Notes under the pieces: model-generated | What the model saw: only the letters and a program-made list of their open reading frames with translations | What the model was told of the DNA's origin: nothing | Databases searched by the model: none | Assembly (NCBI RefSeq): GCF_005889715.1 | Contig: NZ_VCKW01000003.1 | Span: forward strand, 1-64,000 | DNA: 64,000 nt | Reading direction: 5' to 3' | From: Actinomadura soli | Lineage (GTDB): Bacteria > Actinomycetota > Actinomycetes > Streptosporangiales > Streptosporangiaceae | Position numbers and translations under genes: made by a program | Part shown: positions 1 to 64,000 of the stretch, one piece after another | Numbering within the stretch: position 1 is the first letter of the stretch | How the letters are laid out: the number at the start of each line of letters is the position of its first letter

Positions 1-1
1 G

Positions 2-1510
2 TATGTGGGGCGTGCGGGGTTGACGGGGGAGCGGTTTGTGGCCTGCCCCTTCGGTGCCGGTGAGCGGATGTATCGGACGGGTGACCTGGTGAAGCGGGTT
101 CGGGATGGGCAGTTGGTGTTTGTTGGGCGTGTTGATGAGCAGGTGAAGGTGCGCGGGTTCCGGATCGAGCCGGGTGAGATCGAGGCGGCGTTGCGGGCGC
201 ATCCTCAGGTGGCGCGGGCGGCGGTGGTCGCGCGCGAGGACGTCCCGGGCGACAAGCGCCTGGTGGCTTACGTGGTGCCGGTCGATGATGAGGCAGTGGG
301 GGAGGGGTTGCGGGAGTTCGTGGCCCGCACGCTGCCCGACCATATGGTTCCCGCGGCCGTGGTGGCGTTGCCTGATCTGCCGTTGACCGGTAACGGCAAA
401 CTCGACCGCAAGGCACTCCCCAGCCCCGACTACGCCAATGCGGGAGGCACACGGGAGGACGCCGGACGCAACCCCGCCACGGCGCTGGAGAGCCTCGTCT
501 GCGAGGCGTTCGCCGAGATCCTCGGCGTGCCGGACGTCCGCGTCGACGACGACTTCTTCCAGCTCGGCGGGCACTCCCTGCTGGCCGTCAGGCTCGTCAC
601 GCGGCTGGCGGAGAAGGGGGTGTCCATCTCCGTGCGGGACGTGTTCGGCGCGCCGACCGCCGCCGGGATCATCGGCCGGCTGGGTCTGTCGTCGCTGGCG
701 GACTCCCTGGGCCGGGTGCTGCCGATCCGTGCCGAGGGGGACCGGCCGCCGTTCTTCTTCGTCCATCCGGCCTCCGGTCTGAGCTGGTGCTACCGGCCGC
801 TGGCCCGGTTCGTGCCCGGCGACGTCCCGCTCTACGGGCTGCAGGCCGCCGGGCTCGACGGTGGCGCCGGGATGCCCGGCACGCTCCGCGAGATGGCGGC
901 GGAGTACGTCGCGCAGATCCGCGCGGTGCAGCCCACGGGCCCGTACCACCTGTGCGGCTTCTCGTTCGGCGGCATCCCCGTCCACGAGATCGCCGTCCAG
1001 TTGCGGGCCGCCGGGGAGACCGTCGCCGCACTGGTGATCATGGACGCGTATCCGGACGTCACCGCGGACGTCACCGCGGACGGCGACGGCGACGGCGACA
1101 AGGCCGCGGCAGAATCCGCCCCCGCTCCGGAGCCCGGCGAGGGCGACCTGGAGGCCGCCCTGCGGCGCACGGCGGCGCGGTTCCGCGAGGAGGTGGGGGA
1201 GGTGCTCGGGGGCGTCTCCGACGACGAACTTCTCCTCGTCGCGAAGGTCTTCCGCAACAACGTGCTGCTCAGGCGGAGCCACGAGTTCGGCGTCTTCGAC
1301 GGGGACGTCCTGCTCCTGGTCGCCGGGGAGCGCGAGGGCGACGACCTGCCGGACGGCGAGCTTTGGGAGCCCTACGTGAGCGGAGAGATCTCGGCGGTCG
1401 AGATGCCCTGCGGCCACTCCGACCTGATGCGGCCCGAGATGCTGGGCCGGGCATGGCCGGTGATCGCCGAATGGCTGGAGAGCCGGAGCCGACCGGAGAG
1501 CCGGAGCTGA
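2..1510 (+). CDS. Non-ribosomal peptide synthetase, C-terminal part (A-T-TE), 5'-truncated by window edge
   Basis: End of a peptide synthetase whose reading frame is already open at base 2; only about 502 residues are visible. Numbering from the GTG at base 5, the order is: tail of an adenylation domain (YRTGDL at 23, [19 protein letters not shown] from 40, [10 protein letters not shown] from 130), a carrier domain ([10 protein letters not shown], phosphopantetheine Ser near 191), then a type I thioesterase (GFSFGG, nucleophile Ser near 320; GHSDLM near the end likely holds the catalytic His). The thioesterase follows the carrier directly, with no X or epimerase domain between. The substrate-specifying core of the A domain lies outside the window, so the activated amino acid cannot be read. 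An acidic DVTA/DG repeat follows the thioesterase strand ending LVIMDAYPD. The thioesterase marks this as the terminal module; with the Dpg genes downstream the line probably makes a Dpg-containing peptide (inference). Confidence 0.95.
1477..1507 (+). repeat. 18-bp-period tandem duplication at the NRPS 3' end
   Basis: The 13-mer GGAGAGCCGGAGC occurs at 1477-1489 and again at 1495-1507, eighteen bases apart, encoding the repeated ESRS at the C terminus just before the stop. It looks like a slippage duplication beyond the folded thioesterase. Confidence 0.8.
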
Positions 1511-1537
1511 GGGACGGCGCGCCAGGGGGACGGCGTG

Positions 1538-2791
1538 TCAGTGGACGGCGTGTTCCTCGGCGGGGGCGACGACGGGCAGGGCCAGGACGATGGAGAGGCC
1601 CCCGTCCGGGTTGGCCTCGGCACGGACGGTGCCGCCGTGGGCGCGGGCGATGGCCGCGACGATGGACAGGCCGAGCCCGGCGCCGTCGGCCGAGCCCGTC
1701 CGGTCCCGGTGCAGCCTCCGGAACGGCTCGAACAGCCCGTCCACCTGGTCGGGCGGCACCTGCGGGCCGGTGTTGGAGACGAGCAGCCCGGTGCCGGGGT
1801 CCAGTTCGACGAGGACCCGCCCGCCGGGGTGGTTGTGGCGGATCGCGTTCTGCACCAGGTTGGCGACCAGCCGGGTGATCAGCACCTCGTCGCCCGCGAC
1901 GGTGACCGGGCGGGTGGTGGTGGTGGTGACGGTCACGCCGTGGGTCTCGGCGAGCCGCAGATGCTCACCCGCGACCTGCTCGGTGACGGCGGCGAGGTCC
2001 ACCGGGGCCTTGGTGTCGATCTCCTGCTCGCCCTTCGCGAGGGTGAGCAGGCCCTCGATGAGCCGCTCCGACCGGTCCGTGGTGCGCAGCAGCTCGGTCC
2101 GGATCCTCGCCACCTTCGCCGGCGTCGGGTCGGCCAGACCGATCTCGACGGCGGTCCGCTGCACGGCCAGCGGGGTGCGCAGCTCGTGGGAGGCGTTGGC
2201 GACGAAACGGCGCTGGCTGGACATCGCGTTCTCCAGCCGGTCGAGCATGGCGTCGAAGGTGTCGGCGAGGTCGCGGAGCTCGTCCCGCGGACCGGTCAGC
2301 CCGATCCGCTCGTGCAGGGTGGACAGCGACAGCCGGCGGGCGGTGGCGGTGACGTGGTGCAGCGGCCGCAGCAGCCGCCCGGTCAGCCACCAGCACACCA
2401 CGAACGAGAGGACCACGATCAAGGCCATCGCGGCCAGGATGATGATCCGCTGCGTGTTCGCCAGGTCCTGCTGGAGCTCCATCCGCTCGCCGGCCGACAC
2501 CGGCCAGTCCGACGTGGACCCCCCGAGGGGGCTCGGCACCTTCGGGTCGTACGGGACGGCGGAGCAGGGGGCCTCGGGCGGCCGGACGTCGCAGGGCAGG
2601 CCCGCGACCGAGCCGAGGCGGGTGAGTCCGCGCATCTTCTCGTCGAAGACGGCCTCCTGGAGCCGCTGCGCGACGACCAGCACCGCCAGCGAGATCGCGG
2701 TGAACACCCCGCCGTACAGCAGCGTCATCCTGGCCCGCACCGAGCCGCCGAACACCGACGTGACACGCCGCGCGGCGCCGCCGCGGGTCAC
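1538..2791 (-). CDS. Two-component sensor histidine kinase
   Basis: Membrane sensor kinase of about 417 residues. A first membrane helix lies near residues 22-44 and a second near 130-155, enclosing an extracytoplasmic sensor segment of roughly 85 residues. A HAMP linker, a HisKA domain with SHELRTP (phospho-acceptor His about 202) and a HATPase domain (NLVQNAIRHN, SNTGP, GAGLGLSI) follow. The start chosen is the GTG at 2791, which overlaps the stop of the response regulator as GTGA; a longer open frame upstream only shadows that gene. Partner of the adjacent OmpR-type regulator. The pair is divergent from a MacA/MacB-like exporter, so sensing an envelope-active compound and switching on its export is a reasonable inference. 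The gene is convergent with the NRPS gene. Confidence 0.93.
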   Translation of the reverse strand: MTRGGAARRVTSVFGGSVRARMTLLYGGVFTAISLAVLVVAQRLQEAVFDEKMRGLTRLGSVAGLPCDVRPPEAPCSAVPYDPKVPSPLGGSTSDWPVSAGERMELQQDLANTQRIIILAAMALIVVLSFVVCWWLTGRLLRPLHHVTATARRLSLSTLHERIGLTGPRDELRDLADTFDAMLDRLENAMSSQRRFVANASHELRTPLAVQRTAVEIGLADPTPAKVARIRTELLRTTDRSERLIEGLLTLAKGEQEIDTKAPVDLAAVTEQVAGEHLRLAETHGVTVTTTTTRPVTVAGDEVLITRLVANLVQNAIRHNHPGGRVLVELDPGTGLLVSNTGPQVPPDQVDGLFEPFRRLHRDRTGSADGAGLGLSIVAAIARAHGGTVRAEANPDGGLSIVLALPVVAPAEEHAVH

Positions 2792-3441
2792 AGCCGGTAC
2801 CCGCTTCCCGGGACGGTGACGATGACGGGCGGGTCGCCGAGCTTGGACCGCAGCTTGCTCATCGTCACCTTGACGACGGTGGTGAACGGGTCGGTGTGCT
2901 CGTCCCACGCGCGTTCCAGGAGCTCCTCGGTGCTGACGACCGCGCCCCGGGCCCGCATCAGTACCTCCAGCACCGCGTACTCCTTCCGTGACAGCGGCAG
3001 GTACCGGCCGTCGCGGAAGGCCTGCCGGCGGCCGGTGTCCAGGGTGATGCCATCGTGCTCCAGCACCGGCGGCAGCGGCGGCCCGGCGCGCCGGGCGAGC
3101 GTGCGGACCCGCGCGACCAGCTCGTCGAACGCGAACGGTTTCGCCAAGTAGTCGTCGGCGCCCAGGTTCAGGCCCGTGACGCGTTCGTGCACCGCGCCGG
3201 ACGCGGTCAGCATCAGGATCCGCACCGGGGCGCCGCGCTGGGCCAGCTCGCGGCAGATCTCGTCGCCGTGCACGCGCGGCATGTCCCGATCCAGCACGAG
3301 GACGTCGTAGTCGTTGACGGCGAGGTGCTCCAGCGCGTCCGCGCCGTCGTAGGCCACGTCGACCGCCATCGCCTGCTCCCGGAGCCCCTCGGCCACCAGG
3401 TCGGCGAGGACGCGCTCATCTTCGGCCACCAGTATCCGCAT
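2788..3441 (-). CDS. OmpR/PhoB-family response regulator
   Basis: Response regulator of 217 residues. The receiver domain carries the acidic pair at residues 8-9, the phospho-acceptor D51 in VLVLDRDMP, T79 and K101 (YLAKPF). A winged-helix DNA-binding domain fills roughly residues 125-215. It is the first gene of a two-gene operon with the kinase (4-base overlap). Its start faces the start of the export operon across about 120 bases, a layout usual for a regulator that controls both directions. VanR-like roles cannot be decided from sequence; no van resistance genes are in the window. Confidence 0.95.
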   Translation of the reverse strand: MRILVAEDERVLADLVAEGLREQAMAVDVAYDGADALEHLAVNDYDVLVLDRDMPRVHGDEICRELAQRGAPVRILMLTASGAVHERVTGLNLGADDYLAKPFAFDELVARVRTLARRAGPPLPPVLEHDGITLDTGRRQAFRDGRYLPLSRKEYAVLEVLMRARGAVVSTEELLERAWDEHTDPFTTVVKVTMSKLRSKLGDPPVIVTVPGSGYRL

Positions 3442-3564
3442 GGTCCTATTGCCGCAGATCCACGATAAGGCCGAGGTTAACGAGCGCGGTCACCTCAGGG
3501 AAACCCGCTCTTCGGCAGGGTGGTGGCCATGAAGTCGTTCGGACGAACGACCGGAGGCCAGACG

Positions 3565-4722
3565 ATGCTGAAATCAGAACCTGACAACCCCGTCCGGGAA
3601 GACGACCCGTCACCGCGGCGGGGCCTGCCCGGACGTCATTCCCGGCGCCTACCGCGGCGCCGGGTACTGCTGGGCGGGACCGCCGTCCTCGCGATCGGCG
3701 CGGCCGGCGCGGTGTACGCGCTGCAGGGCGACGGCGGCGCACCGGCGCAGAGCGACTCGGCGCTGCCGACCGCGAAGGTGGTCCGCACCGACATGGCCCA
3801 GACCGCCAAGGTGGACGGCACCCTCGGCTTCGCCAATGCCTACACCGTCCTCGCGGGCGCGGGCGGGCGGATCACGTGGCTGCCCGCCGTCGGCGCGGTG
3901 GTCGAGCGCGGCGAGGCGGTGTACGGGGCGGACGGCGAGAAGGTCCCCCTGCTCTACGGGACGACGCCGTTCTGGCGGGAGCTGCAACAGGGCATGTCCA
4001 AGGGACGCGACGTCAAGGTGCTGGAGGCGAACCTGCACGCGCTCGGCTACGGCGACGGCGCCATGACCGTCGACACCGAGTTCACCTGGGCGACCTCGCA
4101 GGCCGTCCGGAAGTGGCAGCACGACCTGCGCCTCACCCAGACCGGCACGGTCAAACCCGGGGACGTCGTCGTCCAGCCGGGCGCGCTCCGGGTGGCGAAG
4201 GTGCAGGCGATCCTCGGCGGCCCCGCCGCGGGCACCGTGCTGACCGCCAGCGGCAACGACCGTGTCGTCACGGTGAAACTGCCGGTCAGCCAGCAGACCC
4301 TCGCCAAGAAGGGCGGGGCGGTCCGGGTCACGCTGCCCGGCGACAAGACCGTCACGGCGCGCGTCTCCTCGGTCGGCACCGTCGCCACGGCCGGGACGAA
4401 CAGTTCCGGTTCGCAGACGGGCACGGGCACCGAGAACGCCACCGTCCCGGTCACCATCACGCTCGACGAGCCGGGCAGCGCGGGCCGCCTGGACGGCGCG
4501 CCCGTCACCGTCGGGTTCACCAGCGCCGCGCACGAGAACGTCCTCGCCGTGCCGGTCAACGCGCTGCTGGCCTCGGCCGGCGGGGCGTACTCGGTGAACG
4601 TGGTCGAGTCCGGCGGGACCGTCCGCTCCGTGCCGGTCAAGCTCGGCATCTTCGACGGTGACAGGGTCGAGGTGTCGGGGAACCTGACCCCGGGCATGTC
4701 GGTGCAGGTGCCGCGCTCATGA
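3565..4722 (+). CDS. Membrane fusion / periplasmic-adaptor-like protein of an ABC exporter (MacA/HlyD type)
   Basis: Single-pass exported protein of about 385 residues. A basic stretch (RRLPRRR) is followed by one membrane helix near residues 35-55, then an exported region with an embedded peptidoglycan-binding-like fold ([13 protein letters not shown]..., near 155-200) and a beta-rich half resembling HlyD/MacA adaptors ([30 protein letters not shown]). The ATG at 3565 is preferred because GGAGG lies at 3553-3557; in-frame upstream starts lack such a site. It overlaps the next gene as ATGA, forming a three-gene operon with an ATPase and a MacB-type permease. Gram-positive versions of this trio are associated with export of, or resistance to, antimicrobial peptides; here self-protection or export of the cluster product is plausible but unproved. 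Confidence 0.85.
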
Positions 4723-5441
4723 CCGCGCCGCTCAGCACGGTCGTGGACCCGCCCGCCGGCCCGCCCGCGCTCATCGCCGTCGAGGACGCGACGAAGGACT
4801 ATCCCGGCGGGGTGCGGGCGCTGCGCCGGACGTCGCTGTCGGTCCACGCGGGCGACATGGTGGCGATCGTCGGGCCGTCGGGGTCGGGCAAGTCGACCCT
4901 GCTGCAGCTCATGGGGACGCTGGACTCGCCGACGACCGGACGGGTCCTCATCCAGGGGCACGACGTCGCCGAACTGCCCGACCGGCGGCTCGCCGCCGTC
5001 CGCGCCCACTGGATCGGGTTCGTCTTCCAGCGCTTCTTCCTCACCACGCACCTGACCGCGCTCGACAACGTCGCCACCGGGCTGCTCTACCACGGCGTGT
5101 CGCCGCGGGAGCGCCGCCGCAGGGCCACCGCCGCGCTGGAGCGCGTCGGCCTGGGCCACCGCACGCGCCACCTGCCGCACCAGCTCTCCGGAGGGGAGCG
5201 GCAGCGGGTCGCGATCGCCCGCGCGGTCGTCGGCGACCCGCCGCTGCTGCTCGCCGACGAGCCCACCGGCAACCTCGACTCGGTCTCCGGGGCAGGGGTG
5301 CTCGACCTGCTCGGGGAACTGCACCGCGACGGCACCGCCGTCGTGATCATCACCCATGACCTGGAGGTCGCGGCGGCGACCCCGCGGCGCCTGGAGATCC
5401 GGGACGGGGAGATCCACGTCGATTCGGGGGTACCGGCATGA
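4719..5441 (+). CDS. ABC transporter ATP-binding protein, MacB/LolD type
   Basis: Cytoplasmic ATPase of 240 residues. It has Walker [10 protein letters not shown] (residues 52-60), a Q-loop near VFQRFF, the signature [14 protein letters not shown], Walker [13 protein letters not shown] and an H-loop ITHD. The ATG overlaps the stop of the adaptor gene and its own stop overlaps the permease start (ATGA both times), so the three are translationally coupled. It powers the adjacent FtsX/MacB-type permease. Substrate unknown. Confidence 0.95.
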
Positions 5442-6634
5442 CCGAACTACCGGAACCGGCACGGCTGCGCGGGGGCGACCTCGCCGCCGTCGGCCTGGAA
5501 GGGCTGCGCGGCCGGCCGCTGCGGGCCGTGCTGTCCGCGCTCGGCATCGCCATCGGCGTCGCCGCCATGGTGGGGCTCGTGGGCATCGGCACCGTCAGCA
5601 GGGCCGGGCTGATGTCCGAGATCGAGCAGCTCGGCACCAACCTGCTCACCGTCTCGCCGGGCTCGGCGCTGACGGGCGAGGCGTCGAAGCTGCCGGCCAC
5701 CGCGGAGGGCATGGTCACCCGGATCCCGGGCGTGACCGGGGTGTCGGCGATCGGCCTGGTGCCGGACGCCACCGCCCGCCGCACCGACAAGATCCCCACC
5801 ACGACGACCAGCGGCGTCGCCGTGCAGGCCGCCCGCACCAACCTGGTCGACGCGCTCGGCGGGTCGGTCCGCGACGGCCGGTTCCTCACCTCCGCCACCA
5901 GCCGCTACCCGGTGGTCGTGCTCGGCTCGATCTCCGCCGAACGGCTCGGCATCGCCGGCCCCGGCGCGCACGTCTACATCGCGGGCCGGTGGTTCCTGGT
6001 GACGGGGATCCTCGACCCGGTGAAGCTCGCCCCGGAGATCGACCGCTCGGCCCTGGTCGGCTGGTCGTACGCCGCCGCGAGCCTCGGGTTCGACGGGCAC
6101 GCCACCACCCTGTACGAGCGGTCCACCGACGAGACCGTGCAGTCGGTGCGCTCGGTGCTGGCCGCCACCGTCAACCCGGAGCATCCCGAGGAGGTGCAGA
6201 TCAGCCGCCCGTCGGACGCGCTCACCGCGCAGGCCGCGGCGCAGCGCGCGTTCAACGCGCTGTTCTTCGGGCTCGGCGCGGTGGCGCTGATCGCCGGGGG
6301 AGTCGGCATCGCCAACATCATGGTGATCTCGGTGCTGGAACGGCGGCAGGAGATCGGGCTGCGCCGGTCGCTCGGCGCGACCCGGGGGCAGATCCGGCTG
6401 CAGTTCCTGACCGAGTCGGTGACGCTGTCGGCGCTCGGCGGCGCCGCCGGAGTGCTCCTCGGGCTGATCATCTGCCTGGGGTACGCCGCCGTCCGGGGCC
6501 TGCCGCTGGTGCTGCCCGCCCAGGCGATCGCCGGCGGCGCCCTCGCGGCCGTCGCCATCGGCGCCCTGGCGGGCCTGTACCCGGCCCGGCGCGCCGCCCG
6601 CCTCACCCCCAGCGAGGCGCTCGCCACCACGTGA
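5438..6634 (+). CDS. ABC transporter permease, MacB/FtsX type
   Basis: Integral membrane subunit of 398 residues. One helix near residues 28-50 is followed by a large extracytoplasmic MacB core domain of about 200 residues and three helices near the C terminus ([54 protein letters not shown]). The [12 protein letters not shown] loop between them is typical of the family. Last gene of the exporter operon; a terminator-like hairpin follows about 105 bases downstream. Confidence 0.93.
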
Positions 6635-6738
6635 CCGGAACGCGCGCGGCCACCGGGCGGTCGCGCTCCGGTAATGGGCGCGCGCGTTCAACCGGCCGCC
6701 CGCCGCAGTTGAACGTGAACGCCGCCGAAAAATAATAC

Positions 6739-6772
6739 GGAGCCGTTCGGCCGCTATGGGCCGGACGGCTCC
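6739..6772 (+). terminator. Hairpin terminator after the exporter operon
   Basis: The 14-base arm starting GGAGCCGTTCGGCC (6739) pairs with the arm ending GGCCGGACGGCTCC (6772) around a short GCTATG loop, with one G-T pair. No clear T run follows, as is common in high-GC actinomycetes. Confidence 0.6.
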
Positions 6773-6846
6773 GCTGTCGTAGTCTGAATTGCCGGACGAT
6801 GACTTGTTTTACGGTGCTGCGAATACGCGGCCCTCGTCCGCCCGGT

Positions 6847-6937
6847 GGAAGGGCCCGGCGCCTTTCGTCCTGGAAAGCGCGACCTCAGCGGCCCCCCAGG
6901 CTGAGGTCGGGCGAAGGAGGAAAGGCGCCGCCCTTCC
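6847..6937 (+). promoter_or_regulatory. 91-bp nested hairpin upstream of dpgA
   Basis: Outer arms 6847-6866 and 6920-6937 pair over 18 positions with a two-base bulge (GGAAGGGC..GGCGCCTTTC with GAAAGGCGCCGCCCTTCC). Inside, CGACCTCAG (6880-6888) pairs perfectly with CTGAGGTCG (6901-6909). It lies about 110 bases before dpgA and could act as a terminator, an attenuator or a double-sided protein site. The strand is uncertain because the structure is palindromic. Confidence 0.6.
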
Positions 6938-7049
6938 GCCGGGGCGACGTGTGTCCACGCCTTTGTGAAATGGATACCAGGCTCGTAAGAAGGGCGAGAG
7001 AAATGACCGAGAGTCAGATCAGGCCGCTGTTCAGGAGCAAACTCAGAAC

Positions 7050-11003
<3,954 letters not shown>

Positions 11004-11109
11004 TCGATGACAGGGCCCCGGCCGGGCGACGACCCGCCCGCCGGGGTCCGACGTCTCTCCGGACACGAAGCCCCCGCGGCCTCAGCGAGTCGGCGACACC
11101 GTTTCGATC

Positions 11110-11145
11110 TTCACCGTCCGGGCCTTCACCGTCCGGGCTTCACCG
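11110..11145 (+). repeat. Tandem repeat between dpgD and the SARP gene
   Basis: TTCACCGTCCGGGC occurs at 11110-11123 and 11125-11138, then a partial TTCACCG at 11139. The last copy runs into the 3' end of the SARP gene. It may be a slippage duplication. Confidence 0.7.
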
Positions 11146-11952
11146 CATCAGCGGGGCCTGGTGCCGGTCGTGCGCGGCCGCGTGCCACGCGCCGAACCGG
11201 GACGCGATGATCTCTTCCGGGGCCTGCTGCTCCAAAACGGACCGGTGCAATTCCTGTAACTCCTGGCCCGGTTCTATGCCCAGATCGTCGCGCAGGCGCT
11301 GCCGTGCCTGGGCGAACTGCTGCAGCGCCTCCGCCTGCCGGCCCGACGAATAGAGGGAGAGCATCAGCAGGGCCCTGAGCGACTCGTGGAAGGGGTCGGC
11401 GGAGACGACCTTCTGCAATTCGGGAATGATCTGCCGGTGGTTGCCCAGCCTGATCTCCGCGTAGAACAGCTCCTCGTAGGCGGCGATCCGCTCCGCCTCA
11501 AGGAGGCGGGCCTCCTGCCGGACGAGCTCACCCGGGACCGAGGAGAGGGCCCTTCCCCGCCAGAGCGCCAGCGCCTTCCGGAACCGCGGGACCGACTCGT
11601 CCAGCCGCCCGCGGGCCGCGTTCGCGTGGGCCTCGGCGGCCCGCTGCCGGAAATGCCACAGGTCGATCTCCTCCGGGCGGACCTCCAGCGCGTAGCAGTC
11701 ATTCGAGGTCCTGATCTCGACCGCCAGCGGCCGGAGCACCTGCCGCAACCGATAGATGTAGGACTGGATCGTGGTCTGCGCGGTCGCCGGCGGACGGTCG
11801 TCCCAGACGAACCGGACAAGACGGCTGATCGAAACGCCATGGTTGGCATCGAGGAGAAGCGCAGCGAGGATCGCGCGCTGCTTGGGAGCGGTCAGGGCGA
11901 CCCGCTTTTCGGCCCCCCTGATCTCCAGACCGCCTAACATGAGGAAGAGCAT
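11140..11952 (-). CDS. SARP-family transcriptional activator
   Basis: Small Streptomyces-antibiotic-regulatory-protein of about 270 residues: an OmpR-like winged-helix domain (residues 1-95, APKQRAILAALLLDANHGVS) followed by a bacterial transcriptional activation (BTAD) domain (about 100-250, ELFYAEIRLGNHRQIIPEL). The ATG at 11952 starts MLFLMLGGLEIRG, where the family normally begins; GGAGG lies about 13 bases upstream. The open frame extends upstream to 12216 but the added ~88 residues do not look like SARP sequence. It contains two TTA codons (11935-11937, codon 6, and 11257-11259), so expression probably depends on a UUA-reading tRNA. It is divergent from the first StrR-type gene across 585 bases. 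Likely a cluster-situated activator. Confidence 0.93.
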   Translation of the reverse strand: MLFLMLGGLEIRGAEKRVALTAPKQRAILAALLLDANHGVSISRLVRFVWDDRPPATAQTTIQSYIYRLRQVLRPLAVEIRTSNDCYALEVRPEEIDLWHFRQRAAEAHANAARGRLDESVPRFRKALALWRGRALSSVPGELVRQEARLLEAERIAAYEELFYAEIRLGNHRQIIPELQKVVSADPFHESLRALLMLSLYSSGRQAEALQQFAQARQRLRDDLGIEPGQELQELHRSVLEQQAPEEIIASRFGAWHAAAHDRHQAPLMR

Positions 11953-12537
11953 GCGTATTCTCACGCCTCCGAACCGCCGGCCTGACCGGCACTGAATCAA
12001 GATCAAAGGTGCGGGGCCTTCAATACGGACGCCAGAAACTCCCGGGTTCCCCGGATGCTTCTCATTCTCGAATGTGATTCGACAGGGCCCTTTTGGCAGA
12101 AGCTGCCAAGAAGAACCGGTCTGTCCTGTGCGTCCCCAGGTTAGCGAGCGTTGTACCAGGTTAGGACGGGCGCGGCCACAACCGGACAGCGCCCCCGGGA
12201 ACGCGGTGATTTCCAATCGCCGCCTCGGACATGACCACTTCCATCCGGCGGCCCTGCGCGGACGGCCTGGCCACGGCTACGTTGCGTGATCCAGAAATCA
12301 CCTATCACACGCAGATCAAGAAAAGTGATCAGGGTGTGGCTTTCAGTGATCACCGCTCGTCATGGTGGCGGGCTAATGGCGCGCCAATGGAGCCGAACTG
12401 GCGGTGTGACCCCCGTCGCTTGTCGTCGCCGCTGCACCGTGTGATTCTTGCGCCGGAGAGACCCGGAGAAGGGGGCCGCCGGCAAGGCCGGCTGAACGGG
12501 GGACGCGCCCGGCGGGGCGCGCTTAGGGGGCAGAACG
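11953..12537. promoter_or_regulatory. 585-bp divergent control region between SARP and first StrR-type gene
   Basis: No supported gene. Visible elements: a hairpin TTGGCAG-AAG-CTGCCAA at 12093-12109; a direct repeat CCAGGTTAG at 12136-12144 and 12156-12164 (20-base period); and a cluster of GTGATC/GATCAC elements from 12286 to 12353 (GTGATC at 12286, GTGATCA at 12325, palindromic GTGATCAC at 12346). SARPs bind spaced direct repeats, so CCAGGTTAG is a candidate. The GTGATC cluster does not match the StrR operator pattern and may bind another regulator. Confidence 0.5.
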
Positions 12538-13797
12538 ATGGACGACGTACCGCTGTCTCGACGTCCGGCAGGCGGCCCGCGGACCGCGGTCGAGGCGGCA
12601 CGGACCGTGATCGAGGGAGCCAGGAGCACGGGGGACGGCGACCTGGAGCTACCGGTCGAGTTACTGGCGGCGGGCGACTCGCCGCGGTCCGCCGGCGTCG
12701 ACCCGCACCATGCCGCCGCGCTCGCCGCGGCGCCGGGACCGCTGCCGCCGATCATCGTGCACTGGCCGACGCTGCGGGTGATCGACGGCATGCACCGGCT
12801 GGCGGCCGCGCGGGCGCGCGGCGACGACCTGATACCCGTGCGGCTGTTCGAGGGCGGCGAGAGCGACGCCTTCGTGCTCGCGGTCGGCGAGAACGCCGCC
12901 CGCGGCCTGCCGCTGACCCTGGCGGACCGCAAGCGCGCCGCGGCCCGGATCATCCGCTCCTTCCCGCGCTGGTCGGCCCGGAGGGTGGCCGCCGTGACCG
13001 GCCTCTCCGCGGGCACGGTCACCGAGATCCGCAAGGACGAACTCGGGGACGGGCCGGACGGCGACGCCCGCATCGGCCGGGACGGCAGGGTCCGGCCCGT
13101 CGACAAGGCCGAGGGCCGCGACATCGCGCGCCGGCTCATCGTCGAGGACCCCACGCTCTCGCTGCGGCAGATCGCCCGTGTCGCCGGCATCTCCCCGGAG
13201 ACGGTCCGGACGCTGAAGCACAGCCTCCTGAACGGCCCGTCCGCACCGGCCGACCAGGCCCCGGAACCTGCCGCGGAACCGGCCGCGGGAGAGACCCGGA
13301 CGACGGCGGCGACGGCGGTGCCGGGCCGGGATGCCCTCATGGAACGCCTGAAGGCCGACCCTGCGCTCCGGTTCAGGGAGTCCGGGCGCGACCTGCTCCG
13401 GCTGCTGAGCCTCACCTCGCTCAGCCCGGCGGACTGGGAGCGGCTCGTGGCGGCCGTGCCGTCCGGCCATCGCGCCGCGATCGTCCAGCTCGCCCGGGAC
13501 TGCGCGGCCGGCTGGACGGAGTTCGCCGCCCTGGCCACCGGCATCGCCCTTCCCCGTGACACCGGCCTGCCCGGCGGCGGCACCGTGGGCGCACCGGCTC
13601 CCGAAGCGGTGGGCGACGCGGGCCCGGCGGGCGGCGTCCAAGTGCGGGGATTGGACAGTTGGACACGCGAGCGGCGTCAACCGGCGGGATCGACGAGAGG
13701 TGAGCGGGGCCATGGCTCACGACCGGCTGCCGTTGTCCGTCGACGAGCGGCCGGTGCTGGTCCCGATCGCGTCGCTGTCCCTGGCGGGATCACCTAG
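12538..13797 (+). CDS. StrR/Bbr-family ParB-fold transcriptional activator, first copy
   Basis: Pathway-specific activator of the StrR/NovG/Bbr/Tei15*/Dbv4 group. A ParB/sulfiredoxin-like domain (LPPIIVHWPTLRVIDGMHRL, about residues 75-95; AFVLAVGENAARGLPL) is followed by helix-turn-helix segments (SARRVAAVTGLSAGTVTEIR; LRQIARVAGISPETVRTL). ATG 12538 has AGGGGG seven bases upstream. A TTA codon is at 12661-12663 (codon 42). The two paralogues end just after the WTEFA/WAEFA-like segment, but this one runs about 80 residues further, overlapping the next gene by 86 bases in another frame. That tail may be natural or the result of a one-base shift near the C4 run at 13551-13554, which would bring a TGA at 13557 into frame. 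Confidence 0.9.
   Translation: MDDVPLSRRPAGGPRTAVEAARTVIEGARSTGDGDLELPVELLAAGDSPRSAGVDPHHAAALAAAPGPLPPIIVHWPTLRVIDGMHRLAAARARGDDLIPVRLFEGGESDAFVLAVGENAARGLPLTLADRKRAAARIIRSFPRWSARRVAAVTGLSAGTVTEIRKDELGDGPDGDARIGRDGRVRPVDKAEGRDIARRLIVEDPTLSLRQIARVAGISPETVRTLKHSLLNGPSAPADQAPEPAAEPAAGETRTTAATAVPGRDALMERLKADPALRFRESGRDLLRLLSLTSLSPADWERLVAAVPSGHRAAIVQLARDCAAGWTEFAALATGIALPRDTGLPGGGTVGAPAPEAVGDAGPAGGVQVRGLDSWTRERRQPAGSTRGERGHGSRPAAVVRRRAAGAGPDRVAVPGGIT
13636..13664. promoter_or_regulatory. StrR/Bbr-type operator GTCCAA-N17-TTGGAC
   Basis: Perfect inverted half-sites GTCCAA (13636-13641) and TTGGAC (13659-13664) separated by exactly 17 bases. This agrees with the binding pattern I recall for Bbr of the balhimycin cluster (GTCCAa-N17-TtGGAC). 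It lies inside the 3' tail of the first StrR-type gene, 48 bases before the start of the second, so it most likely controls the second gene and those after it. Confidence 0.8.
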
Positions 13798-14623
13798 AAG
13801 CCGCGCCGAGGACGCCGAGCACCTGCGCGCCCTGACCGCGACGACGGCGAAACTGCCGCCGATCATCGTCCACCGGCCCACGATGCGGGTGATCGACGGG
13901 CGGCACCGGGTGCTGGCGGCCCGGCGGCGCGGCGAGGAGCACATCGAGGCCCGCTTCTTCCACGGTGACGACGATCACGCGTTCGTGCTCGCGGTGAGCG
14001 CCAACCTGGTGCACGGCCTTCCGCTGTCGTTCGCCGAGCGCAGAGCCGCGGCCGCCCGCATCCTGGGCACGCATCCGCGGTGGTCGGATCGGGTCATCGC
14101 CTCGCTGACCGGCATCTCCGCGCGGACGGTGGCGGACGTGCGCGGCGGCCTCGGGGCCTCGGGCGCGGGCCGGGCCCGGGTCGGCAGCGACGGGCGGAGC
14201 CGCCCGGTGGACGGCGCCGAGGGCCGCCGAGCCGCCGCCGAGATCATGGAACGGGAGCCTGGCCTGTCACTGCGGCAGGTGGCGCGGCGCGCGGGCATCT
14301 CGCACGAGACGGCACGCGACGTCCGCAAGCGGATGCTGCGCAGGGAGAGCCCCGTGCCGGAGCGGCTTCCGGGCGACCCGGTGGCGGCCGTCACGCGCCC
14401 CGCCCTGCGGCGGCTCAGGTCGGCGCCCGCGCTGCAGGAGTCGGAGGACGGCCGGGCGCTGCTCAGGCTGCTCCTCGCCCACACCGGCGACGCCGGGCAA
14501 TGGCACCGGCTGACCGGCGGGGTGCCGCCGCACAGGGGCGGCACCGTGGCCGAGCTAGCGCTGGAATGCGCGCGGCTCTGGGCGGAGTTCGCCGATCGCG
14601 TCGAACGCGCGGACGAGGACTGA
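13712..14623 (+). CDS. StrR/Bbr-family ParB-fold transcriptional activator, second copy
   Basis: Paralogue of 303 residues with the same layout: VPIASLSLAGSPRSRAED, ParB-like LPPIIVHRPTMRVIDGRHRV, FVLAVSANLVHGLPLSFAER, two helix-turn-helix segments (SDRVIASLTGISARTVADVR; LRQVARRAGISHETARDVR) and a short C-terminal helical domain ending WAEFADRVERADED. The start is the ATG at 13712 (MAHDRLPL); the open frame begins upstream but the added sequence runs through the operator and resembles nothing in the family. In sequence this copy reads closest to glycopeptide-cluster Bbr proteins. The operator at 13636-13664 sits just upstream. Confidence 0.93.
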   Translation: MAHDRLPLSVDERPVLVPIASLSLAGSPRSRAEDAEHLRALTATTAKLPPIIVHRPTMRVIDGRHRVLAARRRGEEHIEARFFHGDDDHAFVLAVSANLVHGLPLSFAERRAAAARILGTHPRWSDRVIASLTGISARTVADVRGGLGASGAGRARVGSDGRSRPVDGAEGRRAAAEIMEREPGLSLRQVARRAGISHETARDVRKRMLRRESPVPERLPGDPVAAVTRPALRRLRSAPALQESEDGRALLRLLLAHTGDAGQWHRLTGGVPPHRGGTVAELALECARLWAEFADRVERADED

Positions 14624-14669
14624 GGCGCGCAAACGCGAAAGGCGCTCGAATTCCGCGCTATCCGACTCG

Positions 14670-14742
14670 TACCCTCGATCGGATTCGAACCGATACCCTG
14701 ACCATTTTAAGTGGTCCGCCTCTTCCTTTGGGCCACGAGGGC
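14670..14742 (-). tRNA. tRNA gene, anticodon UAA (reads UUA), type I with short variable loop
   Basis: Reverse-strand cloverleaf of 73 bases: acceptor GCCCTCG with CGAGGGT (7 pairs, first G-T), D stem GCC/GGC with a G-G in the loop, perfect 5-pair anticodon stem GACCA/TGGTC, 7-base loop CTTAAAA giving anticodon TAA (complement of 14707-14709), a 5-base variable region AGGGT, a perfect T stem ATCGG/CCGAT with TTCGAAT loop, and discriminator A. CGA follows instead of CCA, so CCA would be added enzymatically. A normal bacterial tRNA-Leu has a long variable arm; this one does not, so its amino-acid identity is uncertain. A TACGAT element six bases before the 5' end could be its -10 box. It lies between the second StrR-type gene and hpgT, opposite in strand to both. 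Confidence 0.85.
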
Positions 14743-14882
14743 GATGCGATCGTAAGCGGCCGCTCACGGAAAAGACGACCCTGGACGCCGTCACAATGTG
14801 GCCCGCCGGACGCCCTTGCTGGACAACGTTCCGCCGTGGAAATTGGAGGGGTTCGTGCCGATAAGCGGGGAGTGAGTGAGCC

Positions 14883-16250
14883 ATGCCCTGGACAGATCAC
14901 GCCGGAACCGCCCCCGGAACCGTCCCCGGAATCGCTTCCGGGCCTGGTGCGCTCGAGCTGTTCCCGGCCATCGCCGATCCGGTCATGGACACGATGAACT
15001 TCCTGAACGAGGTCACCGCGCGGTATCCCGACGCGATCTCGTTCGCCCCCGGCCGTCCCTACGACGGGTTCTTCGACGTCGAGGACATCTTCGGCCACCT
15101 CAGGCGGTATATCGACCACCTCGCGGGGGAGGGGGCCACACCGGCCCGGATCCGCGACGCGCTGTTCCAGTACGGCCCGTCCGCCGGCATGATCCGCGGG
15201 CTCGTCGCCGACGCGCTCCGCCGGGACGAGGGCATCGAGGCGGCGCCGGAGTCGATCGTGGTGACGCTCGGCTGCCAGGAGGCCATGTTCCTGGTGCTGC
15301 GCGCCCTGTTCGCCGGCCCGGACGACGTCCTGCTCGTCTCCACCCCCTGCTACGTGGGGATCACCGGCGCCGCGCGGCTGCTCGGCATCGAGGTGGTGCC
15401 CGTCGAGGAGGGGCCGGAGGGCCTGCCGCCCCACGCCCTCGAAGTGGCGATCAAGGCCCAGACGGCGTCCGGCCGCAGGGTCCGCGCGGTCTACGTGATC
15501 CCCGACCACTCCAACCCGTCCGGCGTCACGATGCCGCTCGCGGCCCGGCGCGAGCTGCTCGACCTGGCCGCGCGGGAGGGCGTCCTGATCCTGGAGGACA
15601 GCCCGTACCGGCTGGTCAGCCCGGGTCCCCAGGAGCCCACGCTGAAGAGCCTCGACCGCCGCCGGACGGTGATCCACCTCGGCTCGTTCTCCAAGACCGT
15701 GCTGCCCGGCGCGCGGGTCGGCTTCGTCGTCGCCGACCAGGAGGTCGTCGACGCGGGCGGGCGGACGGGCCCGCTGGCCGCCCAGCTCGCCAAGATCAAG
15801 AGCATGGTGACGGTGAACACCCCGGCGCTCAGCCAGGCGGTCGTCGCGGGCGCGCTGCTGGCCGGGGGCGGCGGCGTCACCGAGCTGAACCGCGACACGT
15901 CCGCCTACTACGGCAACGCGATGCGGACGACGCTGCGCGAGCTCGGACGGCGGTTCCCGGCGGCGGCCCGCGACCGGCTCGGCGTCGCGTGGAACGAACC
16001 GGACGGCGGCTTCTTCCTCGCCCTCCAGGTGCCGTTCCGCGCGGACAACGCCTGCCTGGCCCGGTCGGCCGAAAGGTTCGGCGTGATCTGGACGCCGATG
16101 TCGTACTTCTATCCGGACGGCGGCGGCGAGCACACGATCAGGCTGTCGACCAGCTACCTCAGCGATGCGGAGATCGCCGAGGGCGTGGCCCGCCTGTCCC
16201 GTTTCGTGGAATCCGAACGTTCGGGAGAGGAGGGGACGCCGACCAGTTAA
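14883..16250 (+). CDS. hpgT: HpgT-type (hydroxy/dihydroxy)phenylglycine aminotransferase
   Basis: PLP-dependent fold-type I aminotransferase of 455 residues. Motifs: NFLNEVTARYPDAISFAPGR near the N terminus, YGPSAGMIRGLVADAL, PDHSNPSGVTMPLAARREL, and SFSKTVLPGARVGF with the Schiff-base lysine at K271. The N-terminal NFLNEVT..DAISFAPG segment is characteristic of the phenylglycine aminotransferases of glycopeptide-type clusters, which make both 4-hydroxyphenylglycine and Dpg. Here it would convert the DpgC product 3,5-dihydroxyphenylglyoxylate to Dpg. Start ATG 14883 follows GGGGAG by about ten bases. The hydroxyphenylglycine genes hmaS and hmo are not in this window. Confidence 0.92.
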   Translation: MPWTDHAGTAPGTVPGIASGPGALELFPAIADPVMDTMNFLNEVTARYPDAISFAPGRPYDGFFDVEDIFGHLRRYIDHLAGEGATPARIRDALFQYGPSAGMIRGLVADALRRDEGIEAAPESIVVTLGCQEAMFLVLRALFAGPDDVLLVSTPCYVGITGAARLLGIEVVPVEEGPEGLPPHALEVAIKAQTASGRRVRAVYVIPDHSNPSGVTMPLAARRELLDLAAREGVLILEDSPYRLVSPGPQEPTLKSLDRRRTVIHLGSFSKTVLPGARVGFVVADQEVVDAGGRTGPLAAQLAKIKSMVTVNTPALSQAVVAGALLAGGGGVTELNRDTSAYYGNAMRTTLRELGRRFPAAARDRLGVAWNEPDGGFFLALQVPFRADNACLARSAERFGVIWTPMSYFYPDGGGEHTIRLSTSYLSDAEIAEGVARLSRFVESERSGEEGTPTS

Positions 16251-16304
16251 CGGTCACCCGGAACCAGTGAGAAGTTTCCAGATTGTGCCTGAAAACTATG
16301 GGGG

Positions 16305-17438
16305 ATGGAATTGGGGCAATCAGCTGAAAGTCGATTAAGCGTCCTGCACACGGACGCTGTTGCGATGGTTCCGATAGCCGCGCTCACCTACGCCGACAGC
16401 CCGCGCCTGGACGGCGAGCAGCCCGAGCACGTCCAGGTCCTCGCGGGCATGGACAACGAACTCCCGCCGATCCTCGTGCACCGCCAGACGATGACGGTGC
16501 TCGACGGGATGCACCGGCTGCGCGCCGCCGTCCAGAACGGGCGGCGCGAGATCAGCGTGCGGTTCTTCGACGGCAGCCACCAGGACGCCTTCGTCGCCGC
16601 GGTGAAGGCGAACATCGGGCACGGGCTGCCGCTGTCGACGGCCGACCGCGAGGCCGCGACGGTGCGCATCCTGGCCTCGCACCCGCGCTGGTCGGACCGT
16701 TCGATCGCCGAGGTGACGGGCCTGGCGGCCACGACGGTCGCGAGGATCCGGGCCCGGACCAACACCGGCGCCGAGCAGCCGGAGGCGCGGATCGGCAGGG
16801 ACGGACGGGTCCGGCCGATCAACGGCGCCGCCGGCCGCAGGCTCGCCGCGCGGCTGTTCGACGAGCGTCCCGGGGCCTCGCTCCGGGAGATCGCCGAGCA
16901 GGCCGGGATCTCCCCGGCCACGGCACTGGACGTGCGGGAACGGCTGGGTCGTGGCGACGACCCCGTCCCGGACAAGCAGTTGCGCGCCGAGCAGCGCGAC
17001 CGCGCCGCGGCGGGCGGCACGGTCATGCCCGGCGGCACAGCCATGGCGGGCAGCACGGTCATGGCGAACGGCACGGTCATGGCAGACGCTCCGGTCAGGG
17101 CGGGCGGTCCGGTGATGACCGGCGGTCCGGTGATGACCGGTGGTCCCGTCATGACCGGCGGCAAGGGCGCGTTCCGGCGGCACCGCCGGGCACCCGACGC
17201 CGAGCTGGCGCTCCGCAAGCTGCAACGCGACCCGTCCCTGCGTCTCACCGACGCGGGCCGCGGGCTGCTGCGCATGCTGAGCACGCGGTCGCTGCGCGCC
17301 AAGGAGTGGTCCGAGATCCAAGGCGAGATCCCGGCCCACTGCGTCCCGCTGGTCGCCGACCTGGCGCTCAGCTGCGCCGACGAGTGGGCGCGGTTCGCCG
17401 AGGCGCTCAAGACCCGGGCGCGCACCGAACTCGCCTGA
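16305..17438 (+). CDS. StrR/Bbr-family ParB-fold transcriptional activator, third copy
   Basis: Paralogue of 377 residues: VPIAALTYADSPRLDGEQPE, ParB-like LPPILVHRQTMTVLDGMHRL, FVAAVKANIGHGLPLSTADR, helix-turn-helix segments (SDRSIAEVTGLAATTVARIR; LREIAEQAGISPATALDVR) and a conserved C-terminal helical domain ending WARFAEALK. Between the DNA-binding part and the C-terminal domain is a 6-residue repeat array (GGTVM/GGPVMT) of about eight units not present in the other two. A TTA codon is the eleventh codon (16335-16337) if translation starts at 16305; no good ribosome site is seen there, and ATG 16365 would lose it. It follows hpgT by 54 bases and is convergent with htpG. Confidence 0.9.
   Translation: MELGQSAESRLSVLHTDAVAMVPIAALTYADSPRLDGEQPEHVQVLAGMDNELPPILVHRQTMTVLDGMHRLRAAVQNGRREISVRFFDGSHQDAFVAAVKANIGHGLPLSTADREAATVRILASHPRWSDRSIAEVTGLAATTVARIRARTNTGAEQPEARIGRDGRVRPINGAAGRRLAARLFDERPGASLREIAEQAGISPATALDVRERLGRGDDPVPDKQLRAEQRDRAAAGGTVMPGGTAMAGSTVMANGTVMADAPVRAGGPVMTGGPVMTGGPVMTGGKGAFRRHRRAPDAELALRKLQRDPSLRLTDAGRGLLRMLSTRSLRAKEWSEIQGEIPAHCVPLVADLALSCADEWARFAEALKTRARTELA
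17014..17162 (+). repeat. 18-bp coding minisatellite in the third StrR-type gene
   Basis: About eight degenerate 18-base units (core GGCGGTCCGGTGATGACC), each encoding six residues of the type GG-T/P-VM-x. The last three units are almost identical, showing recent expansion. It encodes a flexible Gly/Val/Met linker between DNA-binding and C-terminal domains. Confidence 0.9.
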
Positions 17439-17483
17439 CGCCCGTCCCCGCTTTCCCGCTATCCCCGCTTTCCCCGCTCGACC

Positions 17484-17514
17484 GGGCGGCGGCCGGACCG
17501 ACCGGCCGCCGCCC
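17484..17514. terminator. Bidirectional hairpin terminator between third StrR-type gene and htpG
   Basis: A perfect 13-pair stem, GGGCGGCGGCCGG (17484-17496) with CCGGCCGCCGCCC (17502-17514), around the loop ACCGA. It lies between two convergent genes. Confidence 0.75.
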
Positions 17515-17523
17515 ACCGCATTC

Positions 17524-19395
17524 CTAGCCGGACGATCCGTCCGTCAGGGACACCAGCAGGTCGTTGAGCCGCGACACGAACGCGCCCGGCTCGTCGATGC
17601 GGGCGCCGCTTGTCAGCACGGCCTGGTCGTAAAGGACGTGCGCCCAGTCGGCCAGGCGCGGGTCGTCCTGGCCGCGGTTCAGCCGCTCCACCAGCGGATG
17701 CCCCGGATTGATCTCCAGGATCGGCTGCGCCGGCAGCCCCGAGCCCCGCAGCCGCCGCGCGACGGTGAAGTCGGTCTCGGCCTCATTGGCGACGATGCAG
17801 GCCGGGGAGGTCGTCAGGCGGCTGGTCACGCGGACGTCCCACGCCTTGCCCTCCAGGTGCGCCTTGAGCTTGCCGAGGAGCGCGGCGTACGCGGAGTCGG
17901 CCTGCTCGGCGGCCTCCTTCTCCGCCTCGTCCGCCATGGCGCCGAAGTCGGGCGGCCCCTGCGCGACGGACTGCAGCTGTTTCCCCTCGTACTGCGCCAG
18001 GCCGGTGACGACGAAGTTGTCGACGGCGTCGTCCAGCAGGAGCACCTCGATGTCCTTCGCGCGGAACGCCTCCAGATGCGGGCTGGCGGCGGCGTCGGAC
18101 AGCCCCGGCGCGAGCAGGTAGTAGATCTTGTCCTGCCCGTCCCTCATCCCGGACACGTAGTCGGCGAGCGACACGCGCGCCTCCCCGCCGGACCGGGTCG
18201 AGGTGAAGCGCAGCAGCCCGGCGATGTCCTCCCGGTGGGCGGGGTCGTCGAACACGCCCTCCTTGAGGACGGCGCCGAACTGCGTCCAGAACTCGGCGTA
18301 CTTCTCCGGCTCGCCGTCCGCCATGTCCTTGAGCAGCCTGAGCAGCTTCTTGACCGCGCTGGCGCGGATGTGGTCGATGGCCTGGCTGCCCTGGAGGATC
18401 TCCCGGGACACGTTCAGCGGAAGGTCGGCCGAGTCGATGATCCCGCGCACGAACCGCAAGTAGCGCGGCAGCAGCCGTCCGCTGTCCTCCAGAATGAACA
18501 CCCGCTGGACGTGCAGCCGAACGCCCTGCCCCGGCTCCGGCGTCCACAGGTCATAGGGCGCCCGGGACGGGACGAACAGCAGCAGCGTGTAGTCGTACCG
18601 CCCCTCGACCTTCGCGTGCAGATGCCCCAGCGGATCGGTGAAGTCGCCGGTGAGCTGCCGGTAGTACTCGTGGTAGTCGCCGTCCTTCAGCTCGCTCTTC
18701 GGACGCGTCCACAGCGCCGACGCCTGGTTGACCGCGCTGTCGTCGTCGCCCACCGTGATGGGCCGGGCGATGTGGTCGGAGTACCGTTTGATGATCGAGC
18801 GGAGCCGGTGCTCGTTCAGCAGCTCGTCCTCGCCGTCCCGCAGATGCAGCACGATCGTCGTGCCCCGCTCCGCGCGCTCGACGTTCTCCAACGAGTACTC
18901 GCCCTTGCCGTCGGACGACCAGCGCACCGCCTCGTCCGCGGGCAGCCCGGCCCTCCGCGTGGTCAGCACCACCCGCTCGGCGACGATGAACGCCGCATAG
19001 AAGCCGACGCCGAACTGCCCGATCAGCGCGGTGTCCCTGCGCTGGTCGCCGGTCAGCGACCGGAGGAACTCGGACGTGCCCGACTTGGCGATCGTCCCGA
19101 TGTTCTCGATCACCTCCGCGCGGCTCATGCCGATCCCGTCGTCGGCCACGGTGATCGTCCCCGCGTCCTTGTCGAAGGAGACCCGGATCCGCGGCTCGCC
19201 CTCGTCCTCGTCCCCGGCCAGTTCCGGACGCGAGAACCGCTCGATCCGCAGCCGGTCGATCGCGTCCGAGGAATTGGAGACGAGCTCGCGCAGGAATATC
19301 TCCTTGTTGCTGTACAGCGAATTGGCCATCAGATCCAGGATCTGCGCCGCCTCCGCCTGAAAGCGAAACGTCTCCTCTTCCGCCTGTAATGACAC
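17524..19395 (-). CDS. htpG: Molecular chaperone HtpG (bacterial Hsp90)
   Basis: ATP-dependent chaperone of 623 residues, the usual length. The N-terminal GHKL ATPase domain shows ELVSNSSDAIDRLR, DDGIGMSRAEVIENIGTIAKSG and GQFGVGFYAAF. The middle domain carries FVRGIIDSADLPLNVSREILQ, and the C-terminal dimerisation domain has NPGHPLVERLN. The GTG at 19395 is preferred: GGAGGGG lies just upstream and the family begins here; the frame runs on to 19527 without Hsp90-like sequence. The third codon is TTA (19387-19389), so TTA codons are not restricted to the biosynthetic genes. Confidence 0.97.
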   Translation of the reverse strand: MSLQAEEETFRFQAEAAQILDLMANSLYSNKEIFLRELVSNSSDAIDRLRIERFSRPELAGDEDEGEPRIRVSFDKDAGTITVADDGIGMSRAEVIENIGTIAKSGTSEFLRSLTGDQRRDTALIGQFGVGFYAAFIVAERVVLTTRRAGLPADEAVRWSSDGKGEYSLENVERAERGTTIVLHLRDGEDELLNEHRLRSIIKRYSDHIARPITVGDDDSAVNQASALWTRPKSELKDGDYHEYYRQLTGDFTDPLGHLHAKVEGRYDYTLLLFVPSRAPYDLWTPEPGQGVRLHVQRVFILEDSGRLLPRYLRFVRGIIDSADLPLNVSREILQGSQAIDHIRASAVKKLLRLLKDMADGEPEKYAEFWTQFGAVLKEGVFDDPAHREDIAGLLRFTSTRSGGEARVSLADYVSGMRDGQDKIYYLLAPGLSDAAASPHLEAFRAKDIEVLLLDDAVDNFVVTGLAQYEGKQLQSVAQGPPDFGAMADEAEKEAAEQADSAYAALLGKLKAHLEGKAWDVRVTSRLTTSPACIVANEAETDFTVARRLRGSGLPAQPILEINPGHPLVERLNRGQDDPRLADWAHVLYDQAVLTSGARIDEPGAFVSRLNDLLVSLTDGSSG

Positions 19396-19923
19396 CTTTT
19401 CCCCTCCCCGTGCACGGCCACCGGACAACCATTCAGGATAGAAATCCCCCACCCAGCGGTCAACCGCAAGCCGCACGGTGACCCGGACCGGCCGCCGTGC
19501 CCGGGGGAGGGGCCAAGCACCGAGCACGACGACCGCTCCAGAAGATCACCGGCGCCCGCCCACGTAACCGCTGCCAGAACGAGCTGCGCGCGAGGCGTCC
19601 AGCCTCTCCCGGAACAAGCTCGCGGCGGCCAGAGCCGCCCCCACAATGGATCGCCAAGGTCAGACCTTCGAGAGGCCGTCCGAGGGCCTCGCCGACGACC
19701 TCGACACCTACGTCCAAGCAGGCGGGATGCTCCACCGCTTGTGGGAGAAGCATGTGGTGGCCCGTAAAGAGGGCCTGGCGCCGAGCGGTTTCCGGCCGCT
19801 GATCGAGGCCGAAAAGGCCACAAGAGAACTTGCCGGATGTCGCCTACGTGGACAGGGGCGGGCGGTTACGGCCAGATGCTCACAGACGTATACGACGTCC
19901 GCCGACTGGCGCGTGACAGCCGG
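19396..19923. other. Gene-poor region upstream of htpG
   Basis: Apart from a weak open frame at 19646-19945, nothing supports a gene. It must hold the htpG promoter close to 19400-19450; I see no CIRCE or HAIR-type heat-shock element I could defend. Confidence 0.5.
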
Positions 19924-19945
19924 GCTGGACGATACGACCGGGTAA
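19646..19945 (+). CDS. Doubtful small ORF or gene remnant
   Basis: An open frame of 99 codons whose first ~70 residues read like a soluble helical protein (LADDLDTYVQAGGMLHRLWE; FRPLIEAEKATREL) and then lose that character. There is no ribosome site and the 3' end runs into the repeat beginning at 19924. I do not recognise a family. It could be the decayed end of a gene belonging to the adjacent toxin island. Confidence 0.25.
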   Translation: MDRQGQTFERPSEGLADDLDTYVQAGGMLHRLWEKHVVARKEGLAPSGFRPLIEAEKATRELAGCRLRGQGRAVTARCSQTYTTSADWRVTAGLDDTTG

Positions 19946-20006
19946 CGCGCGTTTCGGAGACGGTGAGGGCCTCGCACCACGGTCAGGTGTGGGGCCCTTG
20001 GTCTGG
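19924..20006. repeat. ~80-bp direct repeat, copy A, with terminator hairpin
   Basis: Imperfect copy of 21239-21320, starting GCTGGACGATACGACCGG and ending around GGGCCCTTGGT. It contains the hairpin GGGCCTCGCACC (19967-19978) with GGTGTGGGGCCC (19986-19997). The stop codon of the immunity-like gene (19983-19985) lies in the loop, so this is that gene's 3' end plus terminator. Confidence 0.8.
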
Positions 20007-20336
20007 GGTGACGAAGACCTCGATGTCGTCGATCGCCTGTTCCGCGTATCCCGCTGTGCGAGGGTCGTTCAGGGCCGAACGAAGTACCGGGAGCACTCGG
20101 TCGAGGTCAATCGTCCCGTGTATTCTCGCGACATGTCCCAGGCAGAGCAAAGCGATGGCGCGGACGTCCCAGGATGGGTGGTCTTTTAGGGCCAGGCACT
20201 GATCCTGCACCCAGGCCCCGTCCGCGTCATGAAGTGCCAGACCCACGAGTGCTCTGTGGATTGCTTCGTTGTCTTTCTCGGCGAGCGCAAGTCGCAGATC
20301 GTCCCGGCTGACGGGCGGCACGCTCTCGTATCTCAT
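19983..20336 (-). CDS. Putative toxin-immunity protein (HEAT-repeat-like)
   Basis: Small acidic protein of 117 residues with alternating helices (HPSWDVRAIALLCLGHVARI; VLPVLRSALNDPRTAGYAEQAI) typical of HEAT-type immunity proteins found next to polymorphic toxins. Its ATG overlaps the toxin stop by one base (TGATG), indicating translational coupling. The function is inferred from this position and fold impression; no immunity family was identified with certainty. The gene ends inside the terminator hairpin of repeat copy A. Confidence 0.7.
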   Translation of the reverse strand: MRYESVPPVSRDDLRLALAEKDNEAIHRALVGLALHDADGAWVQDQCLALKDHPSWDVRAIALLCLGHVARIHGTIDLDRVLPVLRSALNDPRTAGYAEQAIDDIEVFVTPDQGPHT

Positions 20337-20760
20337 CAGAGGATCTTGCCCTTCTTGCTTACGAGTCCCGCGCGCCGCAAGGCATTCTTCATTTCATCTC
20401 TCAGGTCGTCCCAGTTGCGGACGTGACCATGATATTCTTTCCCATAGGGATGGGTCTTGTCCAGGACGACGATCTCGCCGTTCTCCTTGTCCACGCCCAC
20501 CCGCCGGTCAGACCTCGGGACATATCCCCGACTGACCTGTGCAGGGCGGAAAAGCCTCTCCACACTGCCTGTGCGGCGGGCGTGTAGGCGGCCACGAACT
20601 TTGCGGCGGCATCGTCCTTTCCAGGGTTGCCGGCCATACCCTCGGCGGCGTCCAATTCTCCGGACAGGGTTGTCCAGGTGTTTCCGACGCGGTTCTGCCC
20701 TGCGGCGACGTGTTTGGCGGATCGGTGCACCAGTTCTGTGTCGATCGTGACCCAGGTCAC
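20336..20760 (-). pseudogene. Frameshifted ESX/WXG-type polymorphic toxin (N-terminal export domain plus C-terminal toxin tip)
   Basis: Two overlapping frames read as pieces of one protein. Frame 1 starts at the GTG at 20760 (GTGA overlap with the WXG100 gene) and encodes a helical ESX-secretion-like head (VTIDTELVHRSAKHVAAGQN, AVWRGFSALHRSVGDMSRGL) before turning to junk. Frame 2 (open from 20563) encodes a compact C-terminal domain with VDKENGEIVVLDKTHPYG and YHGHVRNWDDLRDEMKNAL, ending KKGKIL at 20336. The switch point lies around 20500-20535. The usual long linker is missing, so an internal deletion probably joined head and tip out of frame. The toxin activity is unknown; the GHV-W-L-MK-ALR pattern recalls small nuclease-type tips. 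Confidence 0.7.
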
Positions 20761-21047
20761 GACGACCACATCCGCGCGTTTGCTTCGCTGGAACTGCGGA
20801 AGTTTTTGTGTGCCCGGCTTATCGCCTTGTGCATCCGTGCCAGCTCGGCGTGAAGTTCTCGGGCGGAGTCATTCCATTCCGCGCTGGCCTCGCCGTAGGC
20901 GCGCCGGGCGTCATCGTCCCATCGCGCCAACGTCGATTCGAGGTCGACTTCAAGGGAGTCCAGTTCCGCTTCGAACTTCCATAACATCCGCTGGAACAAA
21001 TCTTCGGCTGCCTGAAAGGCGGCGAACTCCGCCCTGATTTCGACCAT
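20757..21047 (-). CDS. WXG100-family (ESAT-6-like) protein
   Basis: A 96-residue two-helix protein with ARWDDDARRAYGEASAEWND, the W-x-x..A..Y turn region of WXG100 proteins (here WDD rather than WXG), flanked by charged heptad-like helices. Such proteins are partners or chaperones for type VII (ESX) substrates. The ATG at 21047 has GAGAGG seven bases upstream. Its stop overlaps the start of the following toxin gene (GTGA). No ESX apparatus genes are in the window, so secretion would rely on a system elsewhere. Confidence 0.85.
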   Translation of the reverse strand: MVEIRAEFAAFQAAEDLFQRMLWKFEAELDSLEVDLESTLARWDDDARRAYGEASAEWNDSARELHAELARMHKAISRAHKNFRSSSEANARMWSS

Positions 21048-21092
21048 GAAACGCCTCTCGTGCGCGGAAACGAGATGCAAGGTGGTGATCAA

Positions 21093-21121
21093 TCTAACTA
21101 TATATAGAAGGAAGAGTCAAG
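21093..21121 (-). promoter_or_regulatory. Sigma-70-like promoter of the WXG/toxin/immunity operon
   Basis: On the minus strand TTGACT (21116-21121) is followed by a 17-base AT-rich spacer and TTAGAT (21093-21098), about 45 bases before the WXG100 start. The AT content (TATATATAG) is striking for this genome. Confidence 0.65.
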
Positions 21122-21238
21122 GGGATCGTGCTGGAGGCGAGCGGTGATGTGATGACGTGCCCAGGGGGCGCTTCAGACGCCTGTGCTGAAGTCGCTGGGG
21201 TTGCATGAACGTGGCCGTAAGGGACTCAAGGATCCGGG

Positions 21239-21320
21239 GCTGGACGGTATGGCCGGTAACCCGCGTTCGGGAGATGGTGAGGGCCTCGCACCGTGGTCAG
21301 GTGTGAGGCCCTTGGTATGG
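21239..21320. repeat. ~80-bp direct repeat, copy B, with terminator hairpin
   Basis: Imperfect copy of 19924-20006. The hairpin GGGCCTCGCACC (21281-21292) pairs with GGTGTGAGGCCC (21300-21311). On the minus strand the last codons read like the immunity gene end (QGPHT then stop), so this looks like the 3' remnant of a second immunity gene with its terminator. No other gene is supported in 21122-21384. Confidence 0.8.
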
Positions 21321-21384
21321 CTGCGTGGCGGGTGGTCTTATGGGAGCCCGCGAGGAGAAGTGGGAGGTCAGGGGAGGGGTGGGA

Positions 21385-21756
21385 TTACCAGGCCGACTCG
21401 GCGCTTAGGCCCTCGGCTGGGAGGGAGTCCTTGTATGCGCCGCGTGAGAGGTTGACGAGAAGTTCGCCGGTGCAGCCCTTGCCCGTGTAGATGACCAGGA
21501 TGACGTCAATGCCGCCGCCGTACGGGAACGTGTTGGCGCCGGAGCGGATCGGGAACGGTGTGTCGAAGCATCCGCCGCCCGGCCGGAACGTCGTTACCTT
21601 GCCCTTGAAGTCGCTTTCCGACCAGGCGCACAGCGAGTGCTTCGGGCAGTCGGGGAAATCGTTTGGGGTCGTCGCCGATGCGGGTGACGCGGAGAGCGCT
21701 GTCGCGGACGCCGCCAATGCCAGTGCTAACGCGGCTCGCCCTAATGATCGCTTCAT
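21385..21756 (-). CDS. Secreted peptidase-inhibitor family I36-like protein
   Basis: Exported small protein of 123 residues. A Sec signal peptide (MKRSLGRAALALALAASATA, cleavage near ASPASA-T) is followed by a cysteine-containing beta-gamma-crystallin/I36-like domain (CPKHSLCAWSESDFKGKVTTF; four cysteines in all). ATG 21756 has GGAG nine bases upstream; the longer frame to 21801 would mask the signal peptide. Homologues are annotated as peptidase inhibitor I36 or SMPI-like proteins; the target protease is unknown. Confidence 0.85.
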   Translation of the reverse strand: MKRSLGRAALALALAASATALSASPASATTPNDFPDCPKHSLCAWSESDFKGKVTTFRPGGGCFDTPFPIRSGANTFPYGGGIDVILVIYTGKGCTGELLVNLSRGAYKDSLPAEGLSAESAW

Positions 21757-21936
21757 GGGGGTGCACTCCTTTGGTGAGTGTGGCGTGCCCCACATGATCA
21801 CCGCGGGCGGCGAAACAGTCCAGGGGGAGATCGACCTTTCCGGAAGCGGACGAGGTCTTCTCGACGCCCGGCCGGCCCGGCTGCCGGCGTCGCGGCCGGT
21901 CGGCCGGGTTTCCCAAGTCGGCGGGGAGTGAGCGGC

Positions 21937-22311
21937 CTACTCCGGGGCCTGGATTTCTTGGACGTTCCAGCCATTGCCGTCCGGGTCCTTGAAATAGACG
22001 AAGCGGCCCCAGGGGAAGTCGTGGACGTCGCTGACCTGGACGCCGCGGGACGCGAGTTCGGCGCGGGCGGCGTCGGCGTCGGCGACGACCAGTTGCAGGC
22101 CGTGGAGGGTGCCCGGGGCCATCTCGGCGCCGAGGCCGGTGCCGATGGCGATCGAGCACGCCGAGCCGGGCGGGGTCAGCTGGACGAAGCGGATCTCGTC
22201 GCTCACCCGGTGGTCGTGGTCGGCGTTGAAGCCGACCTGTTCGGTGTAGAAGGCTTTCGCGCGGTCGATGTCCGAGACCGGTACCGCGACCAGTTCGAGT
22301 TTGAAGTCCAT
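21937..22311 (-). CDS. VOC-family (glyoxalase/bleomycin-resistance fold) protein
   Basis: Single VOC unit of 124 residues with two beta-alpha-beta-beta-beta halves: KLELVAVPVSDIDRAKAFYT at the start and WGRFVYFKDPDGNGWNVQEI at the end. Metal-binding positions would be the early acidic/His residues and the Glu of VQEI. The family includes dioxygenases, isomerases and drug-binding resistance proteins; the substrate cannot be told. A likely single gene with a 43-base gap to the MFS gene in the same direction. Confidence 0.88.
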   Translation of the reverse strand: MDFKLELVAVPVSDIDRAKAFYTEQVGFNADHDHRVSDEIRFVQLTPPGSACSIAIGTGLGAEMAPGTLHGLQLVVADADAARAELASRGVQVSDVHDFPWGRFVYFKDPDGNGWNVQEIQAPE

Positions 22312-22354
22312 GAGTCCCTTCTATCCCAGAGGTGACATCCGCATACCGGATGAG

Positions 22355-23647
22355 TCAGATGGGTTTGGGTCTTCGGTCCTGAGGTCCATCGGGGGCGCGG
22401 ATGAGGAACGTTCCAGCGATGACCACCAGTCCGGACACGGCGAGGACGAGGCGGGGCGGGACCATGCCGAGCGGGCTCACGTCCCACCGTTCGAGCAGGT
22501 CGGAGGCCGCGCCCGCGAGGAGCGCGGCCAATGCCAGGCCGAAGCGCAGGACGGCGTGGAACGCGGTGAGGGCGAGGTTGCGCCGGTAGCCCTCCAGGCT
22601 CTCCTGCATGTAGGTGATGCCGCCGACGAGCGCGGCGGTGGCGGCGCCGCCGAAGATGACGGCGCCGGCGAACGACCAGGCGATCGACGCGACCGCGCCC
22701 ATCGTGGCGATCGTCAGGCCCTGGAGGGCGGTGGCCGTGCGGATCTGGGTCATCAGGGGCCACCGGCCGTTGCGGACGATGATCAGCCCCGTCATTGCGC
22801 CGACCCCGAACAGCGCCACCAGGACGCCGAACCCGACGGGGCTCGCGTCCAGGACGTCCTTGACGAACACGACGCCGAGCGAGAACAGCGCGCCGAGGCC
22901 GAGCGCGACGACCGCGACGCCGGGCAGGACGCCCCGCACCACGCGGAGCCGCAGCGCGTCGAGGAAGCTCCCTTGCTGCTTCCTCTCCTGTTCGGCGGCC
23001 CATCGTTCCCCGGGCGCAGGGCCGAGGTCGGGAATGGAGCGGATCGCGAAGTAGGACACGAGGTAGGTGAGCGCGTTCAGCCAGAACACCACGACGTAGC
23101 GCCAGTGGCCTTCCCAGCCCGCGTTGTTCGACGCCCAGAGCATCAGCCCGAACAGGCCCGCGCCGACGGGGATCATGCCGTAGGACGTCGCCATCGTGAT
23201 GCCGTTGGCCACTTCGAGGGTGCCGGTGTCGTGCTCGCGTCCGTGCTTCTTCTCGTCGCGGTCCTCGATGAGGTACGGGATGGAGGCGTCCCGGGCGGGG
23301 AGGAAGCACAGGCCGACGACCTCGATGGCGAAGGCCCAGAAGTACACCCACCACAGCCATGGGAGGACGGGCAGCGCCACCGCCATCCCCAAACGGATCA
23401 GGTCGGACGTCAGCATGACGGAGCGGCGCCGCCACCGGGTGACGACCCGGGCCGCGACCGGCGCGCCGAGGGCCGAGGGGAGCAGGCGCAGGACGAGGAC
23501 GCCGCCCACCGCCGTCGTGGATCCGCTCAGCTCCAGCACGAAGTACATGAGGGCGAGCGTCCCCATCCAGTCCCCTAAGGAGGAGACCGTCTGGCCCACC
23601 ATGAGCCGCCGGAAGTCGCGGCGGTTCAGCTGCTCCTTGAGTCCCAT
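22355..23647 (-). CDS. MFS transporter, DHA3/macrolide-efflux-like
   Basis: Membrane transporter of about 430 residues with some 10-12 predicted helices. The N-terminal NRRDFRRLMVGQTVSSLGDW motif and the RRRSVMLTSDLIR loop are typical of the DHA3 group, which contains multidrug and macrolide efflux proteins and several poorly understood actinobacterial members. Start ATG 23647 (MGLKEQLNRRD); it overlaps the end of the glycosyltransferase by 22 bases, so the two are likely co-translated. The pairing suggests lipid or glycoconjugate handling, but this is inference. Confidence 0.9.
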   Translation of the reverse strand: MGLKEQLNRRDFRRLMVGQTVSSLGDWMGTLALMYFVLELSGSTTAVGGVLVLRLLPSALGAPVAARVVTRWRRRSVMLTSDLIRLGMAVALPVLPWLWWVYFWAFAIEVVGLCFLPARDASIPYLIEDRDEKKHGREHDTGTLEVANGITMATSYGMIPVGAGLFGLMLWASNNAGWEGHWRYVVVFWLNALTYLVSYFAIRSIPDLGPAPGERWAAEQERKQQGSFLDALRLRVVRGVLPGVAVVALGLGALFSLGVVFVKDVLDASPVGFGVLVALFGVGAMTGLIIVRNGRWPLMTQIRTATALQGLTIATMGAVASIAWSFAGAVIFGGAATAALVGGITYMQESLEGYRRNLALTAFHAVLRFGLALAALLAGAASDLLERWDVSPLGMVPPRLVLAVSGLVVIAGTFLIRAPDGPQDRRPKPI

Positions 23648-24837
23648 GCGGGCTCGACCCCCCGTACCGCGTCCCGAAGCCGCACGTCCCGCCGGTCCGG
23701 TCCGGCTTCGGGGGAGGCTTCTGCGACGGGGGCGCCGCGGAGGAGGGCGGCGAGGCGGGCGGCCGCCCGGTCCCAGGTCCACTTCTCGCACACCCAGCGG
23801 CGGCCGTTCTCGCCCATGAAGCGGGCCCGGCCCGGGTCCGCGAGCAGCTCGTGCAGGACGCCCGCGAGACCGTCGGTGCGGGACGCGTCGACCAGGACGC
23901 CGGTGCGCCCGTCGATGAGGGACTCGGGGCTGCCTCCGGACCGTCCGACCACGACCGGCAGGCCCGCCGCCGACGCCTCCAGGACCGACAGGCCGAGCCC
24001 CTCGACCTGGAGCCCGCCGCGAGTGTCCCGGCACGGCAGGACGAACACGTCCGCGGCGGCGTAGTAGCGGGGGAGGTCCGCGGCGGAGACCGTGCCGGGG
24101 AGGGTGACGGTGCCGGGGGCCGTCCGCGCCGCCCGGTCGGTCAGGTGGCTGCGCGTGGGGCCGTCCCCGACGATGACCAGCCGCGCGTCCGGATGCCGCC
24201 GGACGACGTCGGGCCACGCGTCCAGCAGCAGGTCATGGCCCTTGCGGCGGACCAGCCGGGACACGCTGAGGACGACCGGCCCCTGCCCGAGGCCGTGCCG
24301 CCGCCGCACCGCCCGGCCGTCCAGCCCGGGACGGAACCGGACGGCGTCGACGGCCCCGGCGAGCTGGACCAGCCGCGTCCGGTCGCCGAGGGCCGCCGCG
24401 ATCTCGCCGCGCGTCCCCATGCTGAGGAAGGTGAGCGCGTCGAAGGCCGGGGCCACGGCGCGCAGCGCGGCGCGGGTGGGCGCGCAGCGGAACCAGCCGA
24501 GCTCCTGGCCGTGCGTGGAGCCGATCAGCCGGTGCACGCCCGCCGCCCTGACCAGCGGCGCGTACATGGCGAAGGGCGCGGCGGCGGTGATCCAGCCGAC
24601 GTCGGCGCCGTGCCGCGCCGCGAGCCGCCGCAGCCCGCGGAACAGCAGGTAGGCGTGCCGGCGGACGACCGGGAAGTCGAGCCGGGCGTCGAAGCGGGCG
24701 GCCCCGGGCCATGCGGGCGCGACCACGAGCAGCCGGTCGGCGGGGAGGCGGCGCACCAGTTCCCAGGTGAACGTCTGCACCCCGCCGGGCTCGGGTGGGA
24801 AGTGCCCGGTGATCACGAGAGTCCGGGGTATGTCCAT
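23626..24837 (-). CDS. GT4-family glycosyltransferase (PimB-like)
   Basis: GT-B fold retaining glycosyltransferase of about 403 residues. The N-terminal acceptor domain contains TLVITGHFPPEPGGVQTF, and the donor-binding half has VLSVSRLVRRKGHDLLLDA, VIVGDGPTRSHL and the E-x7-E motif in EGLGLSVLEA. Actinobacterial relatives mannosylate phosphatidylinositol lipids or build exopolysaccharide; the exact acceptor is unknown. ATG 24837 (MDIPRTLVITGH) is chosen because homologous sequence begins there. First gene of an operon with the MFS transporter. Confidence 0.9.
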   Translation of the reverse strand: MDIPRTLVITGHFPPEPGGVQTFTWELVRRLPADRLLVVAPAWPGAARFDARLDFPVVRRHAYLLFRGLRRLAARHGADVGWITAAAPFAMYAPLVRAAGVHRLIGSTHGQELGWFRCAPTRAALRAVAPAFDALTFLSMGTRGEIAAALGDRTRLVQLAGAVDAVRFRPGLDGRAVRRRHGLGQGPVVLSVSRLVRRKGHDLLLDAWPDVVRRHPDARLVIVGDGPTRSHLTDRAARTAPGTVTLPGTVSAADLPRYYAAADVFVLPCRDTRGGLQVEGLGLSVLEASAAGLPVVVGRSGGSPESLIDGRTGVLVDASRTDGLAGVLHELLADPGRARFMGENGRRWVCEKWTWDRAAARLAALLRGAPVAEASPEAGPDRRDVRLRDAVRGVEPAWDSRSS

Positions 24838-25078
24838 GGGGATCCGCTTCCCCGGGAGCGCGACACCATTCACCGGCATCGTCCACCCGGCGTGTCCCAA
24901 GGGTGCGGCGTCACCTGCGCCTCCACGCCGCGCGGCGCCGTGCCAGGTCCCGCGCGACGCCGCACCGGGTCCGGTGCCACCCACACCGGACCCGGTCGCT
25001 CCCTTGACCTGCCCTCATCCCGGATGAGCGGACGGGAAAGGATCACTCCCACGGGGAAGGGATCACCCCACGCGCACT

Positions 25079-25107
25079 AGCGAATCACGCTCGACCGGCA
25101 TAGTCAA
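25079..25107 (-). promoter_or_regulatory. Candidate promoter of the glycosyltransferase/MFS operon
   Basis: Minus-strand TTGACT (25102-25107), a 17-base spacer, then TTCGCT (25079-25084). The -35 box is good and the -10 box weak. It sits in an AT-richer patch about 240 bases before the glycosyltransferase start. The rest of 24838-25132 shows no gene. Confidence 0.35.
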
Positions 25108-25132
25108 CTATTTCTACTTCTATGGTAGGAAA

Positions 25133-26026
25133 TCACTCTCCGACGTGGGTGAGCTTGTCCGGGTTGGCGACGGCGTAGATGCCGCGGACGCGGTCGCCGT
25201 CCCCGTCCAGGTCCAGGACCATGACCGCGAACGGGGCGTCCGCGTCGAACAGCACCGCGGACGGGTCGCCGTTGACCGTCCGGTACCGGATCTCGAACCG
25301 GTCGGCCTCCTCCCGGCGCGCGGTGCCGCTGATCACGCGCGCCACCCGGTCGCGGCCGTGGATCGGGCGCAGCGGACCGCGCCTGCCGCCCGCGTCCCGC
25401 CACAGCGTCACGTCCGGGGCCATGAGCTCCAGCAGCGCCGCGAGGTCGCCGCCGAGGGCCGCCTTCAGGAAGCGCTCGGTCACCTGCCGCTGCACCAGCG
25501 GATCGGCCTGGTAGCGGGGCCGCCGGGCCTGGACGTGCTCGCGCGCCCGGTGGGCGAGCTGCCGCACGGCGGACGGGCTCCGGTCCAGGATCGGGGCGAT
25601 CTCCGTGTGCGCGTACCCGAACACCTCGTGCAGGACGAACACGGCCCGCTCCAGCGGCGTCAGCGTCTCCAGGACGACGAGCAGCGCCATCGACACCGCC
25701 TCCGTCCGCTCGGCGGACTCGCCCGCGTCCGCGCGGCTCACCAGCGGCTCGGGCAGCCACGGCCCCACGTACGTCTCGCGGCGGCGGCTGATGTCGGCCT
25801 GCCGGGCGAGGGCGGTGTTCACCGCGATCCGCACCAGGTAGGCGCGGGGGTTCTCGATGTCGTCCCCGCCGCCGCCGTGCCGCGCCGCCCACCGCAGCCA
25901 CGTGTCCTGCAGGACGTCCTCGGTGTCGGCGACGCCGCCGAGCAGGTTGTAGACGACCGAGAACAGCAGCTCCCGATGGTCGGCGAACACCCGCGTCGCG
26001 GCGTCCTCGGTGGTGCCCTCCGGCAT
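25133..26026 (-). CDS. ECF41/SigJ-type RNA polymerase sigma factor with SnoaL-like C-terminal domain
   Basis: Extracytoplasmic-function sigma factor of 297 residues. Region 2 (FADHRELLFSVVYNLLGGVADTED) and region 4 (LTPLERAVFVLHEVFGYAHTEIA) are followed by a ~110-residue SnoaL-like domain (LMAPDVTLWRDAGGRRGP; YAVANPDKL). ECF41 factors lack an anti-sigma partner and are controlled by this fused domain. ATG 26026 has GGGAGG seven bases upstream. It is divergent from a DHA2 exporter gene that carries a matching promoter, the usual arrangement of an ECF41 target next door. Confidence 0.93.
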   Translation of the reverse strand: MPEGTTEDAATRVFADHRELLFSVVYNLLGGVADTEDVLQDTWLRWAARHGGGGDDIENPRAYLVRIAVNTALARQADISRRRETYVGPWLPEPLVSRADAGESAERTEAVSMALLVVLETLTPLERAVFVLHEVFGYAHTEIAPILDRSPSAVRQLAHRAREHVQARRPRYQADPLVQRQVTERFLKAALGGDLAALLELMAPDVTLWRDAGGRRGPLRPIHGRDRVARVISGTARREEADRFEIRYRTVNGDPSAVLFDADAPFAVMVLDLDGDGDRVRGIYAVANPDKLTHVGE

Positions 26027-26125
26027 GGTCGGACCTCCCGTCCTCTCCACCTGAGAGGGACGCGGCCACCCGGAATGTGACATGGCGCGCCGGAATGTGA
26101 TGTGGGCCTCATCCGCGGGCGGTCG

Positions 26126-26152
26126 TGTCACATTACGGCGCGCCGATCCGCT
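26126..26152 (+). promoter_or_regulatory. ECF41-type promoter of the DHA2 exporter gene
   Basis: TGTCACA at 26126-26132, sixteen bases, then CGCT at 26149-26152. The ECF41 target pattern I recall is TGTCACA-N16-CGTC. Two further GAATGTGA (reverse TCACATTC) elements at 26073 and 26092 face the sigma gene; one shows TGTCACA-N13-CGTC on the minus strand, so autoregulation is possible though the spacing is off. Confidence 0.55.
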
Positions 26153-26186
26153 CATGGGACGCGACAAATCCGACTCGGAGGTCTTC

Positions 26187-27650
26187 ATGACGGACACCAC
26201 GTCCTTCCTCGCCACGAGGCGCGGCAAGCTGACACTGACGCTGCTGTGCTCCATCGCGTTCCTGGACTTCATCGACGCCTCGATCGTCAACGTGGCGCTG
26301 CCCGCGGTCAGGCAGGACCTGGACTTCTCCGTCCAGGACCTGCAGTGGGTGCCGAGCGGCTACCTGCTCACCTACGGCGGGTTCATGCTGCTCGGCGGGC
26401 GCCTCGCCGACCTGCTCGGCCGCCGCCGCGTCGTCCTCGTCGGGACGGTGCTCTTCTCGCTGTCGTCCCTGGTCGGCGGCCTGGCGGTCAACTCCGGAAT
26501 GCTGGTCGGGGCGCGGCTCGCGCAGGGCGCCGGGGCCGCGCTGATGCTGCCCGGGACGCTCTCGATCCTCACGACGATGTTCAAGGAGGGCGGCGACCGC
26601 GCCAAGGCACTCGGCGTCTGGGGCGGGGTCGCGGGCGGCGCGAACGCGGCCGGCGTCCTGCTCGGCGGGCTGCTCACCGACGGGCCGGGATGGCGCTGGG
26701 TGATGCTGGTGAACGTCCCGGTAAGCGTGCTGGTGATCATCGGGCTGTTCCTGCTGGTGGAGGGCGACCGCCGGTCCGCCCGCCTGAAGAGCTTCGACCT
26801 CGGCGGAACGGCCCTGGTCACCGGCGGCATGCTGCTGCTCGTCTTCACCCTCGTGAAGGCCCCCGAGGCCGGCTGGGACTCGGCCCGCACCCTCGGCGGC
26901 CTCGCCGGGACCGCCGCGCTGCTCGCCGCGTTCGCCGTCAACGAGCAACGCCACCGCAGCCCGCTGCTGCCCCTGTCGATCTTCCGCGTCCGGGGCCTCG
27001 CCGTCACCGACGCCGCCTACCTCGTCGCCGTCGCCGGGCTCGCGTCCATGTTCTTCTTCCTCAGCCTCTACATGGTCAACATCCTCGGCTACTCCCCGCT
27101 GAAGACCGGCTCCGCGTACCTGCCGCTGTGCGTCGGCGTCGGGATCGCCGCGGGCATCACCCCGCAGCTGCTCGCCCGCACCGGCACCCGCCCGCTGATC
27201 GTCGGGAGCCTGCTCGTGACGGGCGCGGGCATCTTCTGGCTGTCCAGCATCCCGGTGGACGGCGCGTACCTCACCGACCTGCTGCCGGGCCTGCTGGTCA
27301 CCTCGCTGGGCCTCGGCGTGGTGTTCGTCGCGATCACCACGGCGGCGAACGCGAACGTCCCCGCGGACAAGGCGGGCCTCGCCGCCGCGCTCCTCAACTC
27401 CTCGCAGCAGATCGGCGGCGCGCTCGGCCTGGCGATCTTCTCCGCGGTCGCCACGTCCCGGACGGACGACCTGCTCGCCGAAGAAAGGTCCGTCCCGGAG
27501 GCGCTGACCTCCGGCTTCGCGAGGGCCCTGCTGGTCTGCAGCGTCTTCCTGGCCGTCGCCGCGGTCGTCGCCCTCCGCGCCGCGAACACCCGAGGCGAGG
27601 CGTCCGACGCGGAGACCGTGCAGGCCACCGACCCCGTCCCCGTCAAGTAG
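26187..27650 (+). CDS. DHA2-family (EmrB/QacA) MFS drug exporter
   Basis: Fourteen-helix proton-coupled exporter of 487 residues. Motif C-like GARLAQGAGAALMLPGTLS, motif A GRLADLLGRRRVVLVG and the QWVPSGYLLTYGGFMLLGGR segment mark the DHA2 group. ATG 26187 has CGGAGG six bases upstream; the frame begins earlier but that part covers the promoter. It is controlled, by inference, by the divergent ECF41 sigma factor. Substrate unknown. Confidence 0.93.
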   Translation: MTDTTSFLATRRGKLTLTLLCSIAFLDFIDASIVNVALPAVRQDLDFSVQDLQWVPSGYLLTYGGFMLLGGRLADLLGRRRVVLVGTVLFSLSSLVGGLAVNSGMLVGARLAQGAGAALMLPGTLSILTTMFKEGGDRAKALGVWGGVAGGANAAGVLLGGLLTDGPGWRWVMLVNVPVSVLVIIGLFLLVEGDRRSARLKSFDLGGTALVTGGMLLLVFTLVKAPEAGWDSARTLGGLAGTAALLAAFAVNEQRHRSPLLPLSIFRVRGLAVTDAAYLVAVAGLASMFFFLSLYMVNILGYSPLKTGSAYLPLCVGVGIAAGITPQLLARTGTRPLIVGSLLVTGAGIFWLSSIPVDGAYLTDLLPGLLVTSLGLGVVFVAITTAANANVPADKAGLAAALLNSSQQIGGALGLAIFSAVATSRTDDLLAEERSVPEALTSGFARALLVCSVFLAVAAVVALRAANTRGEASDAETVQATDPVPVK

Positions 27651-27713
27651 GGCGCGGGACGTCACCACACCACGAAGGCACTCATGCCAGGTGCAGGGAC
27701 GGACGGCGCGGGG

Positions 27714-28670
27714 TCACTGGATGACGACGGTGTCGCCGCGGGCGGCCTTGTCGGCCGTCCAGCCGTCGTGGCCCGCGTCGGCCTGCCAGTGGCGGCCCGC
27801 GTAGCGGACCTCGGTGAGGCCGTAGGCCTGCGCGTGCGTCACCGCCCACGCCGCCACCGCCCAGCCCGCCCGCGCGTTCGTGACCTTCACCGCGTTCCAG
27901 GAGCCGGGGCTCGAGGCCGCGCCCGTCGTGAGCGGGCTCGGGCCGCCGACGCGGAGCCTGCTCCCGAACGCGCGCCGCATCTCGCGGATCGCGTCCGGGC
28001 GGCGGGACGCGGTCCGCTTGCCGGGCGGGTACCAGCAGCGCGCCGTGGCCGCCTCGCGTCCGGTGAACGCCGCGGCGAGGAGCACGCCGTCGTCCTCGTG
28101 CTGGGCGTAGGCGCGGCCGTCCGCGCTGCGCTGCACGCGCTGCGCCGCGTCGTGCAGGTCGCGGTCCAGGTAGCCCTTCACCTTGACCAGCGCGTTGAAG
28201 AACTTCGTGGTGGACTCGACGGGGTCGCGGAGCTTGTGCGGAGGGCCCCAGCCCTGCGACGGGCGCTGCTGGAACATGCCGACCGAGTCGCGGTCGCCGC
28301 CCGGCAGGTTGCGGATGTGGGACTCCTGGATCGCGGTCGCGTAGGCGATCACCGAGGCCCGCTCGGGCAGCTGCTTGCGGAACGCGACCGCGGCGATCGT
28401 GGCGGCGTTGGCGCCCTGCTCCAGGTCGAGCGGCATCTTGCCCGCCCTCGTGCTCACCTCGCAGCCGGTGCCGTGCAGGTAGGGGCGGGCCTTGTGGAAC
28501 AGCGCGTAGGCGCCCGCGCCGAGCAGCACCACGACGACGGTCACGCCCACCGCCCAGCGCCGCCCGCGGCGGCGTCCACCGTGGTCAGGCCCCTCTTCGG
28601 GACCCGCCTTCTCCCTCGCCCAAACAGCCACGCGTTGAAGGTACCGGGAGACGGCCACCAGTAAGCTCAT
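27714..28670 (-). CDS. Membrane-anchored lysozyme-fold protein (often named heavy metal transporter in actinomycetes)
   Basis: A 318-residue protein with an N-terminal cytoplasmic tail, one membrane helix (RRWAVGVTVVVVLLGAGAYAL, about residues 37-57) and an extracytoplasmic lysozyme-like domain with AYATAIQESHIRNLPGG and SVGMFQQRPSQGWG, the catalytic-Glu and substrate-cleft signatures of transglycosylase-type proteins. The heavy-metal-transporter name used for relatives has no support in this sequence. Its start lies only five bases from the start of dapD on the other strand, so the two promoters overlap the neighbouring coding region or the true start is further in. Confidence 0.8.
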   Translation of the reverse strand: MSLLVAVSRYLQRVAVWAREKAGPEEGPDHGGRRRGRRWAVGVTVVVVLLGAGAYALFHKARPYLHGTGCEVSTRAGKMPLDLEQGANAATIAAVAFRKQLPERASVIAYATAIQESHIRNLPGGDRDSVGMFQQRPSQGWGPPHKLRDPVESTTKFFNALVKVKGYLDRDLHDAAQRVQRSADGRAYAQHEDDGVLLAAAFTGREAATARCWYPPGKRTASRRPDAIREMRRAFGSRLRVGGPSPLTTGAASSPGSWNAVKVTNARAGWAVAAWAVTHAQAYGLTEVRYAGRHWQADAGHDGWTADKAARGDTVVIQ

Positions 28671-28675
28671 GGCCC

Positions 28676-29512
28676 ATGACCGAAACCTTCACCAGCCCGA
28701 TCTCCGGCGTCATCGACGAGCTGTGGGAGCGGCGCGCCGACCTCACCCCGGACGACGCCGGCGCGCGCACCGCCATCGTGGCCGCCGTCGACCAGATCGA
28801 CGCCGGCGAGGCCCGCGTAGCCCGTATCGACCCCGGCAGCGACGAGGTGCTCGTCGACGAGCGGGCCAAGCGCGCGATCCTGCTGAGCTTCAAGGTCCTC
28901 GGCATGGTGCGCTCCCAGGTGGGCGACTTCCGGTACCACGACCGCATCCCGCTGAAGACCCGCCTGGACGGCGTCCGCGTCGTCCCCGGCGCGATCGCCC
29001 GCTGGGGCTCCTACCTCGCGCCCGGCGTGGTGCTGATGCCGTCGTTCACCAACATCGGCGCCTACGTCGACTCCGGCACGATGGTCGACACGTGGGCGAC
29101 CGTGGGGTCGTGCGCGCAGATCGGCAAGAACGTCCACCTGTCGGGCGGCGTGGGCATCGGCGGGGTGCTGGAGCCGCCCAACGCCAAGCCCGTGATCGTC
29201 GAGGACGAGGCGATGATCGGCAGCCGGTCGATGATCGTCGAAGGGGCCCGGGTGGGGCGCGGCGCGGTCATCGGGTCCGGCACGAACCTGTCGGCGTCCA
29301 TGCCGGTCATCGACGTCGAGACGGGCGAGGAGGTCTCCCGCGGCCGCGTCCCCGACTGGTGCGTCGCCGTCGGCGGCACCCGCTCCAAGGAGTTCAAGGG
29401 CGGCACGTTCGGCCTCCCCGCCGTCCTGATCCTCAAGCGCCTCGAAGAGGGCCAGCGCCACGACAAGGCGTCCCTCAACGACATCCTGCGCGACCACGGC
29501 ATCAATACGTGA
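28676..29512 (+). CDS. dapD: 2,3,4,5-tetrahydropyridine-2,6-dicarboxylate N-succinyltransferase (DapD)
   Basis: Lysine/diaminopimelate pathway enzyme of 278 residues that succinylates tetrahydrodipicolinate. The left-handed beta-helix core shows hexapeptide repeats (HLSGGVGIGGVLEPPNAKPV; VIVEDEAMIGSRSMIVEGAR), with the N-terminal domain typical of actinobacterial DapD. It lies near dapE (30226), with an Sfp-type transferase gene in between on the other strand. Confidence 0.97.
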   Translation: MTETFTSPISGVIDELWERRADLTPDDAGARTAIVAAVDQIDAGEARVARIDPGSDEVLVDERAKRAILLSFKVLGMVRSQVGDFRYHDRIPLKTRLDGVRVVPGAIARWGSYLAPGVVLMPSFTNIGAYVDSGTMVDTWATVGSCAQIGKNVHLSGGVGIGGVLEPPNAKPVIVEDEAMIGSRSMIVEGARVGRGAVIGSGTNLSASMPVIDVETGEEVSRGRVPDWCVAVGGTRSKEFKGGTFGLPAVLILKRLEEGQRHDKASLNDILRDHGINT

Positions 29513-29529
29513 ACGGCATCAATACGTGA
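29498..29529 (+). repeat. 15-base tandem duplication at the dapD / phosphopantetheinyl transferase junction
   Basis: GGCATCAATACGTGA occurs at 29498-29512, where it ends dapD (GINT stop), and again at 29515-29529, where on the minus strand it supplies the last codons and stop of the convergent transferase gene. Confidence 0.85.
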
Positions 29530-30202
29530 TCTCGGTGATCTTGAGGGGGCGGTCGGTGAGGACGGCTGCCGCGGCGGCGTAGCCCGGGCCCGGGTCCAGG
29601 TCGGCGAGGCGGACGGGGGAGACGGCCTTCTCGCCGGTCCAGGCGATGACCTCGGCAGGGGCGTCGGGGGACGAGACGTGGATGTCCGTCATCGGCGCCG
29701 CCAGCCCGTGGCCTGTGGCCTTCAGGAGGGCCTCCTTGCGGGTCCAGTAGCGGTGGAAGCCGCGTCGCTTGTCGTCCATGGCGGCGAGGGCGGTGCGCTC
29801 TGGGTCGGCCAGGACCATTTCGGCCAGGCGGTCGATGTCGCGGTCGTTCTCCTGCTCCACGTCCACGCCGACCTCGGCGCCCTCGGTGAGGACGACGACG
29901 ACCCGGTCGCCCGAGTGGGAGAGCGAGAAGTCCACGGCGGAGCCGGGCAGGCGGGGCTTGCCGTGGGCGCCGCCGCAGTGGGGGCAGTCGGTCGTGAACC
30001 GGATGGCCCGCGGGTCCAGGCCGGTGGCCTCGGCCAGGGCCGTGCGGGCGATGAACCGTCCCGTGACGAACCGGGCCTTGTCCTGGGGCTGGCGGAAGCG
30101 TTCGTAGCGGTCGCGCTCCCCGTCGTCGAGGAGGTCGCGCATCTCGGGGGTGTCGGCAGGGCGCGCCCATCGGACGGCGCACTCCAGCACAGGCATGTCC
30201 AC
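29519..30202 (-). CDS. 4'-phosphopantetheinyl transferase, Sfp superfamily
   Basis: Protein of 227 residues that moves the phosphopantetheine arm of CoA onto carrier-domain serines. Signatures: RFVTGRFIARTALAEATGLD, VDFSLSHSGD, EVGVDVEQEND (Mg-binding Asp) and RYWTRKEALLKATGHGL. It is the kind of enzyme needed to activate the NRPS carrier domains of the cluster at the left, but its location between dapD and dapE suggests a general genome-wide activator. The GTG at 30202 or the ATG at 30196 may start it; no clear ribosome site. Confidence 0.93.
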   Translation of the reverse strand: MDMPVLECAVRWARPADTPEMRDLLDDGERDRYERFRQPQDKARFVTGRFIARTALAEATGLDPRAIRFTTDCPHCGGAHGKPRLPGSAVDFSLSHSGDRVVVVLTEGAEVGVDVEQENDRDIDRLAEMVLADPERTALAAMDDKRRGFHRYWTRKEALLKATGHGLAAPMTDIHVSSPDAPAEVIAWTGEKAVSPVRLADLDPGPGYAAAAAVLTDRPLKITEITY

Positions 30203-30225
30203 GTCGTGATGATAGGACTTGTGAA

Positions 30226-31302
30226 ATGGGCCTGGATCTGATCTCGGACGTGGCGGACCTCACGGCGGCGATCGTCGACATCGAGTCGGTGAGCGGCGGG
30301 GAGGAGGCGCTCGCCGACGCCGTGGAAGAGGCGCTGCGGGCGTTTCCGCATCTGGTCGTGGAGCGTGCCGGGAACAACGTCGTCGCTCGGACCGAGCTCG
30401 GGCGAGACGAACGGGTCGTGCTGGCGGGGCATCTCGACACCGTCCCGTTGAACGGGAATCTGCCGTCGCGGGTGGACGGCGACCGGCTCTACGGCTGCGG
30501 GACGACCGACATGAAGAGCGGTGTGGCGGTCGCGCTGCGGCTCGCCGCCACCGTTGTCGAGCCGACGCGTGACATCACGTACGTGTTCTACGAGTGCGAG
30601 GAGATCGAGGCCGAGCACAACGGGCTGCGGAAGCTCGCGGCGAACCGTCCCGAGCTGCTCGCCGGCGACTTCGCCGTGCTGATGGAGCCGACCGGCGCGC
30701 AGATCGAGGGCGGCTGCCAGGGGACGCTGCGCGCCGAGGTCACCGCCGTGGGGGAGCGGGCGCACAGCGCGCGGGCGTGGATGGGGTCGAACGCGATCCA
30801 CACGGCCGGGCAGATCTTGGACGTGCTGCGCGCCTACGAGCCGTCCTGTCCGGTGGTGGACGGGCTGGAGTACCGGGAGGGGTTGAACGCGGTGTTCATC
30901 AGCGGCGGCGTCGCCGGAAACGTCATCCCGGACGAATGCGTCGTAACCGTGAACTACCGGTTCGCCCCGGACAAGTCCGTCGCCGAAGCCGAGGCGTACG
31001 TCCGGGGAATCTTCGACGGCTTCCAGGTGACGGTCACCGACACCGCCTCCGCGGCGCGTCCCGGGCTGACGCATCCGGCGGCGGCGGCGTTCGTCGCGTC
31101 CAGCGGCGCCGGCGTCCGCGCCAAGCTCGGCTGGACGGACGTGGCCCGCTTCTCGGAACTCGGCGTCCCGGCCGTCAACTACGGCCCCGGCGAGCCGACC
31201 CTCGCGCACACGAAGGACGAATACGTCGACATTCCCCTCATCGCCGAGTGCGAGCAACGTATGCGCACATGGCTGGAGGGGCCTACTAACGTGGGTCCAT
31301 GA
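30226..31302 (+). CDS. dapE: Succinyl-diaminopimelate desuccinylase (DapE)
   Basis: M20-family zinc hydrolase of 358 residues acting late in diaminopimelate synthesis. Motifs: VLAGHLDTVPLNGN (metal His/Asp), GCGTTDMKSGVAVAL (bridging Asp), YECEEIEAEHNGL (catalytic Glu pair) and a lid domain beginning EGGCQGTLRAEVTAVGERAH. It is coupled to the LOG-family gene by an ATGA overlap. Confidence 0.95.
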   Translation: MGLDLISDVADLTAAIVDIESVSGGEEALADAVEEALRAFPHLVVERAGNNVVARTELGRDERVVLAGHLDTVPLNGNLPSRVDGDRLYGCGTTDMKSGVAVALRLAATVVEPTRDITYVFYECEEIEAEHNGLRKLAANRPELLAGDFAVLMEPTGAQIEGGCQGTLRAEVTAVGERAHSARAWMGSNAIHTAGQILDVLRAYEPSCPVVDGLEYREGLNAVFISGGVAGNVIPDECVVTVNYRFAPDKSVAEAEAYVRGIFDGFQVTVTDTASAARPGLTHPAAAAFVASSGAGVRAKLGWTDVARFSELGVPAVNYGPGEPTLAHTKDEYVDIPLIAECEQRMRTWLEGPTNVGP

Positions 31303-32099
31303 CATCGGAAGTGAACTCCCGCTCGCGCCGGCAGGGCCCGGCCATGCTGCGGGGACGGGCCGTCCCCCAGACCACCACCGACCAGCGTCTGCTAGACGGC
31401 CGCGGCTCGGCCGACTGGGTACACGCCGACCCCTGGCGCGTGCTGCGCATCCAGGCGGAGTTCGTCGAGGGCTTCGGCCTGCTCGCCGAGCTGCCGAAGG
31501 CCGTCAGCGTCTTCGGCAGCGCCCGCACGAAGCCGGGCAGCGCGGAGTACGAGCTCGGGGTGGAGATCGGCGCCCGGCTGCACGACGCCGGCTACGCGGT
31601 GATCACCGGCGGCGGGCCGGGGATCATGGAGGCGGCCAACAAGGGCTGCGACGGGAACGGCGGCCTGTCGGTGGGGCTCGGCATCGAGCTTCCGTTCGAG
31701 CAGCGGCTCAACGACTACCTCGACATCGGGCTGGAGTTCCGTTACTTCTTCGTCAGGAAGACGATGTTCGTCAAGTACTCGCAGGCGTTCGTCGTGCTGC
31801 CCGGCGGGTTCGGCACGCTGGACGAGCTGTTCGAGGCGATCACCCTCGTCCAGACCAGGAAGATCACCCGGTTCCCGATCGTGCTGGTCGGGACGGAGTT
31901 CTGGGGCGGCCTGCTGGCGTGGGTCGAGAAGGTCATGCTGCCCAGCGGCAAGATCTCCCCGCAGGACCTGGACCTGATCCACCTCACCGACGACCCGGAC
32001 GAGGTCGTCCGGATCATCATCGACGGCCACACCCGGGCCCAGCAGGAGATCATCGAGGCGCGCGCGTCGGCGGAGGCGAAGGAGACCGCCGGGGAGTGA
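31299..32099 (+). CDS. LOG-family Rossmann-fold protein (TIGR00730), first copy
   Basis: Protein of 266 residues with the LOG signature [19 protein letters not shown] and an earlier [14 protein letters not shown] loop. Family members are phosphoribohydrolases acting on cytokinin-type nucleotides or related nucleoside monophosphates. The ATG overlaps the dapE stop. The 3' end overlaps the convergent dehydrogenase gene by 50 bases. A shorter paralogue is at 46230. Confidence 0.92.
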
Positions 32100-32994
32100 C
32101 CGCCCGTTCCGCCTCGGTCCGGGACTCGATCGAGCGGACCACCGCCGCCATGTCCGCCTCGCCGTGCCCCAGCGCCATCGTCTCGCCGTACAGGGCGTGG
32201 CAGACGTCCAGCAGCGGTGAGGCGATGCCGGCGTCCCTGGCGGCCTCCGCGACCAGGCGGTTGTTGTCCAGGACGTTGGCGATCGACGCCTGGACGGCGA
32301 AGTCGCGGTGGACGAGCTTGTGCGACTTCGCGCGCGACACGGTGCTCGCCATGGGCCCGGCGTCGAGCACGTCGCGGAGCCGGTGCTCGTCCAGGCCGTG
32401 CCGGCCCGCGAAGTGGAACGCCTCCGCCAGGCCGGTGACCATCGTGATCAGGAACAGGTTGACCGAGAGCTTCATCAGCAGCGCGTTCGGCACCGGCCCG
32501 CAGTCGAACGACTCCCGGCACATCGGCCCGATGAGGGGGCGGACGGTGTCGACGGCGTCCGGGGTGCCCGCCAGCATAGCGACGAGTTCCCCCGCCTCGG
32601 CGGGCCCGCGCGAGCCGGAGACCGGCGCTTCGGCGTAGCCGCCCCCGGCCGCGCGGACGTCGGCTTCGAGGCCGCGCGAGTAGCCAGGGGACGTCGTGCC
32701 CATGTGGACGATCACGCACCCGGCGACGTTCGCGGCGAAGGCGGGCGTGCCGCGTCCCAGCACCGAGTCGATCGCGGGGCCGTCGGCCAGCATCAGGAAC
32801 ACGACGCGGGCGCGGCGGCACACCTCGGCGGGGCTCGCCGCCACGGTCGCCCCGGCGGCCCGCAGCGGCTCGCATTTCGCGGCGGTGCGGTTCCAGACGA
32901 CGAGCCCCGTACCGGCGCGGGCCGCGCGGGCGAGGTTGAGCGCCATGGGCCGGCCCATGACGCCGAGACCGATGAAACCGATGTCCGAACGCAT
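32050..32994 (-). CDS. NAD(P)-dependent dehydrogenase of the 3-hydroxyisobutyrate dehydrogenase family
   Basis: A 314-residue oxidoreductase with the N-terminal Rossmann motif [20 protein letters not shown], the substrate signature [16 protein letters not shown] and the C-terminal helical domain with the catalytic-lysine region ([17 protein letters not shown]). ATG 32994 is preferred because GGAGG lies six bases upstream. It is divergent from a TetR regulator, probably its controller. Substrate is a beta-hydroxyacid type, unspecified. Confidence 0.9.
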
Positions 32995-33033
32995 CGCCGC
33001 CTCCGGCCGTGCCATCGTCCGATCTTGCGAGTT

Positions 33034-33047
33034 ATGACAACGGTCAT
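33034..33047. promoter_or_regulatory. TetR-type operator ATGAC-AACG-GTCAT
   Basis: A perfect 5-base inverted repeat with a 4-base spacer between the divergent dehydrogenase (start 32994) and TetR gene (start 33073). The spacing and symmetry fit a LmrA/YxaF-type TetR operator. Confidence 0.6.
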
Positions 33048-33072
33048 GATAATGGCCCAGGTGAAAGATGCA

Positions 33073-33663
33073 ATGGCCGAAAGTCGTGGGCCGCGGGAGC
33101 GGATGGTGTTCAGCGCGGCGCAGCTCATCCGCCGCGACGGCGTCACGGCCACGGGCCTGCGGGACGTCGCCGAGCACGCCGGCGCGCCGCGCGGTTCGCT
33201 GCAGCACTACTTCCCCGGCGGCAAGGAACAGCTGGTCAACGAGGCCGTGGAATGGGCGGGCCGGTACGCGGGCAAGCGCGTCGCGCGGTTCATGTCCGCG
33301 ATGGCGCGTCCCACGCCGGGCAGGCTCTTCGAGGCGATGGCCCGCCAGTGGATCGACGAGTACCGGACGGCGGGCTTCGCGAAGGGCTGCCCGGTCGCGG
33401 CGGCGACGGTCGACTGCGCGGACACCGTCGAGTCGACGCGGGCCGCCACCGCCGCCGCGTTCGCCGCCTGGCGGCGTCCGGTCGCGCGGGAGCTGGCCGC
33501 GATGGGCGTCCCGTCCAGGAAGGCGGACGCGCTCGCCACGCTGATGATCAGCTCGCTGGAGGGCGCGATCCTGATGGCGCGGGCGGAGCGGAGCGTCCGG
33601 CCGCTGCGGACGGTGGCGCGCGAGCTCGGCCCCTACCTGGACTCCTGCGCAGAAGGGCCCTGA
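33073..33663 (+). CDS. TetR/AcrR-family repressor, LmrA/YxaF-like
   Basis: Repressor of 196 residues. The N-terminal helix-turn-helix is [20 protein letters not shown] followed by [19 protein letters not shown]. The ligand-binding domain has the [13 protein letters not shown] segment typical of the LmrA/YxaF group. ATG 33073 ([11 protein letters not shown]) has AGGTGAAAG before it; upstream in-frame ATGs overlap the operator. It likely represses itself and the divergent dehydrogenase. Confidence 0.92.
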
Positions 33664-33762
33664 GCGCCGTCCGCGTATGGATCGCGTGAAGATGGCGGGC
33701 GCGGGCGTAGGGAACGCGTCAAGACCGGCGGGAACCGTCCGAAACGGGTGTTTTCTGCGGGC

Positions 33763-33846
33763 ATGGCAGACCTTGTGCTCATCCTGCTGACGCTCGCGAT
33801 CTTCGTGCTGCTCGGCCTCGTCGTGAAGGGGGCGGGACGGCTGTGA
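33763..33846 (+). CDS. 27-residue membrane peptide preceding kdpF
   Basis: Short frame [20 protein letters not shown]... of 27 residues: a short acidic start, one hydrophobic helix, then VVKGAGRL. Its stop overlaps the GTG of kdpF (GTGA), the same coupling seen between the kdp genes, so it is probably translated with them. It is not KdpF itself, which follows. It may be a second accessory peptide of the Kdp complex; function unknown. Confidence 0.6.
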
Positions 33847-33932
33847 GTCCCGAGAACGCGGTCGGGCTGGCCCTCGCCGCCGGGCTGCTCGTCTTCCTCG
33901 TGGTGGCGCTGATCCGTCCGGAGAAGTTCTAG
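33843..33932 (+). CDS. kdpF: KdpF, small subunit of the potassium-transporting ATPase
   Basis: A 29-residue peptide with one membrane helix ([16 protein letters not shown]) and the RPEKF ending typical of KdpF, which stabilises the KdpABC complex. GTG 33843 overlaps the previous short gene and the stop is directly followed by the kdpA ATG. Confidence 0.85.
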
Positions 33933-35594
33933 ATGGGGGCGACGGCGGCCGGGATCCTGTTCATCGGATCCCTCATCCTGGTGCTCGCCGCGGTCCACGT
34001 GCCGCTGGGCGACCACATGTACCGGACGTTCACCTCCACCCGGCACTGGAGGGCGGAGCGGCTGATCTACCGGATCGTCGGCGTCGACCCGGACGCCGAG
34101 CAGGTCTGGAGCGTCTACGCGCGGAGCGTGCTCGCGTTCTCCGCCGTGTCGGTGCTGGCCCTCTACGGGCTCCAGCGGCTGCAGAGCCACCTGATGCTCA
34201 GCCTCGGGTTCGGCGGCGTGGAGCCCGACATCGCGTGGAACACGGCGATCAGCTTCGTCACCAACACCAACTGGCAGGCGTACTCGGGCGAGAGCGCCAT
34301 GGGCCACCTGGCGCAGATGGCCGGGCTCGCGGTGCAGAACTTCGTGTCGGCCGCGGTCGGGATCGCCGTCGCGATGGCGTTCGTGCGGGGCCTCGCCCGG
34401 CGCAGGACCGGCGAGCTGGGCAACTTCTGGGTGGACCTCACGCGGGCCGTGACGCGCGTCCTGCTGCCCATCGCGGCGGTGGCCGCGATCGCACTGGTCG
34501 CCGGTGGGGCGATCCAGAACTTCGCCGACCCGCACACCGTCGGCACGCTGACCGGCGGCGAGCAGACGATCACCGGCGGGCCGGTGGCGTCCCAGGAGGC
34601 GATCAAGGAGCTCGGCACCAACGGCGGCGGGTTCTACAACGCCAACTCGGCGCACCCCTTCGAGAACCCCACGAGCTGGACGAACTGGATCGAGATCCTC
34701 CTGATCCTGCTGATCCCGTTCTCGCTGCCCCGGACGTTCGGCCGGATGGTCGGCGACAGGCGGCAGGGCGGGGCGATCGTCGCGGTGATGGCGGCGCTGG
34801 CGCTGATCAGCGTCGTCGCGCTGAACGCGGCGCAGCTCGCGCACCACGGGACGGTCCCCGAGTCGGTGACCGCCGCGTCGGAGGGCACCGAGGCCCGGTT
34901 CGGGATCTCGAACTCGGCGACGTTCGCGGCGGCGACCACGCTGACCTCCACCGGGGCCGTCGACTCCTTCCACGACTCCTACACCAGCCTCGGCGGCGCG
35001 GTGACCATGCTGAACATGATGGTCGGGGAGGTCGCGCCCGGCGGCGTCGGCTCCGGCCTGTACGGGATGCTCATCCTGGCGATCATCACGGTGTTCGCCG
35101 CCGGGCTGATGGTCGGCCGGACGCCCGAGTACCTCGGCAAGCGGATCGGCGCCCGCGAGATCAAGCTGGCCTCGATGTACTTCCTGGTCACACCCATGAT
35201 CGTGCTGGTGGGCACCGGGATCGCGATGGCGTTCGAGACGCCGCGCGAGAGCATGCTGAACTCGGGCCCGCACGGCCTGTCCGAGGTGCTCTACGCGTTC
35301 ACGTCGGCGGCCAACAACAACGGCTCGGCGTTCGGGGGCCTCACCGCCGCGACCACCTTCTACGACGTCGCGCTCGGCCTCGCCATGGCGTTCGGCCGGT
35401 TCCTGCCGATCGTGCTGGCCCTGGCGCTCGCCGGGTCGCTGGCCCGGCAGACGCCGGTGCCGGTGTCGGCGGGCACGCTGCCGACCCACCGCCCGCAGTT
35501 CGTCGGCATGGTCGCCGGAGTGACGCTCATCCTCGTCGCCCTGACGTTCTTTCCGGCGCTCGCCCTCGGGCCGCTAGCAGAGGGGATCCACTGA
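33933..35594 (+). CDS. kdpA: Potassium-transporting ATPase subunit A (KdpA)
   Basis: K+-binding, channel-like subunit of 553 residues with about ten membrane helices. Selectivity-filter loops are visible: [34 protein letters not shown] and [15 protein letters not shown]. Second-longest gene of the operon; one-base overlap (TGATG) with kdpB. Confidence 0.97.
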
Positions 35595-37648
35595 TGCTCG
35601 CAAGCACGTTGCTCGCCTCCGCGCCCGCCGCGCTGCGCAAACTCGACCCGCGCGTGATGTGGCGCAGTCCGGTGATGCTCGTGGTCGAGATCGGCGCGGT
35701 GTGGACGACCGTCATGACCGTCCTCGACCCGTCGGCGTTCGCGGCGCTGATCACGGCCTGGCTCTGGCTCACCGTGATCTTCGCGAACCTGGCCGAGGCC
35801 GTGGCCGAGGGACGCGGCAAGGCCCAGGCCGACACGCTCCGCAAGGCCAAGAAGGAGACCACGGCGCGGCGGCTCACCGGCGACGGCGGCGAGGAGACCG
35901 TCGCGGCGGCCGAGCTGCGCCGCGGGGACCTCGTGGTCGTCGAGGCCGGGCAGATCATCCCCGGTGACGGGGACGTGGTCGAGGGCATCGCCAGCGTGGA
36001 CGAGTCCGCGATCACCGGCGAGTCCGCGCCGGTCATCCGCGAGTCCGGCGGCGACCGCAGCGCGGTGACCGGCGGCACGCGGGTGCTGTCCGACCGGATC
36101 GTCGTGAAGATCACGCAGCGGCCCGGCGAGTCGTTCGTGGACCGGATGATCGCGCTGGTGGAGGGCGCGTCCCGGCAGAAGACGCCGAACGAGATCGCGC
36201 TGAACATCCTGCTCGCCGCGCTGACGATCATCTTCCTGGTGGCGATCGCGAGCATGCAGCCGCTCGCGATCTACTCGATCGCGAACGACCCGGGCGCCGA
36301 CGGCGGCTTCGCGCTCGACGCGCACGGGGTCACCGGGATCGTGCTGGTCTCGCTGGTGGTGTGCCTCATCCCGACGACGATCGGGGCGCTGCTGTCGGCG
36401 ATCGGCATCGCGGGCATGGACCGGCTCGTCCAGCGCAACGTGCTGGCGATGTCCGGACGCGCCGTCGAGGCCGCCGGGGACGTCAACACCCTGCTGCTCG
36501 ACAAGACCGGCACGATCACGCTCGGCAACCGGCAGGCGTCGGAGTTCGTCCCGGTCGGCGGCACGACCGGGGCCCAGTTGGCGGACGCGGCGCAGCTGTC
36601 CTCGCTGGCCGACGAGACGCCCGAGGGGCGCTCCGTCGTCGTCCACGCGAAGGAGGCGTACGGGCTGCGCGAGCGGCACCCGGGCGAGCTGGCGCACGCC
36701 GAATGGGTGCCGTTCACGGCGCAGAGCCGGATGTCCGGCGTGGACGTGGACGGGCGGCGGCTCCGCAAGGGCGCGTCCGGCGCGGTCACCGACTGGGTCC
36801 GCGACCAGGGCGGCGAGGTGCCGCACGCGCTCGCCGCCGTCGTGGACGGCATCTCGGCGTCCGGCGGGACCCCGCTGGTCGTCGCGGAGGCCCGGGACGG
36901 CAAAGCCCGCGTGCTGGGCGTCGTCCACCTGAAGGATGTCGTCAAGGCGGGCATGCGCGAGCGGTTCGACCGGATGCGCGCCATGGGCATCAAAACGATC
37001 ATGGTGACCGGGGACAACCGGCTCACCGCCAAGGCCATCGCGGACGAGGCCGGCGTGGACGACTTCATCGCCGAGGCCAGGCCCGAGGACAAGATGGCGT
37101 TCATCAAATCCGAGCAGGAGGGCGGGCGGCTCGTCGCGATGACCGGCGACGGCACCAACGACGCGCCCGCGCTCGCCCAGGCCGACGTCGGCGTCGCCAT
37201 GAACACCGGCACGTCCGCCGCCAAGGAGGCCGGGAACATGGTCGACCTGGACTCCGACCCGACCAAGCTCGTCGAGATCGTCGAGATCGGAAAGCAGCTG
37301 CTCATCACCCGGGGCGCGCTGACCACGTTCTCCATCGCCAACGACGTCGCCAAGTACTTCGCCATCATCCCGGCGCTGTTCGTGGCGCTGTTCCCGGGCC
37401 TGGACGCGCTGAACGTCATGCGGCTGTCCAGCCCGCGGTCGGCGATCCTGTCGGCCGTCGTGTTCAACGCGCTGATCATCGTGGCGCTGATCCCGCTGGC
37501 GCTGCGCGGCGTCCGGTACCGGCCGGGCTCGGCGTCCCGGCTGCTGAACCGCAACCTGCTGGTCTACGGGCTCGGCGGGGTCGTCGCGCCGTTCGCCGGC
37601 ATCAAGCTCATCGACCTTCTCGTCCAGTTCATTCCGGGGATCGACTGA
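35594..37648 (+). CDS. kdpB: Potassium-transporting ATPase ATP-binding subunit B (KdpB)
   Basis: P-type ATPase of 684 residues. The phosphorylation motif [13 protein letters not shown] carries D303; TGES (ITGESAPV) lies in the actuator domain, and [20 protein letters not shown] is the hinge motif. It drives K+ transport through KdpA. Its start overlaps the kdpA stop by one base; a longer open frame upstream is a shadow of kdpA. Confidence 0.97.
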
Positions 37649-38520
37649 TGAACGTGCTACCTGGCTGGCTTCGCCGGCATGTCGCCGCGCTCCGCGCGCT
37701 GCTCGTCTTCACCGCCGTCCTGGGCGTGCTGTATCCGCTGGCCGTCACCGCCGTCGCGCAGGTGCCCGGCCTGAAGGACCGCGCGGACGGCTCCTACGTC
37801 AGCTCCGGCGGACGGCAGGTCGGCAGCGACCTGGTCGGCCAGTCGTTCACCGGCGAGGACGGGAACCCGCTCAGGCAGTACTTCCAGAGCCGTCCGTCCG
37901 CGGCGGGCGACGGCTACGACCCGACCGCGACCTCGGCGAGCAACCTCGGCCCCGAGGACATCGTCGACGAGGGCGGCGAGCAGAGCCTGCTCAGCATGGT
38001 CTGCACCCGTAGCAAGCAGGTCGGGCAACTGGAAGGGGTGGACGGCTCGCGCCCGTACTGCGCCGAGAGCGGGGCCGGCGCCGTCCTGTCCGTGCTCGGT
38101 CCCCGGGACGCGTCGGGCGCCGTCGTCCGGCCGACGAGGGTGATCAGCGTCAACGAGCCCTGCCCGGCCGTGCCGTTCCTCGCCGAGTACCGGGGCGTCC
38201 AGGTCGAGTGCGCCGCGCCCGGCCAGGACCCCCGCGCAGGGAAGATCGTGCCGGTCCGGGGGAGCGCCCCGGCCGACCCCGCCGTCCCGGCCGACGCGGT
38301 CACCGCGAGCGGCTCCGGCCTCGACCCGCACATCTCCGTCGCCTACGCCGACCTTCAGGCCGGGCGCGTCGCGGAGGCGCGCGGCGTCCCGGCCGGCACG
38401 GTCCGGAAGCTGGTCGAGGACGCGACCACCGGCCGTGCGCTCGGGTTCATGGGCCAGCCCGTGGTGAACGTCCTGCAGCTCAACATCGCCCTGGACAAGG
38501 CCGCCCCCTACCGGGGCTGA
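37648..38520 (+). CDS. kdpC: Potassium-transporting ATPase subunit C (KdpC), with long exported insertion
   Basis: A 290-residue subunit with one N-terminal helix ([20 protein letters not shown]) and the conserved [26 protein letters not shown]. It ends with [20 protein letters not shown] and [10 protein letters not shown]. Between these lies an insertion of roughly 90 residues (about 111-198) with four cysteines (MVCTRS, PYCAES, EPCPAV, VECAAP); E. coli KdpC is only about 190 residues. The insertion is on the outer face and could form two disulfides. Confidence 0.95.
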
Positions 38521-38533
38521 GAGGATGGGGCCC

Positions 38534-41089
38534 ATGGCCAGGGGGCAGCTCCGCATCTACCTCGGGGCCGCGCCCGGGGTCGGGAAGACCTACGCCATGC
38601 TGTCGGAGGCCCGGCGCCGGCAGGACCGCGGCACCGACGTCGTCGTCGGCTACGTCGAGACGCACGGGCGCGCGCGCACCGCCGCCCTCCTCGACGGCCT
38701 GGAGGTCCTGCCGCGCGCGACGATCACGCACCGGGGCACCGAGTTCACCGAACTCGACGTCCCCGCCGTCCTGCGCCGCGCCCCCGAGGTCGTGCTGGTG
38801 GACGAGCTCGCCCACACCAACGTCCCCGGCAGCCGGCACGACAAGCGCTGGCGGGACGTCGAGGAGATCCTCGACGCCGGGATCGACGTGATCTCGACCG
38901 TGAACGTCCAGCATCTGGAGTCGGTCAACGACGTCGTGGAGAACATCACCGGGGTGCCGCAGCGCGAGACCGTCCCGGACGAGGTGGTCCGCGGCGCCGG
39001 GCAGGTCGAGCTGGTCGACATGGCTCCGGAGGCGCTGCGCCGCCGGATGGCGCACGGCAACGTCTACACGCCCGAGAAGGTGGACGCCGCCCTCTCCAAC
39101 TACTTCCGGGTCGGGAACCTCACGGCGCTGCGCGAGCTGGCGCTGCTGTGGCTCGCGGGCGAGGTGGACGAGCAGCTCGACCGGTACCGCGCCGACCACG
39201 GCATCGGCGGCACCTGGGAGGCGCGGGAGCGGATCGTGGTCGCGCTCACCGGCGGGCCGGAGGGCGAGACGCTGCTGCGCCGCGCGACCCGCATCGCCGC
39301 CCGGTCCAAGGGCGCCGACCTGCTCGCCGTGCACGTGGCGCGCGGCGACGGGCTCGGCGGCGCGCGGCCCCGCGACCTGGCCCGGCAGCGGGAGATCGTG
39401 GAGGGCCTCGGCGGCACGTTCCACCAGGTCGTCGGCGACGACATCCCGCGCGCCCTGCTCGACTTCGCGCGGGCCGTCAACGCGACGCAGCTCGTCCTCG
39501 GCATCTCCCGGCGGGGCAGGCTCGCGCAACTGCTGCGGCCCGGGATCGGGGTGACGACGACGGCGCTGTCGGGGACGATCGACGTCCACATGGTCACGCA
39601 CGAGCAGGCCAGGCAGGGCATCCGCGGGCCGGTGCGCGACCAGGGGCTGTCGGCGCGCCGCCGCGCCGCCGGGTTCCTGGTCGCGGCGGGCGGGCTGCCG
39701 CTGCTGACGTTCGGGCTGGCCGAGGCGCGGCCCGCGCTGTCGCTGCCGTCCGACATCCTGTTCTTCCTGGCCGCCGTCGTCGGGATCGCGCTGGTCGGCG
39801 GGATGTGGCCCGCGCTGTTCACCGCGGTCGCCGGGTTCCTGCTGCTCAACTGGTACTTCACCCCGCCGATCCACCGGTTCACCGTCGCCGAGCAGGAGAA
39901 CCTCATCGCGCTCGCGGTGTTCGTGCTGGTCGGCGTCGGCGTCAGCATGGTCGTCGACAACGCCGCGCGGCGGGCGCGGGAGGCGGCGAAGCTCGGCGGG
40001 GAGGCCGGGCTGCTGTCCACGCTCGCCGGGAACGTGCTGCGCGGCGAGCGCGCCCTCGACACCCTGCTCGGACGGATGCGCGAGACGTTCGGGCTGACGT
40101 CCGTCACGCTGCTGGAGCGGCCCGTGCCCGCCACCCCCGACAGCCACGGCGACCCGGCCGACTGGCGGATCGTCGCGACGGTCGGCGGGCGCCCGTGCAC
40201 GTCGCCCGGCGAGGGCGACACCGAGATCCCGGCGGGCGACGGCCTCACGCTGGCGATCCGCGGCCGTCCGCTCCCGGCGGGGGACCGGCGGGTGCTCGAG
40301 GCGTTCGCCGTCCAGGCGGCGGGCGCGCTGCGCCAGCAGCGGCTGGAGGCGGAGGCGGAACGGGCCCGGCCCCTGGAGGAGGCCGACAAGATGCGGACCG
40401 CGCTGCTCAACGCCGTCAGCCACGACCTGCGCACGCCGCTGGCCTCGGCGAAGGCCGCCGTCGACAGCCTCGGCACCACCTCGGTCGACTGGACGCCCGA
40501 GGAGCGCGCCGAACTGCTCGACACCGCCGCCCAGTCCCTGGACCGCCTCGACCGGCTGGTCGCCAACCTGCTCGACATGAGCCGCCTGCAGGCCGGGGTC
40601 CTCGGCATCGCCGCGCAGCCCATCGCGCTGGACGAGATCATGCCCCGCGCCCTGGACGACATCGGCGGCACCGGGGACCTCGTGACCGTCCGGCTCGACC
40701 CGCGGCTGCCGGAGGTGACCGCCGACCCGGCGCTGCTGGAGCGCGTCCTCGTCAACCTGGTCGCCAACGCGCTGCGGCACAGCCCGGCGGGCGAGCCCGT
40801 CCTGGTCACCGCCGCCGCGATCAAGGACCGGGTGGAGCTGCGGATCGCCGACCGCGGCCCCGGCGTCCCGCCCGCCGGCCGGGAGCGGATCTTCCTGCCG
40901 TTCCAGCGGCTCGGCGACCGCGACAACCACACCGGCGTCGGGCTCGGCCTCGCGCTGGCCCGCGGGCTCACCGAGGCGATGGGCGGCGGGCTGGTCCCCG
41001 AGGACACCCCGGGCGGCGGCCTCACCATGATCGTCGCGCTGCCCGTCCACGAGCAGGGGCCCGTCCACGAGCAGGGGGGAGCGCAATGA
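38534..41089 (+). CDS. kdpD: Potassium sensor histidine kinase KdpD
   Basis: Kinase of about 851 residues: an N-terminal KdpD domain with Walker A (GAAPGVGKTYAM), a USP domain, four closely spaced membrane helices (about 385-480), a GAF-like region, HisKA (SHDLRTPLASAKAAV, His about 630) and HATPase (NALRHSPAGEPV, GVGLGLALARGL). ATG 38534 is preferred over 38525 because AGAGG is nine bases upstream. It senses low K+ or high osmolarity and phosphorylates KdpE. The C terminus carries a duplicated VHEQG from an 18-base tandem repeat. Confidence 0.95.
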   Translation: MARGQLRIYLGAAPGVGKTYAMLSEARRRQDRGTDVVVGYVETHGRARTAALLDGLEVLPRATITHRGTEFTELDVPAVLRRAPEVVLVDELAHTNVPGSRHDKRWRDVEEILDAGIDVISTVNVQHLESVNDVVENITGVPQRETVPDEVVRGAGQVELVDMAPEALRRRMAHGNVYTPEKVDAALSNYFRVGNLTALRELALLWLAGEVDEQLDRYRADHGIGGTWEARERIVVALTGGPEGETLLRRATRIAARSKGADLLAVHVARGDGLGGARPRDLARQREIVEGLGGTFHQVVGDDIPRALLDFARAVNATQLVLGISRRGRLAQLLRPGIGVTTTALSGTIDVHMVTHEQARQGIRGPVRDQGLSARRRAAGFLVAAGGLPLLTFGLAEARPALSLPSDILFFLAAVVGIALVGGMWPALFTAVAGFLLLNWYFTPPIHRFTVAEQENLIALAVFVLVGVGVSMVVDNAARRAREAAKLGGEAGLLSTLAGNVLRGERALDTLLGRMRETFGLTSVTLLERPVPATPDSHGDPADWRIVATVGGRPCTSPGEGDTEIPAGDGLTLAIRGRPLPAGDRRVLEAFAVQAAGALRQQRLEAEAERARPLEEADKMRTALLNAVSHDLRTPLASAKAAVDSLGTTSVDWTPEERAELLDTAAQSLDRLDRLVANLLDMSRLQAGVLGIAAQPIALDEIMPRALDDIGGTGDLVTVRLDPRLPEVTADPALLERVLVNLVANALRHSPAGEPVLVTAAAIKDRVELRIADRGPGVPPAGRERIFLPFQRLGDRDNHTGVGLGLALARGLTEAMGGGLVPEDTPGGGLTMIVALPVHEQGPVHEQGGAQ
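41042..41077 (+). repeat. 18-base tandem duplication at the kdpD 3' end
   Basis: Two adjacent copies of CCCGTCCACGAGCAGGGG encoding the repeated PVHEQG just before the stop. Confidence 0.8.
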
Positions 41090-41751
41090 CGCGGGTCCTG
41101 GTCGTGGACGACGAGCCGCAGCTCCTGCGGGCCCTGCGCATCAACCTGCGCGCCCGCGACTACGACGTGGAGGTCGCCGCCGACGGCACGACCGCGCTCC
41201 GGCAGGCCGGCGCGGCACCGCCCGACCTGGTCGTCCTCGACCTCGGGCTGCCCGACATCCCGGGCGTCGACGTCATCCACGGGCTGCGCGGCTGGACGCG
41301 GGTGCCGATCATCGTCCTGTCCGGACGGGCCGGGAGCCAGGACAAGGTCGAGGCGCTGGAGGCGGGCGCGGACGACTACGTCACCAAGCCGTTCGACATC
41401 GAGGAACTGGTCGCCCGCATCCGCGCCGTGTCCCGCCGCGTGACGACGGCGGGCGAGGCGTCGCGGGTGGACGTCGGCGAGCACACCGTCGACCTGGCCG
41501 GGAAGACGGTCAGCGGCGGCGTCCACCTGACCCCGACCGAATGGCATCTGCTGGAGATCCTGATCCGCGATCCCGGCAAGCTGATCAGCCAGCAGCAGCT
41601 CCTCACGACGGTCTGGGGGCCGTCCTACCGGCGCGAGACCCACTATCTGCGCCAGTACATGGCGCAGCTCCGCCGCAAGCTCGAAGCCGACCCCGCGCAC
41701 CCGAGGCACCTGCTCACCGAGCCCGGGATGGGGTATCGCTTCCAGCCCTGA
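41086..41751 (+). CDS. kdpE: OmpR-family response regulator KdpE
   Basis: Response regulator of 221 residues with phospho-acceptor D52 (VVLDLGLPD), the K of YVTKPF and a C-terminal winged helix (LTPTEWHLLEILIRDPGKLI; ETHYLRQYMAQLRRKLE) typical of KdpE. It overlaps kdpD as ATGA. It activates the kdp genes upstream when K+ is short. Confidence 0.96.
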   Translation: MTRVLVVDDEPQLLRALRINLRARDYDVEVAADGTTALRQAGAAPPDLVVLDLGLPDIPGVDVIHGLRGWTRVPIIVLSGRAGSQDKVEALEAGADDYVTKPFDIEELVARIRAVSRRVTTAGEASRVDVGEHTVDLAGKTVSGGVHLTPTEWHLLEILIRDPGKLISQQQLLTTVWGPSYRRETHYLRQYMAQLRRKLEADPAHPRHLLTEPGMGYRFQP

Positions 41752-41814
41752 CGCCCTGACCTGCCATGCCTGATCTCCGGGAAGAGGGAAGGAACCGTCC
41801 GGGAGGTGGGGAGC

Positions 41815-42882
41815 GTGGAAAGGAAAGCCAAGGTCAAGGCATGTGCGGCGGCGGCCGCGGTGGGGGCGCTGGCGCTCACGGGATGCAGCGGCGACGAAGG
41901 CGCGCAGACGACGGCGGCGCGGACGTCCGCCCCGGTCAGCCCCGGTCCGGCGGCGGATCTCCAGCAGCAGTACGAGAAGGTCGTGGACGCCGTCCTGCCG
42001 TCGGTGGTGAAGATCCAGACCGACAAGGGCGAGGGCTCGGGGGTCGTCTACGACGGCCAGGGCAACATCGTCACGAACGCCCACGTCGTGGCCGGGGCGG
42101 ACAAGATCCAGGTGACGGCCGCCAGCGGCGGCTCGCCGCTGGACGCCGATCTCGTGGGCGCGTTCGCGGCCGACGACCTCGCCGTGGTCAAGGTGTCCGG
42201 CGGGCCGCTGAGGCCGGCGTCGTGGGGCGAGTCGGGCGAGGCGGAGGTCGGGCAGATCGTCCTGGCGATGGGCAACCCGCTGGGCCTCGCCGGGAGCGTC
42301 ACGAACGGGATCGTGTCCGCGCTGCACCGGACGGTCTCGACCAAGGGCGAGGGCGCCTTCCAGGGATCGACGATCGCCGACGCCATCCAGACGAGCGCGG
42401 CGATCAACCCGGGCAACAGCGGCGGCGCCCTGGTCACGCTGAGCGGCCAGGTGATCGGCGTGCCCACCGCCGCCGCGTCGGACCCGTCCATCGGCGCCGC
42501 GGCGGCCGGGATCGGGTTCGCGACGCCGAGCGACACCGTCAAGCGGATCGTCCCGCAGCTCATCCGGTCCGGGAAGGTGTCCGACTCGGGGCGGGCGGCG
42601 CTCGGCGTGACGGTCCGGACGATCGTCGACCCGCAGAGCGGGCAGCGGTCCGCGGTCGCGGTCGTGGAGGTCGAGCTGGGCGGCGGCGCCGCGAAGGCGG
42701 GGGTCGAGCCGGGGGACCTGGTCCTGTCGGTGAACGGCACCGCCACGCCCGACCAGACGGCGCTGTCGTCGGTGCTCGCGAACCTCAGGCCGGGCGGCAT
42801 CGCGAGCGTCGAGATCCAGAAGCCGGACGGGACGAAGAAGAAGGTCCAGGTGACGCTCGGCGAACTTCCCGGCGGCGGCTGA
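41815..42882 (+). CDS. HtrA/DegP-type serine protease lipoprotein with PDZ domain
   Basis: An exported 355-residue protein. A lipoprotein signal (MERKAKVKA... with lipobox ALTGC, acylated Cys about 24) is followed by a trypsin-like domain with the triad His in TNAHVV, Asp in ADDLAVVK and Ser in NPGNSGGAL, and a C-terminal PDZ domain (AKAGVEPGDLVLSVNG). GTG 41815 has GGAGG nine bases upstream; GTG 41806 is too close to it. It follows kdpE by about 60 bases and may be separate from the kdp operon. Probable quality-control protease at the outer face of the membrane. Confidence 0.92.
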   Translation: MERKAKVKACAAAAAVGALALTGCSGDEGAQTTAARTSAPVSPGPAADLQQQYEKVVDAVLPSVVKIQTDKGEGSGVVYDGQGNIVTNAHVVAGADKIQVTAASGGSPLDADLVGAFAADDLAVVKVSGGPLRPASWGESGEAEVGQIVLAMGNPLGLAGSVTNGIVSALHRTVSTKGEGAFQGSTIADAIQTSAAINPGNSGGALVTLSGQVIGVPTAAASDPSIGAAAAGIGFATPSDTVKRIVPQLIRSGKVSDSGRAALGVTVRTIVDPQSGQRSAVAVVEVELGGGAAKAGVEPGDLVLSVNGTATPDQTALSSVLANLRPGGIASVEIQKPDGTKKKVQVTLGELPGGG

Positions 42883-42901
42883 CACGCCCTCGACACCTCA
42901 C

Positions 42902-42932
42902 CTGTACAGAGGTACAGTGTACATTGGTACAG
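42902..42932. promoter_or_regulatory. 31-bp palindromic operator upstream of the TetR/ABC operon
   Basis: CTGTAC...GTACAG with an inner GTACA-G-TGTAC centred near 42917; four GTACA motifs in 31 bases, and a fifth CTGTACAG at 42945-42952 directly before the ribosome site. This fits autoregulation by the TetR protein encoded just downstream. Confidence 0.75.
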
Positions 42933-42962
42933 CTTACTGAACGTCTGTACAGGAGGTGAGGC

Positions 42963-43625
42963 ATGGCGGGCAGGGAACGGGCCGAGGATCTGACCGGACG
43001 GGCCCGCATCAGGGACGCCGCGCTCCTGGAGTTCGCCGAGCGCGGGGTGAAGGGCGCGACGATCCGCGGCATCGCGAAGGCCGCCGGGGTCTCGCCCGCG
43101 CTCGTGCAGCACCATTTCGGGACGAAGGAGGCGCTGCGCGAGGCGTGCGACGAGTACGTCATCGCGGCCGTCCGCGAGATCAAGGAGGAGTCGCTCCAGG
43201 GCGGGATGGCGAGCCCCGGGTTCATGGAGATCGCCATGCGGACGGCGCTGCCCATCCAGCGCTACATCGCCCGGGCGATGACCGACGGGTCGCAGGCCGC
43301 GGCGACGCTGTTCGACGACGTGGTGGCCTACACCATGGAGGTCCTTGAGACCGGCAGGCCCGGGGTGGCCAGACCCACCACCGACGACCTGCACGCCTAC
43401 GCGGCCGTCATGACCGGGATGAGCCTCGGCACCTTCGTCCTGAACGAGCACATGTCCAGGGCCTTGGGCGCCGACGTCCTGACGAGCGAGGGCTACCCCC
43501 GGATGGCGCTCGCGATGGTGGACATCTACGACGACAGGCTCCTGTCGCCGGAGCTGGTCGCCCAAGCGCGCGCCGGCCTGAAGAGCATGCTCGCCTCCGG
43601 CGGGCAGTCACCCGACAAGGAGTAA
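42963..43625 (+). CDS. TetR-family regulator of an ABC exporter
   Basis: Regulator of 220 residues with the helix-turn-helix [24 protein letters not shown] and a C-terminal dimerisation/ligand domain. The ATG at 42963 follows GGAGG. It is the first gene of a three-gene operon with an ABC ATPase and permease (2-base gap, then ATGA), and sits behind a strong palindrome. Probably senses the drug exported by the pair. Confidence 0.93.
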
Positions 43626-43627
43626 CG

Positions 43628-44536
43628 GTGACCGAGAACACGCCCCCCGTGGAGATCCGCGGCCTGGTCAAGACCTTCGGCCAGACCCGCGCGCTGGACG
43701 GCCTGGACCTGACCGTCCGGCCTGGAGAGGTGCACGGCTTCCTGGGCCCGAACGGCGCGGGCAAGTCCACCACCATCAGGGTCCTGCTCGGCCTGCTGCG
43801 CGCGGACTCGGGCACGGCCCGGCTGCTCGGCGGCGACCCCTGGCGGGACGCGACCGAACTGCACCGCCGCCTCGCCTACGTCCCCGGCGACGTGACGCTG
43901 TGGCCGAACCTGTCCGGCGGCGAGGTGATCGACCTGCTCGGCCGGATGCGCGGCGGGACGAACCCGCGCCGCAGGGCCGAGCTGCTGGAACGCTTCGAGC
44001 TCGACCCGCGCAAGAAGGGCCGCGCCTACTCCAAGGGCAACCGGCAGAAGGTCGGGCTCATCGCCGCGCTGGCGTCCGACGCCGAGCTGCTGCTGCTGGA
44101 CGAGCCCACCTCCGGCCTGGACCCGCTCATGGAGGAGGTGTTCCAGGAGTGCATCCGCGAGGAGCGGCGCGACGGGCGGACCGTCCTGCTGTCCAGCCAC
44201 ATCCTGTCCGAGGTGGAGGCCCTGTGCGACCGGGTGACGATCATCCGCAACGGCGCCGCCGTGGAGTCCGGCACCCTCGACGAGCTGCGGCACCTGACCC
44301 GCACCTCGATCCACGCCGAGCTGGCCGCCCCGCCGGACGGCCTCCCGCTGCCCGGCGCCCATGACGTCCACATCGACGGCACCACGATCAGGTTCGAGGT
44401 CGACACGACCCGGCTCGACGAGGCGCTGCGGCAGCTCACCGAGATCGGCGTGCGGAGCCTGACGAGCCGTCCGCCGACGCTGGAGGAGCTGTTCCTGCGC
44501 CACTACAAGGACGAGTTGGCGGAGGTCTCCAAATGA
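43628..44536 (+). CDS. ABC-2-type exporter ATP-binding protein
   Basis: ATPase of 302 residues: Walker [11 protein letters not shown], signature region [15 protein letters not shown], Walker [15 protein letters not shown] and H-loop [11 protein letters not shown], with a C-terminal DrrA-type accessory segment. It resembles DrrA/daunorubicin-type and other antibiotic exporter ATPases. GTG start two bases after the TetR stop. Confidence 0.95.
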
Positions 44537-46191
44537 GCGGAGCGAACCGGGGGGCGCGGGGGGGCGTCCCCCCGCAAAGAGCACGGCTGAGCGCGCTCGT
44601 CGGAACCGGCGGGCTGGTCAGGCTGATCCTGCGCCGCGACCGGTTCCTGCTCCCCGCCTGGGTGATCGTGCTCGCGCTCATCCCGATGGGCTTCGTCGGG
44701 GCGACCGACAGCCTCTACCCGGAGGCCGCCGACCGGCTCCAGTACGCGGCGACGACCGGCACCAACCCGACGTTCCTCGCCCTGTACGGGCCGCTGTACG
44801 ACACCAGCCTCGGCGCCATCATCGCGCAGCGCTCCGGGTTCATCCCGGTCGTCGTCGGGATCATCAGCGCGCTGATGGTCGTCCGGCACACCCGCACCGA
44901 GGAGGAGGCCGGGCGCCGCGAGCTGCTCGGCGCCACCGTCACCGGGCGGGGCTCCGGCCTCGCCGCCGCGCTCATCGTGACGATGGCGGCGAACCTCGTC
45001 CTCGCCCTGCTGCTCGCCGGCGGCCTCGCGGCCCAGGGCCTCCCGTTCGTCGGGTCGCTGGCCCTCGGGCTGCAGCTCGCCGCGGCCGGGTGCCTCTTCG
45101 GGGCCGTCGCGGGCGTGACGGCGCAGCTCAGCGAGGGCGCGGGCGCCGCCCGCGGGATCGCGCTCGCCTCGCTCGGCGCCGCGTTCGCCGTCCGGATGGC
45201 CGCCGACGTCGGCGGCGCGGGCAACGGCCTGTCGTGGCTGGGCTGGGTGTCGCCGTTCGGTTGGATCAACCGGCTGCGCGCCTTCGGCGGGGAACGCTGG
45301 TGGACGCTCGCGCTCGTCGTGGCGCTCATCGCCGTCCTGGTGGCCGCCGCCGCGGCGCTCCAGTCACGCCGTGACGTGGGCGCCGGAATCCTGCCCCCGA
45401 GCCTCGGTCCGGCCGCCGCCTCGGCGCGGCTGTCGGGGCCGTTCGGGCTCGGCTGGCGGCTGCAGAGCCGTCCCCTGTACGGGTGGCTCGCCGGGTTCGC
45501 CGCGCTGGGCGTCATCTACGGCGCGCTCGCCAAGGGGATCAAGGACATGGTGGAGGACAACCCCGAGCTGGAGGAGATCTTCACCAAGATCGGTGGCGAG
45601 TCCGGGATCACGGACGCCTACTTCGCCTCGGTGATGAGCATGCTCGGGCTCATCGTCGCCGCCTACGCGGTGTCGGCCGCGCTGCGGCTGCGCACCGAGG
45701 AGTCGGGGCAGCGCGCCGAGCCGCTGCTCGCCACCGCGACCGGACGGCTCAGGTGGGCGTCCAGCCATCTGGTGTTCGCCCTGCTGGGACCCGCCGTCGC
45801 GCTGGCCGTCGCGGGCGGCGCGGCCGGGCTGACGCACGGCCTGAACGCCGGCGACGTCGGCGGCGAGCTGCCCCGCGTGCTCGGCGCGGCGATGGCGCAG
45901 CTACCGGCCGTGTGGCTGGTCGCGGCGATCGCGCTCGCGCTGTTCGGCCTGGCGCCGCGGCTCACCGCGGGCGGCGCCTGGGCGGCGGTCGGCCTGTTCG
46001 CGCTGATCACCATGTTCGGGCCGAGCCTCGACCTCGGCGCGCGGGTGATGGACGTCTCGCCGTTCACCCACATCCCGAAGATCGGGCAGGACTTCGCCGT
46101 CATGCCCCTGGTGTGGCTCGCGGCCCTCGCCGCCGTCCTGGCCGTCCTCGGCATGGCCGGTTTCCGCCGGAGGGACCTCGCCATGCACTGA
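44533..46191 (+). CDS. ABC-2-type exporter permease (fused, two half-units)
   Basis: Membrane protein of 552 residues with about twelve helices in two similar halves (e.g. [20 protein letters not shown] in the first, [20 protein letters not shown] in the second), indicating an internal duplication so that one chain may serve as both permease halves. The [12 protein letters not shown] and [12 protein letters not shown] loops are typical of a family of actinobacterial exporters. Overlaps the ATPase gene as ATGA. Confidence 0.92.
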
Positions 46192-46229
46192 CCCCGCTGC
46201 GCGCCGGGCGGGCCCGTAGGATTGGGCCG

Positions 46230-46832
46230 GTGGAAACCCCGAAACCCCTTGCCGTCTGCGTCTTCTGCTCGTCCAGCGGGACGATCGACCGCGGTTACGT
46301 CGATCTCGCGGCGCGGACCGGAGCCGAGCTCGCCCGGCGCGGGCACAGCCTCGTCAGCGGCGGCGCCCGGGTCTCGTGCATGGGCGCCGTCGCCCGCGCC
46401 GTGCGGGCGGGCGGCGCCCGCACCGTCGGGGTGATCCCCGAGGGCCTGGTCAGCGTCGAGATCTCCGACGAGGACAACGACGAGCTGATCGTCACCCCCG
46501 ACATGCGCACCCGCAAGGGCGAGATGGACCGCCGCAGCGACGCGTTCCTCGTCCTGCCCGGCGGCATCGGCACGCTGGAGGAGCTGTTCGAGGTGTGGAC
46601 GGCCCGCGTCCTCGCGATGCACGCCAAACCCGTCGTGATCCTCGACCCGACCGGCGTCTACGACCCGCTCCGCGAGCTGATGCGGGGCCTCACCGAGCAG
46701 GGCTTCGCCCGCGCGAAGATCTGGGACGCCATCGGCTGGACCGACTCCGTCCCCGAGGCGTTCGACCTGCTGGAGCGGTCCCAGCCCCGCATCGAGTTCT
46801 CCCCGGACGACTACGCCGAAGCGGAGCTCTGA
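46230..46832 (+). CDS. LOG-family Rossmann-fold protein (TIGR00730), second copy
   Basis: A 200-residue protein with VCVFCSSSGTIDRGYVDLAA at the start, RRSDAFLVLPGGIGTLEELF carrying the PGGxGTxxE motif and conserved Arg, and a C-terminal helix. GTG 46230 is taken as the start. Predicted nucleoside-monophosphate phosphoribohydrolase of the cytokinin-activating type. Shorter than the copy at 31299. Confidence 0.92.
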   Translation: METPKPLAVCVFCSSSGTIDRGYVDLAARTGAELARRGHSLVSGGARVSCMGAVARAVRAGGARTVGVIPEGLVSVEISDEDNDELIVTPDMRTRKGEMDRRSDAFLVLPGGIGTLEELFEVWTARVLAMHAKPVVILDPTGVYDPLRELMRGLTEQGFARAKIWDAIGWTDSVPEAFDLLERSQPRIEFSPDDYAEAEL

Positions 46833-46961
46833 CCGGCCGCCGCCGGGCCGGCGGTCCCGGGCCGCGTGCCCGCGGGGCCCTCGGATACCGTCGGGGGCGT
46901 GCGCGCCCGCCCCGCCCGACCGGCGCCCGCGACCTGCAAGCCGTCACCCCGAAGGAGCCGA

Positions 46962-47801
46962 ATGAACGCCGACGTGCCCGCCTCGCGGGACCTCGCCGCC
47001 ATCGCCGAACTCGCCGCCCGCGCGACCGGCGGGCAGCTCCGGGCGGCGTTCCGCTCGCGTCCGGAGGTCGACGTCAAGAGCGACTTCCACGACCCGGTCA
47101 CCGAGCACGACCGCGCGGCGGAGGAGACCATCCGGGAGGTGCTCGCCGAGCACACCCCGGGCAGCGTCGTCGTGGGGGAGGAGGGCGGCACGCGCGGCGA
47201 CTCCGGCGCCTCCGAGATCCGCTGGTACGTGGACCCCATCGACGGGACCGCCAACTTCGCGGTCGGCCTGCCCTTCTGGTGCGTGTCGATCGCCGCCGTC
47301 GCGGGCGACGAGCTGGTCGCGGGCGCCGTGTACGACCCGGTGCGCGACGACATGTTCACCGCGACCCTGGACGGCGCCACCTGCAACGGCGAGCCGCTCC
47401 GCAGCCGGGGCGCGACCAAGGACGCGACCGCCGTGGCCGCCACCTCCTACCCCAGCCCGCGGGACCTCGGCGACGGCGACCGGGACGACGCCCTGCGGCG
47501 CTTCGGGCTGATGGTGGACGCGTTCGCCACCGTCCGCAGGCCGGGCAGCGCCGCGCTCACCCTCGCGCACATCGCCGCCGGCTGGACGGACGCCGCCTAC
47601 GACTCGTCCATCAACGCGTGGGACATCGCGGCCGCGATGCTCCTGGTCAGGCAGGCCGGCGGGACGTACCTGCCGCTCGGCGGGCGGCCCGGCGGCCACG
47701 ACTGGGACGCCCCCGGATACCTGGCCTGCGTCGGCGGCTTCGACCTGGCGGGCTCGGTCCTGGCCGAGATCGCCGGAGTAGCGGGCGCCGCGAGGCGATA
47801 A
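46962..47801 (+). CDS. Inositol monophosphatase-family phosphatase
   Basis: Mg-dependent, Li-sensitive-type phosphatase of 279 residues: GEEGG (metal-binding Glu), WYVDPIDGTANFAVGLPFW, and the C-terminal NAWDIAAAMLLVRQAGG. The family includes inositol-1-phosphatase, histidinol phosphatase (HisN) and bisphosphate nucleotidases; the exact substrate is not decided. ATG 46962 has AAGGAG six bases upstream. Confidence 0.92.
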   Translation: MNADVPASRDLAAIAELAARATGGQLRAAFRSRPEVDVKSDFHDPVTEHDRAAEETIREVLAEHTPGSVVVGEEGGTRGDSGASEIRWYVDPIDGTANFAVGLPFWCVSIAAVAGDELVAGAVYDPVRDDMFTATLDGATCNGEPLRSRGATKDATAVAATSYPSPRDLGDGDRDDALRRFGLMVDAFATVRRPGSAALTLAHIAAGWTDAAYDSSINAWDIAAAMLLVRQAGGTYLPLGGRPGGHDWDAPGYLACVGGFDLAGSVLAEIAGVAGAARR

Positions 47802-47872
47802 GGGGCGATACCCGGCCCCCGAAGCCCGGAAACTGAAGATTGTCCTGGGGGTTTGCCATCCGGCCGGTGCTC

Positions 47873-47894
47873 GTTCACCACCGGTTAAAGGGCG
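47873..47894 (+). promoter_or_regulatory. PHO-box-like direct repeat upstream of the PhoX gene
   Basis: Two adjacent 11-base units GTTCACCACCG and GTTAAAGGGCG. PhoP of streptomycetes binds 11-base direct repeats beginning GTTCA; the first unit is a good match, the second weaker. The distance to the start codon is about 44 bases. Confidence 0.6.
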
Positions 47895-47937
47895 GCGACC
47901 AGGCTCCCGCGTGATCCCCTCACGTGAAGGAGTGCCC

Positions 47938-49341
47938 ATGTCCGTGACTCGTCGCGGAGTCGTCAAGGGCGGCGCGGCCGGTGCGCTGTCCATCGCGCTC
48001 GCCGGAAGCCTGGACGGAATCTTCCAGACCTCCGCGGGCGCCGACACCGGAGAGGCGTTCGGCTACGGCCCGCTCGTCCCCGACCCCAAGGGCGTCCTCG
48101 ACCTGCCCAAGGGATTCTCGTACAAGACGCTGTCGGTGGAGGGCGAGCCCATCTCCGAAGGCGTCGTCGTCCCCGGCCACCACGACGGGACGGCCACGTT
48201 CCCCGCGCGCGGCGGCCACGACCACTTCCCGCACTGGACCGGCGGACCCGAGTCCCCGGACTGGCCGAACCTCAGCGAGCGCGAGCGCGGCAGCGGCCGC
48301 CGGGGCCAGACGATCCTCGTGCGCAACCACGAGCAGAGCACCAACGGCACCCGCGCCGTCGCGCCGCCGGAGCTGACCTACGACCCGGTGGCAGGCGGCG
48401 GCACCACCAACCTGCTCGTCGACCGCGACGGCGGCCTGGTGTCGCAGTACGTCAGCCTCGCCGGGACGGCCGTGAACTGCGCGGGCGGCCGCACCCCGTG
48501 GGGCACGTGGCTGACCTGCGAGGAGACCGAGGGCTTCACGGGCCAGAGCAAGAGCCACGGCTGGGTCTTCGAGGTCGACCCGTACGGCAGGCGCACCAAG
48601 CCGGTCCCGCTGACCGGTCTCGGCCGGTTCGCGCACGAGGCCGTCGCGGTCGACCCGCACACCCTCACCGCGTACCTGACCGAGGACGCGTCCAAGCCGT
48701 TCGGCCTGTTCTACCGGTTCCGTCCCAACGCCCACCGCGGCGGCTACCACACCTACCTGAAGGGCGGTGAGCTGGAGGCGCTGAACGTGCCGAGCGTCCC
48801 CGACCTGTCGCTCGTCACCGAGCCCGGGACGAAGCTGCGCGCCCAGTGGGTGGACGTCCCCGACCCGTCCGCGAAGCAGACGTCCGTCCGCAAGCAGTTC
48901 GAGTCGATCACGCGGAGCCAGAAGCTCGAAGGCGCCTGGTGGGGCCACGGCAAGGCGTACTTCGTGGCCAGCTTCTCCAGCAAGGAGGCCGGCGCCGCGG
49001 GCGACCACGCCGGGCAGGTCTGGACCTACGACCCGCGCCGCAACGAGATCGAGCTCCAGCTGATCTTCAAGCCGGGCGGCCGCTTCGACGGCCCGGACAA
49101 CATCACCGTCTCCCCGTACGGCGGCGGCGTGATCCTGGCCGAGGACGGCGACGGGGAGCAGTACCTCGTCGGCACCACGCGGAAGAACAGGCCGTTCGCG
49201 TTCGCCCGCAACGCCCTCAACGGCAGCGAGTTCGCGGGGGTGACGTTCTCCCCGGACGGCCGTGTCCTGTTCGCCAGCCGCCAGTCCGACCCGGGCGCGA
49301 CGTTCGCGATCACGGGCCCCTGGCACCGCCTGCGCGGCTGA
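47938..49341 (+). CDS. PhoX-family alkaline phosphatase (DUF839), Tat-exported
   Basis: A 467-residue secreted protein. A Tat signal (SVTRRGVVKGG, twin Arg at 5-6) precedes a six-bladed propeller-type PhoX domain (LVRNHEQST, GTWLTCEETEGF, RFAHEAVAVD, GPDNITVSPYGGG), where the conserved acidic residues and Arg form the Ca/Fe site. It releases phosphate from organic esters outside the cell. ATG 47938 has AAGGAG five bases upstream. The PHO-box-like repeat in front supports induction by phosphate starvation. Confidence 0.93.
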   Translation: MSVTRRGVVKGGAAGALSIALAGSLDGIFQTSAGADTGEAFGYGPLVPDPKGVLDLPKGFSYKTLSVEGEPISEGVVVPGHHDGTATFPARGGHDHFPHWTGGPESPDWPNLSERERGSGRRGQTILVRNHEQSTNGTRAVAPPELTYDPVAGGGTTNLLVDRDGGLVSQYVSLAGTAVNCAGGRTPWGTWLTCEETEGFTGQSKSHGWVFEVDPYGRRTKPVPLTGLGRFAHEAVAVDPHTLTAYLTEDASKPFGLFYRFRPNAHRGGYHTYLKGGELEALNVPSVPDLSLVTEPGTKLRAQWVDVPDPSAKQTSVRKQFESITRSQKLEGAWWGHGKAYFVASFSSKEAGAAGDHAGQVWTYDPRRNEIELQLIFKPGGRFDGPDNITVSPYGGGVILAEDGDGEQYLVGTTRKNRPFAFARNALNGSEFAGVTFSPDGRVLFASRQSDPGATFAITGPWHRLRG

Positions 49342-49372
49342 CGGGCCCTACCCGTCAGGCGAGTGCGCACCG

Positions 49373-49690
49373 TCAGGCGAGTCCGCGGCGGGCGACGGCG
49401 GGGGGCCGGGTTCCCTGGATGGACGCCACCATGTCCAGGACCTGGCGGACGCCGTCCGCCTGCGGCTCGGGGACGCGGAAGAGCGCCGCGCCCAGCCACG
49501 CGTAGACGGACGCCGCGGCGAGCAGCGCCGGATCAGGCTCTCGCGCGTCCGTCTCCAGTGTGACGAGCACCACATCCCCCGCGGCCGCGTGCCGCTCCAC
49601 GCGGCCCGCCGGGGGAGCCGTGCCCGCATCAACGGCGCCGTCCGGTACCGGCGCGTCCGATGACAGGACCATCCGCTCTCGCACGTCCAT
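49373..49690 (-). CDS. Hypothetical protein, 105 residues
   Basis: Small protein with an alanine-rich helix (PDPALLAAASVYAWLGAALF) and VRQVLDMVASIQ. No family recognised. ATG 49690 (MDVRERMVLS). Strongly biased third positions support coding. It is divergent from the DivIVA-like gene. Confidence 0.6.
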   Translation of the reverse strand: MDVRERMVLSSDAPVPDGAVDAGTAPPAGRVERHAAAGDVVLVTLETDAREPDPALLAAASVYAWLGAALFRVPEPQADGVRQVLDMVASIQGTRPPAVARRGLA

Positions 49691-49759
49691 GACGCAAAGC
49701 GTGGCACGATCTGGGATCGGGAAACGTCCTTCAGAGGGACGCGTGCAGATCGGAGCGAG

Positions 49760-50209
49760 ATGGTTGTCGTGGTTCTCGTCCTGGCAGGCGTGGCCGTGCT
49801 GGGCGCCGTCGTCGTCCTCGCCATGGGCCGGGGCGGGGAGCTGGCCGAGACCCATCCCGACTATCCGCGGCTCCCGCTCGGCGCCGACGGGCGTCCCATC
49901 ACCGGCCCGGACGTCGCCCACATGCGGTTCCCGCGCACGTTCTGGGGCTACCAGCCGCAGGTGATGGACGAGGCGCTGCGCCGCGTCTCCCACGCGCTGG
50001 CCGAACGCGACGCCCGCGTGGCCATGCTCGAACAGCAGCTCCACGACCTGCGCCACGGCGCGGGCTCGATCGGTGCCCTGCACGGGCTGGAGGAGCCGCC
50101 CCCGAACGGCGGCCTGGAAGAACCGGCCCCGAACGGCGGTCCGCCCTCGCTCCTCAAGGAGGACACCGAGGACGAGCGCGTGAGCGGCGCGACGGAGGAC
50201 CGTCCGTGA
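49760..50209 (+). CDS. DivIVA-domain membrane protein
   Basis: A 149-residue protein with one N-terminal helix (VVVVLVLAGVAVLGAVVVLA), the DivIVA-like segment RFPRTFWGYQPQVMDEALRRV followed by a coiled coil (ALAERDARVAMLEQQLHDL), and a tail with a duplicated LEEPxPNGG unit (27-base repeat at 50087-50139). DivIVA-type proteins mark curved membranes or the cell pole; the role of this short one is unknown. Overlaps the next gene as GTGA. Confidence 0.8.
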   Translation: MVVVVLVLAGVAVLGAVVVLAMGRGGELAETHPDYPRLPLGADGRPITGPDVAHMRFPRTFWGYQPQVMDEALRRVSHALAERDARVAMLEQQLHDLRHGAGSIGALHGLEEPPPNGGLEEPAPNGGPPSLLKEDTEDERVSGATEDRP

Positions 50210-50643
50210 GCGGCGTCGCCGTCCACGCGGAGGCGGTCTCGGCCGCGCCCGCCGAGCGGGTCTTCGACGTCCTGACCGACTGGCCGCGCCACGCGGAGTG
50301 GATGCCGTTCACCAGCGCGGAGGGCGGCCGGAAGATCGGCGACGAGCTGCGGGCGTTCACCGGCGTCGGCCCGGTCGGGTTCCTCGACACCATGGTGATC
50401 ACCGACTGGCGGCCGGGCCGCCGCGTCGCCGTCCGGCACACCGGGCGCGTGGTGCGCGGCGAGGCGTGGTTCAAGGTCGTCCCCGAGGGGGCGGGCAGCC
50501 GCGTTGTGTGGGCCGAACGCGTCGACCTGCCGCTCGGCCCGCTCGGCCGCGCCGGATGGCTCGTCGCCGGGCCGGTCGTGAAGGCGTTCATGCGCCTCGG
50601 CCTCCGCCGGTTGGCCGCGCTGTCCGAACCGTCGGAGACGTGA
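50206..50643 (+). CDS. SRPBCC-family (polyketide cyclase/dehydrase-like) protein
   Basis: A 145-residue START-like fold protein (VSAAPAERVFDVLTDWPRHAEW; WFKVVPEGAGSRVVWAERVDL). This is a common actinobacterial lipid or small-molecule binding family of mostly unknown function. Coupled to the DivIVA-like gene by a GTGA overlap. Confidence 0.85.
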   Translation: MSGVAVHAEAVSAAPAERVFDVLTDWPRHAEWMPFTSAEGGRKIGDELRAFTGVGPVGFLDTMVITDWRPGRRVAVRHTGRVVRGEAWFKVVPEGAGSRVVWAERVDLPLGPLGRAGWLVAGPVVKAFMRLGLRRLAALSEPSET

Positions 50644-50657
50644 GGTAGAACGGGCGG

Positions 50658-51233
50658 GTGACCACCGCGATTCTGGGCGAGGACGGCCTGGCCCGCTGCC
50701 CGTGGGGCCTGTCGGCGCCCGACTACGTCGCCTACCACGACGAGGAGTGGGGCCGTCCCGTCCGCGACGACCAGGGCCTTTACGAGAAGCTCTGCCTGGA
50801 GGCGTTCCAGTCCGGGCTGTCGTGGCTGACGATCCTCCGCAAGCGCGAGGCGTTCCGGGCCGCCTTCCACGGGTTCGACCCCGAGAAGGTCGCCGCGTTC
50901 GGCCCCGGCGACGTCGAGCGCCTGATGGCGGACGCCTCGATCGTCCGCAACCGGGCCAAGATCGAGGCGTCGATCGCCAACGCCCGCGCCGCGCTCGACC
51001 TCCCCGGCGGCCTCGCCGCGACCGCCTGGCGCTACGCCGACCCCGACGCTCCTGCGTATGCCGACATGTCCGACATGCCCGCGTCCACCGACGGATCGAA
51101 GGCCCTCGCCAAGGAGCTGAAGAAGCACGGCTTCCGCTTCCTCGGCCCCACCACCGTCTACGCCCTCATGCAAGCCTGCGGCCTGGTAGACGACCACCTC
51201 ACCGGCTGCTACCGCCGAGGCGCCTACACGTAG
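50658..51233 (+). CDS. tag: DNA-3-methyladenine glycosylase I (Tag)
   Basis: Base-excision repair enzyme of 191 residues that removes 3-methyladenine. It shows CPWGLSAPDYVAYHDEEWG with the first Cys and His zinc ligands, FQSGLSWLTILRKREAFRAA, and the C-terminal CGLVDDHLTGC with the other ligands. Fourteen bases after the SRPBCC gene. Confidence 0.95.
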   Translation: MTTAILGEDGLARCPWGLSAPDYVAYHDEEWGRPVRDDQGLYEKLCLEAFQSGLSWLTILRKREAFRAAFHGFDPEKVAAFGPGDVERLMADASIVRNRAKIEASIANARAALDLPGGLAATAWRYADPDAPAYADMSDMPASTDGSKALAKELKKHGFRFLGPTTVYALMQACGLVDDHLTGCYRRGAYT

Positions 51234-51240
51234 GGCCCGG

Positions 51241-53829
51241 TCACTCGGCCTTGGCCGCCTCCAGGACGGGGACGCCTGCGGCGCGGCGGGCCGGTAGCGC
51301 GGACGTCGCCAGCGTGACGGCCGCCGCGCCCGCGATGACCGCGACGAACAGCCACCACGGCGGGCTCGGCGCCAGGAACGAGCTGCCCGTCCCGGCATGC
51401 ATCAGGTAGCCGGTGCCGAGCGCCGTGCCGAGCCCGAGCAGCGTGCCGAGCAGGACGACCGTCGCGGCCTCCCAGCGGACGACCGACCTGATCTGCGCCG
51501 CCGTGGCGCCGACGGCGCCGAGCAGGCCGAACTCGCGGGTCCGTTCGGCGACGCTCATCGACACGGTCGTGGCCATCCCGAACAGCGCCAGGACGAGCGC
51601 CATCCCGATGAACCCGTAGATGACCCTGACGCCGTTGGTCATCGCCTTCGCCGCCGTCGTGACGTAGCCGGACTCGTCCAGCACCTGCGCGCCCGGCACG
51701 TCCGCGACCGCCCGGGTCAGGGCGTCCTTGGTGCCGCCGCGGACGAGGACGGCCGCCGTCCCCGCGCCCGGGTCCAGCCCGTCCATGGTGGCCGACGACA
51801 CCAGCGCCTGCTCGGCGAACAGGTGCGACGGGTCGTGGTAGGCACCCGCGACGGTCAGCTCGACCTTGCCCCGGACGCCGCGCACCACGATGCGCTGCCC
51901 CTTCTTCAGCTTGTTCGCCTTCATGACCGTGGACGCGACGCCGATCTCGCCGGGGCGGAGCGGCCGCAGGCTCCCGCCGAGATCGAGGACGGACGGCAGC
52001 GCGGCCGGGTCGGCGCCGGTCACGTCCAGGAACACCGGCTCCGCCGGCTCCTCGGGCGACGGCCGCTTCGGCGGCGGCGAGACGAGCCGGACCCCGGTCC
52101 CGGTCAGCGCCATCGCGCGGGACACACCGGGCGCGGCGGCGGCCTTGGCCACGGTGTCGCGGGGCAGCGGCGCCTGCCCGGACGACGTCTTCTCCGTCGC
52201 GGCGATCGCGTGCTCGGCCAGCATCACCTCCTTCCCGGCGGCGTCGAAGCGCGCGTTCACCGACAGGACGAGCACGGCGGTCGAGGAGACGAGCGCGACG
52301 CCGAGCATGAGCGAGGACGCGGCCGACGACACCCGGCGGGGGCTGCGGGTGATGGTGGCGCGGGCGAGCCGTCCCGCCTCGCCGCTCACCGCGGTGCCGG
52401 CGCGTCCGACCAGGCCGCCGAGCGGGCCGACGAAGAACGGGGCGAGGACGGCGAGCCCCGCCACCGCCGTCATGGACCCCATCAGGATCATGATGCAGAC
52501 GCCGACCGTGCGCTCCATGCCCGGCGGCTCCTCGTACCTGATCGCGAACACCAGGCCGTAGAACCCGGCCGCGAGGCCGAGCACGGCGAGCGCGCCGATG
52601 ATCCGCGGCCAGCGCCGTCCGGCCGTGTCGGTGCTCGCGGCGCGCAGCGCCTGCATCGGCGCGATCCGGGACGCCCTGCGGGCCGCGCGCCACGCGGCGA
52701 GCTGGGTGACGAGGATCCCGGCGAGGGCGGGCGCGGTGAGGGCGAGCCGGCCGAAGTCGGCGTCGGCGACGGAGATGTCGAAGCCGTCCTTGGCGAACAG
52801 GTCGGTGAGCAGTCCCGACACCGGGTAGCCGACCAGCACCCCGCCGATGGACGCGACGATCCCGAGCGCGAGCGCCTCCAGCCGGATCAGCCGCTTGATC
52901 TGGCGGGGCGTGGCGCCGATCGCGCTGAGCAGCGCGAGCCGCCGGGTCCGCTGCCGCACCAGCGTGCCGAACGTGTTGGCGACGACGAACAGCCCCACGA
53001 ACACCGCGAGGGACGAGAGCATGCTCAGCGAGCCGCCGACCGAGACGCCCGCGGAGTCGAGGGTGGCCGACTGCGCGTCCCGCACCCCGGCGGCCGTCCG
53101 GACGGTCACGTCCTCGCCGCGCAGGTCGCGGGCCAGACCGGCGCGGAGGTCGGCCGCGTTGACGCCCGGCGCGGCCCTGACCCACACGCCGTGCCACGTC
53201 CCGGGCGCCAGCTCGGCCGCCCGCCGGACGGTCTCCGGCGGCGCCAGCAGCAGGTCGCCGCTCGCGACGGCGCTGCGCCCCTGCACGGTGACGATCCCGA
53301 CGATCTTCATCGCGCGGGTCTGCTTCGGCAGCGTCGTCCGCAGCGGGTCGCCGACCTCCAGCTTTCCGGCGCGGGCGACGTGGCGGGTGACGGCGACCTC
53401 GCCGTCGGCGGCGGGCGCGCGCCCGTCCTCCAGGTGGTAGGGGTTGAGCCGGTTCTCGGGCGTCCATGGCCGGAGCATCGTGGCCGCCCCGGCCGGCGGC
53501 AGGATGATCCTGCCGTCGGCGCCGGTGGCGGTCACCGGGACGGTCGCGTCCCCGGCCACCGCCGCGACGCCGGGACGTCCGGCGACCCGGTCCAGCGGCA
53601 CCTGCCCGTCCGGGACGGCGTAGACGTCGCCGGGGTCGGTCGTCCCGCCGAGCACCAGGACGTCCGCGCGGGCGTACTCGCTGGCGTCGGTGCCCGACAC
53701 CGCCTCCTGCGCCCGGAACGTGAACTGCAGCGACCCGGCGATCAGCCCGATCGCGAACATCGCCGCCAGCAGCGTGGCGGTCAGCTGCTTCCAGCCGCCG
53801 GTGAACGAGCGGCGCGCGATGAGCCACAT
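51241..53829 (-). CDS. ABC transporter permease, large FtsX/MacB type with two half-units
   Basis: Permease of 862 residues with an N-terminal helix and two FtsX domains (first near 260-380, RLALLSAIGATPRQIKRLI; second near the C terminus, FGLLGAVGATAAQIRSVVRW) separated by exported domains. Such large permeases work with a LolD-like ATPase and are common in actinomycetes, often linked to lipoprotein or antimicrobial-peptide stress. Seven bases downstream of its ATPase gene. Confidence 0.93.
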   Translation of the reverse strand: MWLIARRSFTGGWKQLTATLLAAMFAIGLIAGSLQFTFRAQEAVSGTDASEYARADVLVLGGTTDPGDVYAVPDGQVPLDRVAGRPGVAAVAGDATVPVTATGADGRIILPPAGAATMLRPWTPENRLNPYHLEDGRAPAADGEVAVTRHVARAGKLEVGDPLRTTLPKQTRAMKIVGIVTVQGRSAVASGDLLLAPPETVRRAAELAPGTWHGVWVRAAPGVNAADLRAGLARDLRGEDVTVRTAAGVRDAQSATLDSAGVSVGGSLSMLSSLAVFVGLFVVANTFGTLVRQRTRRLALLSAIGATPRQIKRLIRLEALALGIVASIGGVLVGYPVSGLLTDLFAKDGFDISVADADFGRLALTAPALAGILVTQLAAWRAARRASRIAPMQALRAASTDTAGRRWPRIIGALAVLGLAAGFYGLVFAIRYEEPPGMERTVGVCIMILMGSMTAVAGLAVLAPFFVGPLGGLVGRAGTAVSGEAGRLARATITRSPRRVSSAASSLMLGVALVSSTAVLVLSVNARFDAAGKEVMLAEHAIAATEKTSSGQAPLPRDTVAKAAAAPGVSRAMALTGTGVRLVSPPPKRPSPEEPAEPVFLDVTGADPAALPSVLDLGGSLRPLRPGEIGVASTVMKANKLKKGQRIVVRGVRGKVELTVAGAYHDPSHLFAEQALVSSATMDGLDPGAGTAAVLVRGGTKDALTRAVADVPGAQVLDESGYVTTAAKAMTNGVRVIYGFIGMALVLALFGMATTVSMSVAERTREFGLLGAVGATAAQIRSVVRWEAATVVLLGTLLGLGTALGTGYLMHAGTGSSFLAPSPPWWLFVAVIAGAAAVTLATSALPARRAAGVPVLEAAKAE

Positions 53830-53836
53830 GACGCGC

Positions 53837-54601
53837 TCAGCCCTCCATCCGCCGCATGGCGGCGTGGACCTGGTCGATGGTGGGGGAGTGCAGCTCGTGG
53901 ACGATCATCCCGTCGGCGAGGAACAGCACCCGGTCGGCGTGCGCGGCGGCCAGCGGGTCGTGCGTCACCATGATCACCGTCTGCCGGTAGGCGTCCACGG
54001 CGGTGCGCAGGAACCCCAGCACCTCGGCGCCCGACCGCGAGTCGAGGTTGCCGGTGGGCTCGTCGGCGAACAGCACCTCGGGACGGGTCAGCAGCGCCCG
54101 CGCCACCGCGACCCGCTGCTGCTGCCCGCCCGACAGCTCGCTCGGACGGTGCCGGAGCCGATCCCGCAGGCCGAGGGCGTCCACGATCGTGTCGAACCAC
54201 TGCCGGTCCGCGCGCCGGTTCCCGAGCCGCCCGGTGAGCCGGATGTTCTCCTCCGCCGTCAGCATCGGCAGCAGGTTGAACGACTGGAACACGAACCCGA
54301 GCCGGTCGCGGCGCAGCTTGGTCAGCGCCGTCCGGGACAGCGCGGTGATGTCCACGTCGCCGATCAGGACGGAGCCGGACGTCACCGCGTCCAGCCCGGC
54401 CATGCAGTGCAGGAACGTCGACTTGCCGGAGCCGGACGGCCCCATGATCGCGGTGAACCGGCCGCGGGGGAACGCCGCTGAGACGCCGCGCAGCGCGGTC
54501 ACCGCGCCGTCGCCCGTCCCGTACGACTTCACCACGTCGCGGGCCACGGCGACGTGGTCGTGGACCTGCCCGGCCGGAGGTACGGCGGTTGTCTGGATCA
54601 T
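53837..54601 (-). CDS. ABC transporter ATP-binding protein, LolD/MacB type
   Basis: ATPase of 254 residues: Walker [12 protein letters not shown]-loop VFQSFNLLP, signature LSGGQQQRVAVARAL, Walker [12 protein letters not shown] and H-loop VTHD. First gene of a two-gene exporter operon. Substrate unknown. Confidence 0.95.
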   Translation of the reverse strand: MIQTTAVPPAGQVHDHVAVARDVVKSYGTGDGAVTALRGVSAAFPRGRFTAIMGPSGSGKSTFLHCMAGLDAVTSGSVLIGDVDITALSRTALTKLRRDRLGFVFQSFNLLPMLTAEENIRLTGRLGNRRADRQWFDTIVDALGLRDRLRHRPSELSGGQQQRVAVARALLTRPEVLFADEPTGNLDSRSGAEVLGFLRTAVDAYRQTVIMVTHDPLAAAHADRVLFLADGMIVHELHSPTIDQVHAAMRRMEG

Positions 54602-54708
54602 GCCGTCCAGGAAACCGCCGGAGACCCCTCGGGCACATTGACGCCCGCTCCCGGCCTTCGGGTGGGGACAACCCCACCTACGGCCGGGAGGAGCCCTTCA
54701 GCGGCCTC

Positions 54709-55494
54709 TCAGCGGCCCTCGAAGGTGGGCTGCTGCTTCTTCAGGAACGCCTCGGTCGCGTTGCGGTGGTCGCTGGTCTTCTCGCACTCGTCCTGGAGCT
54801 CCGCCTCCCGTTCGAGCGCGGCCGCCAGGTCGTGCGTCGCCGCGAAGTCGAGCGCCGCCTTGACCGCGCCGTAGGAGACCGTCGGGCCGGCGGCGAGGCG
54901 GCGGGCCAGCTCCACCGCCGCAGGGGCCAGCTCGTCCGCCGGGACGACCCGGTTCACCAGGCCGAGCTCCAGCGCCGCGTCAGCCTTGATCGGCTCGCCC
55001 AGCAGCAGCAGCTCCGCGGCCTTCGCGCGGCCGACGAGCCGCTGCAGCGTCCACGACATGCCGCTGTCCGGCGCTAGCCCGATGCCGGTGAACGCGGTCG
55101 CGAACCGGGCCTTGTCGGACGCCACGACCAGGTCGCACGCGAACGCCAGCGAGGCGCCCGCGCCCGCGGCCACGCCGTTCACCGCCGCGACCACCGGTTT
55201 CCGCATCCCCGCGAGCGCCAGCACGATCGGGTTGTAGTGCCTGCGGACGGTCTCGTCCAGCCCCTTCCCCGCGGCGAGGTTGTCGCCGTGCTCGCGAAGG
55301 TCCTGACCCGCGCAGAAGGCCCGGCCCGCGCCCGTGAGGACCACCGCGCGGGCGGCGGGGTCTGCGGCCGCGCGCACCGCGGTCGCGCGCAGCAGCTCCT
55401 TCATCTCGACCGTCAGCGAGTTCATACCGTCCGGACGGTTGAGCGTGATCGTCCCAACGCCGTCGGTCAGGTCGTAAAGCACGGTCTCAGCCAT
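54709..55494 (-). CDS. Enoyl-CoA hydratase/isomerase (PaaG-like)
   Basis: Crotonase of 261 residues with ITLNRPDGMNSLTVEMKELL, FCAGQDLREHG, AVNGVAAGAGASLAFACDLV and GIGLAPDSGMSWTLQRLVG. The GLAPDSG segment and C-terminal EFAKKQQPTFEGR-like end (here AFLKKQQPTFEGR) match the PaaG group of 1,2-epoxyphenylacetyl-CoA isomerases, though beta-oxidation roles are possible. Start ATG 55494. Confidence 0.9.
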   Translation of the reverse strand: MAETVLYDLTDGVGTITLNRPDGMNSLTVEMKELLRATAVRAAADPAARAVVLTGAGRAFCAGQDLREHGDNLAAGKGLDETVRRHYNPIVLALAGMRKPVVAAVNGVAAGAGASLAFACDLVVASDKARFATAFTGIGLAPDSGMSWTLQRLVGRAKAAELLLLGEPIKADAALELGLVNRVVPADELAPAAVELARRLAAGPTVSYGAVKAALDFAATHDLAAALEREAELQDECEKTSDHRNATEAFLKKQQPTFEGR

Positions 55495-55674
55495 GGTCGT
55501 CCCCTCCAATACGCCCACTCGCGATCCTCTCATCTTCCGATCTGGAGGCTGATCGTTACCACTTCGCGCCCGGAAGACGAGATAATGGACCACTACTGAT
55601 GACGCGGATGCGACACGCGGCCACGCGGCCAACGGTGTGCGAAGGCCGCGGCCCTACGCAGGAAGGGGATACGC

Positions 55675-55842
55675 ATGGCGGCGATGAAGCCGCGGACGGG
55701 AGACGGTCCGCTCGAAGTGACCAAGGAGGGACGCGGAATCGTCATGCGGGTTCCACTCGAAGGCGGTGGACGTCTCGTGGTCGAGCTGTCCGCCGATGAG
55801 GCCAAGGAGCTCGGCGAGGCCCTCAAGGGCGTCGTGGGCTGA
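55675..55842 (+). CDS. DUF3117 family protein
   Basis: A 55-residue protein: MAAMKPRTGDGPLEVTKEGR, then VMRVPLEGGGRLVVELS and ADEAKELGEALKGVVG. It matches the conserved actinobacterial DUF3117 family, of unknown function. ATG 55675 follows GGAAGGGG. Divergent from the enoyl-CoA hydratase. Confidence 0.9.
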   Translation: MAAMKPRTGDGPLEVTKEGRGIVMRVPLEGGGRLVVELSADEAKELGEALKGVVG

Positions 55843-55953
55843 CGGCTCAGCCGTTCCCGGCTTGTTGGTGACGGTCCCGGCGGGGGTATCGCCGGGGCCC
55901 TTGCCATTCCCGCTCCAGAACACCCGACCGAGAACCTGGGGGAATTCGCCGCC

Positions 55954-57414
55954 ATGCCCATCGAGACCCGCGTCCACGGCGCGGACGGGACCGTGTCACA
56001 GACCGCGGTCGACGTCGACGCGGAGGTCGTGGCCGTGCCGGTCGGGTCGGGGCCCGTCGCGCCCGCCGCCGAGGTGGCGCGGTCCCTGCCGTTCACGCTG
56101 GACGAACTGCTGGAACTCCACCGGGCCAAGGGCGAGCCGGGGGAGATCACGGCCACCCAGGTCCGGCTCGGCGACCGGATGCGGGAACTGCTGCTGTACG
56201 GGGTGGGCGACGCGGCCCCGGCCGACCTGCGCAAGGCCGGCGCCGCGTTGGCCCGACGGGGGAAGGGCCGCACCGCGCTGGTCGCGGGCGTCCCCGCGGG
56301 CGACCTCGCCGCCTTCGTGGAGGGCGCGCTGCTCGCCGGCTACGAGTTCAAGATCGGCGCCGCGCCCGCGAAGAAGGCGCTCGGCACGCTCGCCGTCCTC
56401 ACCGAGGCCGGTCCCGGGGCGGACGCGCCCGCGATCGAGCTGGGCACCGCGCGGGCCCGCGCCACCGCGCTGGCCCGCGACCTCGCCAACACCCCGTCCC
56501 GCGAGAAGGACCCGGCGTGGCTCGCCGCGCAGGCCGAGCGGGTCGCCGCCGACGCGGGCCTCACCGTCCGCGTGCGCGACGAGAAGGAGCTGGTGGACGA
56601 GGGCTTCGGCGGCCTCGTCGCGGTCGGCGGCGGGTCGTCGCGTCCGCCCCGCCTGATCGAGCTCTCCTACCTTCCGGACGAGGCCGCCGATCGTCATGTC
56701 GTCCTCGTCGGCAAGGGCATCACGTTCGACAGCGGCGGCCTGTCCCTCAAGCCGAACGACGGCATGAAGACGATGAAGACCGACATGGCGGGCGGCGCGG
56801 CCGTCATCGCCGCGATGAGCGCGCTGCGCGGGCTCGGCGTCCGCGCCCGCGTCACCGGGCTGGTCGCCGCGGCGGAGAACATGCCGTCCGGGTCGGCCAT
56901 GCGTCCCGGCGACGTGATCGCCCACTACGGCGGGAAGACGTCGGAGGTGCTGAACACCGACGCCGAGGGACGGCTCGTCCTCGCCGACGCGCTCGCCTAC
57001 GCCGGCGCCTCGCTGGCCCCCGACGTGATCGTGGACGTGGCGACCCTGACCGGCGCGGCGAAGGTCGCGCTGGGCCTGCGGCACGCGGCGCTGTTCACCG
57101 GCGACGACGCCCTCGCCACCGCGCTCACGGAGGCCGGCGCCGCGGCGGGCGAGCAGGTGTGGCGGCTGCCGCTCGTCGACGACTACCGTGCCGCGATCGA
57201 CTCCGACGTCGCCGACATCAACAACATCGGCCGCGGCGGCTTCGGCGGCGGCTCCATCACGGCGGCGCTGTTCCTGCGCGAGTTCGCCGGCGACCGCCCC
57301 TGGGCCCACCTCGACATCGCCGGGCCCGGCCGCGCCACGTCCGACGACGCCGAGCTCACCCGCGGCGCGACGGGCTACGGCACCCGCCTGCTCCTCACCT
57401 GGCTGACCGCCTGA
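55954..57414 (+). CDS. pepA: Leucyl aminopeptidase (M17, PepA)
   Basis: Cytosolic di-zinc aminopeptidase of 486 residues with the M17 signature EVLNTDAEGRLVLADAL, the upstream VGKGITFDSGGLSLKPNDGM (metal-binding Lys/Asp) and a less conserved N-terminal domain. It removes N-terminal residues from peptides. Confidence 0.96.
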   Translation: MPIETRVHGADGTVSQTAVDVDAEVVAVPVGSGPVAPAAEVARSLPFTLDELLELHRAKGEPGEITATQVRLGDRMRELLLYGVGDAAPADLRKAGAALARRGKGRTALVAGVPAGDLAAFVEGALLAGYEFKIGAAPAKKALGTLAVLTEAGPGADAPAIELGTARARATALARDLANTPSREKDPAWLAAQAERVAADAGLTVRVRDEKELVDEGFGGLVAVGGGSSRPPRLIELSYLPDEAADRHVVLVGKGITFDSGGLSLKPNDGMKTMKTDMAGGAAVIAAMSALRGLGVRARVTGLVAAAENMPSGSAMRPGDVIAHYGGKTSEVLNTDAEGRLVLADALAYAGASLAPDVIVDVATLTGAAKVALGLRHAALFTGDDALATALTEAGAAAGEQVWRLPLVDDYRAAIDSDVADINNIGRGGFGGGSITAALFLREFAGDRPWAHLDIAGPGRATSDDAELTRGATGYGTRLLLTWLTA

Positions 57415-57423
57415 GGCGCGCGG

Positions 57424-58050
57424 TCACCTCGTGCGGCGGTCGATCACCGGGACGCGGCGGTAGCGCCTCGCCTGCCTGACGATCTGCGGGAGCGTCGCGT
57501 CCCAGCCCGGCTCCACCGCGAACGACCACGGGACGGCCTCCGCCGTGGACGGCACGTCCCGCAGCGTCAGCGCCACCAGCCGCGGGCGCTCCGACGTCCG
57601 TGCCATCTCCGCCAGCTCGGGGGTCGGCAGGAACACCAGGTAGTCCTGCTCGCCCCGGCGGGTCCCGGCGGCGCCGCGCCGCAGCGCCGCGATCGCCGCC
57701 ACGTCCGGCCAGGGCAGCGCGCGCCCGGCCCTGCGGGGCAGCGGCCAGCGCGCCGGCCGCCGCACCCCGCCGCCGTCGAACTCCAGGACGGGACGCCGCG
57801 CCAGCATCCCCCCGGCCGCCGCGAGCAGCCCCGCGCCGAACAGCCCGAGCCCCGCCACGCCCAGGAGCAGGATGGTGACGCTCGCCACTCCGGCGCCGCG
57901 CATCGCGCCACCCGCGATGAACGCCACGGAGGCGAGGAACATGATCAGGAACGCGACGAGCCGCCACATCCCCCGCCACGTGACCCGCTGCCGCACCGCG
58001 AACACCTCGTGGGCGGCCTCCGCCCCGTCCACGGGCTCCGCCCCGTCCAC
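57424..58050 (-). CDS. Two-helix membrane protein with PH-like C-terminal domain
   Basis: A 208-residue protein with two membrane helices (LVAFLIMFLASVAFIAGGAM; TILLLGVAGLGLFGAGLLAA) and a cytoplasmic region resembling bacterial PH-like domains (LEFDGGGVRRPARWPL; LVFLPTPELAEMA). Function unknown. The first residues repeat PVDGAE because of an 18-base tandem duplication. Its start lies four bases from the O-methyltransferase stop, suggesting one operon. Confidence 0.7.
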   Translation of the reverse strand: MDGAEPVDGAEAAHEVFAVRQRVTWRGMWRLVAFLIMFLASVAFIAGGAMRGAGVASVTILLLGVAGLGLFGAGLLAAAGGMLARRPVLEFDGGGVRRPARWPLPRRAGRALPWPDVAAIAALRRGAAGTRRGEQDYLVFLPTPELAEMARTSERPRLVALTLRDVPSTAEAVPWSFAVEPGWDATLPQIVRQARRYRRVPVIDRRTR

Positions 58051-58053
58051 GGG
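58018..58053 (-). repeat. 18-base tandem duplication at the methyltransferase/PH-protein junction
   Basis: Two exact adjacent copies of CTCCGCCCCGTCCACGGG (58018-58035, 58036-58053), creating a repeated GTG start region for the downstream gene. Confidence 0.85.
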
Positions 58054-58656
58054 CTAGTCGCGCTTCACCGCGCAGAGCAGGCCGTCGCCGACCGGGACCA
58101 GCAGCGGGACGAGCCGGTCGTCCTCGCGGATCATCCGGTGCACCTCGCGGATCGCCTCGGTCTCCGGGTCGCGCCGGTCGGGGTCGGCGACCCAGCCGCC
58201 CCACAGCGCGTTGTCGAACGCCACGACGCCGCCGGGCCGCAGCAGCCGCAGCGCGCCGGTCAGGTACTCGGGGTACTCGCGCTTCTGCGCGTCGCAGAAC
58301 ACCAGGTCGTAGGCGCCGTCGGTGAGCCGCGGCAGCACCTCCAGCGCGGGCCCGATGATCATCCGGGTGCGGAAGGAGCCGAGGCCCGCCTCCGCGTACG
58401 CCTGCTTCGCCAGCCGCTGGTGCTCGGGATCGATGTCCACGCTCGTCAGCACCGCGTCCTTCGGCATGCCCCGCATCAGCCAGATGCCCGACACGCCGCA
58501 GCCGGAGCCGATCTCCACGACCGTCCGCGCGCCGAGCAGGGTCGCGAGGAAGCGCAGCGCCGCCCCGCCCGCCGATCCGATCGGCGACGCGCCGATCTCC
58601 TCGCCGCGGCGCCGGGCATCGGAAAGCGGCTCGTCTTCGGGGAGGAAATCCTCCAC
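58054..58656 (-). CDS. Class I SAM-dependent O-methyltransferase (Rv1220c-type)
   Basis: Catechol-type O-methyltransferase fold of about 200 residues: VVEIGSGCGVSGIWLMRGM (SAM loop), LTSVDIDPEHQRLAKQAY, YDLVFCDAQKREYPEYL and GGVVAFDNALWGGWV. It is the gene always found divergent from sigE in actinobacteria. The first ATG/GTG in frame is GTG 58656, but the frame stays open upstream through ATLAY and IDADQ to an ATC at 58684-58686 placed five bases after GGAGG, so the true start may be that rare AUC codon, extending the protein by ten residues. Confidence 0.88.
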   Translation of the reverse strand: MEDFLPEDEPLSDARRRGEEIGASPIGSAGGAALRFLATLLGARTVVEIGSGCGVSGIWLMRGMPKDAVLTSVDIDPEHQRLAKQAYAEAGLGSFRTRMIIGPALEVLPRLTDGAYDLVFCDAQKREYPEYLTGALRLLRPGGVVAFDNALWGGWVADPDRRDPETEAIREVHRMIREDDRLVPLLVPVGDGLLCAVKRD

Positions 58657-58863
58657 ATAGGCCAGTGTGGCCTGGTCGGCGTCGATGGCTGCCTCCTCGC
58701 GGGACCCCCGCCTGGCTCATGCTGGAAAGACCATATCGCTGACGGGGAACCGTCTGGAGTTTCAGCGCGTTGTAACCAGAGCAGGAACCCGTCATGCGCG
58801 GGTTTAACCCACGAGAACCCAGTCGGTCCAGCACCGCCCCAGCCCAGGCGAGACCGTGCCGTT

Positions 58864-58880
58864 CCAAGGCGAGACCTTGG
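58864..58880 (+). promoter_or_regulatory. Hairpin and direct repeat in the sigE leader
   Basis: CCAAGG-CGAGA-CCTTGG forms a small hairpin about 28 bases before the sigE ATG. The sequence AGGCGAGACC inside it also occurs 21 bases upstream (58846-58855), giving a direct repeat. Possible control site of the divergent methyltransferase/sigE region. Confidence 0.45.
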
Positions 58881-58907
58881 CTCACGAGAGAGGAACAGCC
58901 CGGCACC

Positions 58908-59675
58908 ATGGGAGTCGCAGCACTCAGTTTCAGAAGCGCTGTGGGGGTCGGCCCCGGGCAGGGGCTTGGAAGCGTCGCGGGCACTCGCGAGAACGCCCCC
59001 GAGGCCGAGTGGGCGCCGCCGTCCTGGGACGAGGTCGTCCGCGAGCATTCCGCGCGTGTCTACCGGCTCGCGTACCGGCTGACCGGCAACCAGCACGACG
59101 CGGAGGATCTCACGCAGGAGGTCTTCGTCCGCGTGTTCCGTTCCCTATCGAACTACACACCGGGGACGTTCGAGGGCTGGCTGCACCGGATCACCACGAA
59201 CCTGTTCCTCGACATGGCGCGGCGCCGCCAGCGGATCCGCTTCGAGGGGCTCGCAGACGACGCCGCCGAACGCCTCCAGGGTCGTGAGCCGACCCCGGCG
59301 CAGGCGTTCGACGACAGCAACTTCGACGCCGACGTCCAGGCCGCGCTCGACGCGCTGGCCCCCGAGTACCGCGCGGCCGTGGTGCTGTGCGACATCGAGG
59401 GCCTGTCGTACGAGGAGATCTCCGCGACGCTCGGCGTCAAGCTGGGCACCGTGCGCAGCCGCATCCATCGGGGGCGGGCGCAGCTGCGCGCCGCCTTGGA
59501 GCACCGCGCTCCGACGCGGCGCCGGCCCGGCACGCGCAACGAGTTCCAGCCCGCGGACGCCATGCTCATGGAGGCCGTGGACCTGGACGGCGGAGAACTG
59601 GACGGCAGGGGGGCCGACGACGCGGACGCGGGCCTGCACGCGGCAGGCGGCCGGTCCGAGCCGGAGGGCGTGTAA
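58908..59675 (+). CDS. sigE: ECF sigma factor SigE
   Basis: Envelope-stress sigma factor of about 255 residues. Region 2 has [40 protein letters not shown] and FLDMARRR; region 4 has [20 protein letters not shown] and [15 protein letters not shown]. The gene order methyltransferase / sigE / rseA / rseB-like / htrA / tatB matches the mycobacterial sigE locus. ATG 58908 is the likely start, preceded by GAGAGAGGAA at a long distance; GTG/ATG alternatives upstream lack conserved sequence. Confidence 0.95.
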
Positions 59676-59738
59676 AGCTGTGCTCACCGCGTGGTGACGG
59701 GACCGCGTGGATGACAGAACGGGAAAGACGGAGGCCGC

Positions 59739-60371
59739 GTGAGTTGTCTGGGGGAGCGTCTGACCGCTCTGGTCGACGGCGAGCTGGGTCATGAGGAGCG
59801 CGACCGCGCCCTCGCCCACCTCGCCCGCTGCGACCATTGCAGGGACGAGGTCGCCTCGCTGCGCAAGCTCAAGGGCCGGCTGCGGGGGCTGGACGAAACC
59901 GACGAGCTTCCGTCCCCCGACTTCCTGACCCGGCTCCGCACCCTGCCCGCGGCCGCCGGTTCCACCGCGCCCGGCGACGTCCCGCCGGCGCCCGCGGGCC
60001 CGCTCTCCGAACCGCTCGCGGACCCGTTCGCCGGCGGTGCCGCGCGGCACGCCGCGCGTCCGCTCCGGTCGGCGACCCGCCCGGTCCGGCCGTCGAACTC
60101 CGCGCGCCCGCGCGACAACCGCCCCGCCGGACGCGCCGCCGCCGCGCTGGGCGTCCAGCCCCGGCGCCGCTACCTGGTCATGGGCGCCGCGACCCTGTTC
60201 CTCGGCCTCGGCGGGGCCTCGTACGTCGTCGGCGGCGGCGACGACGCCCCGACCGTCACCCCCGCGTTCGACCGCTACGCCGTCCAGCACGCGCTGACCT
60301 CCGGGGACGCGCCGATGACCGACCCGCTCACCGACCCGGTCAACCAGGTCCAGGTCTCCCCGGGGCCGTGA
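59739..60371 (+). CDS. rseA: Anti-sigma factor RseA with zinc-binding ZAS motif
   Basis: A 210-residue membrane-bound anti-sigma factor. The ZAS motif H27-x3-C31-x2-C34 (HLARCDHC) binds zinc and the sigma factor. A disordered Pro/Ala/Arg stretch follows, then one membrane helix (MGAATLFLGLGGASYVVGGG, about 150-170) and a short exported tail. It binds SigE until envelope stress removes it. The GTG start at 59739 is 64 bases after sigE, and the 3' end overlaps the next gene as GTGA. Confidence 0.9.
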   Translation: MSCLGERLTALVDGELGHEERDRALAHLARCDHCRDEVASLRKLKGRLRGLDETDELPSPDFLTRLRTLPAAAGSTAPGDVPPAPAGPLSEPLADPFAGGAARHAARPLRSATRPVRPSNSARPRDNRPAGRAAAALGVQPRRRYLVMGAATLFLGLGGASYVVGGGDDAPTVTPAFDRYAVQHALTSGDAPMTDPLTDPVNQVQVSPGP

Positions 60372-61465
60372 TCGCGAAGACCGTGACCCGTCCGGGACGG
60401 CGCAGATCCGTCCTGGTGTGCGGGCTGGCGGGCGCGCTCGTCCTGGCCGCGGCGCTCGCCGGCGACCCGGCCGTGGCCCGGCGCGTCCGCAGCGACCCGG
60501 GCGCGGTGGGCCTGCTGCGGGCCGCCGCCGACGCCGCCCGCCGCATCCCGTACGAGGGCAGGCGGTTCCTCACGACGTGGAACCGCAGCCGGTCCAGCAC
60601 GTCCCGCGTCACCGTGTCCCACCTGCCCGGCGAGGGCATCCGGTACCGCTCCGCGACGGCCGAGGACCGCTACCGCCCCGAGGCCGGCGCCGGCGACCCC
60701 ACCGGCTTCACGCCGGAGACGCTCGACCTGCTGACCCGCAACTACTCGGTGGTCCACGGCGCCGACGCCGCCGTCTGCGGCCGGCCCGCCCGCGTCATCG
60801 AGGCCCGCCGCGACGACGGCAGCGCCGCCGGACGGTTCTGGATCGACGCCGAGACCGGCCTGATGCTGCACCGCGAGCTGATCGACGCCACCGGCCGCCG
60901 CGTGGTCGCCGCCGGATTCAGCGAGATCAGCTACACGCCGTCGGCGAAGGAGCCGGCGACCTACGCCCTCAATGTCCCCCGCGGCGGGGCCGCGCGCTTC
61001 CCCGCCTCCGGCGGCCAGGGCACCGCGGTCGTGTGGAGCGACCGGCTCGACCGTGCCGACCTCGCGGCCCTCCGCGACCGCGGCTGGCCCGTCCCGAAGG
61101 TCCTGCCGGGGCGCCTCACCCTCCACGACGCGCGCCGCGACGCGGGCGGCGGCGCCGTCCACCTCAGCTACTCCGACGGCCTCGCCGCCGTCTCCGTGTT
61201 CGTGCAGCGCGGAACGATCGACGAGCGGGCCCTGTCCGGCTGGCGGAAGACCGTGAAGCGCGGGCGGACGATCTTCCATCGCGAGTCCCTGCGCCGCTGG
61301 GCCGTCTCCGCGGGCGACGGCTACGTGTACACGGTCCTGACCGACGCCCCGCAGAGCACCGCCGACGCGGTGGCCGCGAACCTGCCCCGCGACACCACCT
61401 CGTTCTCGACGCGCGTGTCCCGCGGCGCCCGCCGCCTCGCCGCCGTCGCGAACCCCTTCGACTGA
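60368..61465 (+). CDS. MucB/RseB-like sigma-E regulatory protein
   Basis: A 365-residue exported protein: N-terminal signal/anchor (SVLVCGLAGALVLAAALAGD), a LolA-like beta domain (FLTTWNRSRSSTSRVTVSHL; GRFWIDAETGLMLHRELIDA) and a C-terminal small domain (LSYSDGLAAVSVFVQRG). It resembles RseB/MucB, which guard RseA from proteolysis. GTG 60368 overlaps the rseA stop, supporting one regulatory unit. Confidence 0.88.
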   Translation: MIAKTVTRPGRRRSVLVCGLAGALVLAAALAGDPAVARRVRSDPGAVGLLRAAADAARRIPYEGRRFLTTWNRSRSSTSRVTVSHLPGEGIRYRSATAEDRYRPEAGAGDPTGFTPETLDLLTRNYSVVHGADAAVCGRPARVIEARRDDGSAAGRFWIDAETGLMLHRELIDATGRRVVAAGFSEISYTPSAKEPATYALNVPRGGAARFPASGGQGTAVVWSDRLDRADLAALRDRGWPVPKVLPGRLTLHDARRDAGGGAVHLSYSDGLAAVSVFVQRGTIDERALSGWRKTVKRGRTIFHRESLRRWAVSAGDGYVYTVLTDAPQSTADAVAANLPRDTTSFSTRVSRGARRLAAVANPFD

Positions 61466-61587
61466 GTGATCGACTTGAATGATCGACTCGGCTGGGCGCC
61501 GCGCCCGGAGGTCTTATGCTCGCCACATGCCGAGCCGGGCACGATGAGCACAGATGACGAGAACCATGCTCGGTAGGAGAGATGGGG

Positions 61588-63363
61588 ATGACGGAAGACA
61601 ACCGCGGGCCGGTCAGGGCGCCGTCGGACGACGACGACGTCGTCCCCGGCCTGGAGCCTGAACGGCAGGAGGCGGCTCCTCCCGAGACGGTGACCGACCA
61701 GGAGATCCCCCTGGAGCCGCCGGTCGACACGCCACCGGAGCAGGAGCCCGAGGCGGCGTCGGACACCTCCGACGACGACCCGGAGCCCGAGCGGGAGCCC
61801 GGCAACGGCGACCGGCTCGTCGCGGGCGGCTTCGCGCCGCCGGACTCCCTCGGCGGCCCGCCCGACACCAGCGAGGACGTCCTCTCCCACGGCGGCCCGT
61901 CCGACATGGGGCCGCAGGAGGTCCCGCTGCAGGACGCCCCGCCGCGCGACATGCCGCAGCCGCCGCCCGTCCCGCTCGACAAGCCCATCGCGGACATGCC
62001 CGACGACCGCGGGCGGCCCGGGTTCGTCCCCTACGACCAGGACCCGAGGGCCGCGCACGGACGGCCGCCCTACGGCGGCGGCTGGCCGCAGCAGTCCCAC
62101 CAGGGCCCGCCGCCCCCGCCCGGGGCGGGCAGGCCGCCGATGGGGCCGCCGCCCGCGCCGATGGGCCCGCCGCCGCCCGGCGGCCCCCGCCCGATGGGCT
62201 TCGGGATGCCGCCCGGCGGAGGCCCGAACTGGGCGCCCGTCCCGGCGCTCGCGCCGTCCTCGCGCGGCGGCCCGGGCCTCGGCCTCTTCGCGATCGTCGC
62301 GCTGATCATCGCGCTGGTGGCGGGCGCGGTCGGCGCCGGGGTCGGCGTGATCGCGACCGACAGCGACGACGGCGGCTCGGTGAGCCTCGGCGGCGGCAGC
62401 GACAGCGACACCCCGGTGCAGGCCCGCCCGCCGGACTCGGTCGCGGGCGTCGCGCAGCGCGTGCTGCCCAGCGTCGTGAGCATCCGCGTGCCGTCCGCGC
62501 AGGGCGAGGTCGGCGGCACCGGCTTCATCGTCAACGGCGGCTACGTGATCACCAACAACCATGTGGTGGCGAACGGCGGCGGCCGGATCCAGATCGTCTT
62601 CAACGACAAGAAGATGCTCCCGGCCACGGTCAAGGGCGCCGACGCGAGCTCGGACGTCGCCGTCCTGAAGCCCGAGGGCCAGCACTCGCTGCCCGCGCTC
62701 GCCGTCGGGGACTCCAGCAAGATCGCCGTCGGCGACCCGGTGATCGCGATCGGCTCGCCGCTCGGCCTGCAGGGCTCGGTGACCACCGGCATCGTCAGCT
62801 CCCTGAACCGCGCCGTGCCCACGCAGGGCGAGGGCGGCGGCGACGCGTCCTTTCTCAACGCGATCCAGACCGACGCGGCGATCAACCCCGGCAACTCGGG
62901 CGGCCCGCTGGTGGACGCGAAGGGCCGCGTGATCGGCATCAACACCGCGATCGCCACGCTCGGCGGCGGGGGCCTCGGCGGCGAGCAGCAGAGCGGCAGC
63001 ATCGGCCTCGGCTTCGCGATCCCGATCAACCAGGGCAAGCGGGTCGCCGAGGAGATCATCAGGTCGGGCAGCGTGCGCCAGGCCAAGCTCGGCGTGCTCC
63101 CCGACCCGCGCTACCAGGACGGCGGCGCCCGGATCATGCCGCAGGCCGTCAACGGGCAGGAGCCGGTGACCAAGGGCGGCCCGGCCGACAAGGCGGGCCT
63201 GAAGCCCGGCGACGTGATCACCTCGGTGGACGGCAAGCCGATCGAGGACGCGACCGACCTGATCGCGCAGATCCGCAGCCGTGCCCCCGGCGACAAGATC
63301 AAGGTCAGCTACCGCCGCGGCGGCCAGGAGAGCACGGTCGAGGTGACGCTCGGCTCCGATTGA
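61588..63363 (+). CDS. htrA: HtrA-family membrane serine protease
   Basis: Protease of about 591 residues: a long acidic/proline-rich cytoplasmic N terminus (about 1-215; GPPPAPMGPPPPGG), one membrane helix (LGLFAIVALIIALVAGAVGA), a trypsin-like domain with triad His in NNHVV, Asp in SSDVAVLK and Ser near 437 in NPGNSGGPL, and a PDZ domain (PADKAGLKPGDVITSVDG). ATG 61588 is chosen with GGAG eight bases upstream; ATG 61582 is too close to it. In the sigE locus it acts in envelope protein quality control and feedback on the stress response. A direct repeat around ATCGACT lies in the leader at 61468-61487. Confidence 0.93.
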   Translation: MTEDNRGPVRAPSDDDDVVPGLEPERQEAAPPETVTDQEIPLEPPVDTPPEQEPEAASDTSDDDPEPEREPGNGDRLVAGGFAPPDSLGGPPDTSEDVLSHGGPSDMGPQEVPLQDAPPRDMPQPPPVPLDKPIADMPDDRGRPGFVPYDQDPRAAHGRPPYGGGWPQQSHQGPPPPPGAGRPPMGPPPAPMGPPPPGGPRPMGFGMPPGGGPNWAPVPALAPSSRGGPGLGLFAIVALIIALVAGAVGAGVGVIATDSDDGGSVSLGGGSDSDTPVQARPPDSVAGVAQRVLPSVVSIRVPSAQGEVGGTGFIVNGGYVITNNHVVANGGGRIQIVFNDKKMLPATVKGADASSDVAVLKPEGQHSLPALAVGDSSKIAVGDPVIAIGSPLGLQGSVTTGIVSSLNRAVPTQGEGGGDASFLNAIQTDAAINPGNSGGPLVDAKGRVIGINTAIATLGGGGLGGEQQSGSIGLGFAIPINQGKRVAEEIIRSGSVRQAKLGVLPDPRYQDGGARIMPQAVNGQEPVTKGGPADKAGLKPGDVITSVDGKPIEDATDLIAQIRSRAPGDKIKVSYRRGGQESTVEVTLGSD

Positions 63364-63428
63364 CCAGGATGACGCTGATCTTGGCAGGGATGTTCAGGTC
63401 CGGTTCATCCGGGCTAGGGATACGCTGG

Positions 63429-63458
63429 GGGGACCGGTCCGCCGCAGGGCCGGTCCCC
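63429..63458 (+). terminator. Hairpin between htrA and tatB
   Basis: GGGGACCGG (63429-63437) pairs with CCGGTCCCC (63450-63458), followed by TT. It may be partial, since tatB starts 24 bases later and may carry its own promoter upstream (TACGCT at 63421). Confidence 0.6.
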
Positions 63459-63481
63459 TTCGGCGGCGTGTGGAGGACGGG

Positions 63482-63832
63482 TTGTTCGACGTCGGACTCG
63501 GTGAGATGGCGGTTCTCGTCGTCCTCGCCCTGGTCATCTTCGGGGACAAGCTGCCTCAGGTCGCCGGGCAGGCGGGCCGGATGCTGCGCCAGTTCCGCCA
63601 GATGGCCAACTCCGCCAAGGCGGACCTGCAGGAGGGCCTCGGTCCGGAGTTCAAGGACTTCGACATCGCCGACCTCAACCCGAAGGCGTTCGTCCGCAAG
63701 CACCTTCTCGAAGACGACGACGACTTCCTGAACAGCAAGAACGGCCTTTTCGACGACGAACCGGCCCTGGCCCCCGCAGGCGGCGAACTGGCCTCCGGCG
63801 AACGCCCCCCCTTCGACCCAGAAGCGACCTGA
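63482..63832 (+). CDS. tatB: Sec-independent protein translocase subunit TatB
   Basis: A 116-residue protein starting at a TTG (63482; MFDVGLGEMAVLVVLALVIF) with GGAGG five bases upstream, matching the family start MFDVG. One N-terminal helix, the FGDKLPQ hinge, an amphipathic helix (RMLRQFRQMANSAKADLQEG) and a disordered acidic tail. It binds twin-arginine signal peptides such as that of the PhoX protein at 47938. A GTG four codons earlier is the alternative start. Confidence 0.92.
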   Translation: MFDVGLGEMAVLVVLALVIFGDKLPQVAGQAGRMLRQFRQMANSAKADLQEGLGPEFKDFDIADLNPKAFVRKHLLEDDDDFLNSKNGLFDDEPALAPAGGELASGERPPFDPEAT

Positions 63833-63895
63833 CTCCTGGATCGAACCTCAGCCGGGGTCACGGGTCGTGCGGCCGGAGGCCTCGCGCCGGGGGTT

Positions 63896-63915
63896 CCAGG
63901 GGGTCGCCCCCCTGG
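63896..63915. terminator. Bidirectional hairpin terminator between tatB and mrp
   Basis: CCAGGGGG (63896-63903) pairs with CCCCCTGG (63908-63915) around a short loop, between convergent genes. Confidence 0.7.
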
Positions 63916-63925
63916 GCCGACACAG

Positions 63926-64000
63926 CTAAGCCCTCTTGGGGGAGATGCCCAGGGACATTCCGGCGAGGCCGCGGCTGCGGCCGGCGATGGTGTCGGCGAT
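63926..64000 (-). CDS. mrp: Mrp/NBP35-type iron-sulfur carrier ATPase, 3' end only
   Basis: The last 24 codons of a minus-strand gene that continues beyond the window: IADTIAGRSRGLAGMSLGIS then PKRA and TAG. The SRGLAGMSLG ending is typical of actinobacterial Mrp proteins, and mrp lies near tatB in the same locus in mycobacteria. Function: apbC-like Fe-S cluster carrier. Confidence 0.7.
   Translation of the reverse strand: MADTIAGRSRGLAGMSLGISPKRA

Follow-up and report, generated by a model that had tools for sequence, protein, structure and literature searches.

The textbook translational switch in actinomycete antibiotic production is bldA, a single core tRNA that acts through UUA codons. 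It is a type II tRNA with a core chromosomal gene, and its late accumulation gates development and metabolism. Glycopeptide clusters under StrR-type regulators (Bbr, Dbv4, AoStrR1) are also known, and for Bbr and Dbv4 an operator of the form GTCCAR(N)17TTGGAC has been published (PMC6022936, with a like sequence in PMC7852140; both papers as excerpted). The excerpts of this literature mention no tRNA gene in the clusters. Among the matches listed by a search of open-licence literature there was no UUA tRNA inside a biosynthetic cluster and no short-loop tRNA-Leu in Actinobacteria, and prior notice of either is possible.

The DNA considered here, called the window, is a stretch of 64,000 nucleotides from Actinomadura soli. 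It contains a real, intact tRNA gene for UUA. What is unexpected about the gene is not its short variable loop; it is the location, beside Dpg/Hpg genes, of an extra copy with U33. The reading that we favour, with a probability of roughly 0.6 judged from sequence comparison, is that the gene encodes a functional, co-inherited and cluster-resident UUA decoder which supplements the core tRNA and which is bldA-like and recurrent in Actinomadura Dpg/Hpg clusters.

The tRNA gene and its surroundings

The tRNA is 73 bases long with the anticodon UAA in the loop CTTAAAA (hence U33), a variable loop of 5 nt and A73; CCA is not encoded in the gene. ARAGORN reports it as tRNA-Leu with anticodon TAA, and it matches Rfam RF00005 at 57.7 bits (E 7.6e-10), not a low score when set against the gathering score of 29. 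The coordinates, length, loop, anticodon and five-base variable loop had all been read correctly in the first-pass annotation. Neither ARAGORN nor Rfam finds a further tRNA gene in the window.

Comparison of 20 distinct related copies supports the fold. Pairing is present in 99.3% of 400 stem cells and there are two-sided changes at 7 stem pairs; neither value, nor the covariation score, was reached by any of 500 shuffles, and the number of pair types was reached by 12 of the 500. The T and anticodon loops of window-type tRNAs are canonical.

The D arm had been thought to resemble that of another isoacceptor class. This is mistaken, as it has the leucine layout: a 3-bp D stem, a 13-22 mismatch, A14, A15, G18G19 and A20a, accompanied by U48 and A73 (the position numbering is our own assignment). 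A14, A15-U48, G18G19, A20a and A73 are invariant across 21 aligned window-type copies, and they are the set given for leucine identity in E. coli by a review (PMC9976931, in excerpt), which also describes the long variable arm as dispensable for that identity. The acceptor/T branch is 7/5, not the 8/4 or 9/3 of allo-tRNAs. In the host genome a single gene scores above the family cut-off for LeuRS, and it is full-length.

The gene had been described as lying inside a biosynthetic cluster, between regulatory and biosynthetic genes, and so it does. A StrR-like gene (stop at 14623) is convergent with it, with 47 bp between that stop and the 3′ side of the tRNA; the HpgT-like gene (14883-16250) is divergent from it, on its 5′ side; and Dpg and NRPS genes are around (Table 1). 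The presence of DpgA and DpgB equivalogs with an NRPS identifies a Dpg-containing NRPS cluster. The start of the 13556-14623 StrR-like ORF is probably the ATG at 13712, judged by eye. DpgC is expected within 8346..11003 and was not called separately. A gene for HtpG (HSP90) recurs next to these clusters (L112, L113, L116, L217), and in L112, L113 and L116 it is close to the tRNA.

Table 1. Features of the window, with positions counted from its first nucleotide
Feature	Position	Strand	Evidence or remarks
NRPS end: A-domain C terminus, PCP, thioesterase	5..1510	+	Pfam
Sensor kinase + response regulator	1538..3441	-	VanS/VanR-like, below NCBIfam cut-offs
DpgA	7050..8198	+	NCBIfam equivalog NF042429, 648 bits vs cut-off 425; TTA at codon 374 (counted from 0)
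DpgB	8192..8872	+	NCBIfam equivalog NF042431, 312 bits vs cut-off 140
ORF with C-terminal enoyl-CoA hydratase (DpgD-like)	8346..11003	+	Pfam ECH_1, residues 630-884
SARP-type regulator (BTAD)	11140..12216	-	two TTA codons
Second StrR-like ORF	12538..13797	+	TTA at codon 41 (counted from 0); ends uncertain
Perfect StrR/Bbr-type operator GTCCAA-N17-TTGGAC	13636..13664	.	about 1.1 kb from tRNA, upstream of StrR-like gene
StrR-like regulator	13712..14623 (ORF listed from 13556)	+	HTH_23; 45-53% identity to StrR-like stretches of related loci
tRNA-Leu(UAA)	14670..14742	minus, 5′ end 14742	ARAGORN, Rfam, covariation over 20 distinct related copies
-10-like box TACGAT	14749..14754	-	starts 12 nt upstream of tRNA 5′ end
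HpgT-like aminotransferase	14883..16250	+	Pfam Aminotran_1_2; 55-71% identity to 80 actinomycete loci
StrR-like regulator	16305..17438	+	TTA at codon 10 (counted from 0), common to window and G006
HtpG (HSP90)	17524..19527	-	one TTA

Leucine tRNAs of the class, the genus and the host

That a short variable loop is odd in a leucine tRNA with this anticodon was the premise of the initial interest in the gene, and the premise is wrong: short-loop tRNA-Leu(UAA) is the commoner form in the class. In an even draw of 128 class genomes (at least 90% complete, 11 of them from the host's family, copies typed via match length) it occurs in 88, the U33 and C33 patterns combined. The U33 short-loop form is present in 73 (G042 doubtful) and a form of type II length in 34; the 21 genomes that remain divide into 15 with the short-loop C33 form and 6 with neither form. 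ARAGORN, run on 60 loci from this survey, returned UAA tRNAs at 40, 31 short and 9 long. A single pattern applied to 59 relatives found a short-loop UAA copy in all 36 genus members, host included, and in all four order members. The short-loop architecture of the window tRNA is therefore ordinary.

The host assembly (9.04 Mb in 622 contigs, 93.9% complete) has 62 Rfam tRNA matches at E 0.001 or better, and ARAGORN, run on 43 stretches containing such matches and on the stretch with the window tRNA, gave 61 genes. By ARAGORN the short-loop tRNA-Leu genes are those for UAA (three copies), CAA and CAG, and the type II ones those for UAG, GAG and CAG. A separate canonical, type II bldA had been suggested as something to look for; none is found among the 62 matches and 61 genes of this assembly, and the core UUA tRNA is itself short-loop. 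The UAA tRNAs of two single-contig Actinomadura genomes (G006, G021) are likewise all short-loop by ARAGORN.

U33 is near-universal in tRNAs. In Actinomadura the core tRNA-Leu(UAA) has the loop CCTAAAA, hence C33, and this was seen in 34 of the 36 genus genomes examined; in G011 and G017 a core-like copy was recognised from base 34 onward only. The surroundings of the core gene are alignable over most of 16 kb among five genomes. The host's core copy (G000:C254:4323-4395, L044) is 73% identical to the window tRNA. The same identity, 73%, separates the window tRNA from a copy in Nonomuraea gerenzanensis which is flanked by peptide deformylase and Bax-inhibitor genes; none of 21 window proteins tried had a match at that locus, and so it is taken as a core gene.

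Several further tRNA observations were made in passing. The C33 form is also carried by every one of the ten sampled f19 genomes and, within the host's family, by five genomes from other genera; ARAGORN was run on 12 of these 15 genomes. A short-loop CAA tRNA-Leu, as in the host, is present in G026. Two single-contig Actinomadura genomes (L231, L236) have tandem short-loop tRNA-Leu genes (CAG, GAG) next to an odd tRNA-Tyr, and the host's short-loop CAG copy is at G000:C4:11300-11373 (L043). The host also has two unusual and partly low-scoring tRNA arrays, with His, Arg, Met and Ser at G000:C382:3261-3578 (L007) and with Ser, Ala and Trp at G000:C310:19022-19321 (L011), which are perhaps of mobile-element origin.

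Occurrence with Dpg and Hpg genes, nearby signals and UUA codons

The copy with U33 (CTTAAAA) is accessory, being in 31 of 65 Actinomadura genomes as 32 genes. These fall into two sequence subgroups, 21 of window type and 11 of another type which begins GCCTCC, has the loop stems CTC/GAG and has different surroundings. In addition to its core copy the host carries one gene of each type. The other-type loci are L096, L118, L119, L125-L127 and L220-L224, some of them next to a gene for a large SARP or an aromatic amino acid lyase. Where neighbours were tested (L096, L118, L119, L126 and L222), a SARP, a cold-shock protein, an LPMO and an aromatic amino acid lyase are among them.

A match to dpgA (E <= 1e-60) is found in 16 of the 65 genomes and a window-type tRNA in 21, with both in 14. 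Window-type tRNA is thus in 14/16 genomes with dpgA versus 7/49 without (Fisher p 1.7e-7, which ignores relatedness); with both U33 subgroups pooled the comparison is 14/16 versus 17/49 (p 3.4e-4, again ignoring relatedness). In the two dpgA genomes that lack the tRNA, G076 and G083, the contig with dpgA is about 4 kb long. The concern that relatives without the cluster might commonly have the gene as a chromosomal tRNA is borne out in part: the core short-loop tRNA is common, but the window type has the distribution just described.

A search for the same tRNA in other Dpg clusters had been suggested, and in 12 of the 65 genomes it is found no more than 10 kb from dpgA or hpgT (G000, G006, G007, G011, G017, G018, G020, G022, G027, G033, G082, G087). 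Gene order varies among the linked loci, and in G022, G082 and G087 the tRNA has the opposite orientation relative to hpgT. In G027, G031 and G070 the tRNA and dpgA are on separate contigs, and in G027 the tRNA adjoins hpgT. Similarity of the tRNA follows that of the enzymes, with Mantel r 0.67 against DpgA identity and 0.75 against HpgT identity (11 loci each, permutation p 0.0002). The nearest relative of the window tRNA, at 92% identity, is that of G006, in the same cluster context. A set of hpgT loci from named genomes (80 kept of 111 found), with fetched flanks of up to 10 kb and in some cases shorter, has a tRNA-Leu(UAA) at 2 of 7 Actinomadura loci and at none of 73 outside the genus.

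Seven genomes have the window-type tRNA and no dpgA (G003, G016, G019, G024, G029, G059, G069). The copy in G016 adjoins a halogenase, a cold-shock gene and HtpG, that in G024 adjoins a StrR-like gene with a perfect operator, and that in G003 has a type III PKS-like gene about 1.1 kb away; the flanks of the G019, G029 and G059 copies, as far as tested, show no biosynthetic hallmark. The copy in G069 (L211) is in a cluster with PKS (KS-AT-KR-DH), P450 and HpaB genes, and four flanking genes have TTA.

A TANNNT box within 25 nt upstream is a feature of 20 of the 21 window-type copies, against 11% in shuffles, and of none of the 11 other-type copies. A scan for sigma-70 type promoters over a stretch of the window gave no match. 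Perfect GTCCAA-N-TTGGAC sites in the 21 window-type loci number 16 at spacings 16 and 17 and two at spacing 9, with none at any other spacing from 5 to 29, and perfect StrR/Bbr operators are absent from the 11 loci of the other subgroup. Eight of the 16 are within 230 bp of the tRNA start, in eight of the 21 loci (L110, L114, L115, L121, L123, L124, L213, L214), and in three of these (L114, L115, L124) the operator is upstream of the tRNA, with a spacer of 16 in L114 and L124. In the genomes G018 and G033 the operator begins 90 bp upstream. The perfect operator nearest to the window tRNA itself is 1.1 kb away. Operator placement in some loci, and in those only, suggests that StrR may control the tRNA.

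The first-pass annotation counted four cluster genes with UUA codons; UUA is indeed present and the count is, if anything, low. By our own choice of ORFs, 7 of 24 in positions 1-29500 of the window contain TTA, versus 1 of 27 in 29500-64000, and some TTA calls may fall in wrongly chosen start regions. At 11 linked loci 30 of 125 genes have TTA; the control values are 10/137 at loci of the other subgroup and 2/56 around the core tRNA. Window-type loci give 9/97 in genomes without dpgA and 2/29 where dpgA is elsewhere, and 73 hpgT loci of other genera give 105/930. Actinomadura Dpg/Hpg loci that have no linked tRNA (ten stretches, two pairs of which overlap, some in genomes with the tRNA elsewhere) give 18/98. 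As these unlinked loci are similarly UUA-rich, the richness is a property of such clusters in the genus. UUA enrichment was accordingly rejected as proof of a tie between tRNA and cluster, with unlinked clusters nearly as rich and the tRNA loci that lack dpgA not rich.

Good local alignments cover 48 TTA sites, and there Leu is the aligned residue in 64% and Ala, Val or Ile in about 7% each; for other Leu codons the same comparison gives 78-85% Leu. The TTA of the window dpgA is aligned with Ile in 13 of 14 homologues.

Readings of the locus and comparison with described systems

The sequences show a cloverleaf that is intact and covarying and that has the E. coli leucine identity set, a -10-like box ahead of it, and repeated occurrence in Dpg/Hpg NRP clusters of Actinomadura. 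A UUA-reading leucine tRNA which is intact and recurrent in this location argues that the cluster carries its own bldA-like decoder and that the two are inherited together. Of the roles first proposed, a pathway-dedicated UUA decoder is the best fit, given the 12 of 65 genomes with the tRNA at most 10 kb from dpgA or hpgT. A tight tie is opposed by the seven genomes that have it and lack dpgA, by the 73 hpgT loci outside Actinomadura at which it was not found, and by the similar UUA richness of Actinomadura clusters that have no linked tRNA. In operation, the host's single full-length LeuRS would charge the tRNA, which would be transcribed from its own promoter. With the cluster on, more UUA-reading tRNA would be available, and UUA-containing mRNAs for regulators and biosynthetic enzymes (StrR, SARP, DpgA and others) would then be translated well; the core UUA tRNA, with its C33, may decode more weakly. 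A more elaborate version, which we put forward tentatively and regard as unlikely as it stands, is that StrR-type activators switch on the private UUA tRNA that is needed to translate UUA in those same activators and in DpgA. The resulting feed-forward loop would be mobile with the cluster and would bypass the weak C33 core decoder.

The alternative that survives best, possible if not probable, is that the ordinary short-loop tRNA-Leu(UAA) has here a spare and functional paralogue which is not specially tied to the cluster, and that tRNA and cluster are linked through shared descent of one neighbourhood. The commonness of such tRNAs in the class, the occurrence of the window type in 7 of 49 genomes without dpgA, the location elsewhere of the second U33 subgroup (11 loci) and a UUA content not clearly above that of Actinomadura clusters without a linked tRNA all accord with it. 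Against it, linkage persists through reordered genes and an orientation flip at 64-96% protein identity, half of the 16 perfect operators are as close to the tRNA start as described above, and at least one further biosynthetic locus, the PKS cluster of G069, has such a tRNA among four TTA genes.

tRNA-dependent enzymes, which accept aminoacyl groups from tRNA, occur in other pathways. A non-translational part for the window tRNA, such as that of aminoacyl donor to a pathway enzyme of this sort, would suit its location within the cluster. We nevertheless think it improbable and unnecessary: there is covariation in the stems, the decoding loops have their canonical form, the surrounding genes use UUA, and no Fem/Mur-type ligase or cyclodipeptide synthase family is among 70 proteins tested with Pfam.

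Integrative elements often attach at tRNA genes, and the window tRNA could have been the attB for one that delivered the cluster. This is very improbable: the last 20 nt of the gene, with 3 mismatches allowed, do not recur in the window or in any of 31 other tRNA loci, a similar 20-base probe likewise has no second match in the window, and Pfam shows no integrase among 70 proteins from the window and from a part of the flanking genes; with neither a 3′-end repeat nor an integrase the reading was rejected. Least credible is a mischarged tRNA that inserts a residue other than Leu at UUA, for which the short variable loop, unlike that of a textbook tRNA-Leu, and the Ile columns at the dpgA TTA might speak, and which is contradicted by complete leucine identity elements (the E. 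coli set as excerpted from PMC9976931) and by the predominance of Leu in the UUA columns.

Short tRNA-Leu genes of phages (Streptomyces phages and Bacillus phage P59) resemble the window tRNA in being full-length matches of 73-75 bases annotated as tRNA-Leu, but they are only 71-75% identical over the full length and the G006 copy is much closer. Phage origin is unsupported, the phage copies being about as distant as the host core and Nonomuraea copies. With the core short-loop tRNA-Leu(UAA) of Actinomycetes the window tRNA shares length class, D arm and leucine elements; the Actinomadura core copy differs in its C33 and conserved surroundings, the window copy having U33 and being accessory.

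The cluster is like the StrR-regulated glycopeptide clusters (Bbr, Dbv4, AoStrR1) in its DpgA/DpgB, HpgT-like and StrR-like genes and in operators of the GTCCAR-N17-TTGGAC form (excerpts of PMC6022936 and PMC7852140), and unlike them in its tRNA, given the 73 hpgT loci outside Actinomadura. If the favoured reading is true, a cluster-resident UUA tRNA is a new arrangement in which a cluster supplies the decoder for its own rare codon. Such a cluster may bring its own means of translation, a spare UUA-reading leucine tRNA amid UUA-containing genes, and this opens to test whether the tRNA limits product yield, whether it bears on the silence of moved clusters, and what the role of the conserved core C33 is.

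The comparison with Streptomyces bldA is the closest. Matches of type II length for UAA are in all ten genomes of f20, which we take to be the Streptomyces family, in the class survey. bldA is such a type II core gene, whereas the window tRNA has no long arm, its variable loop being 5 nt, and is an extra copy inside a cluster. Like bldA, the window tRNA has the anticodon UAA and is accompanied by UUA codons in cluster-situated regulators, and it is plausible that it too serves as a translational gate.
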